A stretch of DNA of 64,000 nucleotides from Bacteroidaceae bacterium (GTDB taxonomy: Bacteria; Bacteroidota; Bacteroidia; Bacteroidales; Bacteroidaceae), in contig JAFWBM010000004.1 in the NCBI GenBank assembly GCA_017507105.1, positions 62,001-126,000 of the forward strand, written 5' to 3'. Within the stretch, counting starts at the first letter, position 1; every line of letters starts with the position of its first letter. A program made the position numbers and the translations under genes. The notes beneath the pieces were generated by a model. The model ran no database searches. It had not been told where the DNA came from and worked only from the letters and a program-made list of their open reading frames with translations. Shown here one piece after another: positions 1-64,000 of the stretch.

Positions 1-145
1 AACGTAGCTTTTCGAGTGATTCCTCATCTACTATTCCCATACTGTTTGCTATACGTTCGAACAGAGAGTATTTATGTATTGTGTATAGCTGCTCTTCACT
101 AATCTCTATTGTACGTGTGCCTGTGGTGTTTGCCTTTATCTTCAT
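1..145 (-). CDS. Hypothetical protein, N-terminal part only
   Basis: A reading frame starts with ATG at 143-145 and runs off the left edge, giving about 48 residues (beginning MKIKANTTGTRTIEIS). It is hydrophilic, with no signal peptide or membrane segment in the visible part. It lies 22 bases downstream of tsaE on the same strand, so it is probably the next gene of the porW-porX-tsaE operon. I do not recognise the family from this fragment. Confidence 0.55.
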   Translation of the reverse strand, partial: MKIKANTTGTRTIEISEEQLYTIHKYSLFERIANSMGIVDEESLEKLR

Positions 146-167
146 AGTTGTATGTTGTTTTCGGTTA

Positions 168-596
168 TTACGGTAAGTTCATTGTTATGGTGCGGCTGCC
201 GTCACTCCCTTCCTCTATCATTACAGCTACACTCTCTTCGGGTAGCAACTCTTCTATTAGTTCGGGCCACTCAATAAAGCAATATGCATCACTGTAGAGG
301 TATTCTTCGTATCCCATATTGTAGACCTCTGTTATGTTCTTTATACGATAGAAATCGAAGTGGTATATGGTATTTTGCTCTGAGTCTTCGTACTCATTTA
401 CAATGGCAAATGTGGGAGAGTTTATGGCATCCTCTACACCCATTGCTTCACAAACACTCTTAATAAAGGTTGTCTTTCCTGCTCCCATGCTGCCATAGAA
501 TGCGAAGATTCTGTTGTTGTTCATGCTGTTGATAAACTCTCTTGCAGCTGCTGGGTAGTCGTCTATGCTTTTAATCTCTATAATCTTTTTTGTCAT
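168..596 (-). CDS. tsaE: tRNA threonylcarbamoyladenosine biosynthesis ATPase TsaE
   Basis: TsaE is the P-loop ATPase that works with TsaB and TsaD in making the t6A modification at position 37 of ANN-decoding tRNAs in the cytoplasm. The 142-residue protein has the usual family length. The Walker A motif GSMGAGKT is at residues 35-42, followed by NSPTF (about 59-63), which matches the family's T-[ST]-PTF element, and the late FIEWPE motif near residue 108. The start ATG overlaps the end of porX by 4 bases, so the two are probably translationally coupled. No defects seen. Confidence 0.93.
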   Translation of the reverse strand: MTKKIIEIKSIDDYPAAAREFINSMNNNRIFAFYGSMGAGKTTFIKSVCEAMGVEDAINSPTFAIVNEYEDSEQNTIYHFDFYRIKNITEVYNMGYEEYLYSDAYCFIEWPELIEELLPEESVAVMIEEGSDGSRTITMNLP

Positions 597-2140
597 CTCT
601 TGGGTCTTAATGTTATAAATGGTACCAACATCTCCTCAAGCGATATTCCGCCATGTTGGAATGTATCTTTATAGTATGATACGTAATGGTTGTAGTTATT
701 CGGATAGGCAAAAAAATCGTTCTTTGTTGCAAATATATAGCTTGTGCTTATATTGGGAGATGGCAACATCGCTTTTTGTGGTTCTTTTATTTCAAAAACC
801 TCCTTTGGATTATATCCCAATGATTTTCCTAACTTATAACGTAGATTGGTATTTGTGTTTTTATCGCCAATTACTTTTATTGCATTCTTTACATGTATGC
901 TGCCATGATCGGTGGTTATTACTACTGTATAGTTGCTCGATGCCAGATAGTTGAACAATCTTTTTATTGCAGAGTGTCTTATCCATGAACGTGTGATAGA
1001 TCTATATGCGGCCTCGGTAGATGCAAGTTCGCGTACCATTAAAGATTCGGTACGGGCATGCGACAGCATGTCAATGAAGTTTATTACCAGAATGTTCAGG
1101 TTGTTGTCCTGCAGATTGTTTATGGTGTCGATATAACGATCGGCAGCATTTGTACTCACTACCTTGTTGTATGAGTATGTATCGCGGCGACGGTATCGTG
1201 CTATCTGAGACTCAATGAGCATGCTTTCGTTAAGGTTTTTCCCCTCATCTTCCTCTTCGTCAACCCATAGATTGGGATACATGCTCTTTATTTGTGCAGG
1301 CATAAGACCGGAAAAGATTGCGTTACGGGAGTATTGGGTAGCTGTGGGAAGTATACCGGTGTATATCTCTTCCTCTATTATAAAATCGTTTCCTATCTCT
1401 TTTGACAGTACACGCCATTGGTCGTAACGCAGATTGTCTATAAGTACCATAAATACCTTCTCGCCATTATCTATAAGCGGGAATATTCGTTCGCGCATAA
1501 GGTCATGGCTCATAAGAGGTTTGTCGGTGCATCCGGGTGTAAGCCAACGCAGATAATTCTTTTTTATAAAACGGGCATACATGGCATTGGCTTCTTCGAA
1601 CTGTGTCTTGAGCATCTCCTGCATACTCTTGTCTGCATTCTCAAGTTCAATCTCCCAATAGACCAGCCTTTTATATGCTTCAACCCACTCTTCTGTGGAT
1701 GATGAATCACTTATCTGCATGCCAAGCTTTACGAAATTCTGTTGGTATGCATTGTTTGTCTTTTCTGCTACAATCTCTTTCTTGTGTATGTTCTTTTTTA
1801 GAGAAAGAAGTATCTGGTTTGGATTTACCGGCTTTATAAGATAGTCTGCAATCTTAGAGCCTATGGCCTGTTCCATGATATCCTCCTCTTCGCTCTTTGT
1901 TACCATTACAACCGGAGTGGTAGGGGTAATCTCCTTTATCTTCTCAAGTGTCTCGAGCCCGTTAAGTCCCGGCATATTCTCATCAAGGAGTATTAGATCA
2001 AAAGAGTTGTTACGGCATGCTTCTATGGCATCAAGCCCGTTTGTCACGCTTGTAACATCGTAGCCTTTTGCTTTAAGAAATATTATGTGGGCGTTCAACA
2101 GTTCTATTTCGTCGTCTGCCCAAAGTAATTGGTATGCCAT
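593..2140 (-). CDS. porX: PorX-type response regulator with PglZ effector domain
   Basis: PorX is the response-regulator protein that controls type IX secretion in Bacteroidota (known from Porphyromonas gingivalis). The N-terminal receiver domain (about 1-120) carries the acidic pair in WADDE and the phospho-acceptor Asp in LLLDENMPG (Asp53 counting from the ATG). A helical linker follows, then a PglZ domain of the alkaline-phosphatase superfamily (about 215-515) with DNLRYDQWR, a central NFIDMLSH stretch and TTDHGSIHV, which look like the metal and phosphate-handling residues. Length (515) matches known PorX. I chose the ATG ending at 2140 rather than a TTG three codons earlier. It sits 28 bases after porW and overlaps tsaE. 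Confidence 0.92.
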   Translation of the reverse strand: MAYQLLWADDEIELLNAHIIFLKAKGYDVTSVTNGLDAIEACRNNSFDLILLDENMPGLNGLETLEKIKEITPTTPVVMVTKSEEEDIMEQAIGSKIADYLIKPVNPNQILLSLKKNIHKKEIVAEKTNNAYQQNFVKLGMQISDSSSTEEWVEAYKRLVYWEIELENADKSMQEMLKTQFEEANAMYARFIKKNYLRWLTPGCTDKPLMSHDLMRERIFPLIDNGEKVFMVLIDNLRYDQWRVLSKEIGNDFIIEEEIYTGILPTATQYSRNAIFSGLMPAQIKSMYPNLWVDEEEDEGKNLNESMLIESQIARYRRRDTYSYNKVVSTNAADRYIDTINNLQDNNLNILVINFIDMLSHARTESLMVRELASTEAAYRSITRSWIRHSAIKRLFNYLASSNYTVVITTDHGSIHVKNAIKVIGDKNTNTNLRYKLGKSLGYNPKEVFEIKEPQKAMLPSPNISTSYIFATKNDFFAYPNNYNHYVSYYKDTFQHGGISLEEMLVPFITLRPKR

Positions 2141-2168
2141 ACTAGTCAACGTTATTTATTATATTATG

Positions 2169-4967
2169 CTATAATGTCGGTTCGTCAAGGGTGTATCCGT
2201 CAATCTCTATTTCGGGTATTGCCTGCATGTTCTTCTCGTAGAATATGTTATAATCTTCGAGAGTGTAATATTTAAGTAACAAATCGAAATTGGTTTTTGA
2301 TATCAGAATCGCATTTATTCCAGAGAGTAGTCTGCTCATCTCGGGGTTGTTATACAATCTTTTGCGGTAGAGGAATGCTTCATCGAAGTTCAGGAATTCC
2401 TTTATATGGAATAATGTTACCTGAGCCTGACGGCTGAATTCCATAGTGAAGTTACGCATCATGTAACGCGAGAAGTTGTATCGTGCCATCTCGAATAACA
2501 AACGTTTCTCGTCTAATGAGTCATTGGGGTATATCAATACAAAGTGATATGGCTCGTTACGTTCGTTGCTGAACTGTGGTACACTGTCTGTATCACTCTT
2601 TATTGAACCGTCTAACTTACGCTCCCATATGGATGTGGCAATGCCACCACTCAGTAGTCGTCCATTCATTATTCCTGTACTTATTCCCTCGGCCAATCGT
2701 GTCAATGAGTCTTTGGGATATTGTATAGCAATCTCTTGTAGTGTAGCAAGAGCATCTTTCTCTCTGCCTGAGTATAGTTTGGCAAGGGCATCTACAAACA
2801 TGAAACGTGCTCGGTGGGTACCCTGTGGATATTTCTGTAGAGCATAGCTGCTGTTTGCTATTGCCGATGTGTAGTTACCATCTGTATATTGTGTGTAGGT
2901 CTCTACGTATATCGAGTCCTCTTTATGTCGTTTCGTTGCTACACTCTCGAAAAAGTCTGGGTCTTGTATGCGCATTGTAAGGCTACTGTCGGGATATTGT
3001 GTCATCATTAGGTTTTTGTAGAAGTCGGCCTTATCACTCTCTTCCCAACGCGATGAGCAAATGAACATATGATAGTAGGCTTCTATTAACTTACTGTGTG
3101 TTGGGTATTCGGCTATCAGACGTTCCCAATGCGACATAGCCAATTGTTTGTCTCCAAGTTTTTCTTCAAAAATAGCGGCAGCGTTGAAGAGTGCTTCGCT
3201 GAGCTCTTCATGCAGTGTCTTCTTCTGCTCCTCGCTGGTTGGTATCTGTTGCTGCCAATATTTACGTGTCGTAGGATCTGTCGAGAGGGTGTCTTCGGCA
3301 ATATCAATCTCTTCGAGCGATGCGGTGAGGTTTCCTAAGGAGTCTGTCTGTAAAGAGTCGGCAGCAGCTATGCCTGTGGTATCGTTCTCGAGTCTGGTGA
3401 TGGTTATGCTCTCTCTACTCAGTCGCCAGAAGTCCTTTAGTTTGCGGTCACCCCATGTGCGGGTAAAATTCTGTATACCCTGTACCACCAGATTCTTGTT
3501 GTAGAAATACCATTTGTTTTGTTCCTCTTGTGATGTTATGCTCATGTTTGCAGCTGCACCAGCATTGCTCAGATCGCTGCCCTGCATCTCTTTACGGTCT
3601 CTTTTGTCTCTGAGCTTATTAAGTTTTTCTTCGAACTCGGCCTCTTTTATTTTCTTGTCAATGAGTGGTTGCAACTCTTTCTCATTCAGAGTGCTCCAGT
3701 AGAGCAGTTCGCTGTTCTTCTCTATTATGTCGCTGTATGGAGCTATCTCGCCGGCTACTCTGCTCCGATGTTCATGAAATTTATACTTTTCACTCTCCTT
3801 GTCTATTATTCCTATAGCTTTCTGATAGTTTTCGCTGGATTTTGAAAAACGTCTTTGCCCCCAATAGATGTTTGCGAGCGACAAGTGTAGCATGCCTACA
3901 CCATAGCCCGATTCCTTACTGCGTGCCACACCGGTCTCGTAAATTTCAATGGCTTTTGATGTGTCTTTTGCTGCAAGGTGTACATTGCCAAGGGCGTAAT
4001 GGAGTTGCGAGAGATACTCCTCATTCTTAGGCGATTTTATCATCCTTTCGAGTTTTCGTATGATTTTCTTATCGCTACCCGAGGTCAGAGTCTCTGTTTG
4101 GCGTATGCGTGCATTTATCTCAAGCTCATATGGCGGATTCTGTGCTATTGCTTTAGAAAAATATTTGAAGGCCTCCTTGTCATTACCTATGCTATGGTAT
4201 AATTGTCCTATTAGGTAGTATTCTCTCGCACGTTCTATCGTCTCTGTCCCTTTTCGCTTTACCCCTTTCTTTAGATGTGCTATTGCCTCGTTTTCTCTTT
4301 TCTGTCCAAGCAGTAGGTTCGCATTTGCCATTGCCATTTTGCTCTCCAATGCCGATGGTATGGTGTCACGTTTTATACGTGATAATAGGTCTTCGGCTTC
4401 GTATAACCACTCCATTTGTATATAACACTGCGCTAATCCTATTCTCGCTTCTGTGTATATGCGTGGGTCGTTTTCGTATAGCTTTGCTATGTACATGTAG
4501 GTGCTGGCAGCTTCGGTGAACTCTCCTTTGTTGAAATAGGAGTCTGCCATAAGCATCCAGGCTTTCCATAGGAAGGGGTTAAACTCTTTCTGTGCATAGA
4601 AACGTTTTTTCTTTTCGGTGAGTTTCTTCCCGGTTTCGCGTCTTGGTTTCTTTTTTATTGAGTGGTTCTTTATGCTCTTCTGTGACTTTTCTATTGCTTT
4701 GTCGTAGTCGCCACTGCCCATACCTTTGGTCGACTCGTTGCTTACTATAAGCAATGGCAACTGTTCTAGATAGTTGTCGCGGTGTCCTTTTATCTGTGCA
4801 TTTTTACCTTTCTTGTATGCAACAGTACCATTATAGTATGTGTTGTATTTTGCAAAGAAGGCATGATACATACGTGTTTGAGCCGTATTCTTCTTACGGC
4901 TTGCGCATCCTGTAGCTAATAGCAACAGAATCAGGAGGCATATATCTATCTTATATCTGTTTTTCAC
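2169..4967 (-). CDS. porW: PorW/SprE-type TPR lipoprotein of type IX secretion
   Basis: This 932-residue protein has a lipoprotein signal ending in LLATGC (Cys21), so it should be anchored to a membrane on the periplasmic side. Much of the chain is TPR-like helical repeats (for example YFNKGEFTEAASTYMYIAKL near 143-162), with a charged, low-complexity middle (about 430-480). Length, lipobox, repeats and its place directly upstream of porX fit the PorW/SprE family, which is needed for T9SS function and gliding. The only in-frame start at the 5' end is GTG (4965-4967). The specific family name rests on architecture and context. Confidence 0.85.
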   Translation of the reverse strand: MKNRYKIDICLLILLLLATGCASRKKNTAQTRMYHAFFAKYNTYYNGTVAYKKGKNAQIKGHRDNYLEQLPLLIVSNESTKGMGSGDYDKAIEKSQKSIKNHSIKKKPRRETGKKLTEKKKRFYAQKEFNPFLWKAWMLMADSYFNKGEFTEAASTYMYIAKLYENDPRIYTEARIGLAQCYIQMEWLYEAEDLLSRIKRDTIPSALESKMAMANANLLLGQKRENEAIAHLKKGVKRKGTETIERAREYYLIGQLYHSIGNDKEAFKYFSKAIAQNPPYELEINARIRQTETLTSGSDKKIIRKLERMIKSPKNEEYLSQLHYALGNVHLAAKDTSKAIEIYETGVARSKESGYGVGMLHLSLANIYWGQRRFSKSSENYQKAIGIIDKESEKYKFHEHRSRVAGEIAPYSDIIEKNSELLYWSTLNEKELQPLIDKKIKEAEFEEKLNKLRDKRDRKEMQGSDLSNAGAAANMSITSQEEQNKWYFYNKNLVVQGIQNFTRTWGDRKLKDFWRLSRESITITRLENDTTGIAAADSLQTDSLGNLTASLEEIDIAEDTLSTDPTTRKYWQQQIPTSEEQKKTLHEELSEALFNAAAIFEEKLGDKQLAMSHWERLIAEYPTHSKLIEAYYHMFICSSRWEESDKADFYKNLMMTQYPDSSLTMRIQDPDFFESVATKRHKEDSIYVETYTQYTDGNYTSAIANSSYALQKYPQGTHRARFMFVDALAKLYSGREKDALATLQEIAIQYPKDSLTRLAEGISTGIMNGRLLSGGIATSIWERKLDGSIKSDTDSVPQFSNERNEPYHFVLIYPNDSLDEKRLLFEMARYNFSRYMMRNFTMEFSRQAQVTLFHIKEFLNFDEAFLYRKRLYNNPEMSRLLSGINAILISKTNFDLLLKYYTLEDYNIFYEKNMQAIPEIEIDGYTLDEPTL

Positions 4968-5007
4968 AATGGTACTCTATCAATATAATAACTGCAAAAT
5001 GTAGCAA

Positions 5008-5829
5008 TTATTGTACTTTAGCTCTTAATCTGTTTCTATATATTGCAATGATAACCCTACATGCTGCATAAATTGCAATGGAACAAAGAACGATGGTTGC
5101 TCCCGATGGGGTATTCATGTTGTATGATAGGGTCAATCCGGCCAATGTCGATATATAACCTATTATTATTGAAAGCCACATTGTCTTTCTATAGCTTTCT
5201 GTAAAGAGTAGTGCTGTCATTTGAGGTACTGTAAGCATTGCCATTACAAGAACTACACCGATGATGCGCAGCGTAGATACTATTGTGATAGCAATGGATA
5301 GCATCATTATACTCTCAATAAGAGCTACCGGCAATCCTTTAGTCTTTGCAAACTCGCTGTCGAATGCTATGGCAAGAATGGGGCGGTATAATAGTGTACA
5401 GGTTAATACAACCGAAGCTGATATGATTGCCAGTATAGTTATGTCATTGCTGTTGATGGTAAGAATATTTCCAAAAAGATATGTCGACATTTCCGAACTG
5501 TATCCGGATGATAAGAAACAGAATATAATACCAAGCGACATTCCTAATATCCAAAATATGGCGATGGCTGAGTCCTCACGTATATCTTTTCTTTTAAGCC
5601 AACCCACACCCAGGGCCGAGGCTGCAGCAAAAAGGAATGCAGTTATCATGGGATTAATCCCAAGAAACATGCCTAATCCCACACCGCCGAATCCCGAATG
5701 TGTTATCCCTCCGCTTATAAAAACCAAACGACGTGTAACAATATATGTACCTATAATGCCACAGGCTATACAAGCAAACAGGCTGCCGATAAGTGCATTC
5801 TGAAAGAAACTATATCCCAAAATCTCCAT
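5008..5829 (-). CDS. Metal ABC transporter permease (ZnuB/MntB type, ABC-3 family)
   Basis: A 273-residue, very hydrophobic protein with about eight predicted membrane helices. It shows the ABC-3 permease pattern, including the early motif GTYIVTRRLVFISGGITHSG (residues 27-46) and late helices around MAMLTVPQMTALLF. These permeases import zinc, manganese or iron with an ATPase and a substrate-binding lipoprotein. Neither partner is in this window, so they must be encoded elsewhere. It lies 7 bases after the small metal-motif membrane protein and 40 bases before porW. The metal cannot be told from sequence. Confidence 0.88.
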   Translation of the reverse strand: MEILGYSFFQNALIGSLFACIACGIIGTYIVTRRLVFISGGITHSGFGGVGLGMFLGINPMITAFLFAAASALGVGWLKRKDIREDSAIAIFWILGMSLGIIFCFLSSGYSSEMSTYLFGNILTINSNDITILAIISASVVLTCTLLYRPILAIAFDSEFAKTKGLPVALIESIMMLSIAITIVSTLRIIGVVLVMAMLTVPQMTALLFTESYRKTMWLSIIIGYISTLAGLTLSYNMNTPSGATIVLCSIAIYAACRVIIAIYRNRLRAKVQ

Positions 5830-5836
5830 TCAGCCA

Positions 5837-6205
5837 CTATTGAAGCATTAACAATATCTCGTCTTTAAGTTGTAGCGGAAGTTCTATGTGTCGTGTGTTC
5901 AAGCATTTGACCCATATGTCAACCTCCTCCTGGCGCATTGTGTATAACACGTTACGGAACTCTTCGACCTCCTCTTCATTATAGCTCTCTTGAGGCCTAT
6001 CGCGGTATTTGTCAAGTTCCTCGTCATCGAAATAGAGATTACTGTTGTCGTATCCCTTATCACATACGGTATGACGTCCGCAGCATACCCCGTCTGCTCC
6101 TTCGTGATGGTGATCGTCGACGGCTGTACGGCGGTATTTCGAGAAAGCAAAATATAGGACTACAATGACAATCAGTGCAACTATAAGCAATAATGTTTGA
6201 ATCAT
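5837..6205 (-). CDS. Small single-span membrane protein with His/Cys motif, function unknown
   Basis: A 122-residue protein with one N-terminal membrane helix (about 3-22) followed by a His/Cys-rich stretch, DDHHHEGADGVCCGRHTVCD at about residues 30-49. The rest is acidic and helical and ends in a conserved-looking hydrophobic tail. The motif offers four His and three Cys close to the membrane, which suggests metal binding. The gene is the first of the apparent operon and is followed 7 bases later by a metal ABC permease, which supports a metal-related role. I do not recognise a named family with an assigned function. Confidence 0.75.
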   Translation of the reverse strand: MIQTLLLIVALIVIVVLYFAFSKYRRTAVDDHHHEGADGVCCGRHTVCDKGYDNSNLYFDDEELDKYRDRPQESYNEEEVEEFRNVLYTMRQEEVDIWVKCLNTRHIELPLQLKDEILLMLQ

Positions 6206-6621
6206 ACTATTAGGTTTTTACTTGCGCAAACGCATATACAGCGCGAAGTTATAAAATAAATTCGAGCTTTTTGATATAAATACCGATTTTCACGAACCGA
6301 AAGAGACTACTCGTCTCAAAATATTATGGTATATTCATATATACCTTAATATCTGCCAATTATGATAAATAGTAAAAAAGATAACAGTAAACAGTGATAA
6401 TTTGTTGTAAATATGAAAGAATGACAAAATGTAAAAGATTTGTAAAAAGTATTCTTCTGTAAAGTGGATTTTTTTAGGCTTTGAGTTAATTTTTTATCAA
6501 AAAAACAAGATTATAAAGAAAATGTTGTATATTCGCAAGCGATAGATGGTCGAAAAATGACTATTTTATTTTTACAAAATGACATTAAAGTAATATATTA
6601 AATAAATATAAAACAGACAAT
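6206..6621. other. Long divergent intergenic region upstream of FKBP gene
   Basis: AT-rich 416-base spacer between divergent genes, with no credible ORF. It contains two short inverted repeats, GAGAC-tactc-GTCTC (6303-6317) and GGTATAT-tcat-ATATACC (6330-6347). A -7-like box TATATTCG lies at 6528-6535, about 86 bases before the FKBP start. A clear -33 TTG at the right spacing is not visible. It must hold promoters for both directions, but the minus-strand one was not recognised. Confidence 0.4.
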
Positions 6622-7206
6622 ATGGATAAATTTAGCTATGGCTTGGGAATGGGAATAGGTCAGAACCTGCTCTCTATGAACGTTAGTGAGATGAGTGTTG
6701 ATGATTTCGTTAAGGGAATGAAAGCTGTTCTAGAAGGAAAAGAAACAGAACTTTCGCATGCCGAAGCACAGAGAGTGGTGAGTGAGCATTTTCAGAAACT
6801 TGCCGAACAGAGCTATGCTAAGATTAAAGAGGCTGGTGAGGCTTTCCTTGCCGAGAATGCCAAGAAAGAGGGTGTAGTGGTACTCCCCAGTGGATTGCAG
6901 TACGAGGTGCTCGTAGCAGACAGCGGCAAGCAACCTAAGGCTACAGACCGTGTACAGTGTCATTATGAGGGTACACTTATAGACGGAACCGTCTTTGATA
7001 GTTCGGTACGTCGCGGCGAACCTGCAGTGTTTGGAGTTTCTCAGGTAATTGCAGGATGGGTTGAGGCGCTTCAACTCATGAATGAGGGCTCTAAATGGCG
7101 TCTCTATATTCCACAGAATATGGCGTATGGCGCGCATGGCGCAGGAGAGCAGATCCCTCCATATAGCGCTCTTATTTTTGATGTAGAACTTATTAAGGTT
7201 CTTTAA
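6622..7206 (+). CDS. FKBP-type peptidyl-prolyl cis-trans isomerase
   Basis: A 194-residue two-domain FKBP of the FklB/FkpA/Mip type. An N-terminal helical dimerisation domain (about 1-85, starting MDKFSYGLGMGIGQNL) is joined to a C-terminal FKBP catalytic domain (about 90-194). The domain carries YEGTLIDGTVFDSS, VIAGWVEALQLM and the terminal IPPYSALIFDVELI. It catalyses cis-trans isomerisation of prolyl bonds in folding proteins. There is no signal peptide, so it is predicted to be cytoplasmic like FklB. The Lrp-type regulator follows after 46 bases on the same strand. Confidence 0.92.
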   Translation: MDKFSYGLGMGIGQNLLSMNVSEMSVDDFVKGMKAVLEGKETELSHAEAQRVVSEHFQKLAEQSYAKIKEAGEAFLAENAKKEGVVVLPSGLQYEVLVADSGKQPKATDRVQCHYEGTLIDGTVFDSSVRRGEPAVFGVSQVIAGWVEALQLMNEGSKWRLYIPQNMAYGAHGAGEQIPPYSALIFDVELIKVL

Positions 7207-7252
7207 TGGTGTAAATGAAGAACAATCAAAAAACATAAGTAACAATTGTATT

Positions 7253-7723
7253 ATGAAGAATAACGTAGAGTGCAAGGTCGATAATCTCGATTTGAAGATC
7301 CTTAGTATAATCTCTAAGGATGCAAGGATTCCTTTCCGTAATGTGGCTGAGTTGTGCGGTGTCTCAAGGGCTGCAATCCATTTGCGTGTGCAACACCTAA
7401 TAGACATGGGCATAATATCTGGTTCCAGCTACGAGATAGATTTCAAGCGTTTGGGATATAAGACTTGTACTTATGTAGGAATAAGATTAGAGAAGGGTTC
7501 TATGTATAAAGAGGCAATAGAACATCTGCGTTGTATAGCTGAGGTTGTGGAGTGCTCGTTTACTACAGGTCCTTATTCTATTCTGATAAAGATGTATGCT
7601 CATGACAATGAGCAACTGATGGATCTACTAAACAATAAGATTCAGAGTATTCCCGGTGTTGTCAGCACCGAGACTATGATAGTGCTAGACAGCAGTATAA
7701 AGAGAAACTTACCTATGGAGTAA
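7253..7723 (+). CDS. Lrp/AsnC family transcriptional regulator
   Basis: A 156-residue regulator with an N-terminal winged helix-turn-helix (about 8-55: LDLKILSIISKDARIPFRNV then VSRAAIHLRVQHL) and a C-terminal RAM ligand-binding domain (about 70-150) that usually binds an amino acid. Members form dimers to octamers and often control the neighbouring gene and themselves. The next gene, a peptide-hydrolase fusion, starts 3 bases after this stop codon, so the two are almost certainly co-transcribed. That makes an amino acid or small peptide the likely effector, which is inference from context. Confidence 0.93.
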   Translation: MKNNVECKVDNLDLKILSIISKDARIPFRNVAELCGVSRAAIHLRVQHLIDMGIISGSSYEIDFKRLGYKTCTYVGIRLEKGSMYKEAIEHLRCIAEVVECSFTTGPYSILIKMYAHDNEQLMDLLNNKIQSIPGVVSTETMIVLDSSIKRNLPME

Positions 7724-7726
7724 ATT

Positions 7727-9478
7727 ATGGAACAGTTCAATCTCTATAAAGAGTATTCTGAACTGCACAAGCTATATCCTATATGTGGTGAGAAACCTGT
7801 TATAGGAATAACAGCAAACTTCAATGACGGGAACGCATGCCTTGCCGAGGCCTATTACGCCTCTATATTAGCAGCAGGTGGCGTTCCCTTGCTCATACCT
7901 CCATATCGCGACAGGGAGGCTTTGCTCGTTACGCTTGATAGTGTGGATGCAGTAGTGTTGTCGGGTGGTGCCGATATTGATCCACGTTATATGGGACAGG
8001 AGCCCGATTACTCGTTACTACATACCATAAATGCAAAACGCGACGAGCAGGAATTGCTTTTGGTGAGGCTTGCTGTAGACCGACAATTGCCTATTCTTGG
8101 TATATGTCGCGGAATACAGACTTTGGCAGTAGCATTAGGGGGGCTTGTGCATCAGGATATATACGCTATGCTTGGTGAGGGATTGCTTAACCACGACCAA
8201 AATGAAGAGCGTGGTGTTGCAACGCACGAGGTCTTTATAAAGCCAGGGACTAGATTAGCACGGATTTTTTCACAAGAGAGACTGGGGGTAAATACATTCC
8301 ACCATCAAGCAGTCTCAGATGTCCCAAAGGGTTTTGTTGTCTCGGCATTCTCTACAGATGGAGTGATAGAGGCAATGGAGAGCGCAGATGGCCGTTCTAT
8401 TATTGGTGTGCAATGGCATCCCGAGAGTTTTATACTCAAGGATAATAACAGATGCATGATTCCTCTCTTTGAATGGTTGGTAAATGAGGCTCTATTATTT
8501 CGCAAAGCAAAAAGAATACATCGTGATATCATTACCATAGATTCGCATTGTGACACACCTATGCTTTTTGGTAATGACTATGATTTTGCAAAGCGTAGCG
8601 AAACAGCTCTTGTCGACATGCAGAAAATGGATGAGGGTCGGATCGATGCTGTGATAATGGCTGCTTATCTTAAGCAGGAAACTCGTGATAAGAAGTCTTT
8701 GGAGAGGGCAACAGCAAAGGCTGATGCCTTGCTTGAAGAGATAGAGAATAAGGTGTTGGCTTGCGGTGAGCATGCAGCAATTGCTGTTTCGCCTGATGAT
8801 GTGATACGTTGTAAACGGGAAGGTAAGCATATTGTTATGCGTGCCATAGAGAATGGCTATGCAATAGGAAAGGATATAGCGAATATAGCGCGTTATAGAG
8901 AGATGGGAGTGGTGTATATGACGTTGTGTCATAATGGAGATAATGATATATGCGACTCGGCACGTGGCAATGGTGAGCATGGTGGACTGAGCCTTTTTGG
9001 ACGCAGTGTTGTGAAGGAGATGAATCGTGTAGGAATGATGATAGACCTTTCTCATGCATCGGAGAAGAGTTTTTATGATGTTATTGAGTGTAGTACCAAG
9101 CCTGTTGTTTGTTCACATTCATCATGTATGGCTCTTTGTAATCATCCCAGGAATCTTACCGATGAGCAGTTGAGAGCTATAGCTAAGGTAGGTGGCGTAG
9201 TGCAGGTTACCATGTATAGTGGTTTCTTGGTTAATGAGGGTGTGGCTACACTTGACAATTTTATTGAACACCTGCTGCATGCTATTGATATTGCCGGTAT
9301 AGAACATGTGGGTATAGGTACTGATTTTGACGGAGATGGGACAATTGTGGGTTGTGCAGACGTTTCACAATTGATTAATGTTACACGTGAGTTGCTTAGA
9401 AGAGGATATTCTTCTTGCGATATTGAAAAGATTTGGGGAGCAAACTGGTTGCGCGTAATGTCTCAAGTGCAACAATAA
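7727..9478 (+). CDS. Fusion: class I glutamine-amidotransferase-like hydrolase (peptidase C26) + membrane dipeptidase (peptidase M19)
   Basis: A 583-residue two-enzyme protein. The N-terminal part (about 20-250) is a gamma-glutamyl hydrolase/PuuD-like class I amidotransferase domain: nucleophile Cys in LGICRGIQ, catalytic His/Glu in GVQWHPESF. The C-terminal part (about 265-580) is an M19 renal-type dipeptidase: metal ligands in DSHCDTP, then CHNGDND, IDLSHAS, VCSHSSC and GIGTDFDGDG. The N domain would cleave gamma-glutamyl bonds and the C domain dipeptides, so one polypeptide could take a gamma-glutamyl peptide to amino acids. No signal peptide; predicted cytoplasmic. The preceding Lrp gene is 3 bases away. 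Confidence 0.9.
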   Translation: MEQFNLYKEYSELHKLYPICGEKPVIGITANFNDGNACLAEAYYASILAAGGVPLLIPPYRDREALLVTLDSVDAVVLSGGADIDPRYMGQEPDYSLLHTINAKRDEQELLLVRLAVDRQLPILGICRGIQTLAVALGGLVHQDIYAMLGEGLLNHDQNEERGVATHEVFIKPGTRLARIFSQERLGVNTFHHQAVSDVPKGFVVSAFSTDGVIEAMESADGRSIIGVQWHPESFILKDNNRCMIPLFEWLVNEALLFRKAKRIHRDIITIDSHCDTPMLFGNDYDFAKRSETALVDMQKMDEGRIDAVIMAAYLKQETRDKKSLERATAKADALLEEIENKVLACGEHAAIAVSPDDVIRCKREGKHIVMRAIENGYAIGKDIANIARYREMGVVYMTLCHNGDNDICDSARGNGEHGGLSLFGRSVVKEMNRVGMMIDLSHASEKSFYDVIECSTKPVVCSHSSCMALCNHPRNLTDEQLRAIAKVGGVVQVTMYSGFLVNEGVATLDNFIEHLLHAIDIAGIEHVGIGTDFDGDGTIVGCADVSQLINVTRELLRRGYSSCDIEKIWGANWLRVMSQVQQ

Positions 9479-9542
9479 CAGCGGTTTACAGTGTGACAGA
9501 AATGAAAAAAATAAAATGTATTAAAATTTTTCTTGATTTTTG

Positions 9543-9573
9543 TTGCACGTTTGCAAAAAAGACAATACCTTTG
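9543..9573 (+). promoter_or_regulatory. Bacteroidota-type promoter of tRNA-Pro
   Basis: A -33 TTG (9543-9545) and a -7 box TACCTTTG (9566-9573) are separated by 20 bases, matching the primary sigma factor consensus of Bacteroidota. The tRNA begins 26 bases downstream. Confidence 0.8.
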
Positions 9574-9599
9574 CAATCGCAAACAGACAAAGTCTGGGA

Positions 9600-9674
9600 C
9601 GGGATGTAGCTCAGCCCGGTTAGAGTACACGTCTGGGGGGCGTGGTGTCGCTGGTTCGAATCCAGTCATCCCGA
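9600..9674 (+). tRNA. tRNA-Pro(GGG)
   Basis: A 75-base cloverleaf. The acceptor stem CGGGATG/CATCCCG (9600-9606 with 9667-9673) has the C1 typical of bacterial tRNA-Pro and discriminator A at 9674. The anticodon stem CACGT/GCGTG closes the loop CTGGGGG with anticodon GGG. The T arm has TTCGAAT. No CCA is encoded in the gene. It reads CCC/CCT proline codons. Confidence 0.95.
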
Positions 9675-9682
9675 CTAGTCCT

Positions 9683-9719
9683 AATCCTCAACAATCAATG
9701 ATTGTTGAGGATTTTTTGT
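9683..9719 (+). terminator. Rho-independent terminator after tRNA-Pro
   Basis: A 13-bp perfect stem (AATCCTCAACAAT at 9683-9695 with its complement at 9701-9713), a 5-base loop and a T-rich tail directly after. It starts nine bases after the tRNA. Confidence 0.92.
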
Positions 9720-9884
9720 TTCCTGTTATATCTCTTCGCGTAAAAATGAACCACGAAAAATTGCGCGATATAACATAAATATATTTCTTTGCATAATTGA
9801 ATTATATGCGAGTGTTGTGAAGGAAACTCTATTGCGTGATATGTTGATTTCCTGTTTTTACTTAGAATTTAATACTATGAAGTT

Positions 9885-10625
9885 ATGAAAAAACTACTAG
9901 CTGTAACGTTTCTTTTTGCCATAACTCTTACTGCTGTGGCGCAGAATATTCAGTTGCATTACGATTTTGGTCGTGCCTTCTATAATGAGTTGGATAAGAG
10001 GGAGGGATATCACGGTCGTCCGCAGTTGACAACAACAATAGAGATGTTCCGCCCCGACTCATACGGTAGCACTTTTTTCTTTGTTGATCTCGACTATGCA
10101 TCGGGTGTTAAGGGTGCTTATTGGGAAGTTGCGCGTGAGTTCTGTTTTTGGCAGGATACAGATTGGAGTTGGTTGTCTGTACATGCCGAATATAATGGTG
10201 GAATGAATGATGTTGCCGGCTCATTCAATGATGCTTGGTTGGCCGGTCTTACATATTCGGGTCATTCTGAAGATTTTAGTAAGACATGGTCGTTGTCAAT
10301 GATGTATAAGTATATTCCCAATACTGTGAATACATCGGGAAAGAGTCAAGAGCATAATTTCCAGATAACCGGCGTGTGGGGTATTAACTTTGCTAATGGC
10401 TGGGCGACATATTCTGGTTTCGTTGATTTCTGGCGCGAGTGTCGTCCTTGGCAAGATACATCGTACATATTGCTATCGGAACAGCAGCTTTGGCTTAATC
10501 TGAACAAAGTCAAGAATCTGGATTTGAAGAATCTTAGTGTTGGTACTGAGGTTGAGTTATCCAATAATTTTGTAGACAAAGGATTCTATGTCATTCCCAC
10601 CTTAGCTGTAAAATGGACCTTTTGA
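9885..10625 (+). CDS. DUF5020-family outer-membrane protein, Tsx-like channel
   Basis: A 246-residue protein with a signal peptide (MKKLLAVTFLFAITLTAVAQ, cleavage after about 20) and a chain of alternating aromatic/hydrophobic strands ending in LAVKWTF, the terminal aromatic pattern of outer-membrane beta-barrels. Overall it fits the DUF5020 family, whose fold resembles the nucleoside channel Tsx. The next gene, 23 bases on, is a purine permease, which supports a role in nucleoside or nucleobase uptake across the outer membrane. Substrate is inferred from context only. Confidence 0.8.
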   Translation: MKKLLAVTFLFAITLTAVAQNIQLHYDFGRAFYNELDKREGYHGRPQLTTTIEMFRPDSYGSTFFFVDLDYASGVKGAYWEVAREFCFWQDTDWSWLSVHAEYNGGMNDVAGSFNDAWLAGLTYSGHSEDFSKTWSLSMMYKYIPNTVNTSGKSQEHNFQITGVWGINFANGWATYSGFVDFWRECRPWQDTSYILLSEQQLWLNLNKVKNLDLKNLSVGTEVELSNNFVDKGFYVIPTLAVKWTF

Positions 10626-10648
10626 TAAACTAAAACCAAATATATATT

Positions 10649-11941
10649 ATGTTGAAAAAACTATTCGGGTTTGATCCGGAAATAACCACAGTGCGTACTG
10701 AGATGTTGGCAGGCCTTACCACATTCCTGACAATGTCTTATATTTTGGCGGTAAATCCTGCTATGTTCAGTCAATTGGAGGGAATGTCGGCGGGTGCTGT
10801 GTTTACTGCTACAGCTTTAGCGGCTATTGTTGGAACTCTGGTTATGGCTCTGCTTGGCAAGATGCCTTTCGGACTTGCTCCGGGAATGGGGCTGAATGCC
10901 TTTTTTGTGTATACGGTGTGTATGGGTATGGGCTATACATGGCAGTTTGCATTGACAGCTGTATTTATTGAGGGACTAATATTTATTCTGCTGACACTTA
11001 CCAATTTGCGTGAAGCGATAGTAAATGCAATTCCTGCATCGCTCAAAAATGCTATAGGTGCAGGCATTGGCCTATTCATAGCATTTATAGGATTACAGAA
11101 TGCCGGTATTGTTGTAAAGAATGATGCTACACTTGTCTCGTTGGGTGATATCACATCGGGTAGTGCATTACTTGCTTTTATCGGTCTTCTCATAACATCT
11201 ATGCTTGTGATAAAGAATGTGCGTGGTGGTTTGCTTATAGGTATACTTCTTACAACAATTATAGGTATTCCTATGGGACTTACCGAGTATGGAGGTATTG
11301 TATCAGCTCCTCACTCTATTGACGATATCTTCTGTAAGTTTGAGTGGGGAAATGTCCTGTCGCTTGATATGCTTGTAGTTGTATTTACATTCCTCTTTAT
11401 TGATATGTTCGATACAATAGGCACGCTTGTAGGTGTTTGTACAAAGGCAAATATATTAGGTCCGGATGGTCGTATACCACGTGTGAAAGAGGCTTTTATG
11501 GCGGATTCTATAGCAACTACGGTTGGTGCATGCATTGGTACATCTACAACAACTACTTATGTAGAGAGTGCATCGGGTGTTGCTCTGGGTGGGCGTACCG
11601 GACTGACCGCATTTGCAATTGCAGTATGTTTTGCAATTTCGTTGTTCTTCTCGCCTATATTTCTTGCGATACCGGCCTCGGCTACGGCTTCGGTGTTGGT
11701 TATCGTAGGTTTGTTTATGATGAGTCCCATAAAGAATATTCCATTTGACGATTATGCAGAGTCTATCCCTGCGTTCGTTACCATAGTTATGATGCCTATG
11801 GCATACTCTATCTCGGATGGTATTCTGCTTGGAATGATAAGCTATGTTCTGATGAATATGCTGTGTGGGAACTTCAAGCGTATTACTCCTACAATGTATA
11901 TACTCGCTATATTATTTGTACTTAAATATATCTTTATTTAA
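10649..11941 (+). CDS. NCS2-family purine permease (AzgA/PbuG-like)
   Basis: A 430-residue inner-membrane transporter with about 12-14 hydrophobic segments. The start contains AGLTTFLTMSYILAVNP (about residues 20-36), the signature of the AzgA/PbuG branch that imports adenine, guanine or hypoxanthine with protons. Later motifs GLAPGMGLNAFF (about 74-85), FLFIDMFDTIGTL and SATTTYVESASG-like GTSTTTTYVESASG mark the substrate-binding helices. It follows the DUF5020 gene by 23 bases and is closed by a strong terminator, so the two form a compact uptake operon. Confidence 0.93.
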   Translation: MLKKLFGFDPEITTVRTEMLAGLTTFLTMSYILAVNPAMFSQLEGMSAGAVFTATALAAIVGTLVMALLGKMPFGLAPGMGLNAFFVYTVCMGMGYTWQFALTAVFIEGLIFILLTLTNLREAIVNAIPASLKNAIGAGIGLFIAFIGLQNAGIVVKNDATLVSLGDITSGSALLAFIGLLITSMLVIKNVRGGLLIGILLTTIIGIPMGLTEYGGIVSAPHSIDDIFCKFEWGNVLSLDMLVVVFTFLFIDMFDTIGTLVGVCTKANILGPDGRIPRVKEAFMADSIATTVGACIGTSTTTTYVESASGVALGGRTGLTAFAIAVCFAISLFFSPIFLAIPASATASVLVIVGLFMMSPIKNIPFDDYAESIPAFVTIVMMPMAYSISDGILLGMISYVLMNMLCGNFKRITPTMYILAILFVLKYIFI

Positions 11942-11953
11942 AATCTATCGTTA

Positions 11954-12002
11954 AAAACAGCAAGAGACCACCCTAAAATATAGGGTGGTCTCTTGCTGTT
12001 TT
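11954..12002 (+). terminator. Strong hairpin terminator after the purine permease
   Basis: A perfect stem of about 21-22 bp (left arm 11954-11974, right arm 11981-12002) with a short AT loop. The right arm ends in TTTT and a T-rich run follows. It closes the DUF5020-permease operon. Confidence 0.9.
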
Positions 12003-12165
12003 ATGTGTATATTACTGTAAAAATAGGGGCTTTTTTTTGCATCTGTATACAATATTTTATTTCTTTGCATAATATGGGGTTGTGTGGCTTTGAATGTGTA
12101 CAATGTATTTATGCTTACAATCTAAAGAACAACTCCATTAATTAGGTATTTAATAATTATCTGTT

Positions 12166-15100
12166 ATGAAAAGATTTTTCTTATTGCTATCATTGTTTTC
12201 TCTGTGTATTCTAACAACAACAGCACAAGGAGTGGGCTCTGAGACAACAGAGGAGGGTCATTATATTTACGTATATCGTACCGATGGTGGTGTCGATGCA
12301 TATGGTAGCACAGTTGTTGATGGCAAGCAATATATCGAGGATGATGTGTTGTATATACCGCTTACAACAGGTGTTGTTGAATCCTATACCCGCAACGAGT
12401 ATGATAGTTGCTCTAGTGTAAGGCCACAGTTGCCAACAATGACTACATTCAAGTTTAATAATAAGTATAACCCAAGTTTGCATTTGGATGTTGTTGCCGA
12501 TACAGTTATGCCTCAGATGCAGTTCGCGCTTAATACTATAGGAAAATGGCTTGTTCCAAGTTTTAACCTGAGCGATGATAGGGCTGTAGCATATATAGAT
12601 ACTGTGATGCAGATAAGCAAGGAGACTCATGTGAACTTTGCGGATGGGGCGACATATGTGGTTACATATCCGGGATATAACAAAGTAGCTAATGTGAAGG
12701 TAAAGGATGAGGTTTGGAGTTCCCCAGATGATGAGGTAGAGATGATAAATCTTACCCCTGACATGCTTACAACCAATAAGCCATCTGCTGTTAGTGGCGA
12801 AGGTCTGGATAATCTGTTAGATGGCAATCCACAGACAATATTTCACTCGACATGGGGCGATGCAAATAATGCTACTCTTTATGTCGCATGTTTTATAACT
12901 ATAGACCTACCCGAGGCTATCGATAAGATGCAACTCTATTATATGACACGCTCTACAAATGGATATAATCCTCTTGAAATTGAGATATACGTCAGCAATG
13001 ATAAGAGTGACTGGCAACTTAAACGCACGCTTGTGGCCGATGCAGATGGAATGCCTAGAGGTGGAGTATCGCAAGAGTATACTTCACCGACAATAGATTT
13101 TGGCGGTAGTTATCGTTATGTTAGAATAAGGCAGACTGCTGGTGAGTATTCGAAGAATCACATGGCACTTGCAGAAATGCGTCTCTATAAGGTTATAGAG
13201 GGTACAGGAGAGTCTGTTAAATTGGAAGATGCTGTATATGAGATAAAACGTACTTCTTTCGGTAATAGCTACTGCATAAATATTGATTGGCTTGTTGATA
13301 AAGCTACAGATATTCCTCGTATAGATATCACGGTCGATGGTGGTTATTATCAAATTCATTACAATAAGGATATATACTATTCGGCAATGATAGAGATAAA
13401 TGGCAATGGTGTTTACGAAGATTTCATAGATATGGTGAACATTAAAGGACGTGGAAACAGTACATGGTCTTATCCCAAGAAACCATATCGTCTGAAGTTC
13501 GATAGCAAGCGTAAGCCTTTTGGATTGACAAATGGAAAGAGTTGGGTTCTGCTTGCCAATTATCAAAGAGGCTCATTCCTCGCAAATGCCATAGCCATGA
13601 AGATAGGACAACTAGTGAATGTTCCATATACCAATCATATTGTGCCGGTAGATCTCTACATGGATGGTGAATATATGGGTAATTATATGTTTACAGAGAA
13701 GGTTGGTTTTGGCAATAACAGTGTAGATATAGATGAGGATACGGGCAACTGTTTCATGCTTGAACTTGATGAGTATTACGATGAGGTATACAAGTTCAAA
13801 TCGCCATATTATAACCTGCCTGTGAATGTTAAAGAACCCGATTTGTCAGAGATTGCCGAGACCGACGAGGTTGCAGCCCAGAATAAATTTGGTGATATAA
13901 AGAACTCATTTAACAGGTTCGAAGAGGCGCTATATTTCAATGAGAGCATTGAACCGTATATTGACCTTGATGCTGCTGCACGCTATATGTTGGCTAATGA
14001 TCTAGTGCTGGGACAGGAGTTGGGACATCCCAAAAGTGCATATTTGTGGCGTGAGGATATTACATTGCCCAACTCAAAAATAATACTTGGTCCGATGTGG
14101 GATTACGATTGGGCTTATGGATACGAAAACAATAAAGATTATTGTACGGAAGAGTATAACGGAAGTGTGTTTGCATCTTCAATGTATGGTCAACCGGGAT
14201 ATAAGTTCTATGGAGATCTTACCAGGCATCCTGAGTTTAAGAGATACTATTACAAGATGTGGAAGGAGTTTGTAGAGAAAGGATATATAGTAGAACTTAT
14301 GGATTATATAAAGGATTACTATAATTATGCAAAAGAATCATTTGGTCGGGATGCTAATGTGTGGGGACAGTCTTACAGATATGATCAGGCCTATGTGAGG
14401 TCTCAGAATTGGTTGAAGGATAGGCAAAACTATCTGATGTCCAGTCTTGCTGAGGAGGATATAACCGATATTCTTTATACTCTGCCTGGTGATGTCGATT
14501 GTAATAATCAGCTTACTGTACACGATATTGCTGTAGCTGCCGATTATATACAAGGTGTTACAGATGCCTCATTTAATTTTGTAAAGGCTGATATGGATGG
14601 TAACAATAGGATAGAGATGAGTGATATAGAAGATATTGCTTCGCAGGTAATAGTAGCTCCTGCTGTACCTTCATATTACTATTACAATACTCCTGTCGCA
14701 GATGCAATTATTGAGGTTGAGGATCTAGAAATAGAGACCGATGAGAATATAAACCTTTCAATAGCAATGCATCTTCTTGGAGATGATAGATATAAGGCGC
14801 TGCAAGCAGATATCCTGCTACCAGTGGGAATGACAATGCAGGATGTACAACCAGCAGAACTTGCATCAGGTCATACATTCTCTTCGATACAACTGGACGA
14901 GAATCTATATCGTATAATGGTATATTCGGATGAATCAAAGCCTATGACTGAGGGTGTAAAACTTACCGACCTTACTTTGTATACCAGCGAGATTATACCC
15001 GAACAGGAACGTGTAATAGAGGTGCAGAACATTTTAACGGTAAATGAGGTGAATGTAGAAGAGCGTCTTGGTAGCCTGAAGACTAATTTTGGTTATGAGA

Positions 15101-15303
15101 CATCATTATACAGTCTTGAAGCAGATGTTTCTGTACGTGGAGGTAATTGTATCACTATATCTACGCTACTGACACAGAGGGTAGATATATACTCGGTAGA
15201 TGGACGTCTTGTACGTTCTATAGATGCGGCAACCGGAACAACATCGGTGCAGGTTCCTGCCGGTGTGTATATTGTAAAAGGGCACAAAGTGCTGGTATAT
15301 TGA
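12166..15303 (+). CDS. Secreted multi-domain CotH-kinase protein with discoidin, dockerin-like, cohesin-like and T9SS tail
   Basis: A 1045-residue secreted protein. In order: signal peptide (1-20, ending TTTAQ); an N-terminal region without recognised domain; an F5/8-type C (discoidin) domain (about 200-345; NLLDGNPQTIFHSTWG and YRYVRIRQTAG); a CotH protein-kinase-like domain (about 400-720; NIKGRGNSTWSYPKKPYRLK and GPMWDYDWAYGYE near 641-653); two dockerin/EF-hand-like Ca-loop segments (DVDCNNQLTVHD near 776 and DMDGNNRIEMSD near 808); a cohesin-like beta domain (about 845-965); and a T9SS type A-like tail (about 986-1045; VDIYSVDGRLVRS, VPAGVYIVKG). Known CotH proteins phosphorylate surface proteins; the target here is unknown. 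It is monocistronic, with a terminator after it. Confidence 0.88.
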   Translation: MKRFFLLLSLFSLCILTTTAQGVGSETTEEGHYIYVYRTDGGVDAYGSTVVDGKQYIEDDVLYIPLTTGVVESYTRNEYDSCSSVRPQLPTMTTFKFNNKYNPSLHLDVVADTVMPQMQFALNTIGKWLVPSFNLSDDRAVAYIDTVMQISKETHVNFADGATYVVTYPGYNKVANVKVKDEVWSSPDDEVEMINLTPDMLTTNKPSAVSGEGLDNLLDGNPQTIFHSTWGDANNATLYVACFITIDLPEAIDKMQLYYMTRSTNGYNPLEIEIYVSNDKSDWQLKRTLVADADGMPRGGVSQEYTSPTIDFGGSYRYVRIRQTAGEYSKNHMALAEMRLYKVIEGTGESVKLEDAVYEIKRTSFGNSYCINIDWLVDKATDIPRIDITVDGGYYQIHYNKDIYYSAMIEINGNGVYEDFIDMVNIKGRGNSTWSYPKKPYRLKFDSKRKPFGLTNGKSWVLLANYQRGSFLANAIAMKIGQLVNVPYTNHIVPVDLYMDGEYMGNYMFTEKVGFGNNSVDIDEDTGNCFMLELDEYYDEVYKFKSPYYNLPVNVKEPDLSEIAETDEVAAQNKFGDIKNSFNRFEEALYFNESIEPYIDLDAAARYMLANDLVLGQELGHPKSAYLWREDITLPNSKIILGPMWDYDWAYGYENNKDYCTEEYNGSVFASSMYGQPGYKFYGDLTRHPEFKRYYYKMWKEFVEKGYIVELMDYIKDYYNYAKESFGRDANVWGQSYRYDQAYVRSQNWLKDRQNYLMSSLAEEDITDILYTLPGDVDCNNQLTVHDIAVAADYIQGVTDASFNFVKADMDGNNRIEMSDIEDIASQVIVAPAVPSYYYYNTPVADAIIEVEDLEIETDENINLSIAMHLLGDDRYKALQADILLPVGMTMQDVQPAELASGHTFSSIQLDENLYRIMVYSDESKPMTEGVKLTDLTLYTSEIIPEQERVIEVQNILTVNEVNVEERLGSLKTNFGYETSLYSLEADVSVRGGNCITISTLLTQRVDIYSVDGRLVRSIDAATGTTSVQVPAGVYIVKGHKVLVY

Positions 15304-15317
15304 TTCTTATCATAATT

Positions 15318-15363
15318 ATATATATCATCCTCCCGAAAGCTTTTTCGGGAGGATGATATATAT
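15318..15363. terminator. Bidirectional terminator between cotH-like and glucosaminidase genes
   Basis: A perfect stem of about 21 bp (ATATATATCATCCTCCCGAAA-type left arm at 15318-15338, right arm 15343-15363) around a 4-base loop. It lies between two convergent genes and can end both transcripts. Confidence 0.9.
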
Positions 15364-15376
15364 GTTTTATGACTCT

Positions 15377-16306
15377 TTATCTTAAGATAAGTATATCTCC
15401 AACCTTTAGTTTTGCATAACTCTTGAACTGTGGATTCATGTCAAGCAACTTTTTGAGTTTGATACCATATTTCTGTGATATTGAGTATAGGCTCTCTCCC
15501 TCGGTTGTAGTGTGGAACTTATGAGGCTTTTGTGCCTTATTGTTTTTTTTGTCAAGATATATTATATCACCAGCCTTTATTTCGTACTCTTTGTATAGGT
15601 CGTTGTATTTTATAAGTTTGCGACGTGATACTCCAGTCTCTTTTGATAATGATTTAAAGGTGTCTCCTGTGTCTGCTATTATATATGGCAGTCCCGAGGA
15701 TAGGTATATTTGACGTGTGCCGCTGTAGCTGTATGCCAAACTGCTAGTTCCGGCTATATCTTTCTTTGAGTAATTGTCGTATTTATATAGTTCATACCTC
15801 TCTATAAGACTTATAAGTTTGTTGGGGTAGCCGGGGTCCTCGGCATATCCAGCTTTTTTAAGTCCTTTTGCCCATCCCTTATAATCTTTCTTGTTCAATT
15901 TGAAGAGCGAGGCATATCGCTCTCTGCCTACAAGGAACTTGGAGTGGTCCTCATAAGATTCGCGCGGATTATCGTACACTCTAAAATAACAATTCTTGCC
16001 GTTGTCTCTTGATGTAGTTCTTTTACCTTTCCAACTGCTATCGGCTTTAATGCCAAAGTGGTTGTTTGATTTTCTTGTAAGGCTGCTGTTACCTGCACCT
16101 GACTCTAAAAGACCTTGTGCCAATGTGATGCTTGCCGGTATCCCATGACGTTGCATCTGTTCTACAGCAATGGGGTAGAATCGCTCTATATATTGTTCGT
16201 AGGTGTAGTTTCGTTGCTGATAGCAACTGCTTGTGCTATGCTTAGCCGTACTGCATGAAACAAGAAGGATTGTTAGGATAAGTGATAGAGAACTTAATCT
16301 GTTCAT
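15377..16306 (-). CDS. Glucosaminidase lipoprotein with two LysM repeats
   Basis: A roughly 309-residue peptidoglycan hydrolase. The ATG at 16304-16306 gives a lipoprotein signal ending LLVSC; a start nine codons upstream is possible. Residues about 35-185 form a FlgJ/LytG-type N-acetylglucosaminidase domain, with ITLAQGLLESGAGNS holding the catalytic Glu and SNNHFGIK following. Two LysM repeats (about 205-255 and 260-309, ending YAKLKVGDILILR) bind glycan. It likely acts on peptidoglycan in the periplasm during growth or division. It converges with the CotH gene over a shared terminator. Confidence 0.9.
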   Translation of the reverse strand: MNRLSSLSLILTILLVSCSTAKHSTSSCYQQRNYTYEQYIERFYPIAVEQMQRHGIPASITLAQGLLESGAGNSSLTRKSNNHFGIKADSSWKGKRTTSRDNGKNCYFRVYDNPRESYEDHSKFLVGRERYASLFKLNKKDYKGWAKGLKKAGYAEDPGYPNKLISLIERYELYKYDNYSKKDIAGTSSLAYSYSGTRQIYLSSGLPYIIADTGDTFKSLSKETGVSRRKLIKYNDLYKEYEIKAGDIIYLDKKNNKAQKPHKFHTTTEGESLYSISQKYGIKLKKLLDMNPQFKSYAKLKVGDILILR

Positions 16307-16347
16307 TTGTTTAAATTTATTATTGAGATACAAAATAAATGAATTAA

Positions 16348-16379
16348 TTGTTTTTGCGCAACTTTTTTCTTTATCTTCG
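16348..16379 (+). promoter_or_regulatory. Promoter of cdd-phosphatase-ruvC operon
   Basis: A -33 TTG (16348-16350) and a -7 box TATCTTCG (16372-16379) with 21-base spacing, 24 bases before the chosen cdd start. Confidence 0.65.
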
Positions 16380-16402
16380 CATAATTAAATGTGCTGTTAT
16401 AT

Positions 16403-16891
16403 ATGAGAGAAATGTGTTTACATACATCTGTTAAGGTGTATACATATGATGAGTTTTCGCAAGAGGACCGAGAGTTGATAGATGCCGCACGTAATGCGAC
16501 ATCAAGGAGCTATGCCCCATATTCTAAGTTCAATGTTGGTGCGGCTGTACGCCTTGCCGATGGTATCGTGGTTACAGGTAACAACCAGGAGAACGCTGCC
16601 TATCCGTCAGGACTTTGTGCCGAGCGTACAACTCTTTTCTGGGCAAATGCACAATATCCCGATACTCCTATCGACACACTCGTTATAGCTGCACGTAACG
16701 AGAATGGAGAATTGGGTATTCCCATTCCACCATGCGGTGCATGCCGCCAGGTAATTCTCGAGGTAGAGAAACGTTATAATCGTGCAATAAGAATTGTGCT
16801 GTATGGTGCAAAGGAGTGCTATGTCATAGAGGATGGTATTAAGGCTCTGTTACCATTGTGTTTCGATTCCGATTTTTTGGATAAAGAATGA
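16403..16891 (+). CDS. cdd: Cytidine deaminase
   Basis: A roughly 162-residue zinc enzyme that deaminates cytidine and deoxycytidine in pyrimidine salvage. The zinc site is clear: CAERTTLFWA supplies the first Cys and the catalytic Glu, and PPCGACRQVILE the two other Cys. The early YAPYSKFNVGAAV is the nucleoside-binding motif. I took the ATG at 16403; a second ATG at 16412 and a GTG at 16391 are alternatives. The stop overlaps the next start by 4 bases. Confidence 0.94.
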   Translation: MREMCLHTSVKVYTYDEFSQEDRELIDAARNATSRSYAPYSKFNVGAAVRLADGIVVTGNNQENAAYPSGLCAERTTLFWANAQYPDTPIDTLVIAARNENGELGIPIPPCGACRQVILEVEKRYNRAIRIVLYGAKECYVIEDGIKALLPLCFDSDFLDKE

Positions 16892-17361
16892 TGAAAAAGA
16901 TTATGTTCGTGTGTCATGGGAATATATGTCGTTCTCCTATGGCAGAATTTATAATGAAAGATCTTGCACGCAAGGCGCATGTAAGTGATAAGTTGCATAT
17001 AGAGTCATCAGCTACAAGTTGCGAGGAGATAGGTAATCCCATATATTCTCCTGCTGCACAAATCTTGTCAATACATGGAATAGGCTGTAAAGGACACCAT
17101 GCCCGTCGTTTTACTATGGAAGATTATAATAATTTTGACCTTGTTGTGGTAATGGAAGATTATAATCTGCGTAATATGTTGCGCATAATAGCATGTGACT
17201 GTGAGGGTAAGGTATGGAAACTGTTGGATTTTACAGCCGATAAACCGATACGTACTATGGGTGAGGATATCTCCGACCCTTGGTATCATGGTAATTTTGA
17301 AAAGACATACAATGAGATTCTTGCAGGCTGTCAGGCTTTGATGAGGTTCCTTGGTTTTTGA
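16888..17361 (+). CDS. Low-molecular-weight protein-tyrosine phosphatase
   Basis: A 157-residue cytoplasmic phosphatase. The P-loop [14 protein letters not shown] (about residues 7-20) has the CX5R active site, and the late DISDPWY supplies the general-acid Asp. Length is standard for the family. It overlaps cdd by 4 bases and its stop codon TGA overlaps the ATG of ruvC, so the three genes are coupled. Its substrate is not evident; in other bacteria such enzymes act on tyrosine kinases of polysaccharide export, but no such gene is here. Confidence 0.93.
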
Positions 17362-17957
17362 TGGTTGCTCCGATAAAGATGGTTACACAAGATAAAAAGC
17401 CTACCGATGACAGGGTGATAATGGGTATTGACCCGGGAACAAATATTATGGGTTATGCCTTTATAGGCGTAAATGGTAATAGGGCACGCCTTATTGCTAT
17501 GGGTGTTATCGATTTGCGCAAATGCAAGGATACATATATGAAACTCGGAGAGATATTTAATCGTGTTCAAGGACTTATTGCATCTTTCTTGCCCGATGAG
17601 CTTGCTGTTGAGGCTCCTTTTTTTGGTAAGAATGTACAGAGTATGTTAAAACTTGGGCGTGCTCAAGGCGTTGCCATAGCTGCTGCTATAAGCCGCCAAG
17701 TTCCTATTCATGAGTATGCCCCACTGAAAATTAAAATGGCAATTACAGGTAATGGCTCGGCCTCTAAGGAACAGGTTGCCGAGATGCTGCGTCGAATGTT
17801 GAATATCTCTTCGGAAGAGATGCCGCAATTTATGGATGCTACAGATGCGTTGGGAGCTGCATTCTGTCATTATATACAGCGTGGAAAGCCTGTGGGTAAT
17901 AAAAAATACTCTTCGTGGGCCGATTTTGCCAAGAAGAATCCCGATAAAATTACATAA
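17361..17957 (+). CDS. ruvC: Holliday junction resolvase RuvC
   Basis: RuvC cuts Holliday junctions during recombination, with RuvAB. The roughly 198-residue protein carries the acidic catalytic residues in MGIDPGT (near 22-28), AVEAPFF and [12 protein letters not shown]. An N-terminal extension of about 20 residues precedes the core; a Met seven codons in is an alternative start. The chosen ATG overlaps the TGA of the phosphatase gene. ruvA and ruvB are not in the window. Confidence 0.94.
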
Positions 17958-17967
17958 TATATACTTC

Positions 17968-18012
17968 GTCTGTACTTCTCGTGACTATTGCTGCAAGGGT
18001 CGTCGATAGAGC
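17968..18012. repeat. 45-bp intergenic direct repeat, copy 1
   Basis: The 45-base unit beginning GTCTGTACTTCTCGTGACTA and ending CGTCGATAGAGC occurs here and again, base for base, at 18061-18105. The copies are separated by a 48-base unique stretch. It lies 11 bases after ruvC. No coding role is visible. Confidence 0.95.
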
Positions 18013-18060
18013 TGTTTATTGACTCCCCTTGCTCTTCGCACTCCACGTGGTACAAACTTT

Positions 18061-18105
18061 GTCTGTACTTCTCGTGACTATTGCTGCAAGGGTCGTCGAT
18101 AGAGC
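18061..18105. repeat. 45-bp intergenic direct repeat, copy 2
   Basis: Exact second copy of the 17968-18012 unit. Its last bases (TAGAGC) plus the next three form the left arm of a hairpin whose right arm includes the stop codon of the porE-like gene. The 48-base spacer ends in GTACAAAC, which can pair imperfectly with the GTCTGTAC at the start of this copy. Confidence 0.95.
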
Positions 18106-18122
18106 AAAGTTAATTTGCTCTA
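18100..18122 (-). terminator. Hairpin overlapping the porE-like stop codon
   Basis: A perfect 9-bp stem (TAGAGCAAA at 18100-18108, TTTGCTCTA at 18114-18122) with a 5-base loop. The stop codon of the minus-strand gene lies in the stem. There is no strong T tract on the minus strand, so the terminator reading is tentative. Confidence 0.45.
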
Positions 18123-20114
18123 TTCATACAGTTTATAGGTGGTACGAAGAACTTGGAACTCGGTGCGACGGTTAAGACTGTGACATATTTCGCGCTGCTC
18201 CTCATCGGGTAAGGCATTTATGAATTCTTCGGTAAGTACATCGTCCTCCTTTAGGAATGTATATATCTCTGTCATCTTTTTAAGGACTATCTTGGGCTTC
18301 TCCTCACCATATCCTACAGCTGTCAGTCGTTCCTCTTCTATACCATGTTTTACAAGATATTCCACGACTTTCTCGGCACGACGTTGCGAGAGTCTCTTGT
18401 TGTAGTTGTCACTGCCTCGGAAATCACAATGCGAGCTCAACTCTATAGTTATATTAGGGTTCAGCTCAAGCATCTTAACAAGTTCATCAAGAGCTGTTGT
18501 AGATTCGGTTGTGAGTTCGGCACGATCAAATTCGTAGAAGATGTTGTCAATAAGTACGGGACGGCTTATTGAGGGCAATGCAAAGTCGCGCTGATAATCT
18601 ACACGTCCTTCTGTAGTGTCGGTCTTTAACTCCTGCATGGCGTTTAGGTACCCTTTACATGTACCCAATAAAACATACTCTACGCCAGGTGTTACACGAA
18701 CATTGTATGAGCCGTCTTTCATTACTCCAAAACTTGTATTGGTTCCGTCGTTGCCTATCATGTATATTACTCCCTCGGGAAGTTCGTAACCATCTTTCTC
18801 GTATAGCCATCCATGTAGAGTGTGTACAGTCTCCGGTAGATAGAATGAATATATATGGTCCCATCCGCGTGCATCTCCTCTGTTGGATGAGAAATAACCT
18901 CTGTATAGTTTCGGGGCAAATGTCATTCCAAAATCATCGCCGTTTGAGTTTATCGGTGCCATCATGTTCTTTACATCCCAAACAGAGTCGTTTATCTGTG
19001 TTGCACAATATATGTCAAGACCGCCCATGCCGGGATATCCGTTTGATGAGAAAAACAGTTCTTTATTGGGTCCGAAGGTGGGAAACTGCTCATCTCCCTC
19101 TGTGTTGATTCCTGCTCCCAGGTTTTCAATTACTCCCTCTAAAACTCTGTTGGTTCCAATGTAATAGCGCCATATATCCAGCCCACCAATACCTCCACTC
19201 ATGTTGGATGTGAAATATAACCATTCACCATCGGGTGAGACTGCCGGATGTGCATATGAAGAGAGCGTGTCGTTCGATATCATAACCTTCTCGGGCTTGC
19301 TCCATGAGGCATCGCTGCGGTTGCTTTTGTGTATTTCGGCATATCGTGGATATTCTTCGTCAATGGGGCAACGTGTAAAATACATTGTCTTTCCGTCTGG
19401 TGTAAAGGCGCATGCACCCTCCTCATATTCGCTGTTTATCTCCGACTCTATTATTTCGGTTTTCTGCCATTTGCCGTTTTCATCACGTTTTGTGAGAAAT
19501 ATGTCGGCAGCCTTCTGCCCTGTAATTCCACTTATGTCATCACCTTTTGCATCCTTGCGTGTGGATGTTGTTACAATCATCGTCGTGTCTTCGCCTACAA
19601 AAGCTGGGCAGTAGTCGCTGCGCTGACCATTTAGTTCCTTGGCGCGTTTTACAATATATCGTGTTGGATTCTTTTTCCACTCCAACGATTGTTGTGCTGT
19701 TTTAAGTCCGATGAGGGCTTTTTTGTCACCAGGTTTGTGTGAGAGATAGATCTCGTAGTTCTTTATAGCTTGTTTATATTCACCCTTCTCGACCTGTGCA
19801 TCGGCAAGATATTTGTAGGCTAATGAGTCGGGATATTTATAGCGGATTGCATTTTGGTATGCACCGGCTGCACGTTGCGAGTTGTTACTCATACGGTAGC
19901 ACTCTGCCATCTTCCATGCAACACTTCCTCGTTTGCTGCGCTCCTTTGGGGATATCTTCGAGTAGGCACGTTTATACTGTTTGGCTGCTTCGAAATATTC
20001 ATTTATGGCAACAAGCTGGTCTCCCTTTCTTATGGCTTTCTCGCTGCTGCAAGATGTTATTATTAGGATAAGCAGGAGTATAAATGTCGTATATGTTGGG
20101 ATTTGTCTCTTCAT
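18120..20114 (-). CDS. OmpA-family PD40 lipoprotein, PorE-like (type IX secretion)
   Basis: A 664-residue envelope protein. A lipoprotein signal ends IITSC (Cys22). TPR-like repeats (about 25-150) are followed by a WD40-like PD40 beta-propeller (about 170-425; repeats such as FTPDGKTMYFT and SPDGEWLYFTSN), a carboxypeptidase-regulatory-like beta domain (about 440-515) and an OmpA peptidoglycan-binding domain (about 530-664; SSHCDFRGSDNYNKRLSQRR). This order matches PorE of Porphyromonas gingivalis, which links the T9SS to peptidoglycan. The assignment is by architecture; Bacteroidota encode several paralogues with this layout. Confidence 0.82.
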   Translation of the reverse strand: MKRQIPTYTTFILLLILIITSCSSEKAIRKGDQLVAINEYFEAAKQYKRAYSKISPKERSKRGSVAWKMAECYRMSNNSQRAAGAYQNAIRYKYPDSLAYKYLADAQVEKGEYKQAIKNYEIYLSHKPGDKKALIGLKTAQQSLEWKKNPTRYIVKRAKELNGQRSDYCPAFVGEDTTMIVTTSTRKDAKGDDISGITGQKAADIFLTKRDENGKWQKTEIIESEINSEYEEGACAFTPDGKTMYFTRCPIDEEYPRYAEIHKSNRSDASWSKPEKVMISNDTLSSYAHPAVSPDGEWLYFTSNMSGGIGGLDIWRYYIGTNRVLEGVIENLGAGINTEGDEQFPTFGPNKELFFSSNGYPGMGGLDIYCATQINDSVWDVKNMMAPINSNGDDFGMTFAPKLYRGYFSSNRGDARGWDHIYSFYLPETVHTLHGWLYEKDGYELPEGVIYMIGNDGTNTSFGVMKDGSYNVRVTPGVEYVLLGTCKGYLNAMQELKTDTTEGRVDYQRDFALPSISRPVLIDNIFYEFDRAELTTESTTALDELVKMLELNPNITIELSSHCDFRGSDNYNKRLSQRRAEKVVEYLVKHGIEEERLTAVGYGEEKPKIVLKKMTEIYTFLKEDDVLTEEFINALPDEEQREICHSLNRRTEFQVLRTTYKLYE

Positions 20115-20212
20115 TAGAGATTATGTAAAAGTCAGTTATACTATATGCGCTTTTTGTACGCGTGTCTATAATATAACTGACAATTGTTATTTTTATTGTG
20201 TCTGAGGATGCT

Positions 20213-21991
20213 TTAATTGATAGCAATGGTGCTGTTGTCGCCCAATACATCATTTACAATCTGTGTAAGCATTATCTTAAGTTCGTCTATAAAATCCTTG
20301 GCATTGTATTGGCGTTTCTCAATGTCGCGTAATTTCTTTTCCCACTGTCCTGTAAGTTCGGCACTTTTAAGAAGTTCATTTCTTATTGTTGATATAAGTT
20401 CAATTCCAGTCTGCGTGGCAACAACGTTCTTGCGCTCCTTTTTTATGTAGTTTCGTTTGTATAGCGTCTCTATGATGGCTGCACGTGTAGATGGACGGCC
20501 AATACCGTTCTCTTTCATTGCATCACGTAACTCTTCGTTATCGACAAACTTTCCGGCTGTCTCCATTGCTCTTAGGAGTGTAGCCTCGGTGTACTGTTTC
20601 GGTGCTTGTGTCCATTTCTCTTGTAGACCGGGTGTATGCTTCCCGCACTCTCCCTTGGTGAATGGAGGCAGTGTTTTCTCTTTTTCATCTTTGTCGTCGT
20701 TGCTATCTTGTGCAAATATAGCTCTCCAGCCGGCATCGGTTATGACCTTTCCTGTTGTCTTGAATTCCACTCCGGCGCTTTCACCAAGCACTGTAGTTGT
20801 ACGGAACTTACATTCGGGATAGAATATTGCAATAAAGTGACGAGCCACAAGATCGTATACTTTTTTTTCAAGTTCAGTCAATCCTTGCGGATATAGACCT
20901 GTCGGTATAATTGCATGGTGGTCTGTAACTTTCTTGTTGTCGAAAACCTTTTTCGATTTTGGCAATGTCTTTCCAAGTAATGGGGCTGTCAATGTCTGAT
21001 AATCTCTTAAACCTTTAAGAATATTCTGGCATTTGGGGTATATATCATCGCTTAGGTATGTTGTGTCTACTCTGGGATAGGTTGTGAACTTTTTTTCGTA
21101 TAGCGACTGTATAGTCTGCAGTGTTACATCAGCCGACATTCCGAACTTCTTATTGCAATCTACCTGTAATGATGTAAGGTCGTATAGGCGAGGAGGTTGC
21201 TCGGTTCCATTCTTGGCTGTTATTTCTGTAACAGCAAATGGCTCTCCTGTAATCTTCTGCAGGGCCTCAATTCCCTCATCCTTATTCTCAAATTTTCCAC
21301 TTGTAGCATTGAAGGTTACATCGCGGTATATCGTCTTTAGTTCCCAATATTGTTGAGGAGTAAAATTGACAATTTCCATGTGACGCTTTACAATAAGAGC
21401 CAGTGTGGGTGTTTGTACACGTCCTATGGATAGTACTTGACGGTTTTTTCCATACTTTAAAGTGTAAAGACGTGTGGCGTTCATGCCAAGCAGCCAGTCG
21501 CCTATTGCGCGGCTCAGTCCAGCCTCGTATAGAGGTTGGTATTCCGACTGGTCTTTTAAATTGTTGAATCCCTCACGTATAGCCTCTTCTGTCAATGATG
21601 ATACCCATAGACGCTTTACAGGACATTTAACTCTTGCCTTTTGCATTACCCAACGTTGTATAAGCTCTCCTTCTTGTCCGGCATCGCCGCAGTTTACAAT
21701 ATATTCTGCATCTTGCATCAGCTTTTCTATTACTGCAAACTGTTTTTCGATGCCTTTATCGGCGATAAGCTTTATGCTGAAACGTGGAGGTATCATTGGA
21801 AGGCTGCCAAGAGTCCACCGTTTCCACATTTCGGTATAGTCGTGTGGCTCTTTAAGCGTACATAGGTGACCAAACGTCCATGTTACCTGATAGCCGTTTC
21901 CCTCGAAATATCCCTCTTTTCGTGAACGCGCGCCAAGGAGATCGGCAATCTCCTTGGCGACGCTTGGTTTTTCTGCTATGCAAACAATCAT
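20213..21991 (-). CDS. topB: DNA topoisomerase III (type IA)
   Basis: A 592-residue type IA topoisomerase that relaxes or decatenates DNA through a 5'-phosphotyrosine. The Toprim domain begins MIVCIAEKPSVAKEIADLLG and holds the acidic NCGDAGQEGEL. The active-site Tyr lies in KKFTTYPRVDTTYL (near 310), and GIGRPSTRAAII marks the conserved core. It ends soon after the catalytic core, with no cysteine zinc-ribbon tail, so it is a short form. It is encoded 10 bases after the mutase large subunit on the same strand. Confidence 0.92.
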   Translation of the reverse strand: MIVCIAEKPSVAKEIADLLGARSRKEGYFEGNGYQVTWTFGHLCTLKEPHDYTEMWKRWTLGSLPMIPPRFSIKLIADKGIEKQFAVIEKLMQDAEYIVNCGDAGQEGELIQRWVMQKARVKCPVKRLWVSSLTEEAIREGFNNLKDQSEYQPLYEAGLSRAIGDWLLGMNATRLYTLKYGKNRQVLSIGRVQTPTLALIVKRHMEIVNFTPQQYWELKTIYRDVTFNATSGKFENKDEGIEALQKITGEPFAVTEITAKNGTEQPPRLYDLTSLQVDCNKKFGMSADVTLQTIQSLYEKKFTTYPRVDTTYLSDDIYPKCQNILKGLRDYQTLTAPLLGKTLPKSKKVFDNKKVTDHHAIIPTGLYPQGLTELEKKVYDLVARHFIAIFYPECKFRTTTVLGESAGVEFKTTGKVITDAGWRAIFAQDSNDDKDEKEKTLPPFTKGECGKHTPGLQEKWTQAPKQYTEATLLRAMETAGKFVDNEELRDAMKENGIGRPSTRAAIIETLYKRNYIKKERKNVVATQTGIELISTIRNELLKSAELTGQWEKKLRDIEKRQYNAKDFIDELKIMLTQIVNDVLGDNSTIAIN

Positions 21992-22000
21992 TATCTGTGT

Positions 22001-24142
22001 TTACTCCTCATCTCTGTTTAACAACACTTCCATAAGTTCGCATGCCGCTTTTGCTACGCTCGTTCCTGGACCGAATATACCCATGACTCCGGCACGATAT
22101 AGGAAATCGTAATCCTGTGCCGGTATTACACCTCCTGCAAATACCATAATGTCATCGCGTCCAAGCTTTTCGAGTTCTTCGATAAGCTGAGGTACAAGTG
22201 TTTTATGTCCTGCAGCCAAAGAGGAGACTCCAACTGCGTGTACATCGTTCTCTACAGCCTGACGAGCAACCTCGACAGGTGTCTGGAATAACATTCCCAT
22301 GTCTACATCAAATCCGCAATCGGCATATCCGGTTGCAACAACTTTGGCTCCACGGTCGTGTCCGTCCTGTCCCATCTTGGCAATCATAACTCGGGGACGT
22401 CGTCCCTCCTTCTTTGCAAACTCTTCTGTAAGACGACATGCCTTTGCAAAATTCTCGTCGTCGCGGCTCTCTGTTGAATACACTCCCGATATAGTTCTGA
22501 TTATTGCTTTGTATCGTCCTGCAACCTCTTCGCAGGCATCGGATATCTCTCCAAGTGTGGCGCGTTTGCCGGCGGCCTCTACTGCATACTCCAGTAGGTT
22601 GCCCTCGCCACTCTGTGCACACTCTGTTATTTTGGCAAGTGCAGCCTTAACCTCCTCCTCGTTGCGGTTGTTGCGGTTGCGTTCTAGAGCTTCTAGTTGC
22701 TCTTTACGTACAGTTGTGTTGTCAACCTCAAGTATGTCTATCGGTTCTTCTTTCTCCAAACGATAGGCATTGGTACCTACTATAATCTGGCGTCCGCTGT
22801 CTATACGTGCCTGAGTGCGTGCAGCTGCCTCTTCAATACGCATTTTGGGAATACCTGTCTCTATAGCTTTCGCCATACCTCCCAACTCTTCAATTTCTTG
22901 AATAAGTTTCCATGCCTTCTGTGCAATATCTTGTGTGAGGCTTTCGATATAGTATGAGCCTCCCCAAGGGTCTATTACGCGGCAAATGTTTGTCTCTTCT
23001 TGAAGATAAATCTGCGTGTTTCGTGCTATACGTGCCGAGAAGTCTGTAGGCAATGCGATGGCTTCGTCAAGGGCGTTTGTGTGCAGAGACTGTGTGTGTC
23101 CCATTGCTGCAGACATCGCCTCTATGACAGTACGTCCAACGTTATTGAATGGATCCTGCTCGGTGAGTGACCAACCTGAAGTCTGGCAGTGTGTGCGCAG
23201 CGCCATTGATTTTGGATTCTTTGGATTGAAACTCTTGATGATTTTTGCCCAAAGCATACGAGCTGCACGCATCTTGGCTATCTCCATAAAGGGGTTCATG
23301 CCTATACCCCAAAAGAATGAGAGACGTGGCGCGAATGCATCTATATTGATACCTGCTGCCACTCCTGCACGCACATATTCCAATCCGTCTGCAAGGGTAT
23401 AGGCCAACTCAATGTCGGCAGATGCTCCTGCCTCTTGCATATGATAACCCGATATTGATATTGAATTAAATTTGGGCATCTTCTGTGAAGTATATGCAAA
23501 GATATCACTTATTATACGCATTGAGAATGCTGGTGGGTATATATATGTGTTGCGCACCATAAACTCCTTAAGGATGTCATTCTGGATGGTTCCGGCCATC
23601 TCTTCAAGCTTTGCTCCTTGCTCCAATGCAGCATTGATGTAGAATGCGAGTATAGGTAATACTGCACCGTTCATGGTCATAGAGACCGACATCTTGTTCA
23701 ATGGAATACCATCGAACAACTGTTCCATGTTCTCCATACAGCATATTGATACTCCAGCTTTACCTACATCGCCCTCTACACGTTCGTTGTCGGGGTTATA
23801 ACCTCGGTGTGTAGGCAGGTCAAAGGCTACTGAGAGACCCTTTTGACCCGATGCAAGGTTACGGCGGTAGAATGCGTTTGACTCTTCAGCTGTAGAGAAT
23901 CCTGCATATTGACGTATTGTCCAGGGACGGAATGTATACATCATGGAGTAAGGTCCACGTAGATAAGGTGGAATACCTGCTGCATAGTCGAGGTGTTCCA
24001 TCTCTTTCAAGTCCTCACTTGTGTATATGGGCTTTACTATAATGTGTTCGGCAGTCTCCCATGTGGCGCTTTCAGTGTTTGGCGCTGCTACTATGTTTTG
24101 TGAGCCTGCAAATATATCTATGTTTCTGAAATCTTTTCTCAT
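22001..24142 (-). CDS. mutB: Methylmalonyl-CoA mutase, large (catalytic) subunit
   Basis: A 713-residue adenosylcobalamin enzyme that interconverts succinyl-CoA and methylmalonyl-CoA in the succinate-propionate route. The N-terminal TIM barrel (about 35-560) includes [20 protein letters not shown]. The C-terminal cobalamin-binding domain (about 580-710) has the base-off motif DGHDRGAK, then SSLAAGHK and FAGGVIP. It follows the small subunit by 13 bases, so the heterodimer is made from one message. Together with nifJ this fits fermentation to propionate and succinate. Confidence 0.96.
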
Positions 24143-24155
24143 GGCATTTCTCTTC

Positions 24156-26003
24156 TTAGATGATTCCTAATTTTGCATTTAGTGCTTTCAATGTATCTAG
24201 CACGTTGACTCTCACATGGATGAAGTTCTCTATCCCGGCCTGTTGTAACTCTTCGCTGCATGCCGGTGCACCTGCTACTATGAAGATTGCACGACCATCC
24301 AACATACGGAAAGCCGGTATTGCATACTCTGCATATTCGTCATCGCTTGAGCATATTACAACAATGTCGGCATTTGCTTTTAAAGCAGCTTCAACACCCT
24401 CTTCTATGTTCTTGAATCCTAGGTTGTCTATTACTTCGTATCCGGCTGTTGCAAGGAAATTACATGAGAATTGTGCTCTTGCCTGACGCATCGCCAAATT
24501 ACCGATGGTGAGCATGAATGCCTTGGGACGGTGTCCGCTATTCTCTGTTGCAAGGCGCAACTCTTCAAACTCGCTGGCAAGACGGGTCGAGTCCAGAGTG
24601 CCATTGTCGTGTGTTATAGGTTTGCCATGACAACAGTACTCAAGCAAAGGCTCACGCCCTTCGGATTGCTCTGTGAAATTGGGGTATTGATTTGTACCTA
24701 ACAATATCTCGCGACGTCTTGCAAGGGCTGTACGACGATTGTTGCCGCTTTCACCTACAGATTTCTGTATCTCACCCTCTTTTACGGCTTTGTGGAAACC
24801 TCCCTTATCCTCTATCTCAAGGAACAGTCTCCATGACTCTGTTGCAATGGAGTGTGTAAGGCTTTCTATATAATATGAACCGCCGGCAGGGTCGGCTACC
24901 TTGTCCAAATGGCTCTCGTGTTTAAGTATAAGTTGCTGGTTCTTTGCAATACGCTCGGCAAACTCTGTGGGAGTTTCATAGACCGAGTCGTATGGTAGTA
25001 CGGTAATTGATTCTACACCAGCAATGGCTGCACTCATGGCCTCGGTTTGAGTTCTTAGCATATTGACATATGGGTCGAACAAGGTGAGGTTGAATGTAGA
25101 TGTCGCTGCATGTATAATCATCTTGCATGCACATTGGCATTTTGGATTATATTGTTCTACTATTTTAGCCCATAGAGTACGTGCTGCACGGAATTTGGCA
25201 ATCTCCATGAAGAAATTGCTTGATATACCCATGTTGAATACAATGCTCTTTGCTGCCTTGTCAATAGGGATTCCATTTTCGGTCATAGCATGGAGATACT
25301 CGTTACCCCAAGCAAGAGCATAACCCAGCTCCTGTGTTATATATGCTCCTCCATTACAAAGGTCTATTGCGTTTACGGCAACGCAACGTACTCCCGGCAT
25401 CTCTTCTGTTGCAGCAAGCAGCTCCTTTATTGTTTCGGTATAATTTTCTATAACCTTTCCTCGTGTCAGTTCCTTGTCAATGGGGTCGAACTCTATCGTT
25501 CCATTTATTTTGCTAAGGTCGAAGTTGCCGGCTTTGCAATATTGTGCAAATAGCTGAGCGAACTCTACAATTCGTTTTATACATACCTTGAAGTTTAATT
25601 CTACCTTCTCAATATCTATGTTATCAAGCAATTGGGCAACAAACTCTTGGGATACCATTCTGCCTTTTATGGAGAATCCTATGGATGTGACTCCTTCTTG
25701 AATGCTCTTCTTGGCCTTTTCATTTGCAGATACAGCATCTTCTACAGCAATTTGTTGCTTGATGCCCCAATTGTTGTCGGTTTTGTTACCACGTGTAAAG
25801 GGATACTCTCCCGGTAAACTTTCAGCGTAGTCCTTGATATCTTCTTTACGATAGAAGGGCTTGACATTAAAACCCTCCGAGGTATGCCATATCATTTTTT
25901 TTTCATAATCGGCACCCTTAAGGTCTTCAATGATTTTGTTTTTCCACTCCTCGGATGAGACAGGCTCGAATTCGCCAAAGAGTCTCTCATAATCCTTGCT
26001 CAT
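24156..26003 (-). CDS. mutA: Methylmalonyl-CoA mutase, small (non-catalytic) subunit
   Basis: A 615-residue partner of the large subunit with the same barrel plus flavodoxin-like layout. The C-terminal domain (about 490-615) lacks the DxHxxG cobalamin motif, as expected for the structural subunit, and shows [19 protein letters not shown] instead. It is the first gene of the mutase operon; a roughly 190-base AT-rich gap separates it from the divergent endonuclease gene. Confidence 0.95.
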
Positions 26004-26154
26004 AATAAAGTTATGTTTGGTTTACAATTATACATGCTAACTCTTATAGAGCGCTAAGTTATAAATATTTTTAATATTAAAAACATTATGGGTTAAAAAC
26101 GTTCTAAACTAAAAAAATATTGGCTTAATATAGCTAAATAATAGTTTTGATTTG

Positions 26155-26162
26155 TATTTTTG
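26155..26162 (+). promoter_or_regulatory. Probable -7 box of the endonuclease I gene
   Basis: TATTTTTG fits TAnnTTTG and lies 29 bases before the chosen ATG at 26192. No TTG at the usual -33 spacing was found, so this is a partial promoter call. Confidence 0.5.
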
Positions 26163-26191
26163 CATATTGTATTTGGTGTTATATAGAATAT

Positions 26192-27679
26192 ATGAAAAGA
26201 GTTTTTGCGTTGTTACTATCTCTACTTGTTATAACTGCCGGACTCTCGGCTCAAGAGGGGTACTATTCGTCACTGGATATGGTTAAGGGAGGAGCTGCTC
26301 TTAAGGATTCTTTGTACAATATTATAAGGGTGCATAAGCAGATTTCTTATGGAAGTGGAGTGAATTCTACTTGGGGGGCTTTTTATACTACGGATGCAAT
26401 TGATGATAATGGAAAGTTGAGAGTTGCCGATATGTATTCGGATATAGTTCGTTATTTTGGCAATAAGGGTGATGTAGTCCAAGGTATGAATATAGAACAT
26501 AGTGTTGCCAAAAGTTGGTGGGGTGGTGACAAGAATAACGCGTACCACGACCTGCATCATCTGAACCCATCCGATGCTACTGCTAATAGTCGAAAAAGCA
26601 ATTATCCGCTGGGAAAACTTACTAGTGTTACTTGGGACAATGGTGTTACATTTGTGGGAAAGGCGGTTGTGGATGGTAAAAGCGAGAACGCATATGAACC
26701 ATGTGATGAGTATAAAGGTGACTTTGCCCGTACATTTATGTATATGTTTACGTGCTATCAGAATCTTACATGGAGTTATACTTGGATGAATTATGCCAAT
26801 AGTACATATCCAACACTCAAACCTTGGGCAGTAGATATGTTGTTGCAGTGGCACAAACAAGATCCGGTGAGCGAAAAGGAGATTGCTCGTAATAATGCAG
26901 TTTATCAGGTACAGGGAAACCGTAATCCATATATAGACTATCCACAACTGGCCGACTATGTCTGGGGCGATTCAATAGATTATACATTCAACTTTGCAGG
27001 TAAAGTAATAGGTGGAGGCTCCGCCGGAGGGGGCGATAAAGATGAGGATGAAGGCGAACAAGGTAGTGGTAATTTCAGTGGTGAGCATTTTGTTATTGTA
27101 ACGGATGCTTCGAAACTTGCTGTTGGCGACTCTTTGATAATAGCTTATGACAATTACGCAATGGGAGCACAGAATGGGAATTATCGCCTTAGTGTAGATA
27201 TTGAGGTTGCTGACGATAGAATATCCAGTTATGGTGATGATGTCCAGATTGTAGTCCTTAAAAAAGGTGTTATAAGTGGTACATTTGCCCTTTATACCGG
27301 TGACGGATATCTGGCAGCGGCATCGAGCAGCAGCAATTATATTGCAACAGAGGATAATTTGGATGCAGATGGCAGCTGGACTATAGATATAGATTCTAGT
27401 AATGATGCCGTTGTTGAGGCTCAAGGCACTCATACTCGCAACATTCTGCAGTATAATACATCGGCGCCACGTTTTACATGTTACAAAGGAACGCAAAAGA
27501 GTGTAAAGATATACGCAAAATCGAAAAAGGAGACAACTTCCATTGAGAACCCCGAATGTGAAAATCTTGCCGGAGGCATATACAATAGTCAAGGTTTACT
27601 ACTACCTGAAAATATCAATTTGAAAGATTTGTCTCCCGGTGTATATATTATCAATAAAAAGAAGATTCTTGTAAAGTAG
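26192..27679 (+). CDS. Secreted endonuclease I family nuclease with C-terminal T9SS-type tail
   Basis: A 495-residue secreted nuclease. The ATG at 26192 gives a clean signal peptide (MKRVFALLLSLLVITAGLSAQ). The nuclease domain (about 20-260) has the metal/His core NIEHSVAKSWWGG (near 99) and YHDLHHLNPSDATANSRKSN. A Gly/Asp/Glu-rich linker (about 272-300) leads to a beta-rich domain (about 300-455) of unrecognised type, and the end (about 460-495) resembles a sorting tail (GGIYNSQGLLLPE, LSPGVYIINKKKILVK). It probably degrades extracellular DNA and is exported by T9SS; the export route is inferred from the tail. Confidence 0.9.
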   Translation: MKRVFALLLSLLVITAGLSAQEGYYSSLDMVKGGAALKDSLYNIIRVHKQISYGSGVNSTWGAFYTTDAIDDNGKLRVADMYSDIVRYFGNKGDVVQGMNIEHSVAKSWWGGDKNNAYHDLHHLNPSDATANSRKSNYPLGKLTSVTWDNGVTFVGKAVVDGKSENAYEPCDEYKGDFARTFMYMFTCYQNLTWSYTWMNYANSTYPTLKPWAVDMLLQWHKQDPVSEKEIARNNAVYQVQGNRNPYIDYPQLADYVWGDSIDYTFNFAGKVIGGGSAGGGDKDEDEGEQGSGNFSGEHFVIVTDASKLAVGDSLIIAYDNYAMGAQNGNYRLSVDIEVADDRISSYGDDVQIVVLKKGVISGTFALYTGDGYLAAASSSSNYIATEDNLDADGSWTIDIDSSNDAVVEAQGTHTRNILQYNTSAPRFTCYKGTQKSVKIYAKSKKETTSIENPECENLAGGIYNSQGLLLPENINLKDLSPGVYIINKKKILVK

Positions 27680-27696
27680 ATTCGGTTTCTGATATC

Positions 27697-27729
27697 ACAA
27701 TAAGGCAGTATACGCTGCCTTATTGTTTT
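27697..27729 (+). terminator. Terminator after endonuclease I
   Basis: A perfect 12-bp stem (ACAATAAGGCAG at 27697-27708, complement at 27715-27726) with a 6-base loop and trailing T's. Confidence 0.88.
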
Positions 27730-27816
27730 GCTTTAGAGAGTGTGTGCTTGAAATGAATAATTGCACTACCAATGATGTGATTTTGCGGCAATAATAAACT
27801 AAACAATAATTTATTT

Positions 27817-27833
27817 CCCCCCCCCTTTTTTTT
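27817..27833. repeat. Homopolymer tract C9T8
   Basis: Nine C followed by eight T, in an otherwise AT-rich intergenic stretch and just before a short signal-peptide-like frame. Tracts like this slip during replication; here none of the confident genes contains it. Confidence 0.8.
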
Positions 27834-27835
27834 CT

Positions 27836-27934
27836 ATGTTAATGCTTCTCCCATTGGTTGCATTAGTTTCGGCTCAATGTTTAGATGGCTTTGAATGGTG
27901 GGAAAGTGCTAAAAGAAACGTCAACAAAGGTTAA
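27836..27934 (+). CDS. Possible 32-residue signal-peptide-like small ORF
   Basis: ATG at 27836 opens 32 codons ending at TAA 27932-27934. The peptide begins MLMLLPLVALVSAQC, which looks like a signal sequence with a cleavage or lipobox-like site, then a short polar tail. It directly follows the C9T8 tract. No promoter or homology supports it; it may be a gene remnant, a leader peptide or chance. Confidence 0.25.
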   Translation: MLMLLPLVALVSAQCLDGFEWWESAKRNVNKG

Positions 27935-27959
27935 TTGTTTGTTAAATGGCTTGTTTTGG

Positions 27960-27990
27960 TTGATTCGAATCATGGAATTGTCTATTTTTG
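27960..27990 (+). promoter_or_regulatory. Promoter of the lipopolysaccharide-kinase-like gene
   Basis: A -33 TTG (27960-27962) and a -7 box TATTTTTG (27983-27990) with a 20-base spacer, an excellent match. A 32-base perfect palindrome starts at the very next base. Confidence 0.78.
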
Positions 27991-28022
27991 CAGAAAACTT
28001 TTTTGCGCAAAAAAGTTTTCTG
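27991..28022 (+). promoter_or_regulatory. 32-base perfect palindrome at the expected transcript start
   Basis: CAGAAAACTTTTTT (27991-28004), GCGC (28005-28008) and the complement (28009-28022) form one uninterrupted palindrome directly after a -7 box. It would fold as a hairpin at the 5' end of the mRNA or act as a DNA operator. Confidence 0.7.
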
Positions 28023-28066
28023 TGAGAAACCAAAGGATTATATGATTTGAAAACACGCCAAACATT

Positions 28067-28834
28067 ATGAAAATTTTTATACATCCATCTTATATTTTCT
28101 TGAAATCAGAGTTGTTGCGTATAGTAAGAGAGGGATATTCGCCTGATAAGGTATATTCCAACAAGCGGAACCTTGTTGAAAAGGTTACTATTGCAGGTAA
28201 GCCATATGTTATTAAGAGATTCAAGAGACCAACATTGGCCAATTGTTTTATTTATACCTTTTTTAGAAAGACAAAGGCACAAAGAGCATATGAGTATGCG
28301 CTAATGTTGCTGGAGAGGGGGGTTAAAACTCCTTTCCCAGTTGCTTATATCGAGGTAAAGAAGAATGGGTTTTTCCATACAGGATATCTGATTACCGAGT
28401 ATATGGATTATCCTACGCTCTCTGAATTTCGCCCGGATAATCTCCCAAATGATGAGTTAATGAAACTCCAATCTTCATTCATTGACTTTACGATTGGGTT
28501 GCAAGAGAAACGAATATTGCCACTCGACTATAACCCCGGTAATATATTTTACTATTATAATTCGGCAAAGGGATGCTATGAGTTTGCATTGACCGATATA
28601 AACCGCATGCGTTTTGGGTATGTACCCTGGACACGAGATACTATGCGTAGTTTCGAACAGTTTGGAATCTCTACTGAACATTTATATAAGTTCATGCTGG
28701 AATATTCAAAGGAGAGAGGTGTGGACATTGATTTTTGCATGTATCAGTTTCTCTCATTTAGATTAAGAAAGAAAATAAGACGCTATATAAAAGATAAAAT
28801 GAAATCCAAAATAAAAAGAAAAGGGCTCAAATGA
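28067..28834 (+). CDS. Lipopolysaccharide kinase (WaaP/InaA/Kdo-kinase-like) family protein
   Basis: A 255-residue protein with a small kinase fold: KPYVIKRFKRP (near 45) supplies the likely ATP-binding Lys, the hinge is YLITEYMDYP, and the catalytic loop LDYNPGNIFYY (near 156) and ALTDINRM (near 175) stand for the usual HxDxxxxN and DFG-like elements. Asp in place of His in the loop is seen in this family. Such kinases phosphorylate lipid A core sugars at the inner membrane face. The basic C terminus fits membrane contact. It is monocistronic and converges tail-to-tail with a phosphoesterase gene. Confidence 0.8.
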   Translation: MKIFIHPSYIFLKSELLRIVREGYSPDKVYSNKRNLVEKVTIAGKPYVIKRFKRPTLANCFIYTFFRKTKAQRAYEYALMLLERGVKTPFPVAYIEVKKNGFFHTGYLITEYMDYPTLSEFRPDNLPNDELMKLQSSFIDFTIGLQEKRILPLDYNPGNIFYYYNSAKGCYEFALTDINRMRFGYVPWTRDTMRSFEQFGISTEHLYKFMLEYSKERGVDIDFCMYQFLSFRLRKKIRRYIKDKMKSKIKRKGLK

Positions 28835-28845
28835 TTCATTTGAGC
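28825..28845. terminator. Palindrome containing both convergent stop codons
   Basis: GCTCAAATGA (28825-28834), one base, then TCATTTGAGC (28836-28845). The plus-strand stop TGA is the end of the left arm and the minus-strand stop the start of the right arm. It may act as a bidirectional terminator; the T tracts are weak. Confidence 0.55.
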
Positions 28846-29324
28846 TCAATTATTTCCAGGTCTTTGAATTTGCTACCATCGATAGTAACTTTTACAAGAG
28901 TACGTTGCAGCTGCCACCCTTGTTTTCCTGCTGCTCCGGGGTTTATGTGCAGACAGTTGATAGAATCATCATACATAACCTTAAGTATATGTGAATGCCC
29001 GGATACAAATAGTTGTGGAGGCCGTGAGTAAATCTCTCTTTTTATAGACGCATCGTATCGTCCTGGATATCCTCCTATATGTTTTATGAGTACTTCGCAA
29101 TTTTCTATGTTGAAACGCAGAGTCTCGCTGTATAGTTTGCGCATTATACCTCCGTCAATATTTCCATAGACAGCTCTCACCGGGCAGATTTTCTCGAGTT
29201 GTTCAATGATTATGTTGCTGCCTATATCTCCAGCATGCCATATCTCGTCGCAGTCGGCAAAATGGAGACTGTATTTGTCGTCCCAATGGCTATGTGTGTC
29301 GGATAATATCCCTATTCTGACCAT
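28836..29324 (-). CDS. YfcE/MJ0936-family metallophosphoesterase
   Basis: A 162-residue calcineurin-like phosphodiesterase. Metal ligands are visible in order: GILSDTHSH (residues 5-13), WHAGDIGS (near 30), YGNIDGG, then the late FVSGHSHI and INPGA. Length and motif order match the YfcE family, cytoplasmic phosphodiesterases with manganese and no firmly known natural substrate. It is the last gene of an apparent three-gene operon with the kinase-like and MATE genes; the spacing to the upstream gene is one base. Confidence 0.9.
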   Translation of the reverse strand: MVRIGILSDTHSHWDDKYSLHFADCDEIWHAGDIGSNIIIEQLEKICPVRAVYGNIDGGIMRKLYSETLRFNIENCEVLIKHIGGYPGRYDASIKREIYSRPPQLFVSGHSHILKVMYDDSINCLHINPGAAGKQGWQLQRTLVKVTIDGSKFKDLEIIELK

Positions 29325-29325
29325 C

Positions 29326-29946
29326 TTATTGCAATCGGTGTGTTATATATTCAAATAGGAATTCTACAGTGTTGTCTATACCTAGCAATGAGGAGTTTAT
29401 GCATAGATCATAGTTGTGAGCCATGCCCCATTCTGTGGTAGAGTAATAGTCGTGATATGATTTTCTCTCCTTGTCCCCTCTTTCAATCATCTCTTTTGCC
29501 TTTTCAGAATCGACCTTTTCTTTCATTGCAATACGTGCAATACGCTCCTCCTTGTCGGCTGTAATGAAAATGCTGATGAGGTTTGGGTGTTCGCGCAATA
29601 CATACTCCGAGCAACGCCCTATAATTATGCACGATTCACGATCGGCTATGTTTCGTATGGTTTCGCTCTGAATCTGAAACAACTTATCGCTATCCATACA
29701 ATTCTCATTTCCTACAAAATAGGAGGTTACCGAATGGCGTAAGGCAAAAATGTTGCTGAAGAATGAATCTGATTCTTTCTCGTCGGCACCTTCGAATGTA
29801 GCTGTATCAAGACCACTCTCTTTTGCAGCTTCCTCCAGCAGCTTCTTGTCGTAAAATGATATTCCTAACTTTTTTGCAAGTTTTTCGCCAATCTCTTTAC
29901 CGCCGCTACCCAACTGTCGGCCTATGGAAACTATATATCTTTTCAT
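29326..29946 (-). CDS. Cytidylate-kinase-like family protein (AAA_26)
   Basis: A 206-residue P-loop protein. The nucleotide-binding loop is SIGRQLGSGGKEIGEKLAKK (residues 7-26), followed by a long helical region, CIIIGRCSEYVL (near 106) and a basic lid (RIARIAMKEKVDSEKAKEMI). This is the cytidylate-kinase-2 / AAA_26 family, widespread in anaerobes and without a firmly established substrate; the true cmk is a different gene. It lies between the MATE and phosphoesterase genes on the same strand. Confidence 0.87.
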   Translation of the reverse strand: MKRYIVSIGRQLGSGGKEIGEKLAKKLGISFYDKKLLEEAAKESGLDTATFEGADEKESDSFFSNIFALRHSVTSYFVGNENCMDSDKLFQIQSETIRNIADRESCIIIGRCSEYVLREHPNLISIFITADKEERIARIAMKEKVDSEKAKEMIERGDKERKSYHDYYSTTEWGMAHNYDLCINSSLLGIDNTVEFLFEYITHRLQ

Positions 29947-29971
29947 CTTTATATTATCTTCTATCTTAAAA

Positions 29972-31363
29972 CTACCCTTTTACTTGCTCCTCAATATTTT
30001 CTTTTTTCCACTCCTTGAACTGTTGTACCAATAGGATTACAGTCAGTAATGCGGCTATAACGTCTGATATAGGCATGCTGTACCACACGCCATCCTCACC
30101 AATGAAAAGAGGCAGTATGACAAGGAGGGGGATAAGAAGTAGCATCTGTCGTGTCAGTGATAGGAATATGGATTTCTTTACCTTTCCTACACTTTGGAAG
30201 AAATTTGTTGTTACAAGTTGGAAACCAATGAGAGGCATAAATATGGACATGATGCGCATTGCCTTTATCGAGTGTTCTATTAATGACTCTTCAGTTGTGA
30301 AGGCACGTGCCACAATACCCGGTATAAATTCGCTTATTACAAAACCCAACGTGGTAATTATGGTTGCCCAGAATATGGTTAATTTAAGCGTCTCTTTTAC
30401 ACGACTGTGACGTTTGGCGCCATAATTATATCCCACAATAGGTTGCATTCCTTGTGTTAGTCCCAATACAACCATAACGAAGATGAACTGTATGCGGTTG
30501 GATATCCCGTATGCAGCAATTGCTATGTCTCCGTCACTGCTGTATGTCCTGAGTCCTTTATTAATTATTATTACCACAAGGCATGCAGCCACGTTTATAA
30601 AGAATGGAGACATTCCAATTGCAAGAATTCCTTTTACAATGTTTCCCTTTAGTTTATATATGCCTGGTTGCAGGTGCAGCAACTCTTCGGGGTTACTCAG
30701 AAGTTTTATTTGCCATGCAAGGGTGATACACTGAGACAATATAGTAGCAAATGCAGCTCCACGTATCCCCCAGTCAAGTACATATATGAATATGGGCGCA
30801 AGTATTATATTCATGCACACTGTAAGTATTGTTGCATACATCGATTGTTTTGGGTGTCCCGATGCTCTAAGTGCTGCATTTATTCCAAGATACAGGTGTG
30901 TTATAATATTGCCATATAGGATAATCTCCATAAATGCACGCGCATAGGGCAACGTACTTTCACTTGCACCAAAGAATATAAGAACTTCGTCGAGGAATAT
31001 AAGGGATATACCTGCAAACAGTATACCTACAATGATGTTAAGTGTGACAAGGTTACCCAGAATAGTCTTTGCTGATTCATAATCGCGCTGTCCTAAACGT
31101 ACCGACAATTGTGTGGCGCCTCCCACTCCTACCATTGCCCCGAATGCTGCCGATAGGTTCATGAATGGGAATGTTGTGGCAAGTCCCGAAATTGCAAGTG
31201 CACCAACTTCGGGGATATGGCCAATGAAGATGCTGTCTATCATATGGTACAACGATGATGCAGTTTGTGCAATTATTGCAGGTATTGCATATTGCATTAT
31301 CAGTTTGCCTACATTTTCTGTTCCAAGCTCTGTAGGCACTTTGCGTTCAATGTTGCTATTCAT
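29972..31363 (-). CDS. MATE-family multidrug/sodium antiporter
   Basis: A 463-residue inner-membrane protein with 12 predicted helices in two pseudo-symmetric halves. MATE hallmarks include PAIIAQTASSLYHMIDSIFI (near 29-48), GVGGATQLSVRLGQRD (near 80) and, in the second half, GLTQGMQPIVGYNYGAKR. It exports cationic drugs or metabolites against a sodium or proton gradient. Its upstream region, shared with mnmA, contains a 19-base palindrome that may be an operator. Confidence 0.93.
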   Translation of the reverse strand: MNSNIERKVPTELGTENVGKLIMQYAIPAIIAQTASSLYHMIDSIFIGHIPEVGALAISGLATTFPFMNLSAAFGAMVGVGGATQLSVRLGQRDYESAKTILGNLVTLNIIVGILFAGISLIFLDEVLIFFGASESTLPYARAFMEIILYGNIITHLYLGINAALRASGHPKQSMYATILTVCMNIILAPIFIYVLDWGIRGAAFATILSQCITLAWQIKLLSNPEELLHLQPGIYKLKGNIVKGILAIGMSPFFINVAACLVVIIINKGLRTYSSDGDIAIAAYGISNRIQFIFVMVVLGLTQGMQPIVGYNYGAKRHSRVKETLKLTIFWATIITTLGFVISEFIPGIVARAFTTEESLIEHSIKAMRIMSIFMPLIGFQLVTTNFFQSVGKVKKSIFLSLTRQMLLLIPLLVILPLFIGEDGVWYSMPISDVIAALLTVILLVQQFKEWKKENIEEQVKG

Positions 31364-31405
31364 TTTTTACTTCTCAATACGCGTGTATAATATACGAAAA
31401 AAAAC

Positions 31406-31440
31406 TATCTTTGCATCACATATGTAAACAATGTTTACAT
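31406..31440 (+). promoter_or_regulatory. -7 box followed by a 19-base palindrome (candidate operator)
   Basis: A -7 box TATCTTTG (31406-31413) is followed eight bases later by ATGTAAACA-a-TGTTTACAT (31422-31440), 9-base arms around one base. It lies between the divergent MATE and mnmA genes and covers the expected transcript start toward mnmA. No clear -33 TTG was found. Confidence 0.6.
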
Positions 31441-31513
31441 AAATAAAGATGTGCAAAATTACAAAAAAGCTTGTAAGTTTGTTCTTAGTTGTATAAAATA
31501 AAAAAGAATAAGA

Positions 31514-32602
31514 TTGCATAAAAGTGTATTGGTTGGAATGAGCGGCGGTATAGACAGCACAGCTGTATGCAGTATGCTGCTGGGTAGGGGCTACAGAGTC
31601 ATAGGCCTCACTCTTGTTACATGCGACGGGTCGGTGGCTGCGGCAGAGGGTGCCAAAGCCCTGGCTTTGCGCTTGGGTATCGAACATTATGTGGTCGATA
31701 TTAGAGACGAATTCAGAACCGCAGTAATACAACCTTTTATAGATAGTTATTTAGCCGGGTATACCCCAAACCCATGTGTCAATTGTAATCCGACTATAAA
31801 GTTTCGTCTTCTCGAGGAGTGGGCCGACAAATTAGGATGTGAAAAGATTGCTACAGGACATTATGTGAAGATTCATTTCGCGGATGAAGGTGATGAGGGA
31901 TGCAGGTATTATATTGTAGCAGGCGAGGATATATACAAAGATCAGAGCTATTTCTTATGGAGGCTTACGCAGAGTCAGCTTTCAAGATGTATATTCCCGT
32001 TGGGAGAATGGGACAAGAAAGAGGTGCGGCAATATCTCGATAGCAAGGGACTTGATATCGTTGCAAAAGGCGGTGAGAGTATGGAGGTATGTTTTATCCC
32101 CGGTGACTATCGCGACTTTTTGCGAAATAACATTCCAAATGTTGATGAGGTTATACGTGAAGGTTCCTTTGTCGATTCCGAAGGACGTGTAATAGGGTAT
32201 CATCGTGGTTTCCCTTATTATACGGTAGGACAAAGAAAGGGACTTGGTATTGCACTCGGACGTCCGATGTATGTCCTGAAAATTAACCCTTTGAAGAATA
32301 CAGTGATGTTGGGTGAAGAGGAAAAACTCAAGAGTAACTATATTCTTATTGATGCTCCTGTTTGGGTAGGTAATGTCCCGGCCGATGGGCTTATGGTGCG
32401 TATACGATATCGTAGCAGGCCTATTGCATGCGATACACCGATAGAGCTCCCCGATGGTCGTTATCTCATTCATCTGCATAGTGAAGCGTCGGCTGTTACT
32501 CCCGGTCAGTCTGCTGTCTTTTATGTGGGGAATATGGTTATGGGAGGAGCTTTTATTGCATCGCAACGTGGTATAAATCAGTGGATAAGCAATGGTGATT
32601 AA
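31514..32602 (+). CDS. mnmA: tRNA 2-thiouridylase MnmA
   Basis: A 362-residue enzyme that thiolates U34 of tRNA-Lys, -Glu and -Gln. The PP-loop GMSGGIDSTA is at residues 9-18. The two catalytic cysteines are in TPNPCVNCNPTIKF (near 90) and MEVCFIPGDYRDFL (near 194). IATGHYVKI and GQRKGLGIALGRP are also family motifs. Start is TTG at 31514, as an in-frame stop precedes it and the next ATG (31538) would cut into the PP-loop. The stop overlaps xseA by 11 bases. Bacteroidota often carry more than one mnmA. Confidence 0.92.
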   Translation: MHKSVLVGMSGGIDSTAVCSMLLGRGYRVIGLTLVTCDGSVAAAEGAKALALRLGIEHYVVDIRDEFRTAVIQPFIDSYLAGYTPNPCVNCNPTIKFRLLEEWADKLGCEKIATGHYVKIHFADEGDEGCRYYIVAGEDIYKDQSYFLWRLTQSQLSRCIFPLGEWDKKEVRQYLDSKGLDIVAKGGESMEVCFIPGDYRDFLRNNIPNVDEVIREGSFVDSEGRVIGYHRGFPYYTVGQRKGLGIALGRPMYVLKINPLKNTVMLGEEEKLKSNYILIDAPVWVGNVPADGLMVRIRYRSRPIACDTPIELPDGRYLIHLHSEASAVTPGQSAVFYVGNMVMGGAFIASQRGINQWISNGD

Positions 32603-33791
32603 TGAGAATATAGAGCCTCTGACGTTGTATGCACTCAATAATATGGTGCGTAATGTTATAAAGAAAGAACTCTTCTTGCGCTATTGGGTGGTTGGCGAGC
32701 TTAGTGAGGTGCGCGAGACTGCTGCCGGACACTGTTATATAGAACTATTGCAACGTGATGAAAAGAGTAATTCCATTGTTGCAAAAGCACGAGGTACTAT
32801 TTGGGCGCGTATATATTCTTTGTTGCGTCCCTATTTTCTTGAGCAGACGGGTAGGCCTTTTGCGACAGGTATTAAGGTATTATTGCAGGTAACAGTTGAT
32901 TTCCACGAGCAATATGGATATACATTGGATGTATGTGATATAGAGCCTACATATACAGTTGGGGATATGGCACGCCGTCGTGCTCAGATTCTAAATCGTT
33001 TGCAGCAGGAGGGTGTCATGACTTTGAATAAAGAACTTACATTCCCTTTGTTACCACAGAGGATTGCTGTAATTTCATCATCTTTTGCTGCTGGATACGG
33101 TGATTTCTGTGACCAACTGAAAACCAATCGTTATGGCTTTGTCTTTTATACACGCCTGTTTGCTGCTCCCATGCAGGGCGACAGAGTGGAGGAGGGTATC
33201 ATCGCTGCTCTTGATGCCATTGCAGAGAATGTCGATATGTGGGATGTCGTGGTTATAATACGTGGTGGCGGTGCTACAAGTGACCTCTCTTGTTTCGATA
33301 CATACAATCTTGCGAACAATTGTGCTCAGTTCCCATTGCCTATTATCACCGGAATAGGTCATCATCGTGATGATACAGTGCTTGACAGTGTGTCGCATAC
33401 TTGTGTGAAGACACCTACTGCTGCAGCAGAATTTCTTATACATGCCGTAGCTCAACAGGCTGCAAATCTCGATATGCTCAAGCAGGGTATAGCAGAGGGT
33501 GTTAAAGTAATGCTCCTGAATATGCAACAGCGTCTACAGGTAACTGTACAGCGTTTACCGGTGGTTACAGCGCTTTTTGTGCAGCAACATTATCACAAAC
33601 TCGATTTGTGGCAACAACAGATTGAGGCGGCTTCGCCTCAAAGGATACTATCATTGGGGTATACGCTTACAACATGCAATGGCAAGGTGCTTCGTTCGGT
33701 GGATCAAGTCGGAAAAGGGGATGTCATCGTTACGCAAATGCAGGGAGGTACCATTACATCAATAGTAAATAAATTTGATAAGAATGAGTGA
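32592..33791 (+). CDS. xseA: Exodeoxyribonuclease VII large subunit
   Basis: A 399-residue catalytic subunit of exonuclease VII, which degrades single-stranded DNA to short oligonucleotides. An N-terminal OB-fold (about 10-110; RYWVVGELSEVRETAAGHCYIEL) is followed by the nuclease core with PQRIAVISSSFAAGYGDFCD, VVIIRGGGATSDLSCFD and ITGIGHHRDDTVLD. The usual coiled-coil region is present but shorter than in enterobacteria. It overlaps mnmA by 11 bases and xseB by 8, so expression is coupled. Confidence 0.94.
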   Translation: MVINENIEPLTLYALNNMVRNVIKKELFLRYWVVGELSEVRETAAGHCYIELLQRDEKSNSIVAKARGTIWARIYSLLRPYFLEQTGRPFATGIKVLLQVTVDFHEQYGYTLDVCDIEPTYTVGDMARRRAQILNRLQQEGVMTLNKELTFPLLPQRIAVISSSFAAGYGDFCDQLKTNRYGFVFYTRLFAAPMQGDRVEEGIIAALDAIAENVDMWDVVVIIRGGGATSDLSCFDTYNLANNCAQFPLPIITGIGHHRDDTVLDSVSHTCVKTPTAAAEFLIHAVAQQAANLDMLKQGIAEGVKVMLLNMQQRLQVTVQRLPVVTALFVQQHYHKLDLWQQQIEAASPQRILSLGYTLTTCNGKVLRSVDQVGKGDVIVTQMQGGTITSIVNKFDKNE

Positions 33792-33978
33792 CAAAATGAC
33801 TTACAATATGGCGCTTGCCCGTCTCGAAGAGATAATGGCGCATATTCAGAGCGGTAATATGGATGTGGAGAAACTGACTCATGAACTTTCCGAGGCACAG
33901 GAACTTATAAAGTTCTGTCGCAATCGCATATACAAGATAGACGAGGAGGTGAAGGCTATGATTGCCAATGAAGAGTGA
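33784..33978 (+). CDS. xseB: Exodeoxyribonuclease VII small subunit
   Basis: A 64-residue helical protein (ALARLEEIMAHIQSGNMDVE then a second helix) that binds the large subunit as a regulatory cap. I chose the ATG at 33784; TTG at 33775 would add three residues and an ATG four codons in is also possible. It overlaps the end of xseA by 8 bases. Confidence 0.9.
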   Translation: MSDKMTYNMALARLEEIMAHIQSGNMDVEKLTHELSEAQELIKFCRNRIYKIDEEVKAMIANEE

Positions 33979-34020
33979 TCATCTACTATTTGTACAAGAG
34001 AATAATTTTTAAGCGGTTTC

Positions 34021-34062
34021 TTGCCTTTTTTGAGCAATAATGTGTATCTTCGCGCATTATTG
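34021..34062 (+). promoter_or_regulatory. ilvE promoter with inverted repeat around the -7 box
   Basis: A -33 TTG (34021-34023) and a -7 box TATCTTCG (34045-34052) have 21-base spacing. The arms CAATAATG (34035-34042) and CATTATTG (34055-34062) flank the -7 box symmetrically, so a repressor bound there would block the promoter. Confidence 0.6.
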
Positions 34063-34100
34063 AAAAATCTTGTTAGTATTTACTTAAAAACAGTATAATA

Positions 34101-35123
34101 ATGAAAGCTATAGATTGGTCGAATATAGGCTTCGGATACATGAAGACCGATTATAATGTACGTTGTCATTATAGTAATGGCAAGTGGGGCGAGATAGAGG
34201 TTAGCAGTGAAGAGACTCTTAACATACATATGGCAGCAACATGTTTGCACTATGGTCAAGAGGCTTTTGAAGGTTTGAAGGCTTTTCGTGGAAAGGATGG
34301 TAAGGTACGCATCTTCCGCCTCGAAGCTAATGCCGAGCGTTTGCAGAATACTTGTGATGGTATACTCATGCCGCAAATAAGCACTGAACTCTTCCGCCGT
34401 ATGGTTACAAAAGTGGTGGAACTGAACAAGGATTATATACCTCCATACGAGAGTGGAGCATCTTTGTATATACGTCCTCTTATTATAGGTACGAGTGCTC
34501 AGGTTGGTGTACATCCTGCTAGCGAGTATACATTCTTGATATTTGTAACACCGGTCGGACCATATTTCAAAGGCGGTTTCTCGACTAACCCTTATGTGAT
34601 AATCCGTGAATATGACCGTTCGGCTCCTCTGGGTACCGGTAGATATAAGGTAGGCGGAAACTATGCGGCAAGTCTTAAGGCCAATCAGTTGGCACACGAG
34701 AAGGGATACTCTTGCGAATTCTATTTGGATGCAAAAGAAAAGAAGTATATAGATGAATGTGGAGCTGCCAATTTCATAGGAATAAAGGATAATACATATG
34801 TAACTCCATTGTCTACTTCAATCTTGCCATCTATAACAAACCGAAGCTTGCAACAGTTGGCCAAGGATATGGGTATGAAGGTTGAGCAACGTCCTATTCC
34901 CGAGGAGGAACTTTCTACTTTTGAGGAGGCTGGTGCATGTGGTACGGCAGCTGTAATCTCTCCAATCGAGCGTATCGACGATCTAGAACGAGGAACCTCT
35001 TATGTGATATCAAAGGATGGTAAACCGGGTCCTGTGTGTACCAAACTCTATAATAAATTACGTGCAATACAATATGGAGATGAGCCCGACACATATGGTT
35101 GGGTTACAGTTCTTGATATATAA
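34101..35123 (+). CDS. ilvE: Branched-chain amino acid aminotransferase
   Basis: A 340-residue PLP enzyme of fold type IV that makes or breaks Leu, Ile and Val by transamination with glutamate. Motifs: LHYGQEAFEGLKAFRGKDG (near 50-68), LYIRPLIIGTSAQVGV, and YKVGGNYAASLKAN, which holds the PLP-binding Lys. ECGAANFIGI and AGACGTAAVISPIE follow. Length matches the family. Its promoter shows an inverted repeat that could give amino acid-dependent control. No other ilv genes are near, but partial leuB lies at the right end of the window. Confidence 0.94.
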   Translation: MKAIDWSNIGFGYMKTDYNVRCHYSNGKWGEIEVSSEETLNIHMAATCLHYGQEAFEGLKAFRGKDGKVRIFRLEANAERLQNTCDGILMPQISTELFRRMVTKVVELNKDYIPPYESGASLYIRPLIIGTSAQVGVHPASEYTFLIFVTPVGPYFKGGFSTNPYVIIREYDRSAPLGTGRYKVGGNYAASLKANQLAHEKGYSCEFYLDAKEKKYIDECGAANFIGIKDNTYVTPLSTSILPSITNRSLQQLAKDMGMKVEQRPIPEEELSTFEEAGACGTAAVISPIERIDDLERGTSYVISKDGKPGPVCTKLYNKLRAIQYGDEPDTYGWVTVLDI

Positions 35124-35143
35124 TATTAATTTCACAGTATAAT

Positions 35144-35764
35144 ATGGCATATTCAAGATTGGTAAACTCAAGATTTTTCAGGGATGCGGCATGGCAACAG
35201 TTGAGTGGTAACTGGGGCTCTGTAATGATTCTGACCTTGGTATATATGGCTATCACTATGATAGCCCAGTCATTACCGGCTTTAGGTCTGTTACTTTTTG
35301 TTTTGTTGTTCCCACTAGATTATTCTTTTTCAGTATTATATCTCGATAATAAACGTAATAATACTGAATTCAATGTAGACGCTCTTTTCGAGGGGTATAG
35401 AGAGATGAATGATGTGAAGCGTATAATAGGAACCTATCTGCTTGTGTATTTATATACGGTATTGTGGACTTTGTTGTTTATCATACCCGGAATAATCAAG
35501 TCCATATCATATTCTATGGTACCGTATATACTGAAAGATAATCCGGAAATGAAGTACAATGCAGCAATAGAGCGCAGTATGGCAATGATGCATGGCTATA
35601 AGTTGAAGTACTTTATATTGATTTTGTCGTTTATCGGATGGATGTTGCTGGTAGCGATTACATTTGGTTTGGCAAGTTTCTTTGTGACTCCATATATGAC
35701 AGCTTCATATGCACACTTCTATGAGTATGTCAAAGAGGAATATGAGAAGAAAATGATAGGGTAA
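35144..35764 (+). CDS. DUF975-family membrane protein
   Basis: A 206-residue protein with about five or six membrane helices and an amphipathic N terminus. Features such as [20 protein letters not shown] (near 112-131) and the repeated [10 protein letters not shown] fit the DUF975 family, whose function is unknown. It starts 20 bases after ilvE and ends one base before trmB, so it shares an operon with them. Confidence 0.8.
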
Positions 35765-35765
35765 T

Positions 35766-36524
35766 ATGGCTAAAGGAAAGTTGCAGAAATTTGCAGATAT
35801 GCGTGAGTACGGGAATGTGGTGGAGCATCCATATTCCATAGCCGATGATGTTACATTTCCGTTGGCCGGTAATTGGAAAAAGGATTTTTTTCATAATGAT
35901 AATCCTATAGTGCTAGAGCTCGGTTGTGGTAGAGGCGAATATACTGTTGCATTGGCACGTCGCAATCCCGAAAAGAACTTTATTGGCATAGATATAAAGG
36001 GTGCAAGGATGTGGAGTGGTGCGACAGAGGCACTACGTGACAATCTTACCAATGTCGCTTTCTTAAGAACAAATATTGAGATAATTGATAGGCTATTTGC
36101 TGCAGGCGAGGTAAGTGAGATATGGCTTACTTTCCCCGATCCTCAGATGAAGAAACTTACAAAACGCCTAACATCGTCGCTCTTTTTGCAACGCTATGCA
36201 AGGATATTATGTAGTGATGCAATAATACATCTGAAAACCGATAGTAATTTTATGTTCACTTACACTAAGTATATAGCACAAGTGAATGAATTGCCGATAA
36301 AGGAGTGTATAGATGATGTTCATAATCAACAGGACGAAAGCGATATAATGAAGATACGCACCTACTACGAGTCGCAGTGGATTGAGCGTGGACTTACAAT
36401 TAAATATATTAGTTTTGGATTGCGCGGATTAACAACATTCGAAGAACCGAATGTCGAGATTGAGCTCGATGAGTATCGTAGCTATAACCGCAGCAAGCGC
36501 AGTTCTCTTGAATCGCGAAAATAA
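35766..36524 (+). CDS. trmB: tRNA (guanine-N7-)-methyltransferase
   Basis: A 252-residue SAM-dependent enzyme that methylates G46 of tRNA. The SAM motif [15 protein letters not shown] (near 55) and the family-specific [19 protein letters not shown] (near 119) are clear, followed by LKTDSNFMF. The N-terminal extension of about 40 residues is usual in Bacteroidota. It starts one base after the DUF975 gene. Confidence 0.94.
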
Positions 36525-36535
36525 AAAAGTCAATT

Positions 36536-36838
36536 ATGTTGAAGCATATTGTAATGTGGCGTTTTAAAGATGGCGCTAAAGGAAAGAGCAGAGTGCAGCA
36601 TGCCACTTGGGTTAAAGAGCACCTTGAGGCTCTTATGGGTGTGGTGCCACAGATTCGTTCTATAGAGGTGGGTGTGGCATCCTACCAATCAGATACCTCT
36701 TACGATGCAGTTCTTATATCTACATTCGATAATAAGGAGGCTTTGGATAGTTATAAGGTGCATCCTGCTCACATGGCCGTAGCCCAATATTGTGAAGAGG
36801 TACGAGAAAGTCGTGTGGATATCGACTACGAAGTATAA
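36536..36838 (+). CDS. Dabb-family (stress-responsive A/B barrel) protein
   Basis: A 100-residue single-domain protein. HIVMWRFKDGAKGKSR at the start, IEVGVASYQSD in the middle and YKVHPAHMAVAQY near the end are the conserved points of the Dabb dimeric alpha/beta barrel. The domain occurs in stress proteins and polyketide cyclases; in stand-alone bacterial form its role is unknown. It lies between trmB and mrp in the same direction. Confidence 0.88.
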   Translation: MLKHIVMWRFKDGAKGKSRVQHATWVKEHLEALMGVVPQIRSIEVGVASYQSDTSYDAVLISTFDNKEALDSYKVHPAHMAVAQYCEEVRESRVDIDYEV

Positions 36839-36862
36839 ATATTATAAACATTGAAAATAACT

Positions 36863-37969
36863 ATGGCATTATATCCCAAATTGATTCTTGACGCTCTTGA
36901 GAAGGTGCGTTATCCTGGTAACGGTAAGAACCTTGTAGAGGCCGAGATGGTAGATGATAATATACGTATAGATGGGAATAAGGTATCGTTCTCGCTTATA
37001 TTCGAGAAACCTACGGACCCTTTTATGCGTTCGGTTGTAAAGTCGGCCGAGGCTGCTATTCTTACTTACGTTGGTAAAGATGTAGATATTGTTGGTAACA
37101 TAAGTGTTGTGAGCCGTCAACAGATGCGTCCCGAGGTTGGTAAATTCCTGCCTCAAGTGAAGAATGTAATTGCTATATCATCGGGTAAGGGTGGCGTAGG
37201 AAAATCTACAGTGTCGGCCAATCTTGCAATAGCTCTTGCCCGCTTGGGTTACAAAGTAGGTTTGCTTGATGCCGATATATTCGGTCCATCAATACCTAAG
37301 ATGTTCAGTGTAGAGGATGAGCGTCCTTATAGCGAGAATAAAGATGGTCGTGATCTTATACTTCCTATTGAGAAATATGGAGTGAAGATGCTCTCCATTG
37401 GTTTCTTTGTAGATCCCGAACAGGCAATATTGTGGCGAGGTGGAATGGCAAGTAATGCCTTAAAGCAACTTATAGCCGATGCGGATTGGGGTGACCTCGA
37501 TTATTTCCTAATAGACCTTCCTCCCGGCACTAGTGATATTCATCTGACTATTGTTCAATGTCTTGCGCTGACAGGTGCAGTTGTGGTGACTACTCCACAA
37601 GAGGTGGCACTTGCTGCAGCCATCAAGGGTGTTAATATGTTCATTAATGATAAGGTGGGTGTTCCTATCCTTGGTGTAGTTGAGAATATGGCTTGGTTTA
37701 CTCCTGCCGAGTTGCCTAATAATAAGTATTATATTTTTGGTCGTGAAGGTGGAAAGCGTATGGCCGAGGCGTATGGAATTCCTTTAATTGGTCAGATACC
37801 TCTTGTCCAGAGTATCTGCGAGAGTGGCGATGAGGGTATACCCATTGCAATGAAGGCCGAGACTCCCGACGGTCAGGCATTCCTCTCTCTAGCTGCTACA
37901 TTGGTGGAGCAGACTAAACGCAGGAATAGTGAGCTTCCTCCTACCAAGATTGTAGATACACATTCGTAA
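36863..37969 (+). CDS. mrp: Mrp/ApbC/NBP35-type Fe-S cluster carrier ATPase
   Basis: A 368-residue cytoplasmic P-loop ATPase thought to deliver Fe-S clusters. An N-terminal MIP18-like domain (about 1-90) precedes the deviant Walker A motif [11 protein letters not shown] (near 104). [12 protein letters not shown] and [12 protein letters not shown] follow. The usual CxxC after ENM (as in ENMSYF-CPHC proteins) is missing: here the stretch reads [20 protein letters not shown], so cluster binding must differ. I started at ATG 36863 rather than TTG 36851. Confidence 0.92.
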
Positions 37970-37986
37970 TAAATTTAAGGACAATA

Positions 37987-38014
37987 AAAATCCTCCCGGT
38001 TGGGAGGATTTTTT
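37987..38014. terminator. Terminator after mrp
   Basis: An 11-bp stem (AAAATCCTCCC at 37987-37997, complement at 38002-38012) with loop GGTT and a T run to 38014. It may also serve the convergent sigma-factor operon. Confidence 0.9.
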
Positions 38015-38067
38015 AATTAATATAAATACTCCTAAGTTATGCACAGATATTATCCGATTAAGATAAT

Positions 38068-38391
38068 CTACATAGTAAAAAGAAGCTCGGTGTTTATATC
38101 ATCTTGAGCAATACTGTATCCGCTGTATGCAAGAGTATCTATACTTGCCGAGAAATCGCTACTAGATGTATTATAAAAATCATTGGGGGTGGCAAACCCC
38201 ACTATAAAACCTATGAGTGAAGCAGCCACCAACCAGTATGGTGATATTAGATGGTTACTGTTAGAGCGATGTTGTTTGGGGGTTACAATCGGTAATTCTA
38301 TACTTTCTTCTAATTTGTTACGCTCGTTACGAAGAAGAGATAATATGCGTTGTGTCTCCTCTTCTCTTTCTGTTTCATTCTTCTTTATCAT
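38068..38391 (-). CDS. Small membrane protein downstream of sigma factor, possible anti-sigma
   Basis: A 107-residue protein: a charged N-terminal half (about 1-50, KKNETEREEETQRILSLLR), one membrane helix (about 51-67, YWLVAASLIGFIVGFA), and a short outer tail. This cytoplasm-helix-periplasm layout and its place 12 bases after the sigma factor reading frame suggest an anti-sigma or sigma-associated protein. There is no zinc-binding HxxxCxxC motif, so it is not a typical ZAS anti-sigma. Function is inferred. Confidence 0.7.
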   Translation of the reverse strand: MIKKNETEREEETQRILSLLRNERNKLEESIELPIVTPKQHRSNSNHLISPYWLVAASLIGFIVGFATPNDFYNTSSSDFSASIDTLAYSGYSIAQDDINTELLFTM

Positions 38392-38403
38392 AACAAAACT
38401 ATT

Positions 38404-38961
38404 TTAAAGGTTATACTTACTCATTTTCTCTTTAACAGTCGCAAGAGCATAATGCAATCGAGATTTTACTGTACCTTCTGGAACGCCTGTTATTTGTGCA
38501 ACTTCTGATGTTGGCAACTCTTAAATATAACGTAATATAAATACCTCGCGTTGTACTTGTGGCAGTTTATCAATTATGTGGTGCAATATACGGGTCAGAT
38601 ATTCGCTATCCTGTAGCATTGGTTGCTCCTCGCTCTCTTCTTTGCAATATAAAGCCTCGAACCTCATTCTTACATTTCGATGCCTAAGCTCATTCTTACA
38701 TATATTGTAAGCTATTGAATAGAGCCAGCTGCTGAAACATTCGCCATTATAGTTTCTTCTATACTCGTAAACGCGTATAAAAAGTTCCTGTATATAATCT
38801 TTGGCCTCATCAACACTGCAAGCCAGCATACGAATAAAGAAACCGCACAATCGTCTGCCATAGCGATTATATAACATATCGAAAGCTACATCGTTGTCAC
38901 TTGCAACAGAAAGCATCAGTTTCTCATCGTTTTCACAGCTATTCGTCAAGTTCATATTCAT
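38404..38961 (-). pseudogene. ECF-type sigma-70 factor interrupted by in-frame TAA
   Basis: From ATG 38959-38961 the frame runs 146 codons through region 2 (IQELFIRVYEYRRNYNG, WLYSIAYNICKNELR) and into region 4 (LPQVQREVFILRYI), then hits TAA at 38521-38523. The same frame continues for 38 codons: ELPTSEVAQITGVPEGTVKS is the region 4.2 helix-turn-helix, and it stops at TAA 38404-38406. The whole would be 185 residues, normal for an ECF factor. In relatives the stop position is usually Glu, so GAA to TAA would explain it. Without the tail the protein cannot read a -35 element. Mutation, assembly error or read-through are all open. Confidence 0.85.
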
Positions 38962-40102
38962 AATAGTAGTTCCTTAACTGTTCATCAATGGCTGTATTGT
39001 TGCTTACTATCCCTTTGAGTAATGTGTACAACCTATTATACTCGGTTTGCTTGCCACGCTCTTTGTAGTATCGTAATAGTGACTTAAAGGCTGTTATGTA
39101 ATTCATCTTTAGACGCTCATATATGGGGTAGTCGTTGTTAAAACCTTCTATAAGATAGTCCAATAGATAAACATTCTCGAAATTACGTCTTTTAACAGCT
39201 ATGTTATCATATGGCTGTACACTATAGCGAAATACCAATCCTTCGCAATATAGTTTATCGATAAATGAAGGTAGTTTACTGCTCGATGAATAATATGCAG
39301 GGCGCTCACATTGTTCTATTATACGCAGGCAGGCCTCCTCGTTGCTTATATATCTGCCCGTTCCATTATCGTAAGCCACATCTTTGATAGGCTCAATACC
39401 TAACTTTTTGCAAATATAGTTACGATACTCTTCAACATATAAAAGTGGTGTAGATATAGTTACAATGTTTTTGAAGAGTCCTTTCGCATGCTGCAAAATG
39501 AGGTAAGCATATGTAGGTGTGTCTCCTGTAGCAAATAGGATTGCATTCTGTGGTAACCCTGCAAGTTCGTTGTAAAAATGGTTCAATATGCTTGGTGGAA
39601 AGTCGCGACTCTCGTACCAACGCCTGCAAATATCGGCAATAAGGGTCTCTTCATGGGGGTATTCTATAAGCAGAAATCCAAGATAATTCTCATAGAACTC
39701 AACTCTTTGCGGATATGCTTTAATAGTGTGTAACACCTTGTCAATCAGTTGCTTGTCGTTGAATGTGGGGTCGTTCCTTCTTATATAATACTCCATGATA
39801 TAACGTGTGGGGCATGTGGGCATTGTTGCAATAAGCTCCTTTACGGCATTGTTGCGTTGTTCCAATGCTATCTTGCTGCTATCGAATACGCTTATATAAT
39901 GCAAAGCCTTAAGATAGTTGTGCCATGCTGTTTCGTTTTTGTTGTCCTTGTTAATGCTCTCTTGCCACAAAGTTGCCTGTTTCTTGTACCATTCTACCGA
40001 ATGTCTTACTCTAGTGTAACTCTCTACTTTTTGCGGTTCCGCAGTTTGTGCCGATAGTGTTTGCGCGCATAATATAAACGCAATGATAATGATATTCTTC
40101 AT
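38939..40102 (-). CDS. Periplasmic protein of unknown function preceding the sigma factor
   Basis: A 387-residue protein with a signal peptide (MKNIIIIAFILCAQTLSAQ). The rest is helical with TPR-like spacing in the first half (TLWQESINKDNKNETAWHNY) and ends in a Glu/Tyr-rich tail. I do not recognise a family. Its stop overlaps the sigma-factor start by 23 bases, so the pair is co-translated; genes this tightly linked to ECF factors often sense or respond to the same signal. Confidence 0.78.
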   Translation of the reverse strand: MKNIIIIAFILCAQTLSAQTAEPQKVESYTRVRHSVEWYKKQATLWQESINKDNKNETAWHNYLKALHYISVFDSSKIALEQRNNAVKELIATMPTCPTRYIMEYYIRRNDPTFNDKQLIDKVLHTIKAYPQRVEFYENYLGFLLIEYPHEETLIADICRRWYESRDFPPSILNHFYNELAGLPQNAILFATGDTPTYAYLILQHAKGLFKNIVTISTPLLYVEEYRNYICKKLGIEPIKDVAYDNGTGRYISNEEACLRIIEQCERPAYYSSSSKLPSFIDKLYCEGLVFRYSVQPYDNIAVKRRNFENVYLLDYLIEGFNNDYPIYERLKMNYITAFKSLLRYYKERGKQTEYNRLYTLLKGIVSNNTAIDEQLRNYYYEYELDE

Positions 40103-40170
40103 TCTTAGTTTTAATTTTATTCGTTAGGTTATTCTCGACATTAAAAATTTAAAGTCGAAAGGGTTATTCT

Positions 40171-40188
40171 ATTTGAAACGTTCCAAAT
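40171..40188 (-). promoter_or_regulatory. Near-palindrome upstream of the sigma operon
   Basis: ATTTGAAACGTTCCAAAT is palindromic except for one symmetric pair and is centred on AACGTT. It lies 69 bases before the operon's first ATG. It could be an operator or part of a promoter; a -7 TAnnTTTG box was not found. Confidence 0.4.
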
Positions 40189-40200
40189 GAGCATACACGC

Positions 40201-40237
40201 AAATAATCCCAAGGTTCAAGTTCCTCGGGATTATTTC
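40201..40237 (-). terminator. Possible terminator of the lpxK-punA-thiL operon
   Basis: A 10-bp stem (AAATAATCCC 40201-40210, GGGATTATTT 40228-40237) with a 17-base loop, downstream of the minus-strand Imm17-like gene. The large loop makes this a moderate call. Confidence 0.5.
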
Positions 40238-40267
40238 TCAAACTTTTTTATAATAAACGAAATTTAA

Positions 40268-40489
40268 TTATAGAAAGCTCTTTACATGGTAATAGAAATA
40301 TATAGCTGCAACGATAAGCAGTACACCTATGAACCCATAAAGCCAACGGCTTTTGGTGCGACCCAATCGTGCCACGACCAACGTAGCATTATGTGATGCG
40401 AAGAACCACTCCCAATTCAGCAGTGCAGCCAACAGAGCTATAATACCGGCAAGCAAAAATATTGTTTGTATTATATTGTGAAGTATCAT
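40268..40489 (-). CDS. Imm17-like small membrane protein
   Basis: A 73-residue protein with two membrane helices (about 8-24 and 50-68). The sequence between them, NWEWFFASHNATLVVARLGR, holds the FF-[A-Z]3-[KRH] stretch and the LGR typical of the Imm17 family, named as putative toxin immunity proteins but mostly found as stand-alone genes. No toxin gene is present here. It sits 2 bases after thiL, so it is probably co-transcribed as a housekeeping membrane protein. Confidence 0.72.
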   Translation of the reverse strand: MILHNIIQTIFLLAGIIALLAALLNWEWFFASHNATLVVARLGRTKSRWLYGFIGVLLIVAAIYFYYHVKSFL

Positions 40490-40491
40490 AT

Positions 40492-41532
40492 TTATTCGGC
40501 ACTCTCTATTGCCCAGCCTTGTGCCTTGAGCTCCATTTCTACTCCGTCGCGAGTTATCATGGCATTACCCATGCTCTGATCTACAATGTGGCCTATGATA
40601 TGTACGTCACTCATTGATGCAACCTTCTCGTGGTCGGCAATGGGTACTGTAAACAGCAACTCGTAGTCTTCACCACCATTAAGCGCGCATGTAATAACAT
40701 TCAGGTTTAGTTCCTCTGCCATAATTGCTGTCTGGTAGTCAATAGGAATACGCTCTTCATATATACGACATCCTACTTTGCTCTGTTTGCAGATATGCAT
40801 AAGTTCGGATGAAAGTCCGTCTGATACATCAATCATAGATGTGGGTATAACCATCTCCTTTCGCAGGCGCTCTATAATATCCTTTCGGGCTTCGGGCTTA
40901 AGCTGGCGTTCCAAGATATACTCTTTCCCTGCAAAGTCGGGCTGTATGTCTTTCCCGGCAGTCGCAATCTTTTCACGTTCAAGAAGTTGTAGCCCCATAT
41001 ATGCAGCTCCCAGGTTGCCGCTTACGCATATAAGGTCGGTCTCCTTGGCACCATTGCGCTTTATCGAACTCCCTTTGGAGGCTGTGCCTATTGCAGTGAT
41101 GCTTATGGCAAGTCCTGTAATTGACGCAGAGGTGTCGCCTCCTATAATGTCTACATTATGCTGTTGGCATGCAATCTTCAGACCGTCGTAGAAATCTTCC
41201 ATGTCCTCTATGCAGAATTTTTTGCTGAGAGCCAACGAAACGGTTATCTGTTTGGGTGTTCCGTTCATCGCATATATATCCGAGAAATTTATCATGGCCG
41301 CTTTGTAGCCGAGATGTTTCAATGGTACATATGTCAGGTCGAAGTGTATTCCCTCCATGAGCAGATCTGTAGTAACGAGTACCTCGTTCTCGTTGTCGAA
41401 TTGCAGAATGGCTGCATCGTCCCCTACACCTTTTATGCTCTCCTTATTTGTGCAGGTGATGTCTGATGTAAGGTGCTCTATAAGCCCAAATTCGCCAATG
41501 GTCGAAATTTCGGTTCTTTTGCTGGTGTTCAT
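40492..41532 (-). CDS. thiL: Thiamine-monophosphate kinase
   Basis: A 346-residue ATP-dependent kinase making thiamine pyrophosphate, the cofactor of nifJ among others. Motifs: IGEFGLIEHL at the N terminus, GVGDDAAIL (near 36-44), VTTDLLMEGIHFDL, INFSDIYAMNGTP and the late DVSDGLSSELMHI and NGGEDYELLFTV. All metal-binding Asp residues appear present. It lies downstream of punA, separated by about 70 bases with a small GC-rich hairpin. Confidence 0.94.
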   Translation of the reverse strand: MNTSKRTEISTIGEFGLIEHLTSDITCTNKESIKGVGDDAAILQFDNENEVLVTTDLLMEGIHFDLTYVPLKHLGYKAAMINFSDIYAMNGTPKQITVSLALSKKFCIEDMEDFYDGLKIACQQHNVDIIGGDTSASITGLAISITAIGTASKGSSIKRNGAKETDLICVSGNLGAAYMGLQLLEREKIATAGKDIQPDFAGKEYILERQLKPEARKDIIERLRKEMVIPTSMIDVSDGLSSELMHICKQSKVGCRIYEERIPIDYQTAIMAEELNLNVITCALNGGEDYELLFTVPIADHEKVASMSDVHIIGHIVDQSMGNAMITRDGVEMELKAQGWAIESAE

Positions 41533-41603
41533 GGTTTGTTATATGTTAGAACTCCCGGCCCCGAGTATGTGTCAGAGCCGGGAAATTATCCTTAATCAAT
41601 TGA

Positions 41604-42413
41604 TTATGCTCTGTTTACTATCTCGCGGAAGATGGTTGTCATACGGGGCTGTGCCTCGTCTGCAGCTTTTTGTACCTCCTCGTGGCTTACTTCTACTACA
41701 ACACCCTCTATACCAAGGTCGGTAATTACCGAGATACCGAATACGCGTATACCGCAGTGGCGAGCAACTATTACTTCGGGTACTGTGGACATGCCGACTG
41801 CGTCACCACCCATGCGGTGGAACATTACATACTCGGCAGGTGTTTCAAATGTTGGGCCCTGTGTTCCCAAATATACACCTTCTACAACGCGTATACCTTT
41901 CTCTGCAGCAATCTCTTTTGCCATAGCAATAAGTTCGGGGCTATATGTCTTGCTCATATCGGGGAAACGGTCGCCATAAGGTATATTCTTGCCACGCAAG
42001 GGATGCTCGGGGAATGTGTTTATGTGGTCGGTAATAATCATTAAGTCTCCGATTAAGAAATTGGGATTCATCCCACCTGCAGCATTAGATACAAAGAGTG
42101 TCTTTATGCCAAGTTCGCGCATTACACGTACGGGGAATGTTACCTCTTTCATCGAGTAGCCCTCGTAGTAGTGGAAACGTCCTTGCATAGCCATAATCTC
42201 TTTATCACCCAATTTTCCGAAGATAAGTTTTCCCGAGTGACCCTCTACTGTTGATAGTGGGAAATTGGGAATATCCTTATATTCAATTTCGTATTTATCG
42301 GTAATTTCGTTTACCAAACTCCCAAGCCCTGTGCCAAGAATGATTGCTGTCTCGGGGTTGGTTGTCATCTTCGATTTAAGAAAATCTGCTGTTTCTTGAA
42401 TTTTTTGCAACAT
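41604..42413 (-). CDS. punA: Purine-nucleoside phosphorylase
   Basis: A 269-residue trimeric-type PNP that splits inosine and guanosine with phosphate for purine salvage. Motifs: ILGTGLGSLVNEI (near 25), MQGRFHYYEGYSM (near 75), VSNAAGGMNP, and the substrate-binding GPTFETPAEYVMFHRMGGDAVGMSTVPE region (near 185-210) including MGGDAVGMSTVPEVI. The start overlaps the end of lpxK by 38 bases. Confidence 0.95.
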   Translation of the reverse strand: MLQKIQETADFLKSKMTTNPETAIILGTGLGSLVNEITDKYEIEYKDIPNFPLSTVEGHSGKLIFGKLGDKEIMAMQGRFHYYEGYSMKEVTFPVRVMRELGIKTLFVSNAAGGMNPNFLIGDLMIITDHINTFPEHPLRGKNIPYGDRFPDMSKTYSPELIAMAKEIAAEKGIRVVEGVYLGTQGPTFETPAEYVMFHRMGGDAVGMSTVPEVIVARHCGIRVFGISVITDLGIEGVVVEVSHEEVQKAADEAQPRMTTIFREIVNRA

Positions 42414-43458
42414 AATCTAAAACTATTTGGTTTAACATATTCTGTTTATTGTCAAGTATGGCAACCTCGATGGGTATGACATACATTTTCTCTTTTATGG
42501 AATCCAGAAGTTGCTTGTGTCCTTGCAATCTTGTGGCATCTTTTTCGGTTGTTATTATAATGCTTTCTTTGGATAGTCCGGCCATGTTATCACATATCTC
42601 TTGTAGCTCTTTCTCTGTGAAAATATGGTGGTCGGGGAACTGCATTAGTGTGACAGATGCTCCCAAACTCTCCAGATACGATTTAAGAGGAGCCGGCCTT
42701 GCTATACCTGTAATAAGAACTATATCCATTCCCTCCTTCAATTCAACGCTTTTGCAGTTCTCTCGGAAGAGAGGATATACGGCCCCATACTGCATCGTAG
42801 AGAAAAATATGGGACTCTTTTTTTTGTTGAGCAACTTCTTGCTACACTCCTCGATTTTTTCTCTTTCTATTTCTGTCGGGCACTTTGTTACTATTATTAT
42901 ATCGGCACGTTCTATGCCGGCAACCGATTCTCTTAATCGTCCTATGGGTAAGACTGAGTCGCGCCACAAAGGTCTGTTTATGTCTACAAGCAAAATGTTG
43001 AGTCCTGCTTTTACGTATCTGTGCTGATATGCATCGTCAAGCAGTATTACCTGTAATGTGCTGTCCAATTTCAGCAGAGTCTCAATTCCGTGCACTCTCT
43101 TCTCGTCTACAGCAACTGTTATGTCATTGAACTTCTGTTTTATCTGATATGGTTCGTCTCCTATTTGTTGCATGCCTGTGGAGTTCTCAGCCTTTATGAA
43201 TCCTTTGCTTCGTCTGCCATATCCTCTGCTGAGTACCGCGCTCCTGTACTTTTTTTTCAGTAATCTTATCAAGTATTCAGTGTGTGGGGTCTTGCCAGTG
43301 CCACCTACGGTAATGTTGCCGATACATATGACTGGTATCTCAAATGATCTGCTCTCTATAATTCCCCGATCGAAAGCTCGATTCCTTAACCATGTAACCC
43401 AATGATAGGGGTTAATCATATCAAATACTCTGTATATGGATTCAATGAATGAGGGCAT
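42376..43458 (-). CDS. lpxK: Tetraacyldisaccharide 4'-kinase
   Basis: A 360-residue inner-membrane kinase of lipid A synthesis. After an N-terminal membrane-associated helix, the P-loop VGGTGKTPHTEYLIRLL (near 52-68) and SRGYGRRSKGF are typical, then LLDDAYQHRYVKAGLNILL (catalytic Asp region) and FPDHHIFTEKEL. It is the first gene of the lpxK-punA-thiL-Imm17 group. Presence shows an outer membrane with lipid A. Confidence 0.94.
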   Translation of the reverse strand: MPSFIESIYRVFDMINPYHWVTWLRNRAFDRGIIESRSFEIPVICIGNITVGGTGKTPHTEYLIRLLKKKYRSAVLSRGYGRRSKGFIKAENSTGMQQIGDEPYQIKQKFNDITVAVDEKRVHGIETLLKLDSTLQVILLDDAYQHRYVKAGLNILLVDINRPLWRDSVLPIGRLRESVAGIERADIIIVTKCPTEIEREKIEECSKKLLNKKKSPIFFSTMQYGAVYPLFRENCKSVELKEGMDIVLITGIARPAPLKSYLESLGASVTLMQFPDHHIFTEKELQEICDNMAGLSKESIIITTEKDATRLQGHKQLLDSIKEKMYVIPIEVAILDNKQNMLNQIVLDYVAKNSRNSRFS

Positions 43459-43714
43459 GCTTATATTGTTTGTTATGCTGATGCGAAATTAACGAAAACT
43501 TCTCAACCTTCCGAATCTTTTTAGGTACACTTTACAAAAAAGTGTTACCTATAATAAAATATTCCCTATTTTTAATATGTTTTAGCATTTGGGACAAAGG
43601 TTTTTATCCAAATGTTTACGATATTGAAAAAAAAAAGTTACTTTTGCCCGAAATTGCAGTGTGAATTATATTTTTTTTGTAACTTGCAACCGTTTACGGG
43701 CGATTGCCCCTTAA
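43459..43714. other. Intergenic region between lpxK and tRNA-Ser
   Basis: AT-rich, 256 bases. A bulged inverted repeat AGGTACACTT...AAGTGTTACCT lies at 43524-43553. A -7-like TACTTTTG (43639-43646) probably drives the tRNA; no good -33 TTG was found. No ORF is credible. Confidence 0.4.
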
Positions 43715-43802
43715 GGAAAGGTGCTCGAGTGGCTGAAGAGGCACGCCTGGAAAGCGTGTATACGTCAAAAGCGTATCGGGGGTTCGAATCCCCCTCTTTC
43801 CG
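43715..43802 (+). tRNA. tRNA-Ser(GGA)
   Basis: An 88-base class II tRNA with the long variable arm of serine tRNAs. Acceptor GGAAAGG pairs with TCTTTCC (43715-43721 with 43795-43801), discriminator G. The anticodon loop CTGGAAA carries GGA, closed by CACGC/GCGTG. T stem GGGGG/CCCCC surrounds TTCGAAT. It reads TCC and TCT. Confidence 0.95.
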
Positions 43803-43858
43803 CTATATGACTAATGATATTTAACCTAAAAATAAACAACTTCTAAAAACTTACAAAC

Positions 43859-44677
43859 ATGAAAAAGCTTTTTGCAATCGTTGCAATGGTGGGTATGTTC
43901 GCATTTGGTACTACCCAGGTAATGGCTCAGGATGCTCCTGCAGCAGATGTTCAGACAGAGGCAGTTGATTCAACAGCCACAGTTGAAGAGCCCGCTGAGG
44001 CGGCAGTAGAGGAGCCCGCTCCCGTAGAGGAGGTTCAGACTGAGGGTTTCCACAAGGCTCTTAAGACTAAGTTCATCGAGGGTGATGCTGCGTTTATGTC
44101 ACTCGTTGCTATCGCAATGGTAATCGGTCTTGCTTTCTGTATTGAGCGTATTATCTATTTGAGCCTTGCTCAGGTTAATACAAAGAAGCTCATGGAGGCT
44201 ATTGCTGCAGCTCTTAAGGACAAGGATATCGAGAAGGCTAAGGATATCTGCCGTAACACAGCAGGTCCTGTTGCTTCTATCTGCTATCAGGGTCTTCTTC
44301 GTGCTGATGACGGTCTTGATGTAGTTGAGCGTTCAATCGTTTCTTACGGTGGTGTTAAGGCTGGTGAGCTTGAGAAGGGTTGCTCATGGATTACTCTTTT
44401 CATCGCAATGGCTCCTTCACTCGGATTCTTGGGTACTGTGATCGGTATGGTTATGGCATTTGATACAATCCAGGCAGCTGGTGATATCTCTCCGACAGTC
44501 GTTGCAGGTGGTATGAAGGTCGCTCTTATCACAACTATCTACGGTATCGTGGTAGCTCTTGTTCTTCAGGTGTTCTATAACTTCATCCTTGTTAAGATTG
44601 AGTCTATCAATGCAGATATGGAGGATTCTTCAATTGTTCTCCTCGACTTGCTCACAAAGTACAACGTTAACAAGTAA
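43859..44677 (+). CDS. exbB: MotA/TolQ/ExbB proton-channel protein with signal-like N-terminus
   Basis: A 272-residue inner-membrane subunit of the proton-driven motor for TonB-dependent uptake. A signal-like N terminus (MKKLFAIVAMVGMFAFG, to about VMAQ) leads to an Ala/Glu/Pro-rich periplasmic stretch (about 25-62), then three membrane helices (about 78-100, 165-200, 215-245). MAPSLGFLGTVIGMVMAFDT and KVALITTIYGIVVAL are the ExbB pore motifs. It heads a four-gene operon with two exbD genes. Codons look biased to high expression (many ATC, GGT, CTT). No tonB is nearby. Confidence 0.92.
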   Translation: MKKLFAIVAMVGMFAFGTTQVMAQDAPAADVQTEAVDSTATVEEPAEAAVEEPAPVEEVQTEGFHKALKTKFIEGDAAFMSLVAIAMVIGLAFCIERIIYLSLAQVNTKKLMEAIAAALKDKDIEKAKDICRNTAGPVASICYQGLLRADDGLDVVERSIVSYGGVKAGELEKGCSWITLFIAMAPSLGFLGTVIGMVMAFDTIQAAGDISPTVVAGGMKVALITTIYGIVVALVLQVFYNFILVKIESINADMEDSSIVLLDLLTKYNVNK

Positions 44678-44704
44678 TATTAACAGCTTAATAGAATTAA
44701 AAGT

Positions 44705-45196
44705 ATGAAAGCTGGTAGTGCTGTTTCAATTGCAACCTGGACCTTCCGCGCGTTGATGCTTATCACAGCGGTAGTGTTATGCATGTTCTACTTTGTAGGA
44801 TATGACAATATGAGTCAGGTTGCTGCAGGCATGGTTACCGATCCTGAAAACCTCGATTTGTTGATGTATTGGATGTATGCCCTGCTTGCTATATGTGTTC
44901 TTTCTGTATTTATTTTTACAGTAATTCAGTTCTTCTCAAAACTTAAGGACGATCCCAAGTCGGCTCTTAAGGGTTTGATCTCTTTGGTGTTGCTTGCAGC
45001 TCTATTTGCAGTTGCATATGCTGTATCAGATGATGCTCCCGTAATGAACAACGGTAAGGCATTTACAGATACAGATATACTTAAGATGACTGATGTTTGT
45101 ATCTATGTTCAGTATGTACTTCTTGCTGTTGCTGCATTGTGTACAGTATTGAACCTCTTGGGTATATCAAAGGTATTAAACAGAGTTAAAGCTTAA
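44705..45196 (+). CDS. Four-helix membrane protein within the exbBD operon, function unknown
   Basis: A 163-residue protein with four predicted membrane helices (about 12-32, 55-75, 90-110 and 135-155). Between helix 1 and 2 is a short outward loop (DNMSQVAAGMVTDPENLD), and between 3 and 4 SDDAPVMNNGKAFTD. It has no ExbB or ExbD motif. It lies 27 bases after exbB and 12 bases before exbD, so it is likely an accessory or assembly part of the motor. I know no assigned function. Confidence 0.8.
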   Translation: MKAGSAVSIATWTFRALMLITAVVLCMFYFVGYDNMSQVAAGMVTDPENLDLLMYWMYALLAICVLSVFIFTVIQFFSKLKDDPKSALKGLISLVLLAALFAVAYAVSDDAPVMNNGKAFTDTDILKMTDVCIYVQYVLLAVAALCTVLNLLGISKVLNRVKA

Positions 45197-45208
45197 TTTT
45201 AGAAGAAA

Positions 45209-45817
45209 ATGGCAAAAGGAAAAAAGAAAGTTCCAGGTATCAATGCCAGTTCTACTGCCGATATCTCGTTCATTCTGCTAATCTTCTTCCTCATTACCAC
45301 ATCTATGGATACCGATAGTGGTTTGCATGTGCGCCTTCCCAATCCTCCCGAGGAGAATGTAGAGCAAGAGGCTCCCAAGGTAAAGCAGCGCAACACTATG
45401 GTTGTAACCGTTAACATGCATAACCAAATCATGGCTAAGGTTGGTAACAGCGAGGCACACGAGATTACACTTGGCGAGTTGCGTCAGTTGACCAAGGACT
45501 TCATTGATAACCGTAACGATGACCCCAAATTGCCGGAGTTGCATCCCGTTGAACTTCCTGCTCCATTCGGAGTACAGAATGTTACAAAGAACCACGTGAT
45601 TTCTTTTGTGACAGACCGTGCGACAAGCTACGACCTCTATTTCCAGATAGAGAACGAGCTTTACGGAGCATACAATGAGTTGCGTGACGAGCTTGCTCGC
45701 AGAACCTTCGGATATGGATATAATGAGTGTAATGAAGATCAGCAGCTTGCAGTACGTCAGTATTATAAGTGTATGATATCAGAGGCTGAACCAAAGAGTT
45801 ATGGAACTCAAAATTAA
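45209..45817 (+). CDS. exbD: ExbD/TolR-family protein, first copy
   Basis: A 202-residue protein with one N-terminal membrane helix (about 17-36) that holds the proton-path Asp in SSTADISFILLIFFLITT. The periplasmic part (about 40-200) is longer than the usual ExbD and has an extended C-terminal region rich in Tyr and Glu. Two unlike ExbD copies in a row are common in Bacteroidota. The second follows after 6 bases. Confidence 0.92.
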   Translation: MAKGKKKVPGINASSTADISFILLIFFLITTSMDTDSGLHVRLPNPPEENVEQEAPKVKQRNTMVVTVNMHNQIMAKVGNSEAHEITLGELRQLTKDFIDNRNDDPKLPELHPVELPAPFGVQNVTKNHVISFVTDRATSYDLYFQIENELYGAYNELRDELARRTFGYGYNECNEDQQLAVRQYYKCMISEAEPKSYGTQN

Positions 45818-45823
45818 TACGCT

Positions 45824-46285
45824 ATGAGTAAGTTTCAGAATAAAGGAAAGGCAGAAATGCCTGAGTTGAATACCTCGTCTTTGCCTGACTTGATATTCTC
45901 TATCCTATTCTTCTTCATGATTGTAACATCAATGCGTGAGGTAGAGCTTAAGGTGGAGTTCAAGACACCGCAAGGTACTGAGCTGGAGAAGCTTGAGCGT
46001 AAGTCATTGGTTTCTAATATCTATATTGGTAAACCTACACGTGAGTTCCGTGCTAAGCATGGTACAGCAAGTAAGATCCAGTTGAATGATAAATATGCCG
46101 AAGTATCACACATCCGTAGCTTTATCTTGGATGAGCGTGAGAGTTTGGCTGAGCGCGACAAACCCCGTATGAAGGTTTCTATAAAGGCCGATAAAGATAC
46201 CAAGATGGGTATTATTACCGACGTGAAGATGGAACTTCGCCGTGCATGGGCATTGTCAATAGTATATTCAGCAACACAACGCTAA
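45824..46285 (+). CDS. exbD: ExbD/TolR-family protein, second copy
   Basis: A 153-residue protein. The N-terminal helix contains LPDLIFSILFFFMIVTS with the conserved Asp, followed by the periplasmic domain ending DVKMELRRAWALSIVYSATQ, a typical ExbD end. It closes the exbB operon before a strong terminator. Confidence 0.92.
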   Translation: MSKFQNKGKAEMPELNTSSLPDLIFSILFFFMIVTSMREVELKVEFKTPQGTELEKLERKSLVSNIYIGKPTREFRAKHGTASKIQLNDKYAEVSHIRSFILDERESLAERDKPRMKVSIKADKDTKMGIITDVKMELRRAWALSIVYSATQR

Positions 46286-46296
46286 GAAAATACTAC

Positions 46297-46350
46297 AATA
46301 TGGAATAAGAAAGCGACAAGATTGTTCTTGTCGCTTTCTTATTCCATATT
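46297..46350. terminator. Bidirectional terminator after the exbBD operon
   Basis: A perfect 24-bp stem (left arm 46297-46320, right arm 46327-46350) with a 6-base loop. It lies between the plus-strand exbD and the minus-strand dfrA, so both transcripts can end here. Confidence 0.92.
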
Positions 46351-46391
46351 TGGTTGTTGCCGAATAATGCGTGGTGAGTGGTAATTGCTCT

Positions 46392-46880
46392 TTATGTCTT
46401 CTCGTAGGTGGTGAAAGAGTAATTGAAGAGGTGCTTGTCGTCGGTGCAGTGTCGCTCCTTTTCGCTTATCTGCCACTCCTTTTTGTCGAATGTGGGGAAG
46501 AAGGCATCGGCCTCTTCTGGAGTATCTTCAACCTCTGTAAGGTATAGGATATCCGAGAGTGGGAGTGCGCTTTTGTATAGCATCTCGCCGCCAATGATGA
46601 ATACAATGTCTTCCTCTCTGCAGGAGTTCAGAGCTCTCTCTAACGAAGTGAATTTCTCTGCACCGGGGAACTCCGCTTCCTTGCGTGAAAGAACTATATT
46701 TCTGCGGTTGGGTAATGCTCCTTTGGGTAGTGAACGGAATGTATTGCTGCCCATTATAATTGTGTGTCCTGTTGTGAGTTGCTTGAACCTCTTTAGGTCG
46801 TTCGGAAGCCAATATATCAGTTTGTTGCCGTTCCCTATTGCTCCATTCTGGGCAACAGCTGCTATCAATGCTACTTTCAT
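46392..46880 (-). CDS. dfrA: Dihydrofolate reductase
   Basis: A 162-residue NADPH-dependent enzyme that regenerates tetrahydrofolate used up by ThyA. Motifs: ALIAAVAQNGAIGNGNKLIY (residues 3-22), LPNDLKRFKQLT, TIIMGSNTFRSLP, and FIIGGEMLYKSAL. Chromosomal form; no sign of a plasmid trimethoprim-resistance type. It lies 31 bases after thyA in one operon. folA is an equally used name. Confidence 0.95.
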   Translation of the reverse strand: MKVALIAAVAQNGAIGNGNKLIYWLPNDLKRFKQLTTGHTIIMGSNTFRSLPKGALPNRRNIVLSRKEAEFPGAEKFTSLERALNSCREEDIVFIIGGEMLYKSALPLSDILYLTEVEDTPEEADAFFPTFDKKEWQISEKERHCTDDKHLFNYSFTTYEKT

Positions 46881-46911
46881 TTTTTTTACTGATGGTTTAT
46901 GGTATATAGGC

Positions 46912-47706
46912 TTAAACTGCTACAACACCTTTGATATGTGGATGGGCTGTGTAGTTCTCAAGGCTGAAGTCCTCGAACTTGAATGAGAATATATCCTTTA
47001 TGTCGGGGTTGATTCTCATCTGTGGTAAGGCATATGGTTCTCTTGTTAGTTGTAATTTGGCTTGCTCTATATGGTTGAGATATAGATGCGCATCACCGAG
47101 TGTATGTATGAACTCCCCGGCTTTCAGTCCGCATACTTGTGCCACCATCTGTAGCAGTAGTGCGTAGGATGCTATATTGAAAGGTACTCCAAGAAAACAA
47201 TCGGCACTGCGTTGATACAGTTGCAAGCTGAGTTTACCCTCGGCTACATAGAATTGGAACATTGCATGGCAGGGGGGCAAATTCATGTTTTTGATATCTG
47301 CAACGTTCCATGCGTTTACAATAATGCGGCGGCTGTCTGGGTTTTTCTTTATGGTCTCTATTACTTCGCTTATCTGGTCGATGTGACCACCGTCGTAGTC
47401 GGGCCATGAACGCCATTGATAACCATAGATGTGCCCCAAGTCGCCATTCTCATCTGCCCATTCATTCCAAATTCTCACTCCGTTCTCCTGTAGGTATTTC
47501 ACGTTTGTGTCTCCGTTCAGGAACCACAGCAGTTCGTGTATTATTGATTTAAGGTGCAGTTTCTTTGTAGTGAGACACGGAAACCCATCTTCAAGGTTGA
47601 AACGCATCTGATGGCCAAAAACACTGAGTGTTCCGGTTCCGGTTCTATCCTCTTTCTTAGCTCCTTCACTAAGTATTCTCTCTAAAAGTGATAAATATTG
47701 TTTCAT
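46912..47706 (-). CDS. thyA: Thymidylate synthase
   Basis: A 264-residue enzyme methylating dUMP to dTMP. The catalytic Cys is in [12 protein letters not shown], and [20 protein letters not shown] and [15 protein letters not shown] are hallmark motifs. The start is ATG 47704-47706 ([12 protein letters not shown]), which gives the standard length; an upstream start at 47757 would add 17 residues of non-conserved sequence. Confidence 0.96.
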
Positions 47707-48056
47707 TCTATATTCTTTGCTTTTCAACAAAAGTAGTGCAAAGCTGCTTAATGGCAAAATTATAATGCCTTTTTTCTGTTGCTTGTCTGTTTACCGACCT
47801 CTCTTATTATAAATATTTATATTTATTACTAATTAAATGGGGAATACTTACTGCCTATGAGCTATTTTTTCGTATCTTTGAAGTAAACTTCGAACATAAA
47901 CTGCACTCGCTGTAAAAAATATCAAAGCAAGCTTTATATTTTTCGCTCGTTTGTTCGTATCTTTGCATAATTATATCTTGAATAAAACGGGAGTTGTATA
48001 TGCTTGCAGCTTATCTTAATGGCAGTATAGGCAAACAAAGTGAAAAGTATTAGTTG
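47707..48056. other. Divergent promoter region between thyA and the rRNA methyltransferase gene
   Basis: About 350 bases, AT-rich. Two plus-strand -7 boxes TATCTTTG lie at 47873-47880 and 47958-47965, each preceded by TTCG, 85 bases apart, suggesting tandem promoters. No TTG at the classical -33 spacing was seen for either. No credible ORF. Confidence 0.45.
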
Positions 48057-49412
48057 ATGGAGTTGAAAGCAGATTTCATAGAACGCACCAGATTGCTTTT
48101 TGGCGAAGAGAGATACCAACGCTTTCTTATGGCTTTGGAAAAAGCCCCTATTGTCAGTGTGCGTTATAACGAAGCGAAGCATTGTATGCCATCCGATGCG
48201 GACAAGGTCTCTTGGGCCTCTTCTGCATGCTATCTACATGAACGGCCTATGTTTACAGCAGACCCGTTGTTTCATGCAGGATGTTATTATGTTCAAGAGG
48301 CTTCATCCATGTTTCTGGAGCATGTAATAAAGAGCTATGTCGATGCTCCTTTGTGCGCACTTGATTTGTGTGCTGCGCCGGGTGGAAAAAGCACTCATTT
48401 GCTTTCGTCGTTGCCACAAGGTTCGCTGTTGGTTGCCAATGAACCGCTCCCTCTAAGGGCTCAGGTACTTGCCGAGAATATAACAAAATGGGGGAATCCG
48501 CATGCTGTAGTTACAAGGAACGAGCCGCGTGATTTTGCACTATTCAGGGGAATGTTCGATTTAATTCTAGTTGATGCTCCTTGCTCTGGCGAGGGTATGT
48601 TCCGTAAGGATGCATACGCCGTAGAGCAGTGGACACAGGCCAATGTCAGACAATGTGCAGAGCGTCAACGTCAGATACTATCGGATGTATGGGATGCATT
48701 GCGCCCCGGAGGTCTCCTCGTGTATAGTACATGTACCTTTAACAGGGAAGAGAATGAGGATTGCGTCGATTGGATAGCAGCAGAATTGGGAGCCGAGGTG
48801 CTTCCCGTAGAGGTGCCTTCCGATTGGGGTATAACCGGTAGTCTCACCGACAACGGTGCTCCGGTATGTCGTTTTATTCCCGGTTTTACACGAGGTGAGG
48901 GACTTTTTATGGCTTTATTGCGTAAAAACGGTTCACAGTCAGCACTGCAACCGCGTCAGCAGCGTATTAAACCATGTACATCAAAGATAAAGGGGATAGT
49001 GGCATCATGGATAAAGGATGCAGAATATTATGACTTTATCATGAATAATGATATGGCTGTGGCTCTCCCCAAGAAATATACTAATATAGTAATGGCATTG
49101 CAGACCAAGTTGAAAGTGTTACACGCGGCATTGCCATTGGCTCAGATTAAGAATGAAAAACCTATACCTCATCATGCATTGGCTATGAGCAGCGTGCTTA
49201 ATCGAGATGCATTTAATAGTCTTCAGGTCGAGCGTGAGCAGGCTTTGCTATATCTGCATCGCGAGTCGTTGACGCTACCTACGGCACCCATAGGTTTCTT
49301 GTTGCTCACTTATAGGGATGTCCCGTTGGGATTTGTCAAGAACGTAGGCAATAGGGCAAATAATATGTATCCGGCAGATTGGAGGATACGTAAAAATCCA
49401 ATGGAATTATAA
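48057..49412 (+). CDS. RsmF/NSUN-type RNA cytosine-C5 methyltransferase
   Basis: A roughly 451-residue SAM-dependent enzyme. The core (about 60-290) has LDLCAAPGGKSTHLLSS (SAM loop), LVDAPCSGEGMFRKD (first Cys) and VYSTCTFNREEN (second, catalytic Cys). A C-terminal extension (about 300-450) resembles the RNA-binding part of RsmF. It probably methylates a 16S rRNA cytosine. ATG 48057 is preferred to the TTG just before. It heads the operon running to the DUF3108 gene. Confidence 0.9.
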   Translation: MELKADFIERTRLLFGEERYQRFLMALEKAPIVSVRYNEAKHCMPSDADKVSWASSACYLHERPMFTADPLFHAGCYYVQEASSMFLEHVIKSYVDAPLCALDLCAAPGGKSTHLLSSLPQGSLLVANEPLPLRAQVLAENITKWGNPHAVVTRNEPRDFALFRGMFDLILVDAPCSGEGMFRKDAYAVEQWTQANVRQCAERQRQILSDVWDALRPGGLLVYSTCTFNREENEDCVDWIAAELGAEVLPVEVPSDWGITGSLTDNGAPVCRFIPGFTRGEGLFMALLRKNGSQSALQPRQQRIKPCTSKIKGIVASWIKDAEYYDFIMNNDMAVALPKKYTNIVMALQTKLKVLHAALPLAQIKNEKPIPHHALAMSSVLNRDAFNSLQVEREQALLYLHRESLTLPTAPIGFLLLTYRDVPLGFVKNVGNRANNMYPADWRIRKNPMEL

Positions 49413-49463
49413 TATGTTTGAATATAGGATTTTAAGAAGATAAATAGATTTAAATATAGACTT

Positions 49464-51515
49464 ATGAAAAAGATTCTGACAATTTTGATGCTGTTTGTTG
49501 CAGCACAAATGTATGCACAGTTCCATAACCCTATAGTAATGGAACACTCATTTAAAGTTGATGGTAGCGAAGCTGTATTGACATTCACTGCATCAATAGA
49601 AAGTGGATGGCATCTCTATTCTACAGATTTGCCTGAGGGTGGACCGACATCGGCTACTTTGAACATAGATGCCATTAAAGGTGCCGAGTTGGTTGGTAAG
49701 TTGACTCCTGCTGCCGGTGTCATAGAGATGTACGACCCTATGTTCGAGATGCAGGTTAAATATTTCGAGAATGTTGCTGTCTTTACTCAAAAAATAAAGA
49801 TAACAGCATCGGAGTACAGTGTCGAGGGTTATTTGCAGTATGGGGCATGCAACGACCAGAACTGCCTGCCTCCCACAAATTATGATTTTACAATCACCGG
49901 TAAGGCTGATATCGCAAAAGCTGCTGTAGAGAAACCTGTAGTTGAGCAGAAGAAACCAGCTGTTCCTGTCAAGAGTGTAGAATCGGTCAAGGAGGTTGAG
50001 CCTGTAAAAAAGGTTGCTGAAGAGAAAAGCGAGCAGGAACCAGTAAAGGAAGATAATGCTGATGATGATTCTGACGATGACGAATATATAAAGGCTTTGT
50101 GGACTCCTGTGGTGGATGAACTGAAATCTTTTGGCGATAGTGGAGAACGTTCGTTGTGGCTGACATTCCTGCTTGGTCTCGGTGGAGGTTTTATCGCGCT
50201 GCTGACACCTTGTGTATGGCCTATCATCCCCATGACAATGAGCTTCTTCCTTAAACGTACAAAGAGCCGCAAACAGTCTTTGACCGAGGCTGTAACATAC
50301 GGTATCTCTATTATTGTGATATATCTTGCTTTGGGTCTTTTTGTTACGCTGGCATTCGGTGCTAGTGCTTTGAATGCACTATCTACCAATGCAGTGTTCA
50401 ATATACTGTTCTGTCTGTTGCTGGTACTCTTCGGTGCATCGTTCCTCGGTGGATTCGAACTTACCTTGCCATCGTCATGGGTAAATAAAGTCGATGAGAA
50501 GGCGAGCAACACTACAGGTCTTATAAGTATATTCTTTATGGCATTTACACTGGCACTTGTATCATTCTCTTGTACAGGTCCCATTATCGGATTCCTGCTT
50601 GTAGAGATGACTACCGAAGGCTCTTTCTTCGGCCCTGCAATAGGAATGTTAGGTTTTGCTATAGCATTGGCACTTCCTTTTACCTTCTTTGCAATATTCC
50701 CTACATTGCTTAAGTAGGCTCCTCGTTCCGACGGTTGGATGAATACCGTAAAGGTTGTTCTTGGTTTTATAGAGTTGGCATTTGCGTTGAAGTTCTTCTC
50801 TGTTGCCGACCTTGCATATGGTTGGAGACTTCTCGATCGTGAGGTATTCCTTGCTTTGTGGATTGTGCTTTTTGTATGTCTGGGACTATACCTGTTGAAT
50901 ATAATACGTTTCCCCCATGATGACGAAGACGAGAGTAAAACATCTGTTCCTCGTTTCTTCCTAGCCTTGGCATCACTTGCTTTTGCTGTATATATGATAC
51001 CCGGTCTCTGGGGAGCTCCTTGTAAGGCAATAAGTGCGTTTGCACCTCCGATGTGGACACAGGATTTCAGTCTTAACAAGAATGTGATACATCCTGTAAG
51101 TTACGACTATGAGGAGGGTATGCGTATAGCCAAGGAGAAAGGTATGCCCGTATTGCTCGATTTTACAGGTCATGGATGTGTAAACTGCCGTGAGATGGAG
51201 GCCGCTGTGTGGACCGATGATCGTGTAATTGATATTCTGCAGAATGACTATATACTTATATCTCTATATGTCGACGAGAAGACTCCTCTTCCCGAGATAA
51301 TGACTATAAACGAGCAGGGCGAGACAAAGAAACTGCGTACTATCGGTGACAAATGGAGTTATCTGCAACGTGTTAAATTCGGTGCAAACACTCAGCCTTT
51401 CTATGTTCCTGTAGATAATAATGGTAATCCTTTGAATGGTTCATATTCATATGACAAGAATGTCGATGGATATATAAAATTCCTCGAAGGAGGTTTGGAT
51501 AACTATAAGAAGTAA
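49464..51515 (+). pseudogene. dsbD: Thiol:disulfide interchange protein DsbD interrupted by in-frame TAG
   Basis: Read straight through, this is a full DsbD of 683 codons: signal peptide (MKKILTILMLFVAAQMYAQ), N-terminal periplasmic domain (GACNDQNCLPP), Lys/Glu/Val-rich linker (about 150-205), eight-helix membrane core with the Cys pair in LTPCVWP and SFSCTGP, and a C-terminal thioredoxin-like domain with GHGCVNCREM. A TAG at 50715-50717 splits it between the sixth and seventh helices (FPTLLK-stop-APRSDGW). Relatives have a Ser-like residue there, so TCG to TAG would explain it. Two pieces (49464-50717 and 50739-51515) remain open. A point mutation or sequencing error is likeliest. Confidence 0.88.
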
Positions 51516-51578
51516 AAAATCCTCTTTTACAAGTGAGGGCTGCAATCAGCCCTCTTTGCTTAAAATAAAAGTGATTGG

Positions 51579-53090
51579 ATGATGAACGAAACAACTTTGT
51601 TAAGACCCTTTATTTGTCACAGAGCCGATAAAGTATCAAGATACGCAAGCAGGACCGAAGAGATACAGAGTGCGGTGTTGCGTCGTCTGGTAGAGTGTGC
51701 TGCTGCAACCGAGTGGGGCGTAAAACATAACTATAGTGCCATACGTAGTTATAGCGATTTTGCATCCAGGGTGGGTGTTCAGGATTATGAGACACTTAAA
51801 GGGTATATAGACCGTATGCGTCATGGCGAGAGCGATATCTTGTGGAAGGGCCGCTGTCGTTGGTATGCAAAGTCTTCGGGTACAACGAATGACAAAAGTA
51901 AATTTATACCGGTAACAAAGCGTGGATTGCAGAATGTCCATTACAAGGGCGGCTTTGATGTTGTATCACTATATCTAAAGAATAACCCCGGTAGCCGTTT
52001 CTTCTCGGGTAAAGGTCTGGTATTGGGTGGTAGCCATGCAAGTAACTACAATGTGAAAGATTCACTTGTTGGCGACCTCAGTGCAATCCTTATAGAGAAC
52101 ATAAGTCCGTTTGCCAATCTTTTCCGTGTACCAGGTAAGGAGATAGCCCTTATTAGCGATTTCGAGGAGAAGATGGATAAGATTGCTCGTGCTACAAGCC
52201 GACTGAATGTTACTAATCTATCCGGTGTTCCATCGTGGATGATGGCAGTGCTCAAGCATATGCTTGATATCACAGGAAAAAAGAGCGTGGATGAGGTATG
52301 GCCTAATATCGAGGTCTTCTTTCATGGTGGCGTAGCCTTTACTCCTTATCGTGAGCAATACAGACAACTTATCTGTAATCCTGATATGAAATATATGGAG
52401 ACCTATAATGCCAGTGAAGGTTTCTTCGGTATACAGAATGACCCGGATGACAGTTCTATGTTGTTGATGATTGACTATGATATCTTCTACGAGTTCATAC
52501 CTATGGATGAGTTGGAGTCGCCTAACCCGGCGGTGTTACCACTGTGGGAGGTTGAGATTGGCAAGAACTACGCAATGCTAATCAGTACATCGTGTGGCCT
52601 ATGGCGTTATATGTTGGGTGACACTGTCCGTTTTACAAGCAAGGAACCGTATAAATTTGTAATAACAGGCCGAACAAAACATTTTATTAATGCGTTTGGT
52701 GAAGAGCTGATAGTGGATAATGCCGAGCAGGGACTTAAAGCAGCGTGTGCCGCTACCAATGCTCAGGTCTCGGAATATACTGCTGCACCGGTGTTCATGG
52801 GGGCTGATGCACGTTGTCGCCACCAATGGCTTATAGAGTTCAGCAAGTCGCCCGACTCGCCTGCCCTTTTTGCCGAGGTACTCGACAAAACACTTCAGAA
52901 GGTTAACTCCGACTATGAGGCTAAGCGTTATAAGGATATAACTTTGCAGCAGCTTGAGATTATTGAGGCTAAAGAGGGCTTGTTCCAAATGTGGCTCAAG
53001 AGTAAAGGAAAACTTGGAGGACAACATAAGGTTCCCCGTCTAAGCAATAGTCGACAATATATAGATGAATTGTTGTCAATGAATAGTTAA
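51579..53090 (+). CDS. GH3-family (auxin-responsive-like) acyl-adenylating protein
   Basis: A 503-residue cytoplasmic protein of the ANL-type GH3 superfamily, known in plants to join amino acids to acyl hormones. ATP-binding stretches are YAKSSGTTNDKSKFIPVT (near 106), HGGVAFTPYREQ (near 250), YNASEGFFGIQND and TGRTKHFINAFGEE. Bacterial members are common in Bacteroidota and have no settled substrate. The gene follows dsbD by 63 bases and precedes the Ig-like lipoprotein by 6. Confidence 0.85.
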   Translation: MMNETTLLRPFICHRADKVSRYASRTEEIQSAVLRRLVECAAATEWGVKHNYSAIRSYSDFASRVGVQDYETLKGYIDRMRHGESDILWKGRCRWYAKSSGTTNDKSKFIPVTKRGLQNVHYKGGFDVVSLYLKNNPGSRFFSGKGLVLGGSHASNYNVKDSLVGDLSAILIENISPFANLFRVPGKEIALISDFEEKMDKIARATSRLNVTNLSGVPSWMMAVLKHMLDITGKKSVDEVWPNIEVFFHGGVAFTPYREQYRQLICNPDMKYMETYNASEGFFGIQNDPDDSSMLLMIDYDIFYEFIPMDELESPNPAVLPLWEVEIGKNYAMLISTSCGLWRYMLGDTVRFTSKEPYKFVITGRTKHFINAFGEELIVDNAEQGLKAACAATNAQVSEYTAAPVFMGADARCRHQWLIEFSKSPDSPALFAEVLDKTLQKVNSDYEAKRYKDITLQQLEIIEAKEGLFQMWLKSKGKLGGQHKVPRLSNSRQYIDELLSMNS

Positions 53091-53096
53091 TAGGTT

Positions 53097-55016
53097 ATGT
53101 TTAGAAAATATATAATAACTTATCTGCCCTTTCTGTTGCTGGTTGCCGCATGTGCAAGCATCGGCAGGCCCGATGGTGGTCCTTATGACGAGGAGCCCCC
53201 GATCTTTATCTCCAGTACTCCCGAAGCTTTCGCCACAGGAGTGGATAATGGCAAGATTGTACTTCAATTCGATGAGAATATAAAGCTCGACAATGCCTTC
53301 GAGAAAGTTGTAGTATCCCCTCCCCAGCTCGAGATGCCCGAGATAAAGTATAGTGGAAAACGTATCACTGTACAACTTTTCGACTCTCTTAAACCCAATA
53401 CAACATACTCTATCGATTTTAACGATGCCGTTGTAGATAATAATGAGGGTAACCCGTTGGAAAATTTTGCATTTGTATTCTCAACAGCCGATAATGTAGA
53501 CATCTTGGCTGTTTCAGGAACAGTTGTTGATGCCTCTAATCTCGAGCCTATAAAAGGCATTATGGTTGGTGCCTATGCTGCCGGCAGTGATACTCTTTTC
53601 ACAACAAAACCTTTTGAACGTCTCTCACGCACCGACAGTCGTGGACGTTTCACTATAAAGGGATTGGCTCCCGGTGCATATAATATATATGCGCTCTCCG
53701 ATGCCAATCAGAACTACATCTTTGATCAGAAGAGCGAGAAGATTGCATTTTTGGGCAGGAGTGTCGAGCCTTTTGCCACACCTGCTATGCGTTCCGATAC
53801 AATATGGCGCGACAGCACCACTATCGATTCGATAATGCTTGTTCCATATACACGTTTCCAACCCGACGACTTGGTGCTGAGAGCTTTCAATGAGGAGTTT
53901 CACTCACAGTATCTTCTTAAGAGTCAACGCAAGGAGCACAATAGCTTTACACTCTTCTTTGCCGACAGCAACGACTCTGTTCCTAAGGTAGAGGGGCTTA
54001 ATTTCAATGCCGAGGATGCTTTTATCATTGAGCCTTCGGCCAAGAACGATACAATCACGTATTGGCTTAAGGATACCACCATTTACTATATGGACACCCT
54101 TAGATTGGCTGTAACATATAATGTACTCGATTCGGCAATGCAGGTTGTTGCTTGTACCGATACACTTGCTCTCTCTCCGAAGAGGTCACGAGCAAAGGTT
54201 CTGGAAGAGGAGCAGCGTATGTACGAGGATGCCAAAAAGAGATTCCTCAAGCAAGCACGACGTCGTAGTGATTATGATGAGGATAATCCTCCTATCTATG
54301 TGCCTCCGACCAAAGAGATTAAGATAAAGGCAAAAAGGACATCCGATGTCAATGTGCCATATCTCTTCAGTTTCGATGAACCGTTACTCTCTATCGATAC
54401 CTCATATATACATGTGTTGAAGGTTGTAAACGACTCAACAAAGGTTGAGATACCTTTTGCTTTCCGTAGCGTAGACGGAGATCACAGAACATATGCCATA
54501 TATGCAGAATGGCGTCCAGAAGAGTCGTATAAGGTACAGATTGACTCGGCTGCTTTCCATAGTCTTTATGGTGGAACATCAAAGAGATATGACGAGACAT
54601 TGAAGTTCCGTTCGCTCGATGAGTATGCTGTATTGCGACTAAGTATTCAGGGTGCCGGAACGGGTGCTATTGTTCAGTTATTGGATAAGAGTGACAATGT
54701 GGTGGCAAAAGAGAAGACAAAGCAGGATAAGTGTACGTTCTATTTTGTGAAACCCGGTAAATATTTCTTGCGTCTGCTTAAGGATGATAACGGTAATGGT
54801 GTATGGGATACAGGAGATTATGCCAAAGGTATACAGCCCGAGAAGGTTTACTACTATCCCCATTCCCTCGATTTGCGTGCACTGTTCGAATATGATCAGG
54901 ACGATTGGGATTTGTCGTTGCCATTTGATAAACAGAAACCCCTTGAGGTAACCAAACAGAAACCCGATAAAGAGCGTAAGAAACGTAATAGGAATGCTAC
55001 GCGTAACTTTAAATGA
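53097..55016 (+). CDS. Ig-like-domain lipoprotein (SbsA/DUF type), function unknown
   Basis: A 639-residue envelope protein with lipobox LLVAAC (Cys near 19). The N-terminal part (about 30-130) is an SbsA-type Ig-like domain (GKIVLQFDENIKLDNAF). A carboxypeptidase-regulatory/CNA-B-like stretch follows (about 140-200; GRFTIKGLAPGAYNIYALSD), and the C-terminal end has a second such domain (GKYFLRLLKDDNGNGVWD, near 565) with a very basic tail. It is widespread in Bacteroidota beside a GH3 gene. Its stop overlaps the DUF3108 start. Confidence 0.82.
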   Translation: MFRKYIITYLPFLLLVAACASIGRPDGGPYDEEPPIFISSTPEAFATGVDNGKIVLQFDENIKLDNAFEKVVVSPPQLEMPEIKYSGKRITVQLFDSLKPNTTYSIDFNDAVVDNNEGNPLENFAFVFSTADNVDILAVSGTVVDASNLEPIKGIMVGAYAAGSDTLFTTKPFERLSRTDSRGRFTIKGLAPGAYNIYALSDANQNYIFDQKSEKIAFLGRSVEPFATPAMRSDTIWRDSTTIDSIMLVPYTRFQPDDLVLRAFNEEFHSQYLLKSQRKEHNSFTLFFADSNDSVPKVEGLNFNAEDAFIIEPSAKNDTITYWLKDTTIYYMDTLRLAVTYNVLDSAMQVVACTDTLALSPKRSRAKVLEEEQRMYEDAKKRFLKQARRRSDYDEDNPPIYVPPTKEIKIKAKRTSDVNVPYLFSFDEPLLSIDTSYIHVLKVVNDSTKVEIPFAFRSVDGDHRTYAIYAEWRPEESYKVQIDSAAFHSLYGGTSKRYDETLKFRSLDEYAVLRLSIQGAGTGAIVQLLDKSDNVVAKEKTKQDKCTFYFVKPGKYFLRLLKDDNGNGVWDTGDYAKGIQPEKVYYYPHSLDLRALFEYDQDDWDLSLPFDKQKPLEVTKQKPDKERKKRNRNATRNFK

Positions 55017-55840
55017 TAATGAATAAAAGAATAATATATAGGTATACAACGTTTTTGTTTCTGTTATTATTCTCTATGCCGATGATGTCGCAGAGAATAA
55101 AGCAAACACCGGCATTTAAGTCGGGCGAGACTCTTGAATGTAACTTCTATTTCAATTGGAAGTTCATATGGGTAAAGGCTGGCGGTGCATCACTTGTTAT
55201 CAGAGATACCATATTCAATGGTCAGCGTGCTCAGTATATGAGGTTACTAAGTACCACAAATAAGACCGCAGATGCTTTCTTCCGCATGCGTGATACACTT
55301 ACCACCGTTTTTACCTCCGACCTGCGCCCTCTCTATTATCGTAAGGCGTCAGCCGAGGGTAAGCGCTACTATCTCAACGAGGTGTGGTACAGCTATCCGT
55401 CCGACTCAATGGTGCAGGTGCGACAATATTACCGTCGTGATAAAGATGCCCCGATGTACAAAGAGGAATTGGTAAAAGGTAATGTGTACGACATGATGAG
55501 TCTTCTTGCCTATGCCCGTACACTCGATTTTGCATCTCTTAAGAAAGGACAACGGCTGACATTCCCTGTAGCGACCGGTAAGCGCATTACTAACCAACAC
55601 CTCATATATAGAGGAAAGAAACGTACCAAGTCGGACGATGGACATGATTACGACTGTATTATAGTTTCTCTTGTAGAAGAGAGGGATGGTAAAGAGCGTG
55701 AGATAATAAATTTTCATGTTACAAATGATGATAATCATCTGCCTATTTTGCTCGATCTCGCATTGAACTTCGGTTCGGCAAAGGCTAGGATTTCTCACAA
55801 AAGTGGTCTTCTTTATCCGTTGAAATCGGCACGTGATTAG
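55013..55840 (+). CDS. DUF3108-family periplasmic protein
   Basis: A 275-residue protein with a signal peptide (about 1-26, FLFLLLFSMPMMSQ). The mature part is a beta-rich DUF3108 fold (ECNFYFNWKFIWVKAGGASL near 44, LSTTNKTADAFFRMRDTLTT near 80). The family is periplasmic and of unknown function. ATG 55013 overlaps the previous stop; ATG 55019 is an alternative. It ends the operon at a palindromic terminator. Confidence 0.86.
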   Translation: MIMNKRIIYRYTTFLFLLLFSMPMMSQRIKQTPAFKSGETLECNFYFNWKFIWVKAGGASLVIRDTIFNGQRAQYMRLLSTTNKTADAFFRMRDTLTTVFTSDLRPLYYRKASAEGKRYYLNEVWYSYPSDSMVQVRQYYRRDKDAPMYKEELVKGNVYDMMSLLAYARTLDFASLKKGQRLTFPVATGKRITNQHLIYRGKKRTKSDDGHDYDCIIVSLVEERDGKEREIINFHVTNDDNHLPILLDLALNFGSAKARISHKSGLLYPLKSARD

Positions 55841-55859
55841 GACTGCATAGTAGCATTGT

Positions 55860-55907
55860 TATAGAATAAGTGCCGTTGAGATTAATCTCAACGGCACTTA
55901 TTCTATA
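55860..55907 (+). terminator. 48-base perfect palindrome, terminator of the GH3 operon
   Basis: The 48 bases form one perfect inverted repeat (arms 55860-55883 and 55884-55907, centred on TTAA), 20 bases after the DUF3108 stop. The hairpin would be very stable. A poly-T run is missing, so termination relies on the stem or a Rho-dependent step. Confidence 0.8.
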
Positions 55908-55962
55908 CAGTTCTGTATAAATGTTATCTCTTATCCCGACTCAGTTGAAAATGAAGTTTTAT

Positions 55963-56008
55963 ATAAAATCCATCCCGTTCACATCTATGTGAACGGGATG
56001 GATTTTAT
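55963..56008 (-). terminator. Terminator of nifJ
   Basis: A perfect 22-bp stem (arms 55963-55984 and 55987-56008) with a 2-base loop, just after the nifJ stop on the minus strand. Together with the previous palindrome it isolates two convergent operons. Confidence 0.88.
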
Positions 56009-56026
56009 TGTTGTAGAGCTACGGAA

Positions 56027-59000
56027 TTATTCGTTGCTCCAATCCATCTTTGACATACGCTGGTAGCTTGCGTAGCGTTTCTTAGCCATTCCCTCGGCAG
56101 CAGTAAACAACTCCTGTGCCTCTGCGGGGAACTGCTTAGCAAGTGATGCGTAACGTACCTCACCCTGCAAGAACTCCTGGAATTTATCCCACTGAGGTTC
56201 TTTGCTGTCGAGTGTAAAGGGATTCTTGCCCTCGTCCTCGAGTGCGGGGTTGTAACGCCACAAGTGCCAGTAACCACACTCAACAGCTGCAGCCTGCTCA
56301 GCCTGTGCTTTACCCATACCCTTGCGGATACCGTGATTGATACAGGGAGCATATGCAATTACGAGTGAAGGACCGGGATAGGCCTCTGCCTCGCGTATAG
56401 CCTTCAAGCACTGGTCGTAGCTTGCACCCATTGCGATTTGAGCAACGTATACATATCCGTATGATGTTGCAATCATACCCAAGTCTTTCTTGCGGATACG
56501 TTTACCCGATGCTGCAAACTTAGCAATAGCACCAAGAGGAGTCGACTTAGAAGCCTGACCACCGGTGTTAGAGTATACCTCGGTATCGAGTACAAGGATA
56601 TTTACATCCTGACCGGATGCGATTACGTGGTCGAGACCACCGTAACCTATATCGTAAGATGCACCGTCACCACCGATAATCCACTGTGAACGCTTAACTA
56701 TATACTGCTTGATATTAAGAATCTCTTTGCACTTGTCGCAGTCGCAAGCCTCGCATGCTGCGATGATGGCAGGAGCAATCTCCTTTGTAACATCCGAGCT
56801 GTTGCTGTTCTCGAGCCACTTCTGTGCAAGAGCCTTGAACTCCTCTGTGCAGCAGTCACAGCTCTGTACCTCTGTGAATAGGCGTGCCAGACGCTCGCGT
56901 ATCTTATTCTCGGCAAGTTTCATACCAAGACCAAACTCGCAGAAGTCCTCGAACAGTGAGTTTGCCCATGCGGGACCTTCGCCATTCTCATTCTTAGTAT
57001 AAGGAGTAGAGGGAACAGATGCAGAGTAGATTGATGAGCAACCTGTTGCGTTAGCTACAATCTGATGGTCGCCGAATAGCTGGCTGATTAGTTTTACATA
57101 AGGAGTCTCGCCGCAACCCGAACATGCACCTGAGAACTGGAACAAAGGTGTTGCGAACTGTGAGTTCTTAGGATTGCTCTTGATATCGAGAAGGTTCTGC
57201 TTGCTCTTTACATTCTTAACGCAGTAGTCCCAATTTGCAGCCTCGCCTCTCTCGTCCTCGAAGGGAACCATCTCGAGAGCCTTACCGCCCAACTTGGGAT
57301 TGCCGGGACATACGTCAACACAGTTACCGCAACCGAGACAGTCCATAACGCCAACCTGTATGCGGAACTGCATGCCTTTGAGAGCAGCGGGAGCCTTCAT
57401 CTCAATCTTAGCTGCGTCAAGGCCTGCAGCCTCTTGCTCGTCCATAACGAAAGGACGTATACAAGCATGAGGACATACGTATGAACAGCGGTTGCACTGA
57501 ATACAGTTCTCAAAGTTCCATTTGGGAACAAATGCACTTACACCGCGTTTCTCATAAGCCGATGTGCCGCAGGGCCATGTACCGTCCATTATATCTGCAA
57601 ATGCAGAAACGGGAAGGTTATTTCCATCCTGTGCATTGATGGGACGTACAACGTTTGTGATGAATTCGGGCTCGTCACGTACGATGGGTGCATCATCGGG
57701 AAGGTTAGCCCATGTGGGGTCAATGGTAAGCTGTTTGTATTCGCCACCGCGATCTACTGCTGCATTGTTCTTGTCAACAATGTCCTGACCTTTCTTACCG
57801 TAAGACTTAACGATAAACTTCTTCATCTGCTCGATAGCGAGATCTACGGGAATAACACCGGTGATGCGGAAGAAAGCGCTTTGTAGGATTGTGTTTGTAC
57901 GGTTACCCAAACCAATCTCGCGTGCAATCTTGGTAGCGTTGATATAGTAAACTGTTATGTCGTTCTCGGCAAAATATCTCTTTACCTTGTTGGGCAGGTG
58001 CTGAGCAAGCTCCTCGCCGTTCCATACTGTATTCAAGAGGAATGTTCCGCCCTTCTGCAAGCCGCGTGTTACATCGTACATACGCAGGTAAGCCTGTACG
58101 TGGCAAGCAACAAAGTTAGGAGTATTTACAAGATATGTGCTACGGATAGGCTTGTCACCGAAACGCAGGTGTGAGCAGGTGAAACCTCCCGACTTCTTTG
58201 AGTCATATGAGAAGTATGCCTGACAGTGCTTGTCGGTGTTCTCACCAATAATCTTGATAGAGTTCTTGTTTGCACCTACGGTACCATCTGCGCCAAGACC
58301 ATAGAACTTAGCCTCGAACATGCCGTCAACAACTGCAATCTCTTCTTTCTTGGGAAGTGATGTGAATGTAACGTCATCAACGATACCAATTGTGAAGTGA
58401 TTTTTGGGAGTGGGGAGTGCAAGGTTTTCGTATACCGACATAATCATAGCCGGAGTTGTGTCGTTTGAACCAAGTCCGAAACGTCCGCCTACGATTACAG
58501 GATTGATAGCCTTTAGCTCCTCGTGTGTAGCGAATGCCTCAACGATGTCGAGATACAAAGGCTCACCATTGCTGCCGGGCTCTTTTGTACGGTCAAGCAC
58601 TGCGATACGCTTAACGCTCTTAGGCATTACAGCTGCAAGATACTTGAGTGAGAAGGGACGATAGAGGTGTACCGAAACAAGACCGACCTTCTCGCCACGT
58701 GCTGCCATGTAGTCGATAGTCTCCTTTGCAGCCTCGCTTGCCGAACCCATAACCACAATTACGCGGTCTGCATCCTCGGCACCATAGTATGTGAAAGGCG
58801 CATAGCTACGGCCTGTGATAGCCGAAATCTCACGCATATATTCTGCAACAATGTCAGGAACAGCCTCGTAGTAAGAGTTGACACCCTCTTTATGTGTAAA
58901 GAATGTCTCGGGGTTCTCGGCAGTACCGCGTGTGTCGGGTGATGAGGGACTCAATGCCCTGTTGCGGAATGCCTGTACGCCATCCCAGTCAACCAAGTGT

Positions 59001-59581
59001 GCAATCTCCTCCTGCTCAATCATCTCAATCTTCTGAATCTCGTGCGATGTACGGAATCCGTCAAAGAAGTTCAAGAAAGGAATACGGCTCTTGATTGTTG
59101 AAAGATGAGCAACGGCTGCCAAGTCCATAACCTCCTGTACAGAGCCCTCGCAAAGCATTGCGAAACCTGTCTGACGACAAGCCATTACGTCCATGTGGTC
59201 GCCAAAGATACAGAGTGAACTACCTGCAATCGAACGTGCCGATACATGAAGAACGCAAGGAAGAAGCTCGCCTGCAATCTTGTACATGTTGGGAATCATC
59301 AGCAGAAGACCCTGAGATGCTGTAAACGAAGTGGTGAGCGCTCCGGCCTGCAATGAACCGTGAAGCGCACCGGCTGCACCTCCCTCCGATTGCATCTCTT
59401 GAACATATACTGTCTCGCCAAAGAGGTTCTTGCGACCCTGTGCTGCCCACTCGTCAACATACTCTGCCATTGTCGATGAGGGTGTGATAGGGTAGATGGC
59501 TGCTACCTCGGAAAACATATAGGCAATGTGAGCTGCCGCTTGGTTTCCGTCACAAGTGATGAATTTCTTTACTTTTGTCAT
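56027..59581 (-). CDS. nifJ: Pyruvate:ferredoxin (flavodoxin) oxidoreductase
   Basis: A 1184-residue single-chain PFOR that converts pyruvate and CoA to acetyl-CoA and CO2 with reduced ferredoxin. It uses TPP and Fe-S clusters. In order: TPP-binding domain I (AAIYPITPSSTMAEYVDEWA), domain with GRFGLGSNDTTPAM, an 8Fe ferredoxin domain (CIQCNRCSYVCPHACI and CLGCGNCVDVCPGNP, near 690-760), and a C-terminal TPP domain (GGDGASYDIGYGGLDHV near 960) with extra Cys pairs (CSGCGETPY). Full length, no breaks. Expected to be highly expressed; its codons are biased to ATC, ATT, GGT-like choices. Confidence 0.97.
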   Translation of the reverse strand: MTKVKKFITCDGNQAAAHIAYMFSEVAAIYPITPSSTMAEYVDEWAAQGRKNLFGETVYVQEMQSEGGAAGALHGSLQAGALTTSFTASQGLLLMIPNMYKIAGELLPCVLHVSARSIAGSSLCIFGDHMDVMACRQTGFAMLCEGSVQEVMDLAAVAHLSTIKSRIPFLNFFDGFRTSHEIQKIEMIEQEEIAHLVDWDGVQAFRNRALSPSSPDTRGTAENPETFFTHKEGVNSYYEAVPDIVAEYMREISAITGRSYAPFTYYGAEDADRVIVVMGSASEAAKETIDYMAARGEKVGLVSVHLYRPFSLKYLAAVMPKSVKRIAVLDRTKEPGSNGEPLYLDIVEAFATHEELKAINPVIVGGRFGLGSNDTTPAMIMSVYENLALPTPKNHFTIGIVDDVTFTSLPKKEEIAVVDGMFEAKFYGLGADGTVGANKNSIKIIGENTDKHCQAYFSYDSKKSGGFTCSHLRFGDKPIRSTYLVNTPNFVACHVQAYLRMYDVTRGLQKGGTFLLNTVWNGEELAQHLPNKVKRYFAENDITVYYINATKIAREIGLGNRTNTILQSAFFRITGVIPVDLAIEQMKKFIVKSYGKKGQDIVDKNNAAVDRGGEYKQLTIDPTWANLPDDAPIVRDEPEFITNVVRPINAQDGNNLPVSAFADIMDGTWPCGTSAYEKRGVSAFVPKWNFENCIQCNRCSYVCPHACIRPFVMDEQEAAGLDAAKIEMKAPAALKGMQFRIQVGVMDCLGCGNCVDVCPGNPKLGGKALEMVPFEDERGEAANWDYCVKNVKSKQNLLDIKSNPKNSQFATPLFQFSGACSGCGETPYVKLISQLFGDHQIVANATGCSSIYSASVPSTPYTKNENGEGPAWANSLFEDFCEFGLGMKLAENKIRERLARLFTEVQSCDCCTEEFKALAQKWLENSNSSDVTKEIAPAIIAACEACDCDKCKEILNIKQYIVKRSQWIIGGDGASYDIGYGGLDHVIASGQDVNILVLDTEVYSNTGGQASKSTPLGAIAKFAASGKRIRKKDLGMIATSYGYVYVAQIAMGASYDQCLKAIREAEAYPGPSLVIAYAPCINHGIRKGMGKAQAEQAAAVECGYWHLWRYNPALEDEGKNPFTLDSKEPQWDKFQEFLQGEVRYASLAKQFPAEAQELFTAAEGMAKKRYASYQRMSKMDWSNE

Positions 59582-59763
59582 ACTGCAATAGTTTTATGAA
59601 TTGAGTTGTATATACTTACCCATTGAACAGAAAGCAGCTGTGTGAATTGGTATAGTAAAAACCTTAATCTTCTGCTTCTGTTATTCATGCAAAATTACAA
59701 AATAATTCGGATATCCTTACTTATGCAAAGGGTAAAATGAGTATTTTTGTGATATTTTTTTGT

Positions 59764-61440
59764 ATGCGTATATTAAGATTAATATATATATATTCTTTAC
59801 TCTCTTTGCCGTTGCTCTCAGCAGGGCAGACGTGCTATCCCAAGCATGAGTATAGAGCGGTGTGGCTTACAACAATCGAGAATCTTGATTGGCCGCGCAC
59901 ACAGGTTAAATCTGTATCCGATATCGAGGTACAGAAGAGTGAACTTGTTGCAATCCTCGATTCTCTAAAAATGTTGAATATCAACTGTGTGATGTTGCAA
60001 ACCCGTGTCAGAGGCGATGTGATATATCCCTCGTCGATTGAGCCTTTTGCAAAGGCTCTCACAGGAACCTCCGGCAAAAGTCCCGGTTACGATCCGTTGG
60101 CTTTTGCTATAGAGGAGTGCCATAAACGCTCCATGCAACTACATGCCTGGGTTGTGGCATTACCTTTGGGAAGTGCAACATATGTACGCGAGCAAGGGCG
60201 CATGTCTTTGAAGAAGAGAAAACCGAAACTTTGCCGCTACTATAAGGATAACTGGTATATGGAACCCGGCGAGCCGGCTGTGGCCGATTATCTTTGTACC
60301 ATCGTAAAGGAGATTATAGACAATTATCATGTAGACGGTATACACCTCGATTACATTCGATATCCCGACCGTCCCAAGGGATATCCTGACGGCAGTCTGC
60401 ATAAGCGATATGGAAAAGGTCTTACACTTGCCGATTGGCGCCGCTCAAATATTACAAATATTGTTGAGCGTGTCTATACTACAGTCAAGGAGGCAAAACC
60501 CTGGGTGAGGGTCAGCTGTGCCCCTCTGGGGAAGCATGACGACCTGACATCTTACTCTTCACTTGGGTGGAATGCCAGAGAGACTGTTTTTCAGGATGCG
60601 CAAGAGTGGATGCGATTGGGTATAATGGATGCTCTTTTCCCGATGCTCTATTTCAAGGGTAACGACTTTTATCCTTTCGTTCTCGACTGGAGCGAAAATT
60701 CCCACTCTCGCCATATAGCCCCCGGAATGGGTACCTATCGCCTTTTGCCCGAGTATGGAGGGTGGCCAGTATTGGAACTGCAGCGTCAGCTATTCACTTC
60801 GCGCACAGCCGGTGCTTCGGGAAGTGTAATGTTCCGCACACATCATCTTCTCGATAGTACCTGTAATTTCTTTGACGTATATGCATCACTGCATCGATAT
60901 AAAGCTCTTATACCTCCTATGACATGGTGTAGTAACACTCTGCCTGCCGCTCCCGAGTTTATACATGGGTGTTACAGAGGCGATACCCTCAGTTTACGAT
61001 GGAGTAGTGTGGATAGTTCTACGGGGCATCCTGCTATGCGTTACAATGTATATATATCGTCCGATTCAATACCCGACATTAATGATGTCTCCTCTTTGGT
61101 TTCAACCATGCAGGCCGATACCACATTTCTTTGGTCTGCCTCGCCCTATAGTAATATAAATTGTGCTGTTACAGCAGTGGATGCTTATGGCACCGAGAGT
61201 GTTGCAGCCTATTGGAGCAACAAAGGTTACTCTTCTGTTTTCAAGCGTCGTTCATTCCTGTTGCCCGAGCCTGTCGATTGGGGTATGCGTGTTATTTTGC
61301 GCGATGCTGTCGGTGCCGGCATCTATAACGGACCTTACTCGACCACCATCGGTGTCAGTGGTATTGCCGAGGGAGTGTATACCCTTGAGATTGTTACAAG
61401 GGATGGCAAGGTCGTTGATAGGATATTCTTTTGTAAGTGA
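59764..61440 (+). CDS. Family 10 glycosyl-hydrolase-like protein (GHL10), secreted
   Basis: A roughly 558-residue secreted protein. From ATG 59764 the signal peptide is MRILRLIYIYSLLSLPLLSAGQ. The GHL10 (DUF187) TIM-barrel domain (about 28-340) has EYRAVWLTTIENLDWPRTQ, GYDPLAFAIEECHKRSMQLH and VDGIHLDYIRYPDRPKGYP, with the likely catalytic Asp in the last. A fibronectin-like region follows (about 385-470) and a C-terminal beta segment. In related bacteria these proteins act on peptidoglycan or glycans without a peptide stem. Substrate here is unknown. Confidence 0.87.
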   Translation: MRILRLIYIYSLLSLPLLSAGQTCYPKHEYRAVWLTTIENLDWPRTQVKSVSDIEVQKSELVAILDSLKMLNINCVMLQTRVRGDVIYPSSIEPFAKALTGTSGKSPGYDPLAFAIEECHKRSMQLHAWVVALPLGSATYVREQGRMSLKKRKPKLCRYYKDNWYMEPGEPAVADYLCTIVKEIIDNYHVDGIHLDYIRYPDRPKGYPDGSLHKRYGKGLTLADWRRSNITNIVERVYTTVKEAKPWVRVSCAPLGKHDDLTSYSSLGWNARETVFQDAQEWMRLGIMDALFPMLYFKGNDFYPFVLDWSENSHSRHIAPGMGTYRLLPEYGGWPVLELQRQLFTSRTAGASGSVMFRTHHLLDSTCNFFDVYASLHRYKALIPPMTWCSNTLPAAPEFIHGCYRGDTLSLRWSSVDSSTGHPAMRYNVYISSDSIPDINDVSSLVSTMQADTTFLWSASPYSNINCAVTAVDAYGTESVAAYWSNKGYSSVFKRRSFLLPEPVDWGMRVILRDAVGAGIYNGPYSTTIGVSGIAEGVYTLEIVTRDGKVVDRIFFCK

Positions 61441-61445
61441 TTGCA

Positions 61446-61502
61446 AAACAGTAATGTATAACAATGGGGAGCAAAGCTCCCCATTGTTATACATTACTGT
61501 TT
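61446..61502. terminator. 27-bp perfect-stem hairpin shared by convergent genes
   Basis: Perfect 27-bp arms (61446-61472 and 61476-61502) around a 3-base loop AAA. It lies between the GHL10 stop and the MCE gene, and its right arm encodes the last residues and stop codon (61494-61496) of the MCE protein. It can end both transcripts. Confidence 0.9.
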
Positions 61503-62399
61503 CTCTTTCTTTCCAAACAGTGAGAAGTGAACATATCGTTTTGGATTCTCACGCAGGTTGTTTAGCAGGGCGGTTGCAGCTTCTGTAGTTCTGTTTAGGT
61601 TGTTATAAAGAGTGGTATCTTTTAGTAACAATCCCATTGTTCCTTTGCCGCTTTCAATAGCCGATGCTATACTGCTTAAGTCAGTTATTGTGCTGTCGAG
61701 TGTAGCGATAATCCTCTTGTAGTCAACCTCTTTCAGTTGCGAACTCATGGCAAGTACATCGTCTTCAATCTGTATCATACGTCCTGTTATTTGTGGAATA
61801 TCGTTTGCCAGCAGGTTGTTAAGTTCCTGAGTAGTCTTGTTCAGTTTGTTTGTGAGGCTGCCGATATTCTCTATAGATGCTACGAGTGCAGGATTTGCCA
61901 GCAGGGTATTAAGTGATGTCAAAATAGAGTCGGCCTTCGGCAACATGTTGTCGAGTGCCGGCATAATCTTCTCGCTTGCTTCTCCTGCTATACCGGGGTC
62001 GTGTATTCCATTTATTGTGTCGCCGGGAGCTATATAATTGTCATTGTCGGCAAGTGTTATGCTCATATCTGCACCTCCAAGCATGTGTGTGCTTATTTTT
62101 GCTGTGCTTCCTATGGGGATGCGCACCTGTTTGTCAATCTCAATCTCCACTATCACATCTTTCATGTTGGCATAGTCGCAGTAGATGTTGCGCACGTTGC
62201 CGGCTTTGAAACCGTTAAGGAAAACCGGGCTGGAGTTCACAAGTTGGTTGACATTGTTGAATTTTACATAATAGGTCTCACCCATCTTGAAAAGGTCTAT
62301 ACCCTTGAAAAAGTTTATAAGGAAGTATACGAGCAACAGTGCCACTATACCAATTGCCCCTATGGTAAATTCTTTAGAGAAAAACTTGTTCTTCTTCAT
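61494..62399 (-). CDS. MlaD/MCE-domain protein
   Basis: A 301-residue protein with one N-terminal membrane helix (about 11-28, IGAIGIVALLLVYFLINFFK) followed by an MCE domain (about 38-120; YYVKFNNVNQLVNSSPVFLNG, then KISTHMLGGADMSITL). The C-terminal half is helical and may form a hexameric tunnel. It likely moves phospholipids between membranes as the substrate-binding part of an Mla-type ABC system. The ATPase and permease genes are not in the window. It is 15 bases after the amidase gene. Confidence 0.9.
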   Translation of the reverse strand: MKKNKFFSKEFTIGAIGIVALLLVYFLINFFKGIDLFKMGETYYVKFNNVNQLVNSSPVFLNGFKAGNVRNIYCDYANMKDVIVEIEIDKQVRIPIGSTAKISTHMLGGADMSITLADNDNYIAPGDTINGIHDPGIAGEASEKIMPALDNMLPKADSILTSLNTLLANPALVASIENIGSLTNKLNKTTQELNNLLANDIPQITGRMIQIEDDVLAMSSQLKEVDYKRIIATLDSTITDLSSIASAIESGKGTMGLLLKDTTLYNNLNRTTEAATALLNNLRENPKRYVHFSLFGKKEKQ

Positions 62400-62414
62400 T
62401 TTTATCTTTTGCTT

Positions 62415-63548
62415 TTATTTTTTTTTGAACTCCTCGATAGCTTTGCCGGTATTCATTCGCTTGCCATTTTTAAATGCAACCACGAACGCCTCTTTGAAAA
62501 GTTTTGATAACTCTTTCCGTTTTTGCAGAATGGCGTTATAGTCGGATGATTCTCCACTGGTGTATTTATATATACCATTTTCTACATAGCAATCGGCCTT
62601 TACACCCTTTAAACGACTGTCATTGCTTTTGAGTTTTTTCGATGATGTGAGAATCTGTACCTTGAAAATTATTTTATCTCTATTGGCAGGGCTTGCTTGT
62701 GCCCCTTCCCTATCCTCGACACATTCGGTAACAGTGGGGGGTGTACTATTGTTTTCCGATATTGCTGTTTTCTTACAAGCGGCATAGTATTTCTCGAACC
62801 CCTCGAACAAGCCTTTTGCCAGCTGTCTCTGTCCGTTCTTCGATGCCAGATATTTCTCTTCGTTCAAGTTTGATATGAACCCGAGTTCAACAAGAATACT
62901 AGGCATGGCTGTTTGGTGCAGAACAAGGAAGCCAGCCGAGGAGACACCTCTGTCGTATAGCTTACTTCGTTTTACCATGTTACGTTGCATGTACTCGGCA
63001 CATGAGACACTCTTCTCCATATCGTGTCCTCGCAACAGTTCGAAAATGATATAGCTCTCGCTTGATCGTGGGTCGAATCCGTTGTATACCTTCTCGAAAT
63101 TTTCCTCTTGCAGAATTACCTCGTTCTCGTATTTCGCAGCAGCCTTCGCTTCGGCGCTGCTTCCCGAACCCAATGTGAATGTCTCGCATCCGGTGGCCTT
63201 TCTGTTTTTCGAGGCGTTGGAATGAATCGATATAAAGAGATCGGCCTTTGCAGTGTTTGCAATCTGGGCACGTTTCATCAATGGGATGTATACATCACTT
63301 TTTCTTGTGTATATTATTTTTACATCCTTGTATTTCTCTTCAATCATGCTGCCCAGCAGTTTCGATACAGCAAGGTTTACATGACTCTCCTTTGTGCCCT
63401 TTCGTCCCACAGCACCGGGGTCTTTCCCACCATGTCCCGGGTCGATGACAAGAACAAATTTTTTTTTGTCACTCTTTTGAGCAACAACTACGTCTGTTGC
63501 CACTGATAGCAGCATTGCGCATAATAGTAATCTTATTATTCTTGCCAT
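62415..63548 (-). CDS. N-acetylmuramoyl-L-alanine amidase
   Basis: A 377-residue zinc amidase (Amidase_3) that cuts the bond between MurNAc and the peptide stem. A signal peptide (about 1-23) leads to VIDPGHGGKDPGAVGRKGTK (first zinc His near 39), ESHVNLAVSKLLG, ISIHSNASK (His) and VELGFISNLNEE (catalytic Glu). A C-terminal SPOR-like domain (about 290-370) likely targets it to the septum. It is co-directional with the MCE gene. Confidence 0.92.
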   Translation of the reverse strand: MARIIRLLLCAMLLSVATDVVVAQKSDKKKFVLVIDPGHGGKDPGAVGRKGTKESHVNLAVSKLLGSMIEEKYKDVKIIYTRKSDVYIPLMKRAQIANTAKADLFISIHSNASKNRKATGCETFTLGSGSSAEAKAAAKYENEVILQEENFEKVYNGFDPRSSESYIIFELLRGHDMEKSVSCAEYMQRNMVKRSKLYDRGVSSAGFLVLHQTAMPSILVELGFISNLNEEKYLASKNGQRQLAKGLFEGFEKYYAACKKTAISENNSTPPTVTECVEDREGAQASPANRDKIIFKVQILTSSKKLKSNDSRLKGVKADCYVENGIYKYTSGESSDYNAILQKRKELSKLFKEAFVVAFKNGKRMNTGKAIEEFKKK

Positions 63549-63560
63549 TTTTTCTATTGG

Positions 63561-64000
63561 CTATTTGTTGTTGATATAATTTACAATCCACTCGCCCACC
63601 TCCTTAGTGCCGTAAGGTTCTGCACCCTGCGATTGTATGTCGGCGGTGCAAATGTTTGCATCCATTGATGCGTCGACGGCTTCGCGTATCAACCTGCCCT
63701 CTTCCATGAGTCCGAATGAATATTCGAACATCATAGCAGCCGACAATATAGTTGCTAGTGGATTGGCTATATTCTTTCCGGCAGCCTGTGGCCATGATCC
63801 ATGTATTGGCTCGAAGAGTGATGTATGTACGCCTACCGATGCCGATGGAAGCAAGCCAAGCGAGCCTGTTATCACAGAACCTTCATCGGTAAGTATATCA
63901 CCAAACATATTCTCTGTAACCATTACATCGAATGACGATGGCCACTGTATCAGACGCATTGCTGCATTGTCAACGAACATGAATTCGGTCTCGATCTGGG
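63561..64000 (-). CDS. leuB: 3-isopropylmalate dehydrogenase, C-terminal part
   Basis: The frame enters from the right edge (first residues [14 protein letters not shown]) and runs to the stop at 63561; about 146 residues are visible. [40 protein letters not shown] and [14 protein letters not shown] are standard LeuB motifs, giving the isopropylmalate and NAD sites. It is the third step of leucine synthesis. An internal Met at 63978-63980 is not the true start. Confidence 0.95.

Follow-up and report, generated by a model that had tools for sequence, protein, structure and literature searches.

An interrupted sigma factor gene in a three-gene module

The window, by which we mean the whole 64,000-nucleotide stretch of DNA analyzed here, carries on its minus strand a module composed of genes for a secreted TPR-like protein, a sigma factor, and a protein with one transmembrane segment, an order that is conserved in relatives. 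The sigma factor gene is represented by an open reading frame at 38521..38961 (minus strand), which starts with ATG at 38961 and encodes 146 amino acids comprising sigma region 2, the linker, and the first half of region 4. This frame ends at an in-frame TAA (38521..38523, minus strand), after which a tail of 38 in-frame codons (38407..38520, minus strand) encodes the rest of region 4, the helix-turn-helix, up to the original sigma stop, a TAA at 38404-38406 (minus strand). The sigma frame spans 189 codons and is open but for the one stop. Judging from this and from the 82–84% identity of the tail to its nearest relatives, the uninterrupted-looking frame and its tail are not a chance open reading frame.

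Profile searches placed the break within region 4. Sigma70_r2 (PF04542) matched residues 30–96 with 44.7 bits against a Pfam cut-off of 24, indicating a sigma2 domain. The Sigma70_r4_2 match was divided, with positions 2–24 of 54 preceding the stop (20.1 bits, below the Pfam cut-off of 25.7) and positions 26–52 following it (28.7 bits). The protein as encoded has no complete sigma4 domain, the second half of which lies beyond the stop, and the profile matches indicate that region 4 is cut at the stop, with its first half on one side and the helix-turn-helix on the other. The initial annotation, which had described an ECF sigma factor cut by TAA 38521-38523 before its helix-turn-helix, with the tail in frame for 38 more codons, was correct in both respects: the open reading frame and the two Pfam halves of Sigma70_r4_2 agree, and the next TAA is found at 38406-38404. 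The annotation named no strand; the gene lies on the minus strand.

With an X in place of the stop, the best matches among solved structures were sigma-H (6in7), SigW (5wuq), and sigma-E (1or7), all ECF-type. At the sequence level, the ancestral gene is an ECF sigma factor (group IV sigma-70), of which the present allele is the broken form. It also resembles the Bacteroides-type sigma factors of TIGR02985, an ECF family of Bacteroidetes linked to SusC/SusD loci, with 92 bits when X stands at the stop and 67.7 bits as truncated; unlike members of that family, it scored below the curated cut-off of 126.4 bits in both forms.

The first gene of the module (38939..40102, minus strand) shares 23 nt with the beginning of the sigma gene and encodes an intact protein of 387 aa whose N-terminus carries a hydrophobic, signal-like segment. 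The structure predicted for it (mean pLDDT 72) was mostly helical and TPR-like and included an alpha/beta part. Foldseek returned no match for it at or below an E value of 0.001, and because the best one, to a designed TPR, had an E value of 2.8e-3, we label the protein TPR-like and go no further. Of the 30 genera of Bacteroidaceae that were sampled, 12 contained members of its family. The third gene (38068..38391, minus strand) starts 12 nt past the old sigma stop and encodes an intact 107-aa protein, in which a hydrophobic segment (residues 48–66) follows about 47 residues. Given this topology and the gene order, which recall the class II anti-sigma factor CnrY, we infer that the 107-aa membrane protein is a candidate anti-sigma factor. 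The 107-aa protein had no Pfam match at E values up to 1, and neither neighbor had a match above cut-off in Pfam or NCBIfam. Both neighbors are open and align with relatives over nearly their full length without internal stops, in agreement with the earlier description of an overlapping secreted protein upstream and a membrane protein downstream that both looked intact. A literature search on truncated sigma factors and Bacteroides ECF operons returned nothing on this module in titles or the beginnings of abstracts.

The stop codon in relatives and its age

Comparison of the locus across relatives, carried out on 27 orthologues (8 from the genus and 19 from the family), found all of them intact and without the stop. 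In the alignment of these 27 sigma proteins with the window, the column of the stop was occupied by glutamate, encoded by GAA or GAG, in 27 of 27, and TAA differs from the relatives' glutamate codon by a single base. The stop is private to the window's genome among the orthologues examined, according to this alignment. Within the genus, a sigma match at E 1e-25 or better was found in 9 of 44 genomes, own included, and only the window's copy had an internal stop; two close intact orthologues shared 70–72% identity with the window sigma. Several genus genomes are incomplete (55–98%), which makes the patchiness of the module partly uncertain. At the family level, the upstream 387-aa protein was present in 53 of 201 genomes, own included. 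The family loci examined were the 19 best-scoring of the 52 other genomes with this protein, and in 19 of 19 an uninterrupted sigma gene lay next to the upstream protein, together with a match to the small membrane protein. This last match spanned only residues 49–69, the transmembrane stretch, in loci L069 and L071, and residues 49–107 in L072 and L081. A contig scan for same-species copies gave seven loci, the nearest 69% identical, in a search that may omit entries belonging to the window's own genome. The four nearest named relatives were Bacteroidaceae MAGs from the gut of water buffalo, yak, and water deer.

The interruption was also exceptional within the window. Among 33 window genes compared with the open reading frames of two relatives, sigma alone had an internal stop; this comparison covered the 33 of 50 genes (37 kb) for which in-frame matches extended across more than half the gene, the 17 other listed genes having no such match. 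Stops near the 387-aa gene and near 31514 precede the respective start codons. TAA is the main stop of the window, terminating 30 of 49 genes counted, and no anticodon TTA was found among 38 tRNA genes (Rfam search of the genome, 93.6% complete, and ARAGORN on stretches holding all of them). On these two grounds, recoding or suppression of TAA was rejected.

The codons beyond the stop still look like those of a functional protein. Tail protein identity between the window and its two closest relatives was 84% and 82% (pS 0.95 and 0.73), and the pre-stop part of sigma was 69% and 67% identical to the same two relatives. Counted against two outgroups, residues unique to the window versus the relative were 2 to 1 and 3 to 1 after the stop, and 9 to 9 and 11 to 11 over the whole sigma gene; these counts revealed no clear rate excess or relaxed selection on the window side. 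For most window pairs dN/dS gave no ratio because silent sites were saturated. Purifying selection seems to have acted on the post-stop region until close to the present day. By a rough estimate from sequence divergence, a stop older than a few per cent of the branch should show more changes in the tail. Given that the tail is still protein-like while silent sites are near saturation, the stop is either very recent or a consensus error.

Absence of decay fits a consensus error as well as a fresh mutation. An assembly or consensus error, with the living bacterium having a sense codon at this place and making a functional sigma factor, is in our view unlikely, though by no means negligible: the TAA is one base away from the glutamate codon of relatives, neither the tail nor the promoter site described below has decayed, and the window's genome is probably metagenome-derived (52 contigs, 93.6% completeness), as the named relatives are. 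However, the 32 other comparable genes were uninterrupted, and therefore the stretch is not generally error-prone. Conservation of the tail would also be in keeping with read-through of the stop at some rate, or with re-initiation of the tail at the TTG that forms the second codon after the stop, so that a functional or split sigma factor would still be made. We consider this improbable, since the stop occurs in none of the 27 relatives examined and no selected mechanism is therefore visible; read-through is further opposed by TAA being the commonest stop and by the lack of a TTA anticodon among the 38 tRNAs. A more specific version, in which a sigma2 fragment and a separately initiated (TTG) 37-residue sigma4 helix-turn-helix peptide would reassemble on RNA polymerase as a split ECF sigma factor, seems very improbable indeed. 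The reading that we favor, and hold to be fairly probable, is that one nonsense mutation arose recently in the sigma gene of a conserved and apparently self-activating ECF module.

A promoter-like site upstream of the module

Upstream of the module, the window contains the promoter-like site GAAC-N14-CGTGTATG (40192..40217, minus strand), of the type with AAC at −35 and CGT at −10; the site is exact in the window and is kept upstream of the module in relatives. According to passages of PMC8103513, early-studied ECF sigma factors recognize AAC at −35 and CGT at −10 and show positive autoregulation, with exceptions, and a later prediction puts autoregulation at around 55%. We fixed the site pattern from the genus loci, and the family upstream regions were listed after the pattern was fixed and before scoring. 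Twelve positions were scored and spacings of 13, 14, or 15 were permitted, and the best site had a spacing of 14 in 28 of 28 loci. Scores in the 9 genus loci were 12 (three loci), 11 (four), 10 (one), and 9 (one), and those in the 19 family loci were 12 (seven), 11 (seven), 10 (two), and 9 (three), whereas shuffled controls averaged about 8.2 and never exceeded 10. A site resembling GAAC-N14-CGTGTATG was present upstream at all 28 loci, five of which were no better than shuffles in base matches: L045, L075, L077, and L081, with 9 of 12 bases, and L046, whose score of 10 equaled its own best shuffle. Loci L072 and L079 (score 10) were at or just above shuffles, still with a spacing of 14.

A somewhat longer version of the site, sought as an exact match in the 201 family genomes, yielded 20 matches, compared with 3 for the backward pattern. 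Fourteen of these lay just upstream of the module (own included), five were inside long open frames, and one was intergenic, in genome G113. This orphan site (locus L154, G113:C12:43000-51000, near 2069) has no module beside it. In G133 (L155), from the same genus as G113, the flanks are 94% and 93% identical and the module lies between them; G113 has apparently lost the module by deletion, leaving the promoter behind. Scans for a wider regulon gave 8 matches versus 8 in the control for the window's genome with one mismatch permitted, and 16 exact matches versus 15 in the control for the genus, where three (own, G003, and G011) were module promoters and no second target stood out. Given that the site is found mainly in front of the module and is of the ECF AAC/CGT type, autoregulation and a narrow regulon are predicted, and we infer that the sigma factor activates its own operon and little else.

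The promoter-like site partly coincides with a stable hairpin (40201..40236, minus strand; −19.6 kcal/mol), with the −35 element in the loop and 3′ arm. The hairpin looks like a terminator belonging to the preceding operon and may overlap the promoter in that capacity. One occurs at the same place in L043, with quite different stem letters, and in L045, with nearly the same ones. A literature search combining the promoter word with ECF and Bacteroides surfaced only work on Clostridium among its listed results, and the string GTGTAT was absent from the part of PMC12596196 that was searched.

Expected consequences of the stop and likeness to known systems

In relatives, the small membrane protein would hold the sigma factor until a signal, perhaps via the secreted TPR-like protein, would free it, and the freed sigma would switch on its own operon. 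The 146-residue product of the window would be without the helix-turn-helix that reads the −35 GAAC, and would not activate the module's own promoter. The loop would stand open, and the module would remain at basal expression, probably close to silence. In addition, 129 nt before the membrane protein gene go untranslated because of the stop, so that this gene may be translated less. The proposal in the initial annotation that the operon would be unable to activate its targets thus describes the expected result of losing the −35-reading helix-turn-helix, the probable target being mainly the operon's own promoter. Because the promoter-like site was found mainly in front of the module, damage is probably confined to it, and loss of the module appears to be tolerated, since its distribution within the genus is patchy and at least one relative from another genus seems to have deleted it. 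Most likely, an accessory regulator has recently lost its function.

It had also been suggested that the truncated sigma factor could act as a decoy, and we found no sign of selection on the truncated product that would sustain this. Sigma region 2 contacts core polymerase, and this region is complete, as would suit a selected decoy titrating an anti-sigma factor or core RNA polymerase. However, purifying selection seems to have maintained the tail until very recently, the 27 relatives examined all lack the truncation, and half of sigma4 is missing from the product, while ECF anti-sigma factors of known structure touch both sigma2 and sigma4, as stated in sections of PMC7406223. We therefore regard a selected decoy as highly improbable. 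Under the preferred reading, a recent nonsense mutation, the allele is in itself unremarkable, another accessory regulator that broke recently, and the conserved module with its promoter-like site is the more useful result, as it leads to a prediction of autoregulation with a narrow regulon. The window's genome would be a natural knockout if the stop is real.

The module resembles autoregulated ECF sigma/anti-sigma operons of the RpoE/RseA and SigW/RsiW type in that the protein of the pre-stop era had a sigma2-sigma4 architecture matching SigH, SigW, and RpoE PDB chains, in that a membrane protein gene lies directly downstream of sigma, and in that the candidate promoter has AAC at −35 and CGT at −10, which passages of PMC8103513 name as a hallmark. 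In contrast to those operons, the window sigma is truncated, the membrane protein is without a Pfam match, and the gene ahead of sigma encodes a secreted TPR-like protein.

CnrYXH of Cupriavidus metallidurans offers a second comparison. CnrY is small, with a short N-terminal part. The window module shares with this system its layout, including a small one-transmembrane protein whose N-terminal part is likewise short and a secreted protein in place of the sensor CnrX; the mechanism of CnrY as a class II anti-sigma factor is described in parts of PMC4598750 and PMC7406223. The likeness of the 107-aa protein to CnrY is one of layout, no sequence evidence relating the two, and, unlike in CnrYXH, the 387-aa protein is predicted to be helical and TPR-like. 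CnrH matches the window sigma with an E value of 2.6e-5.
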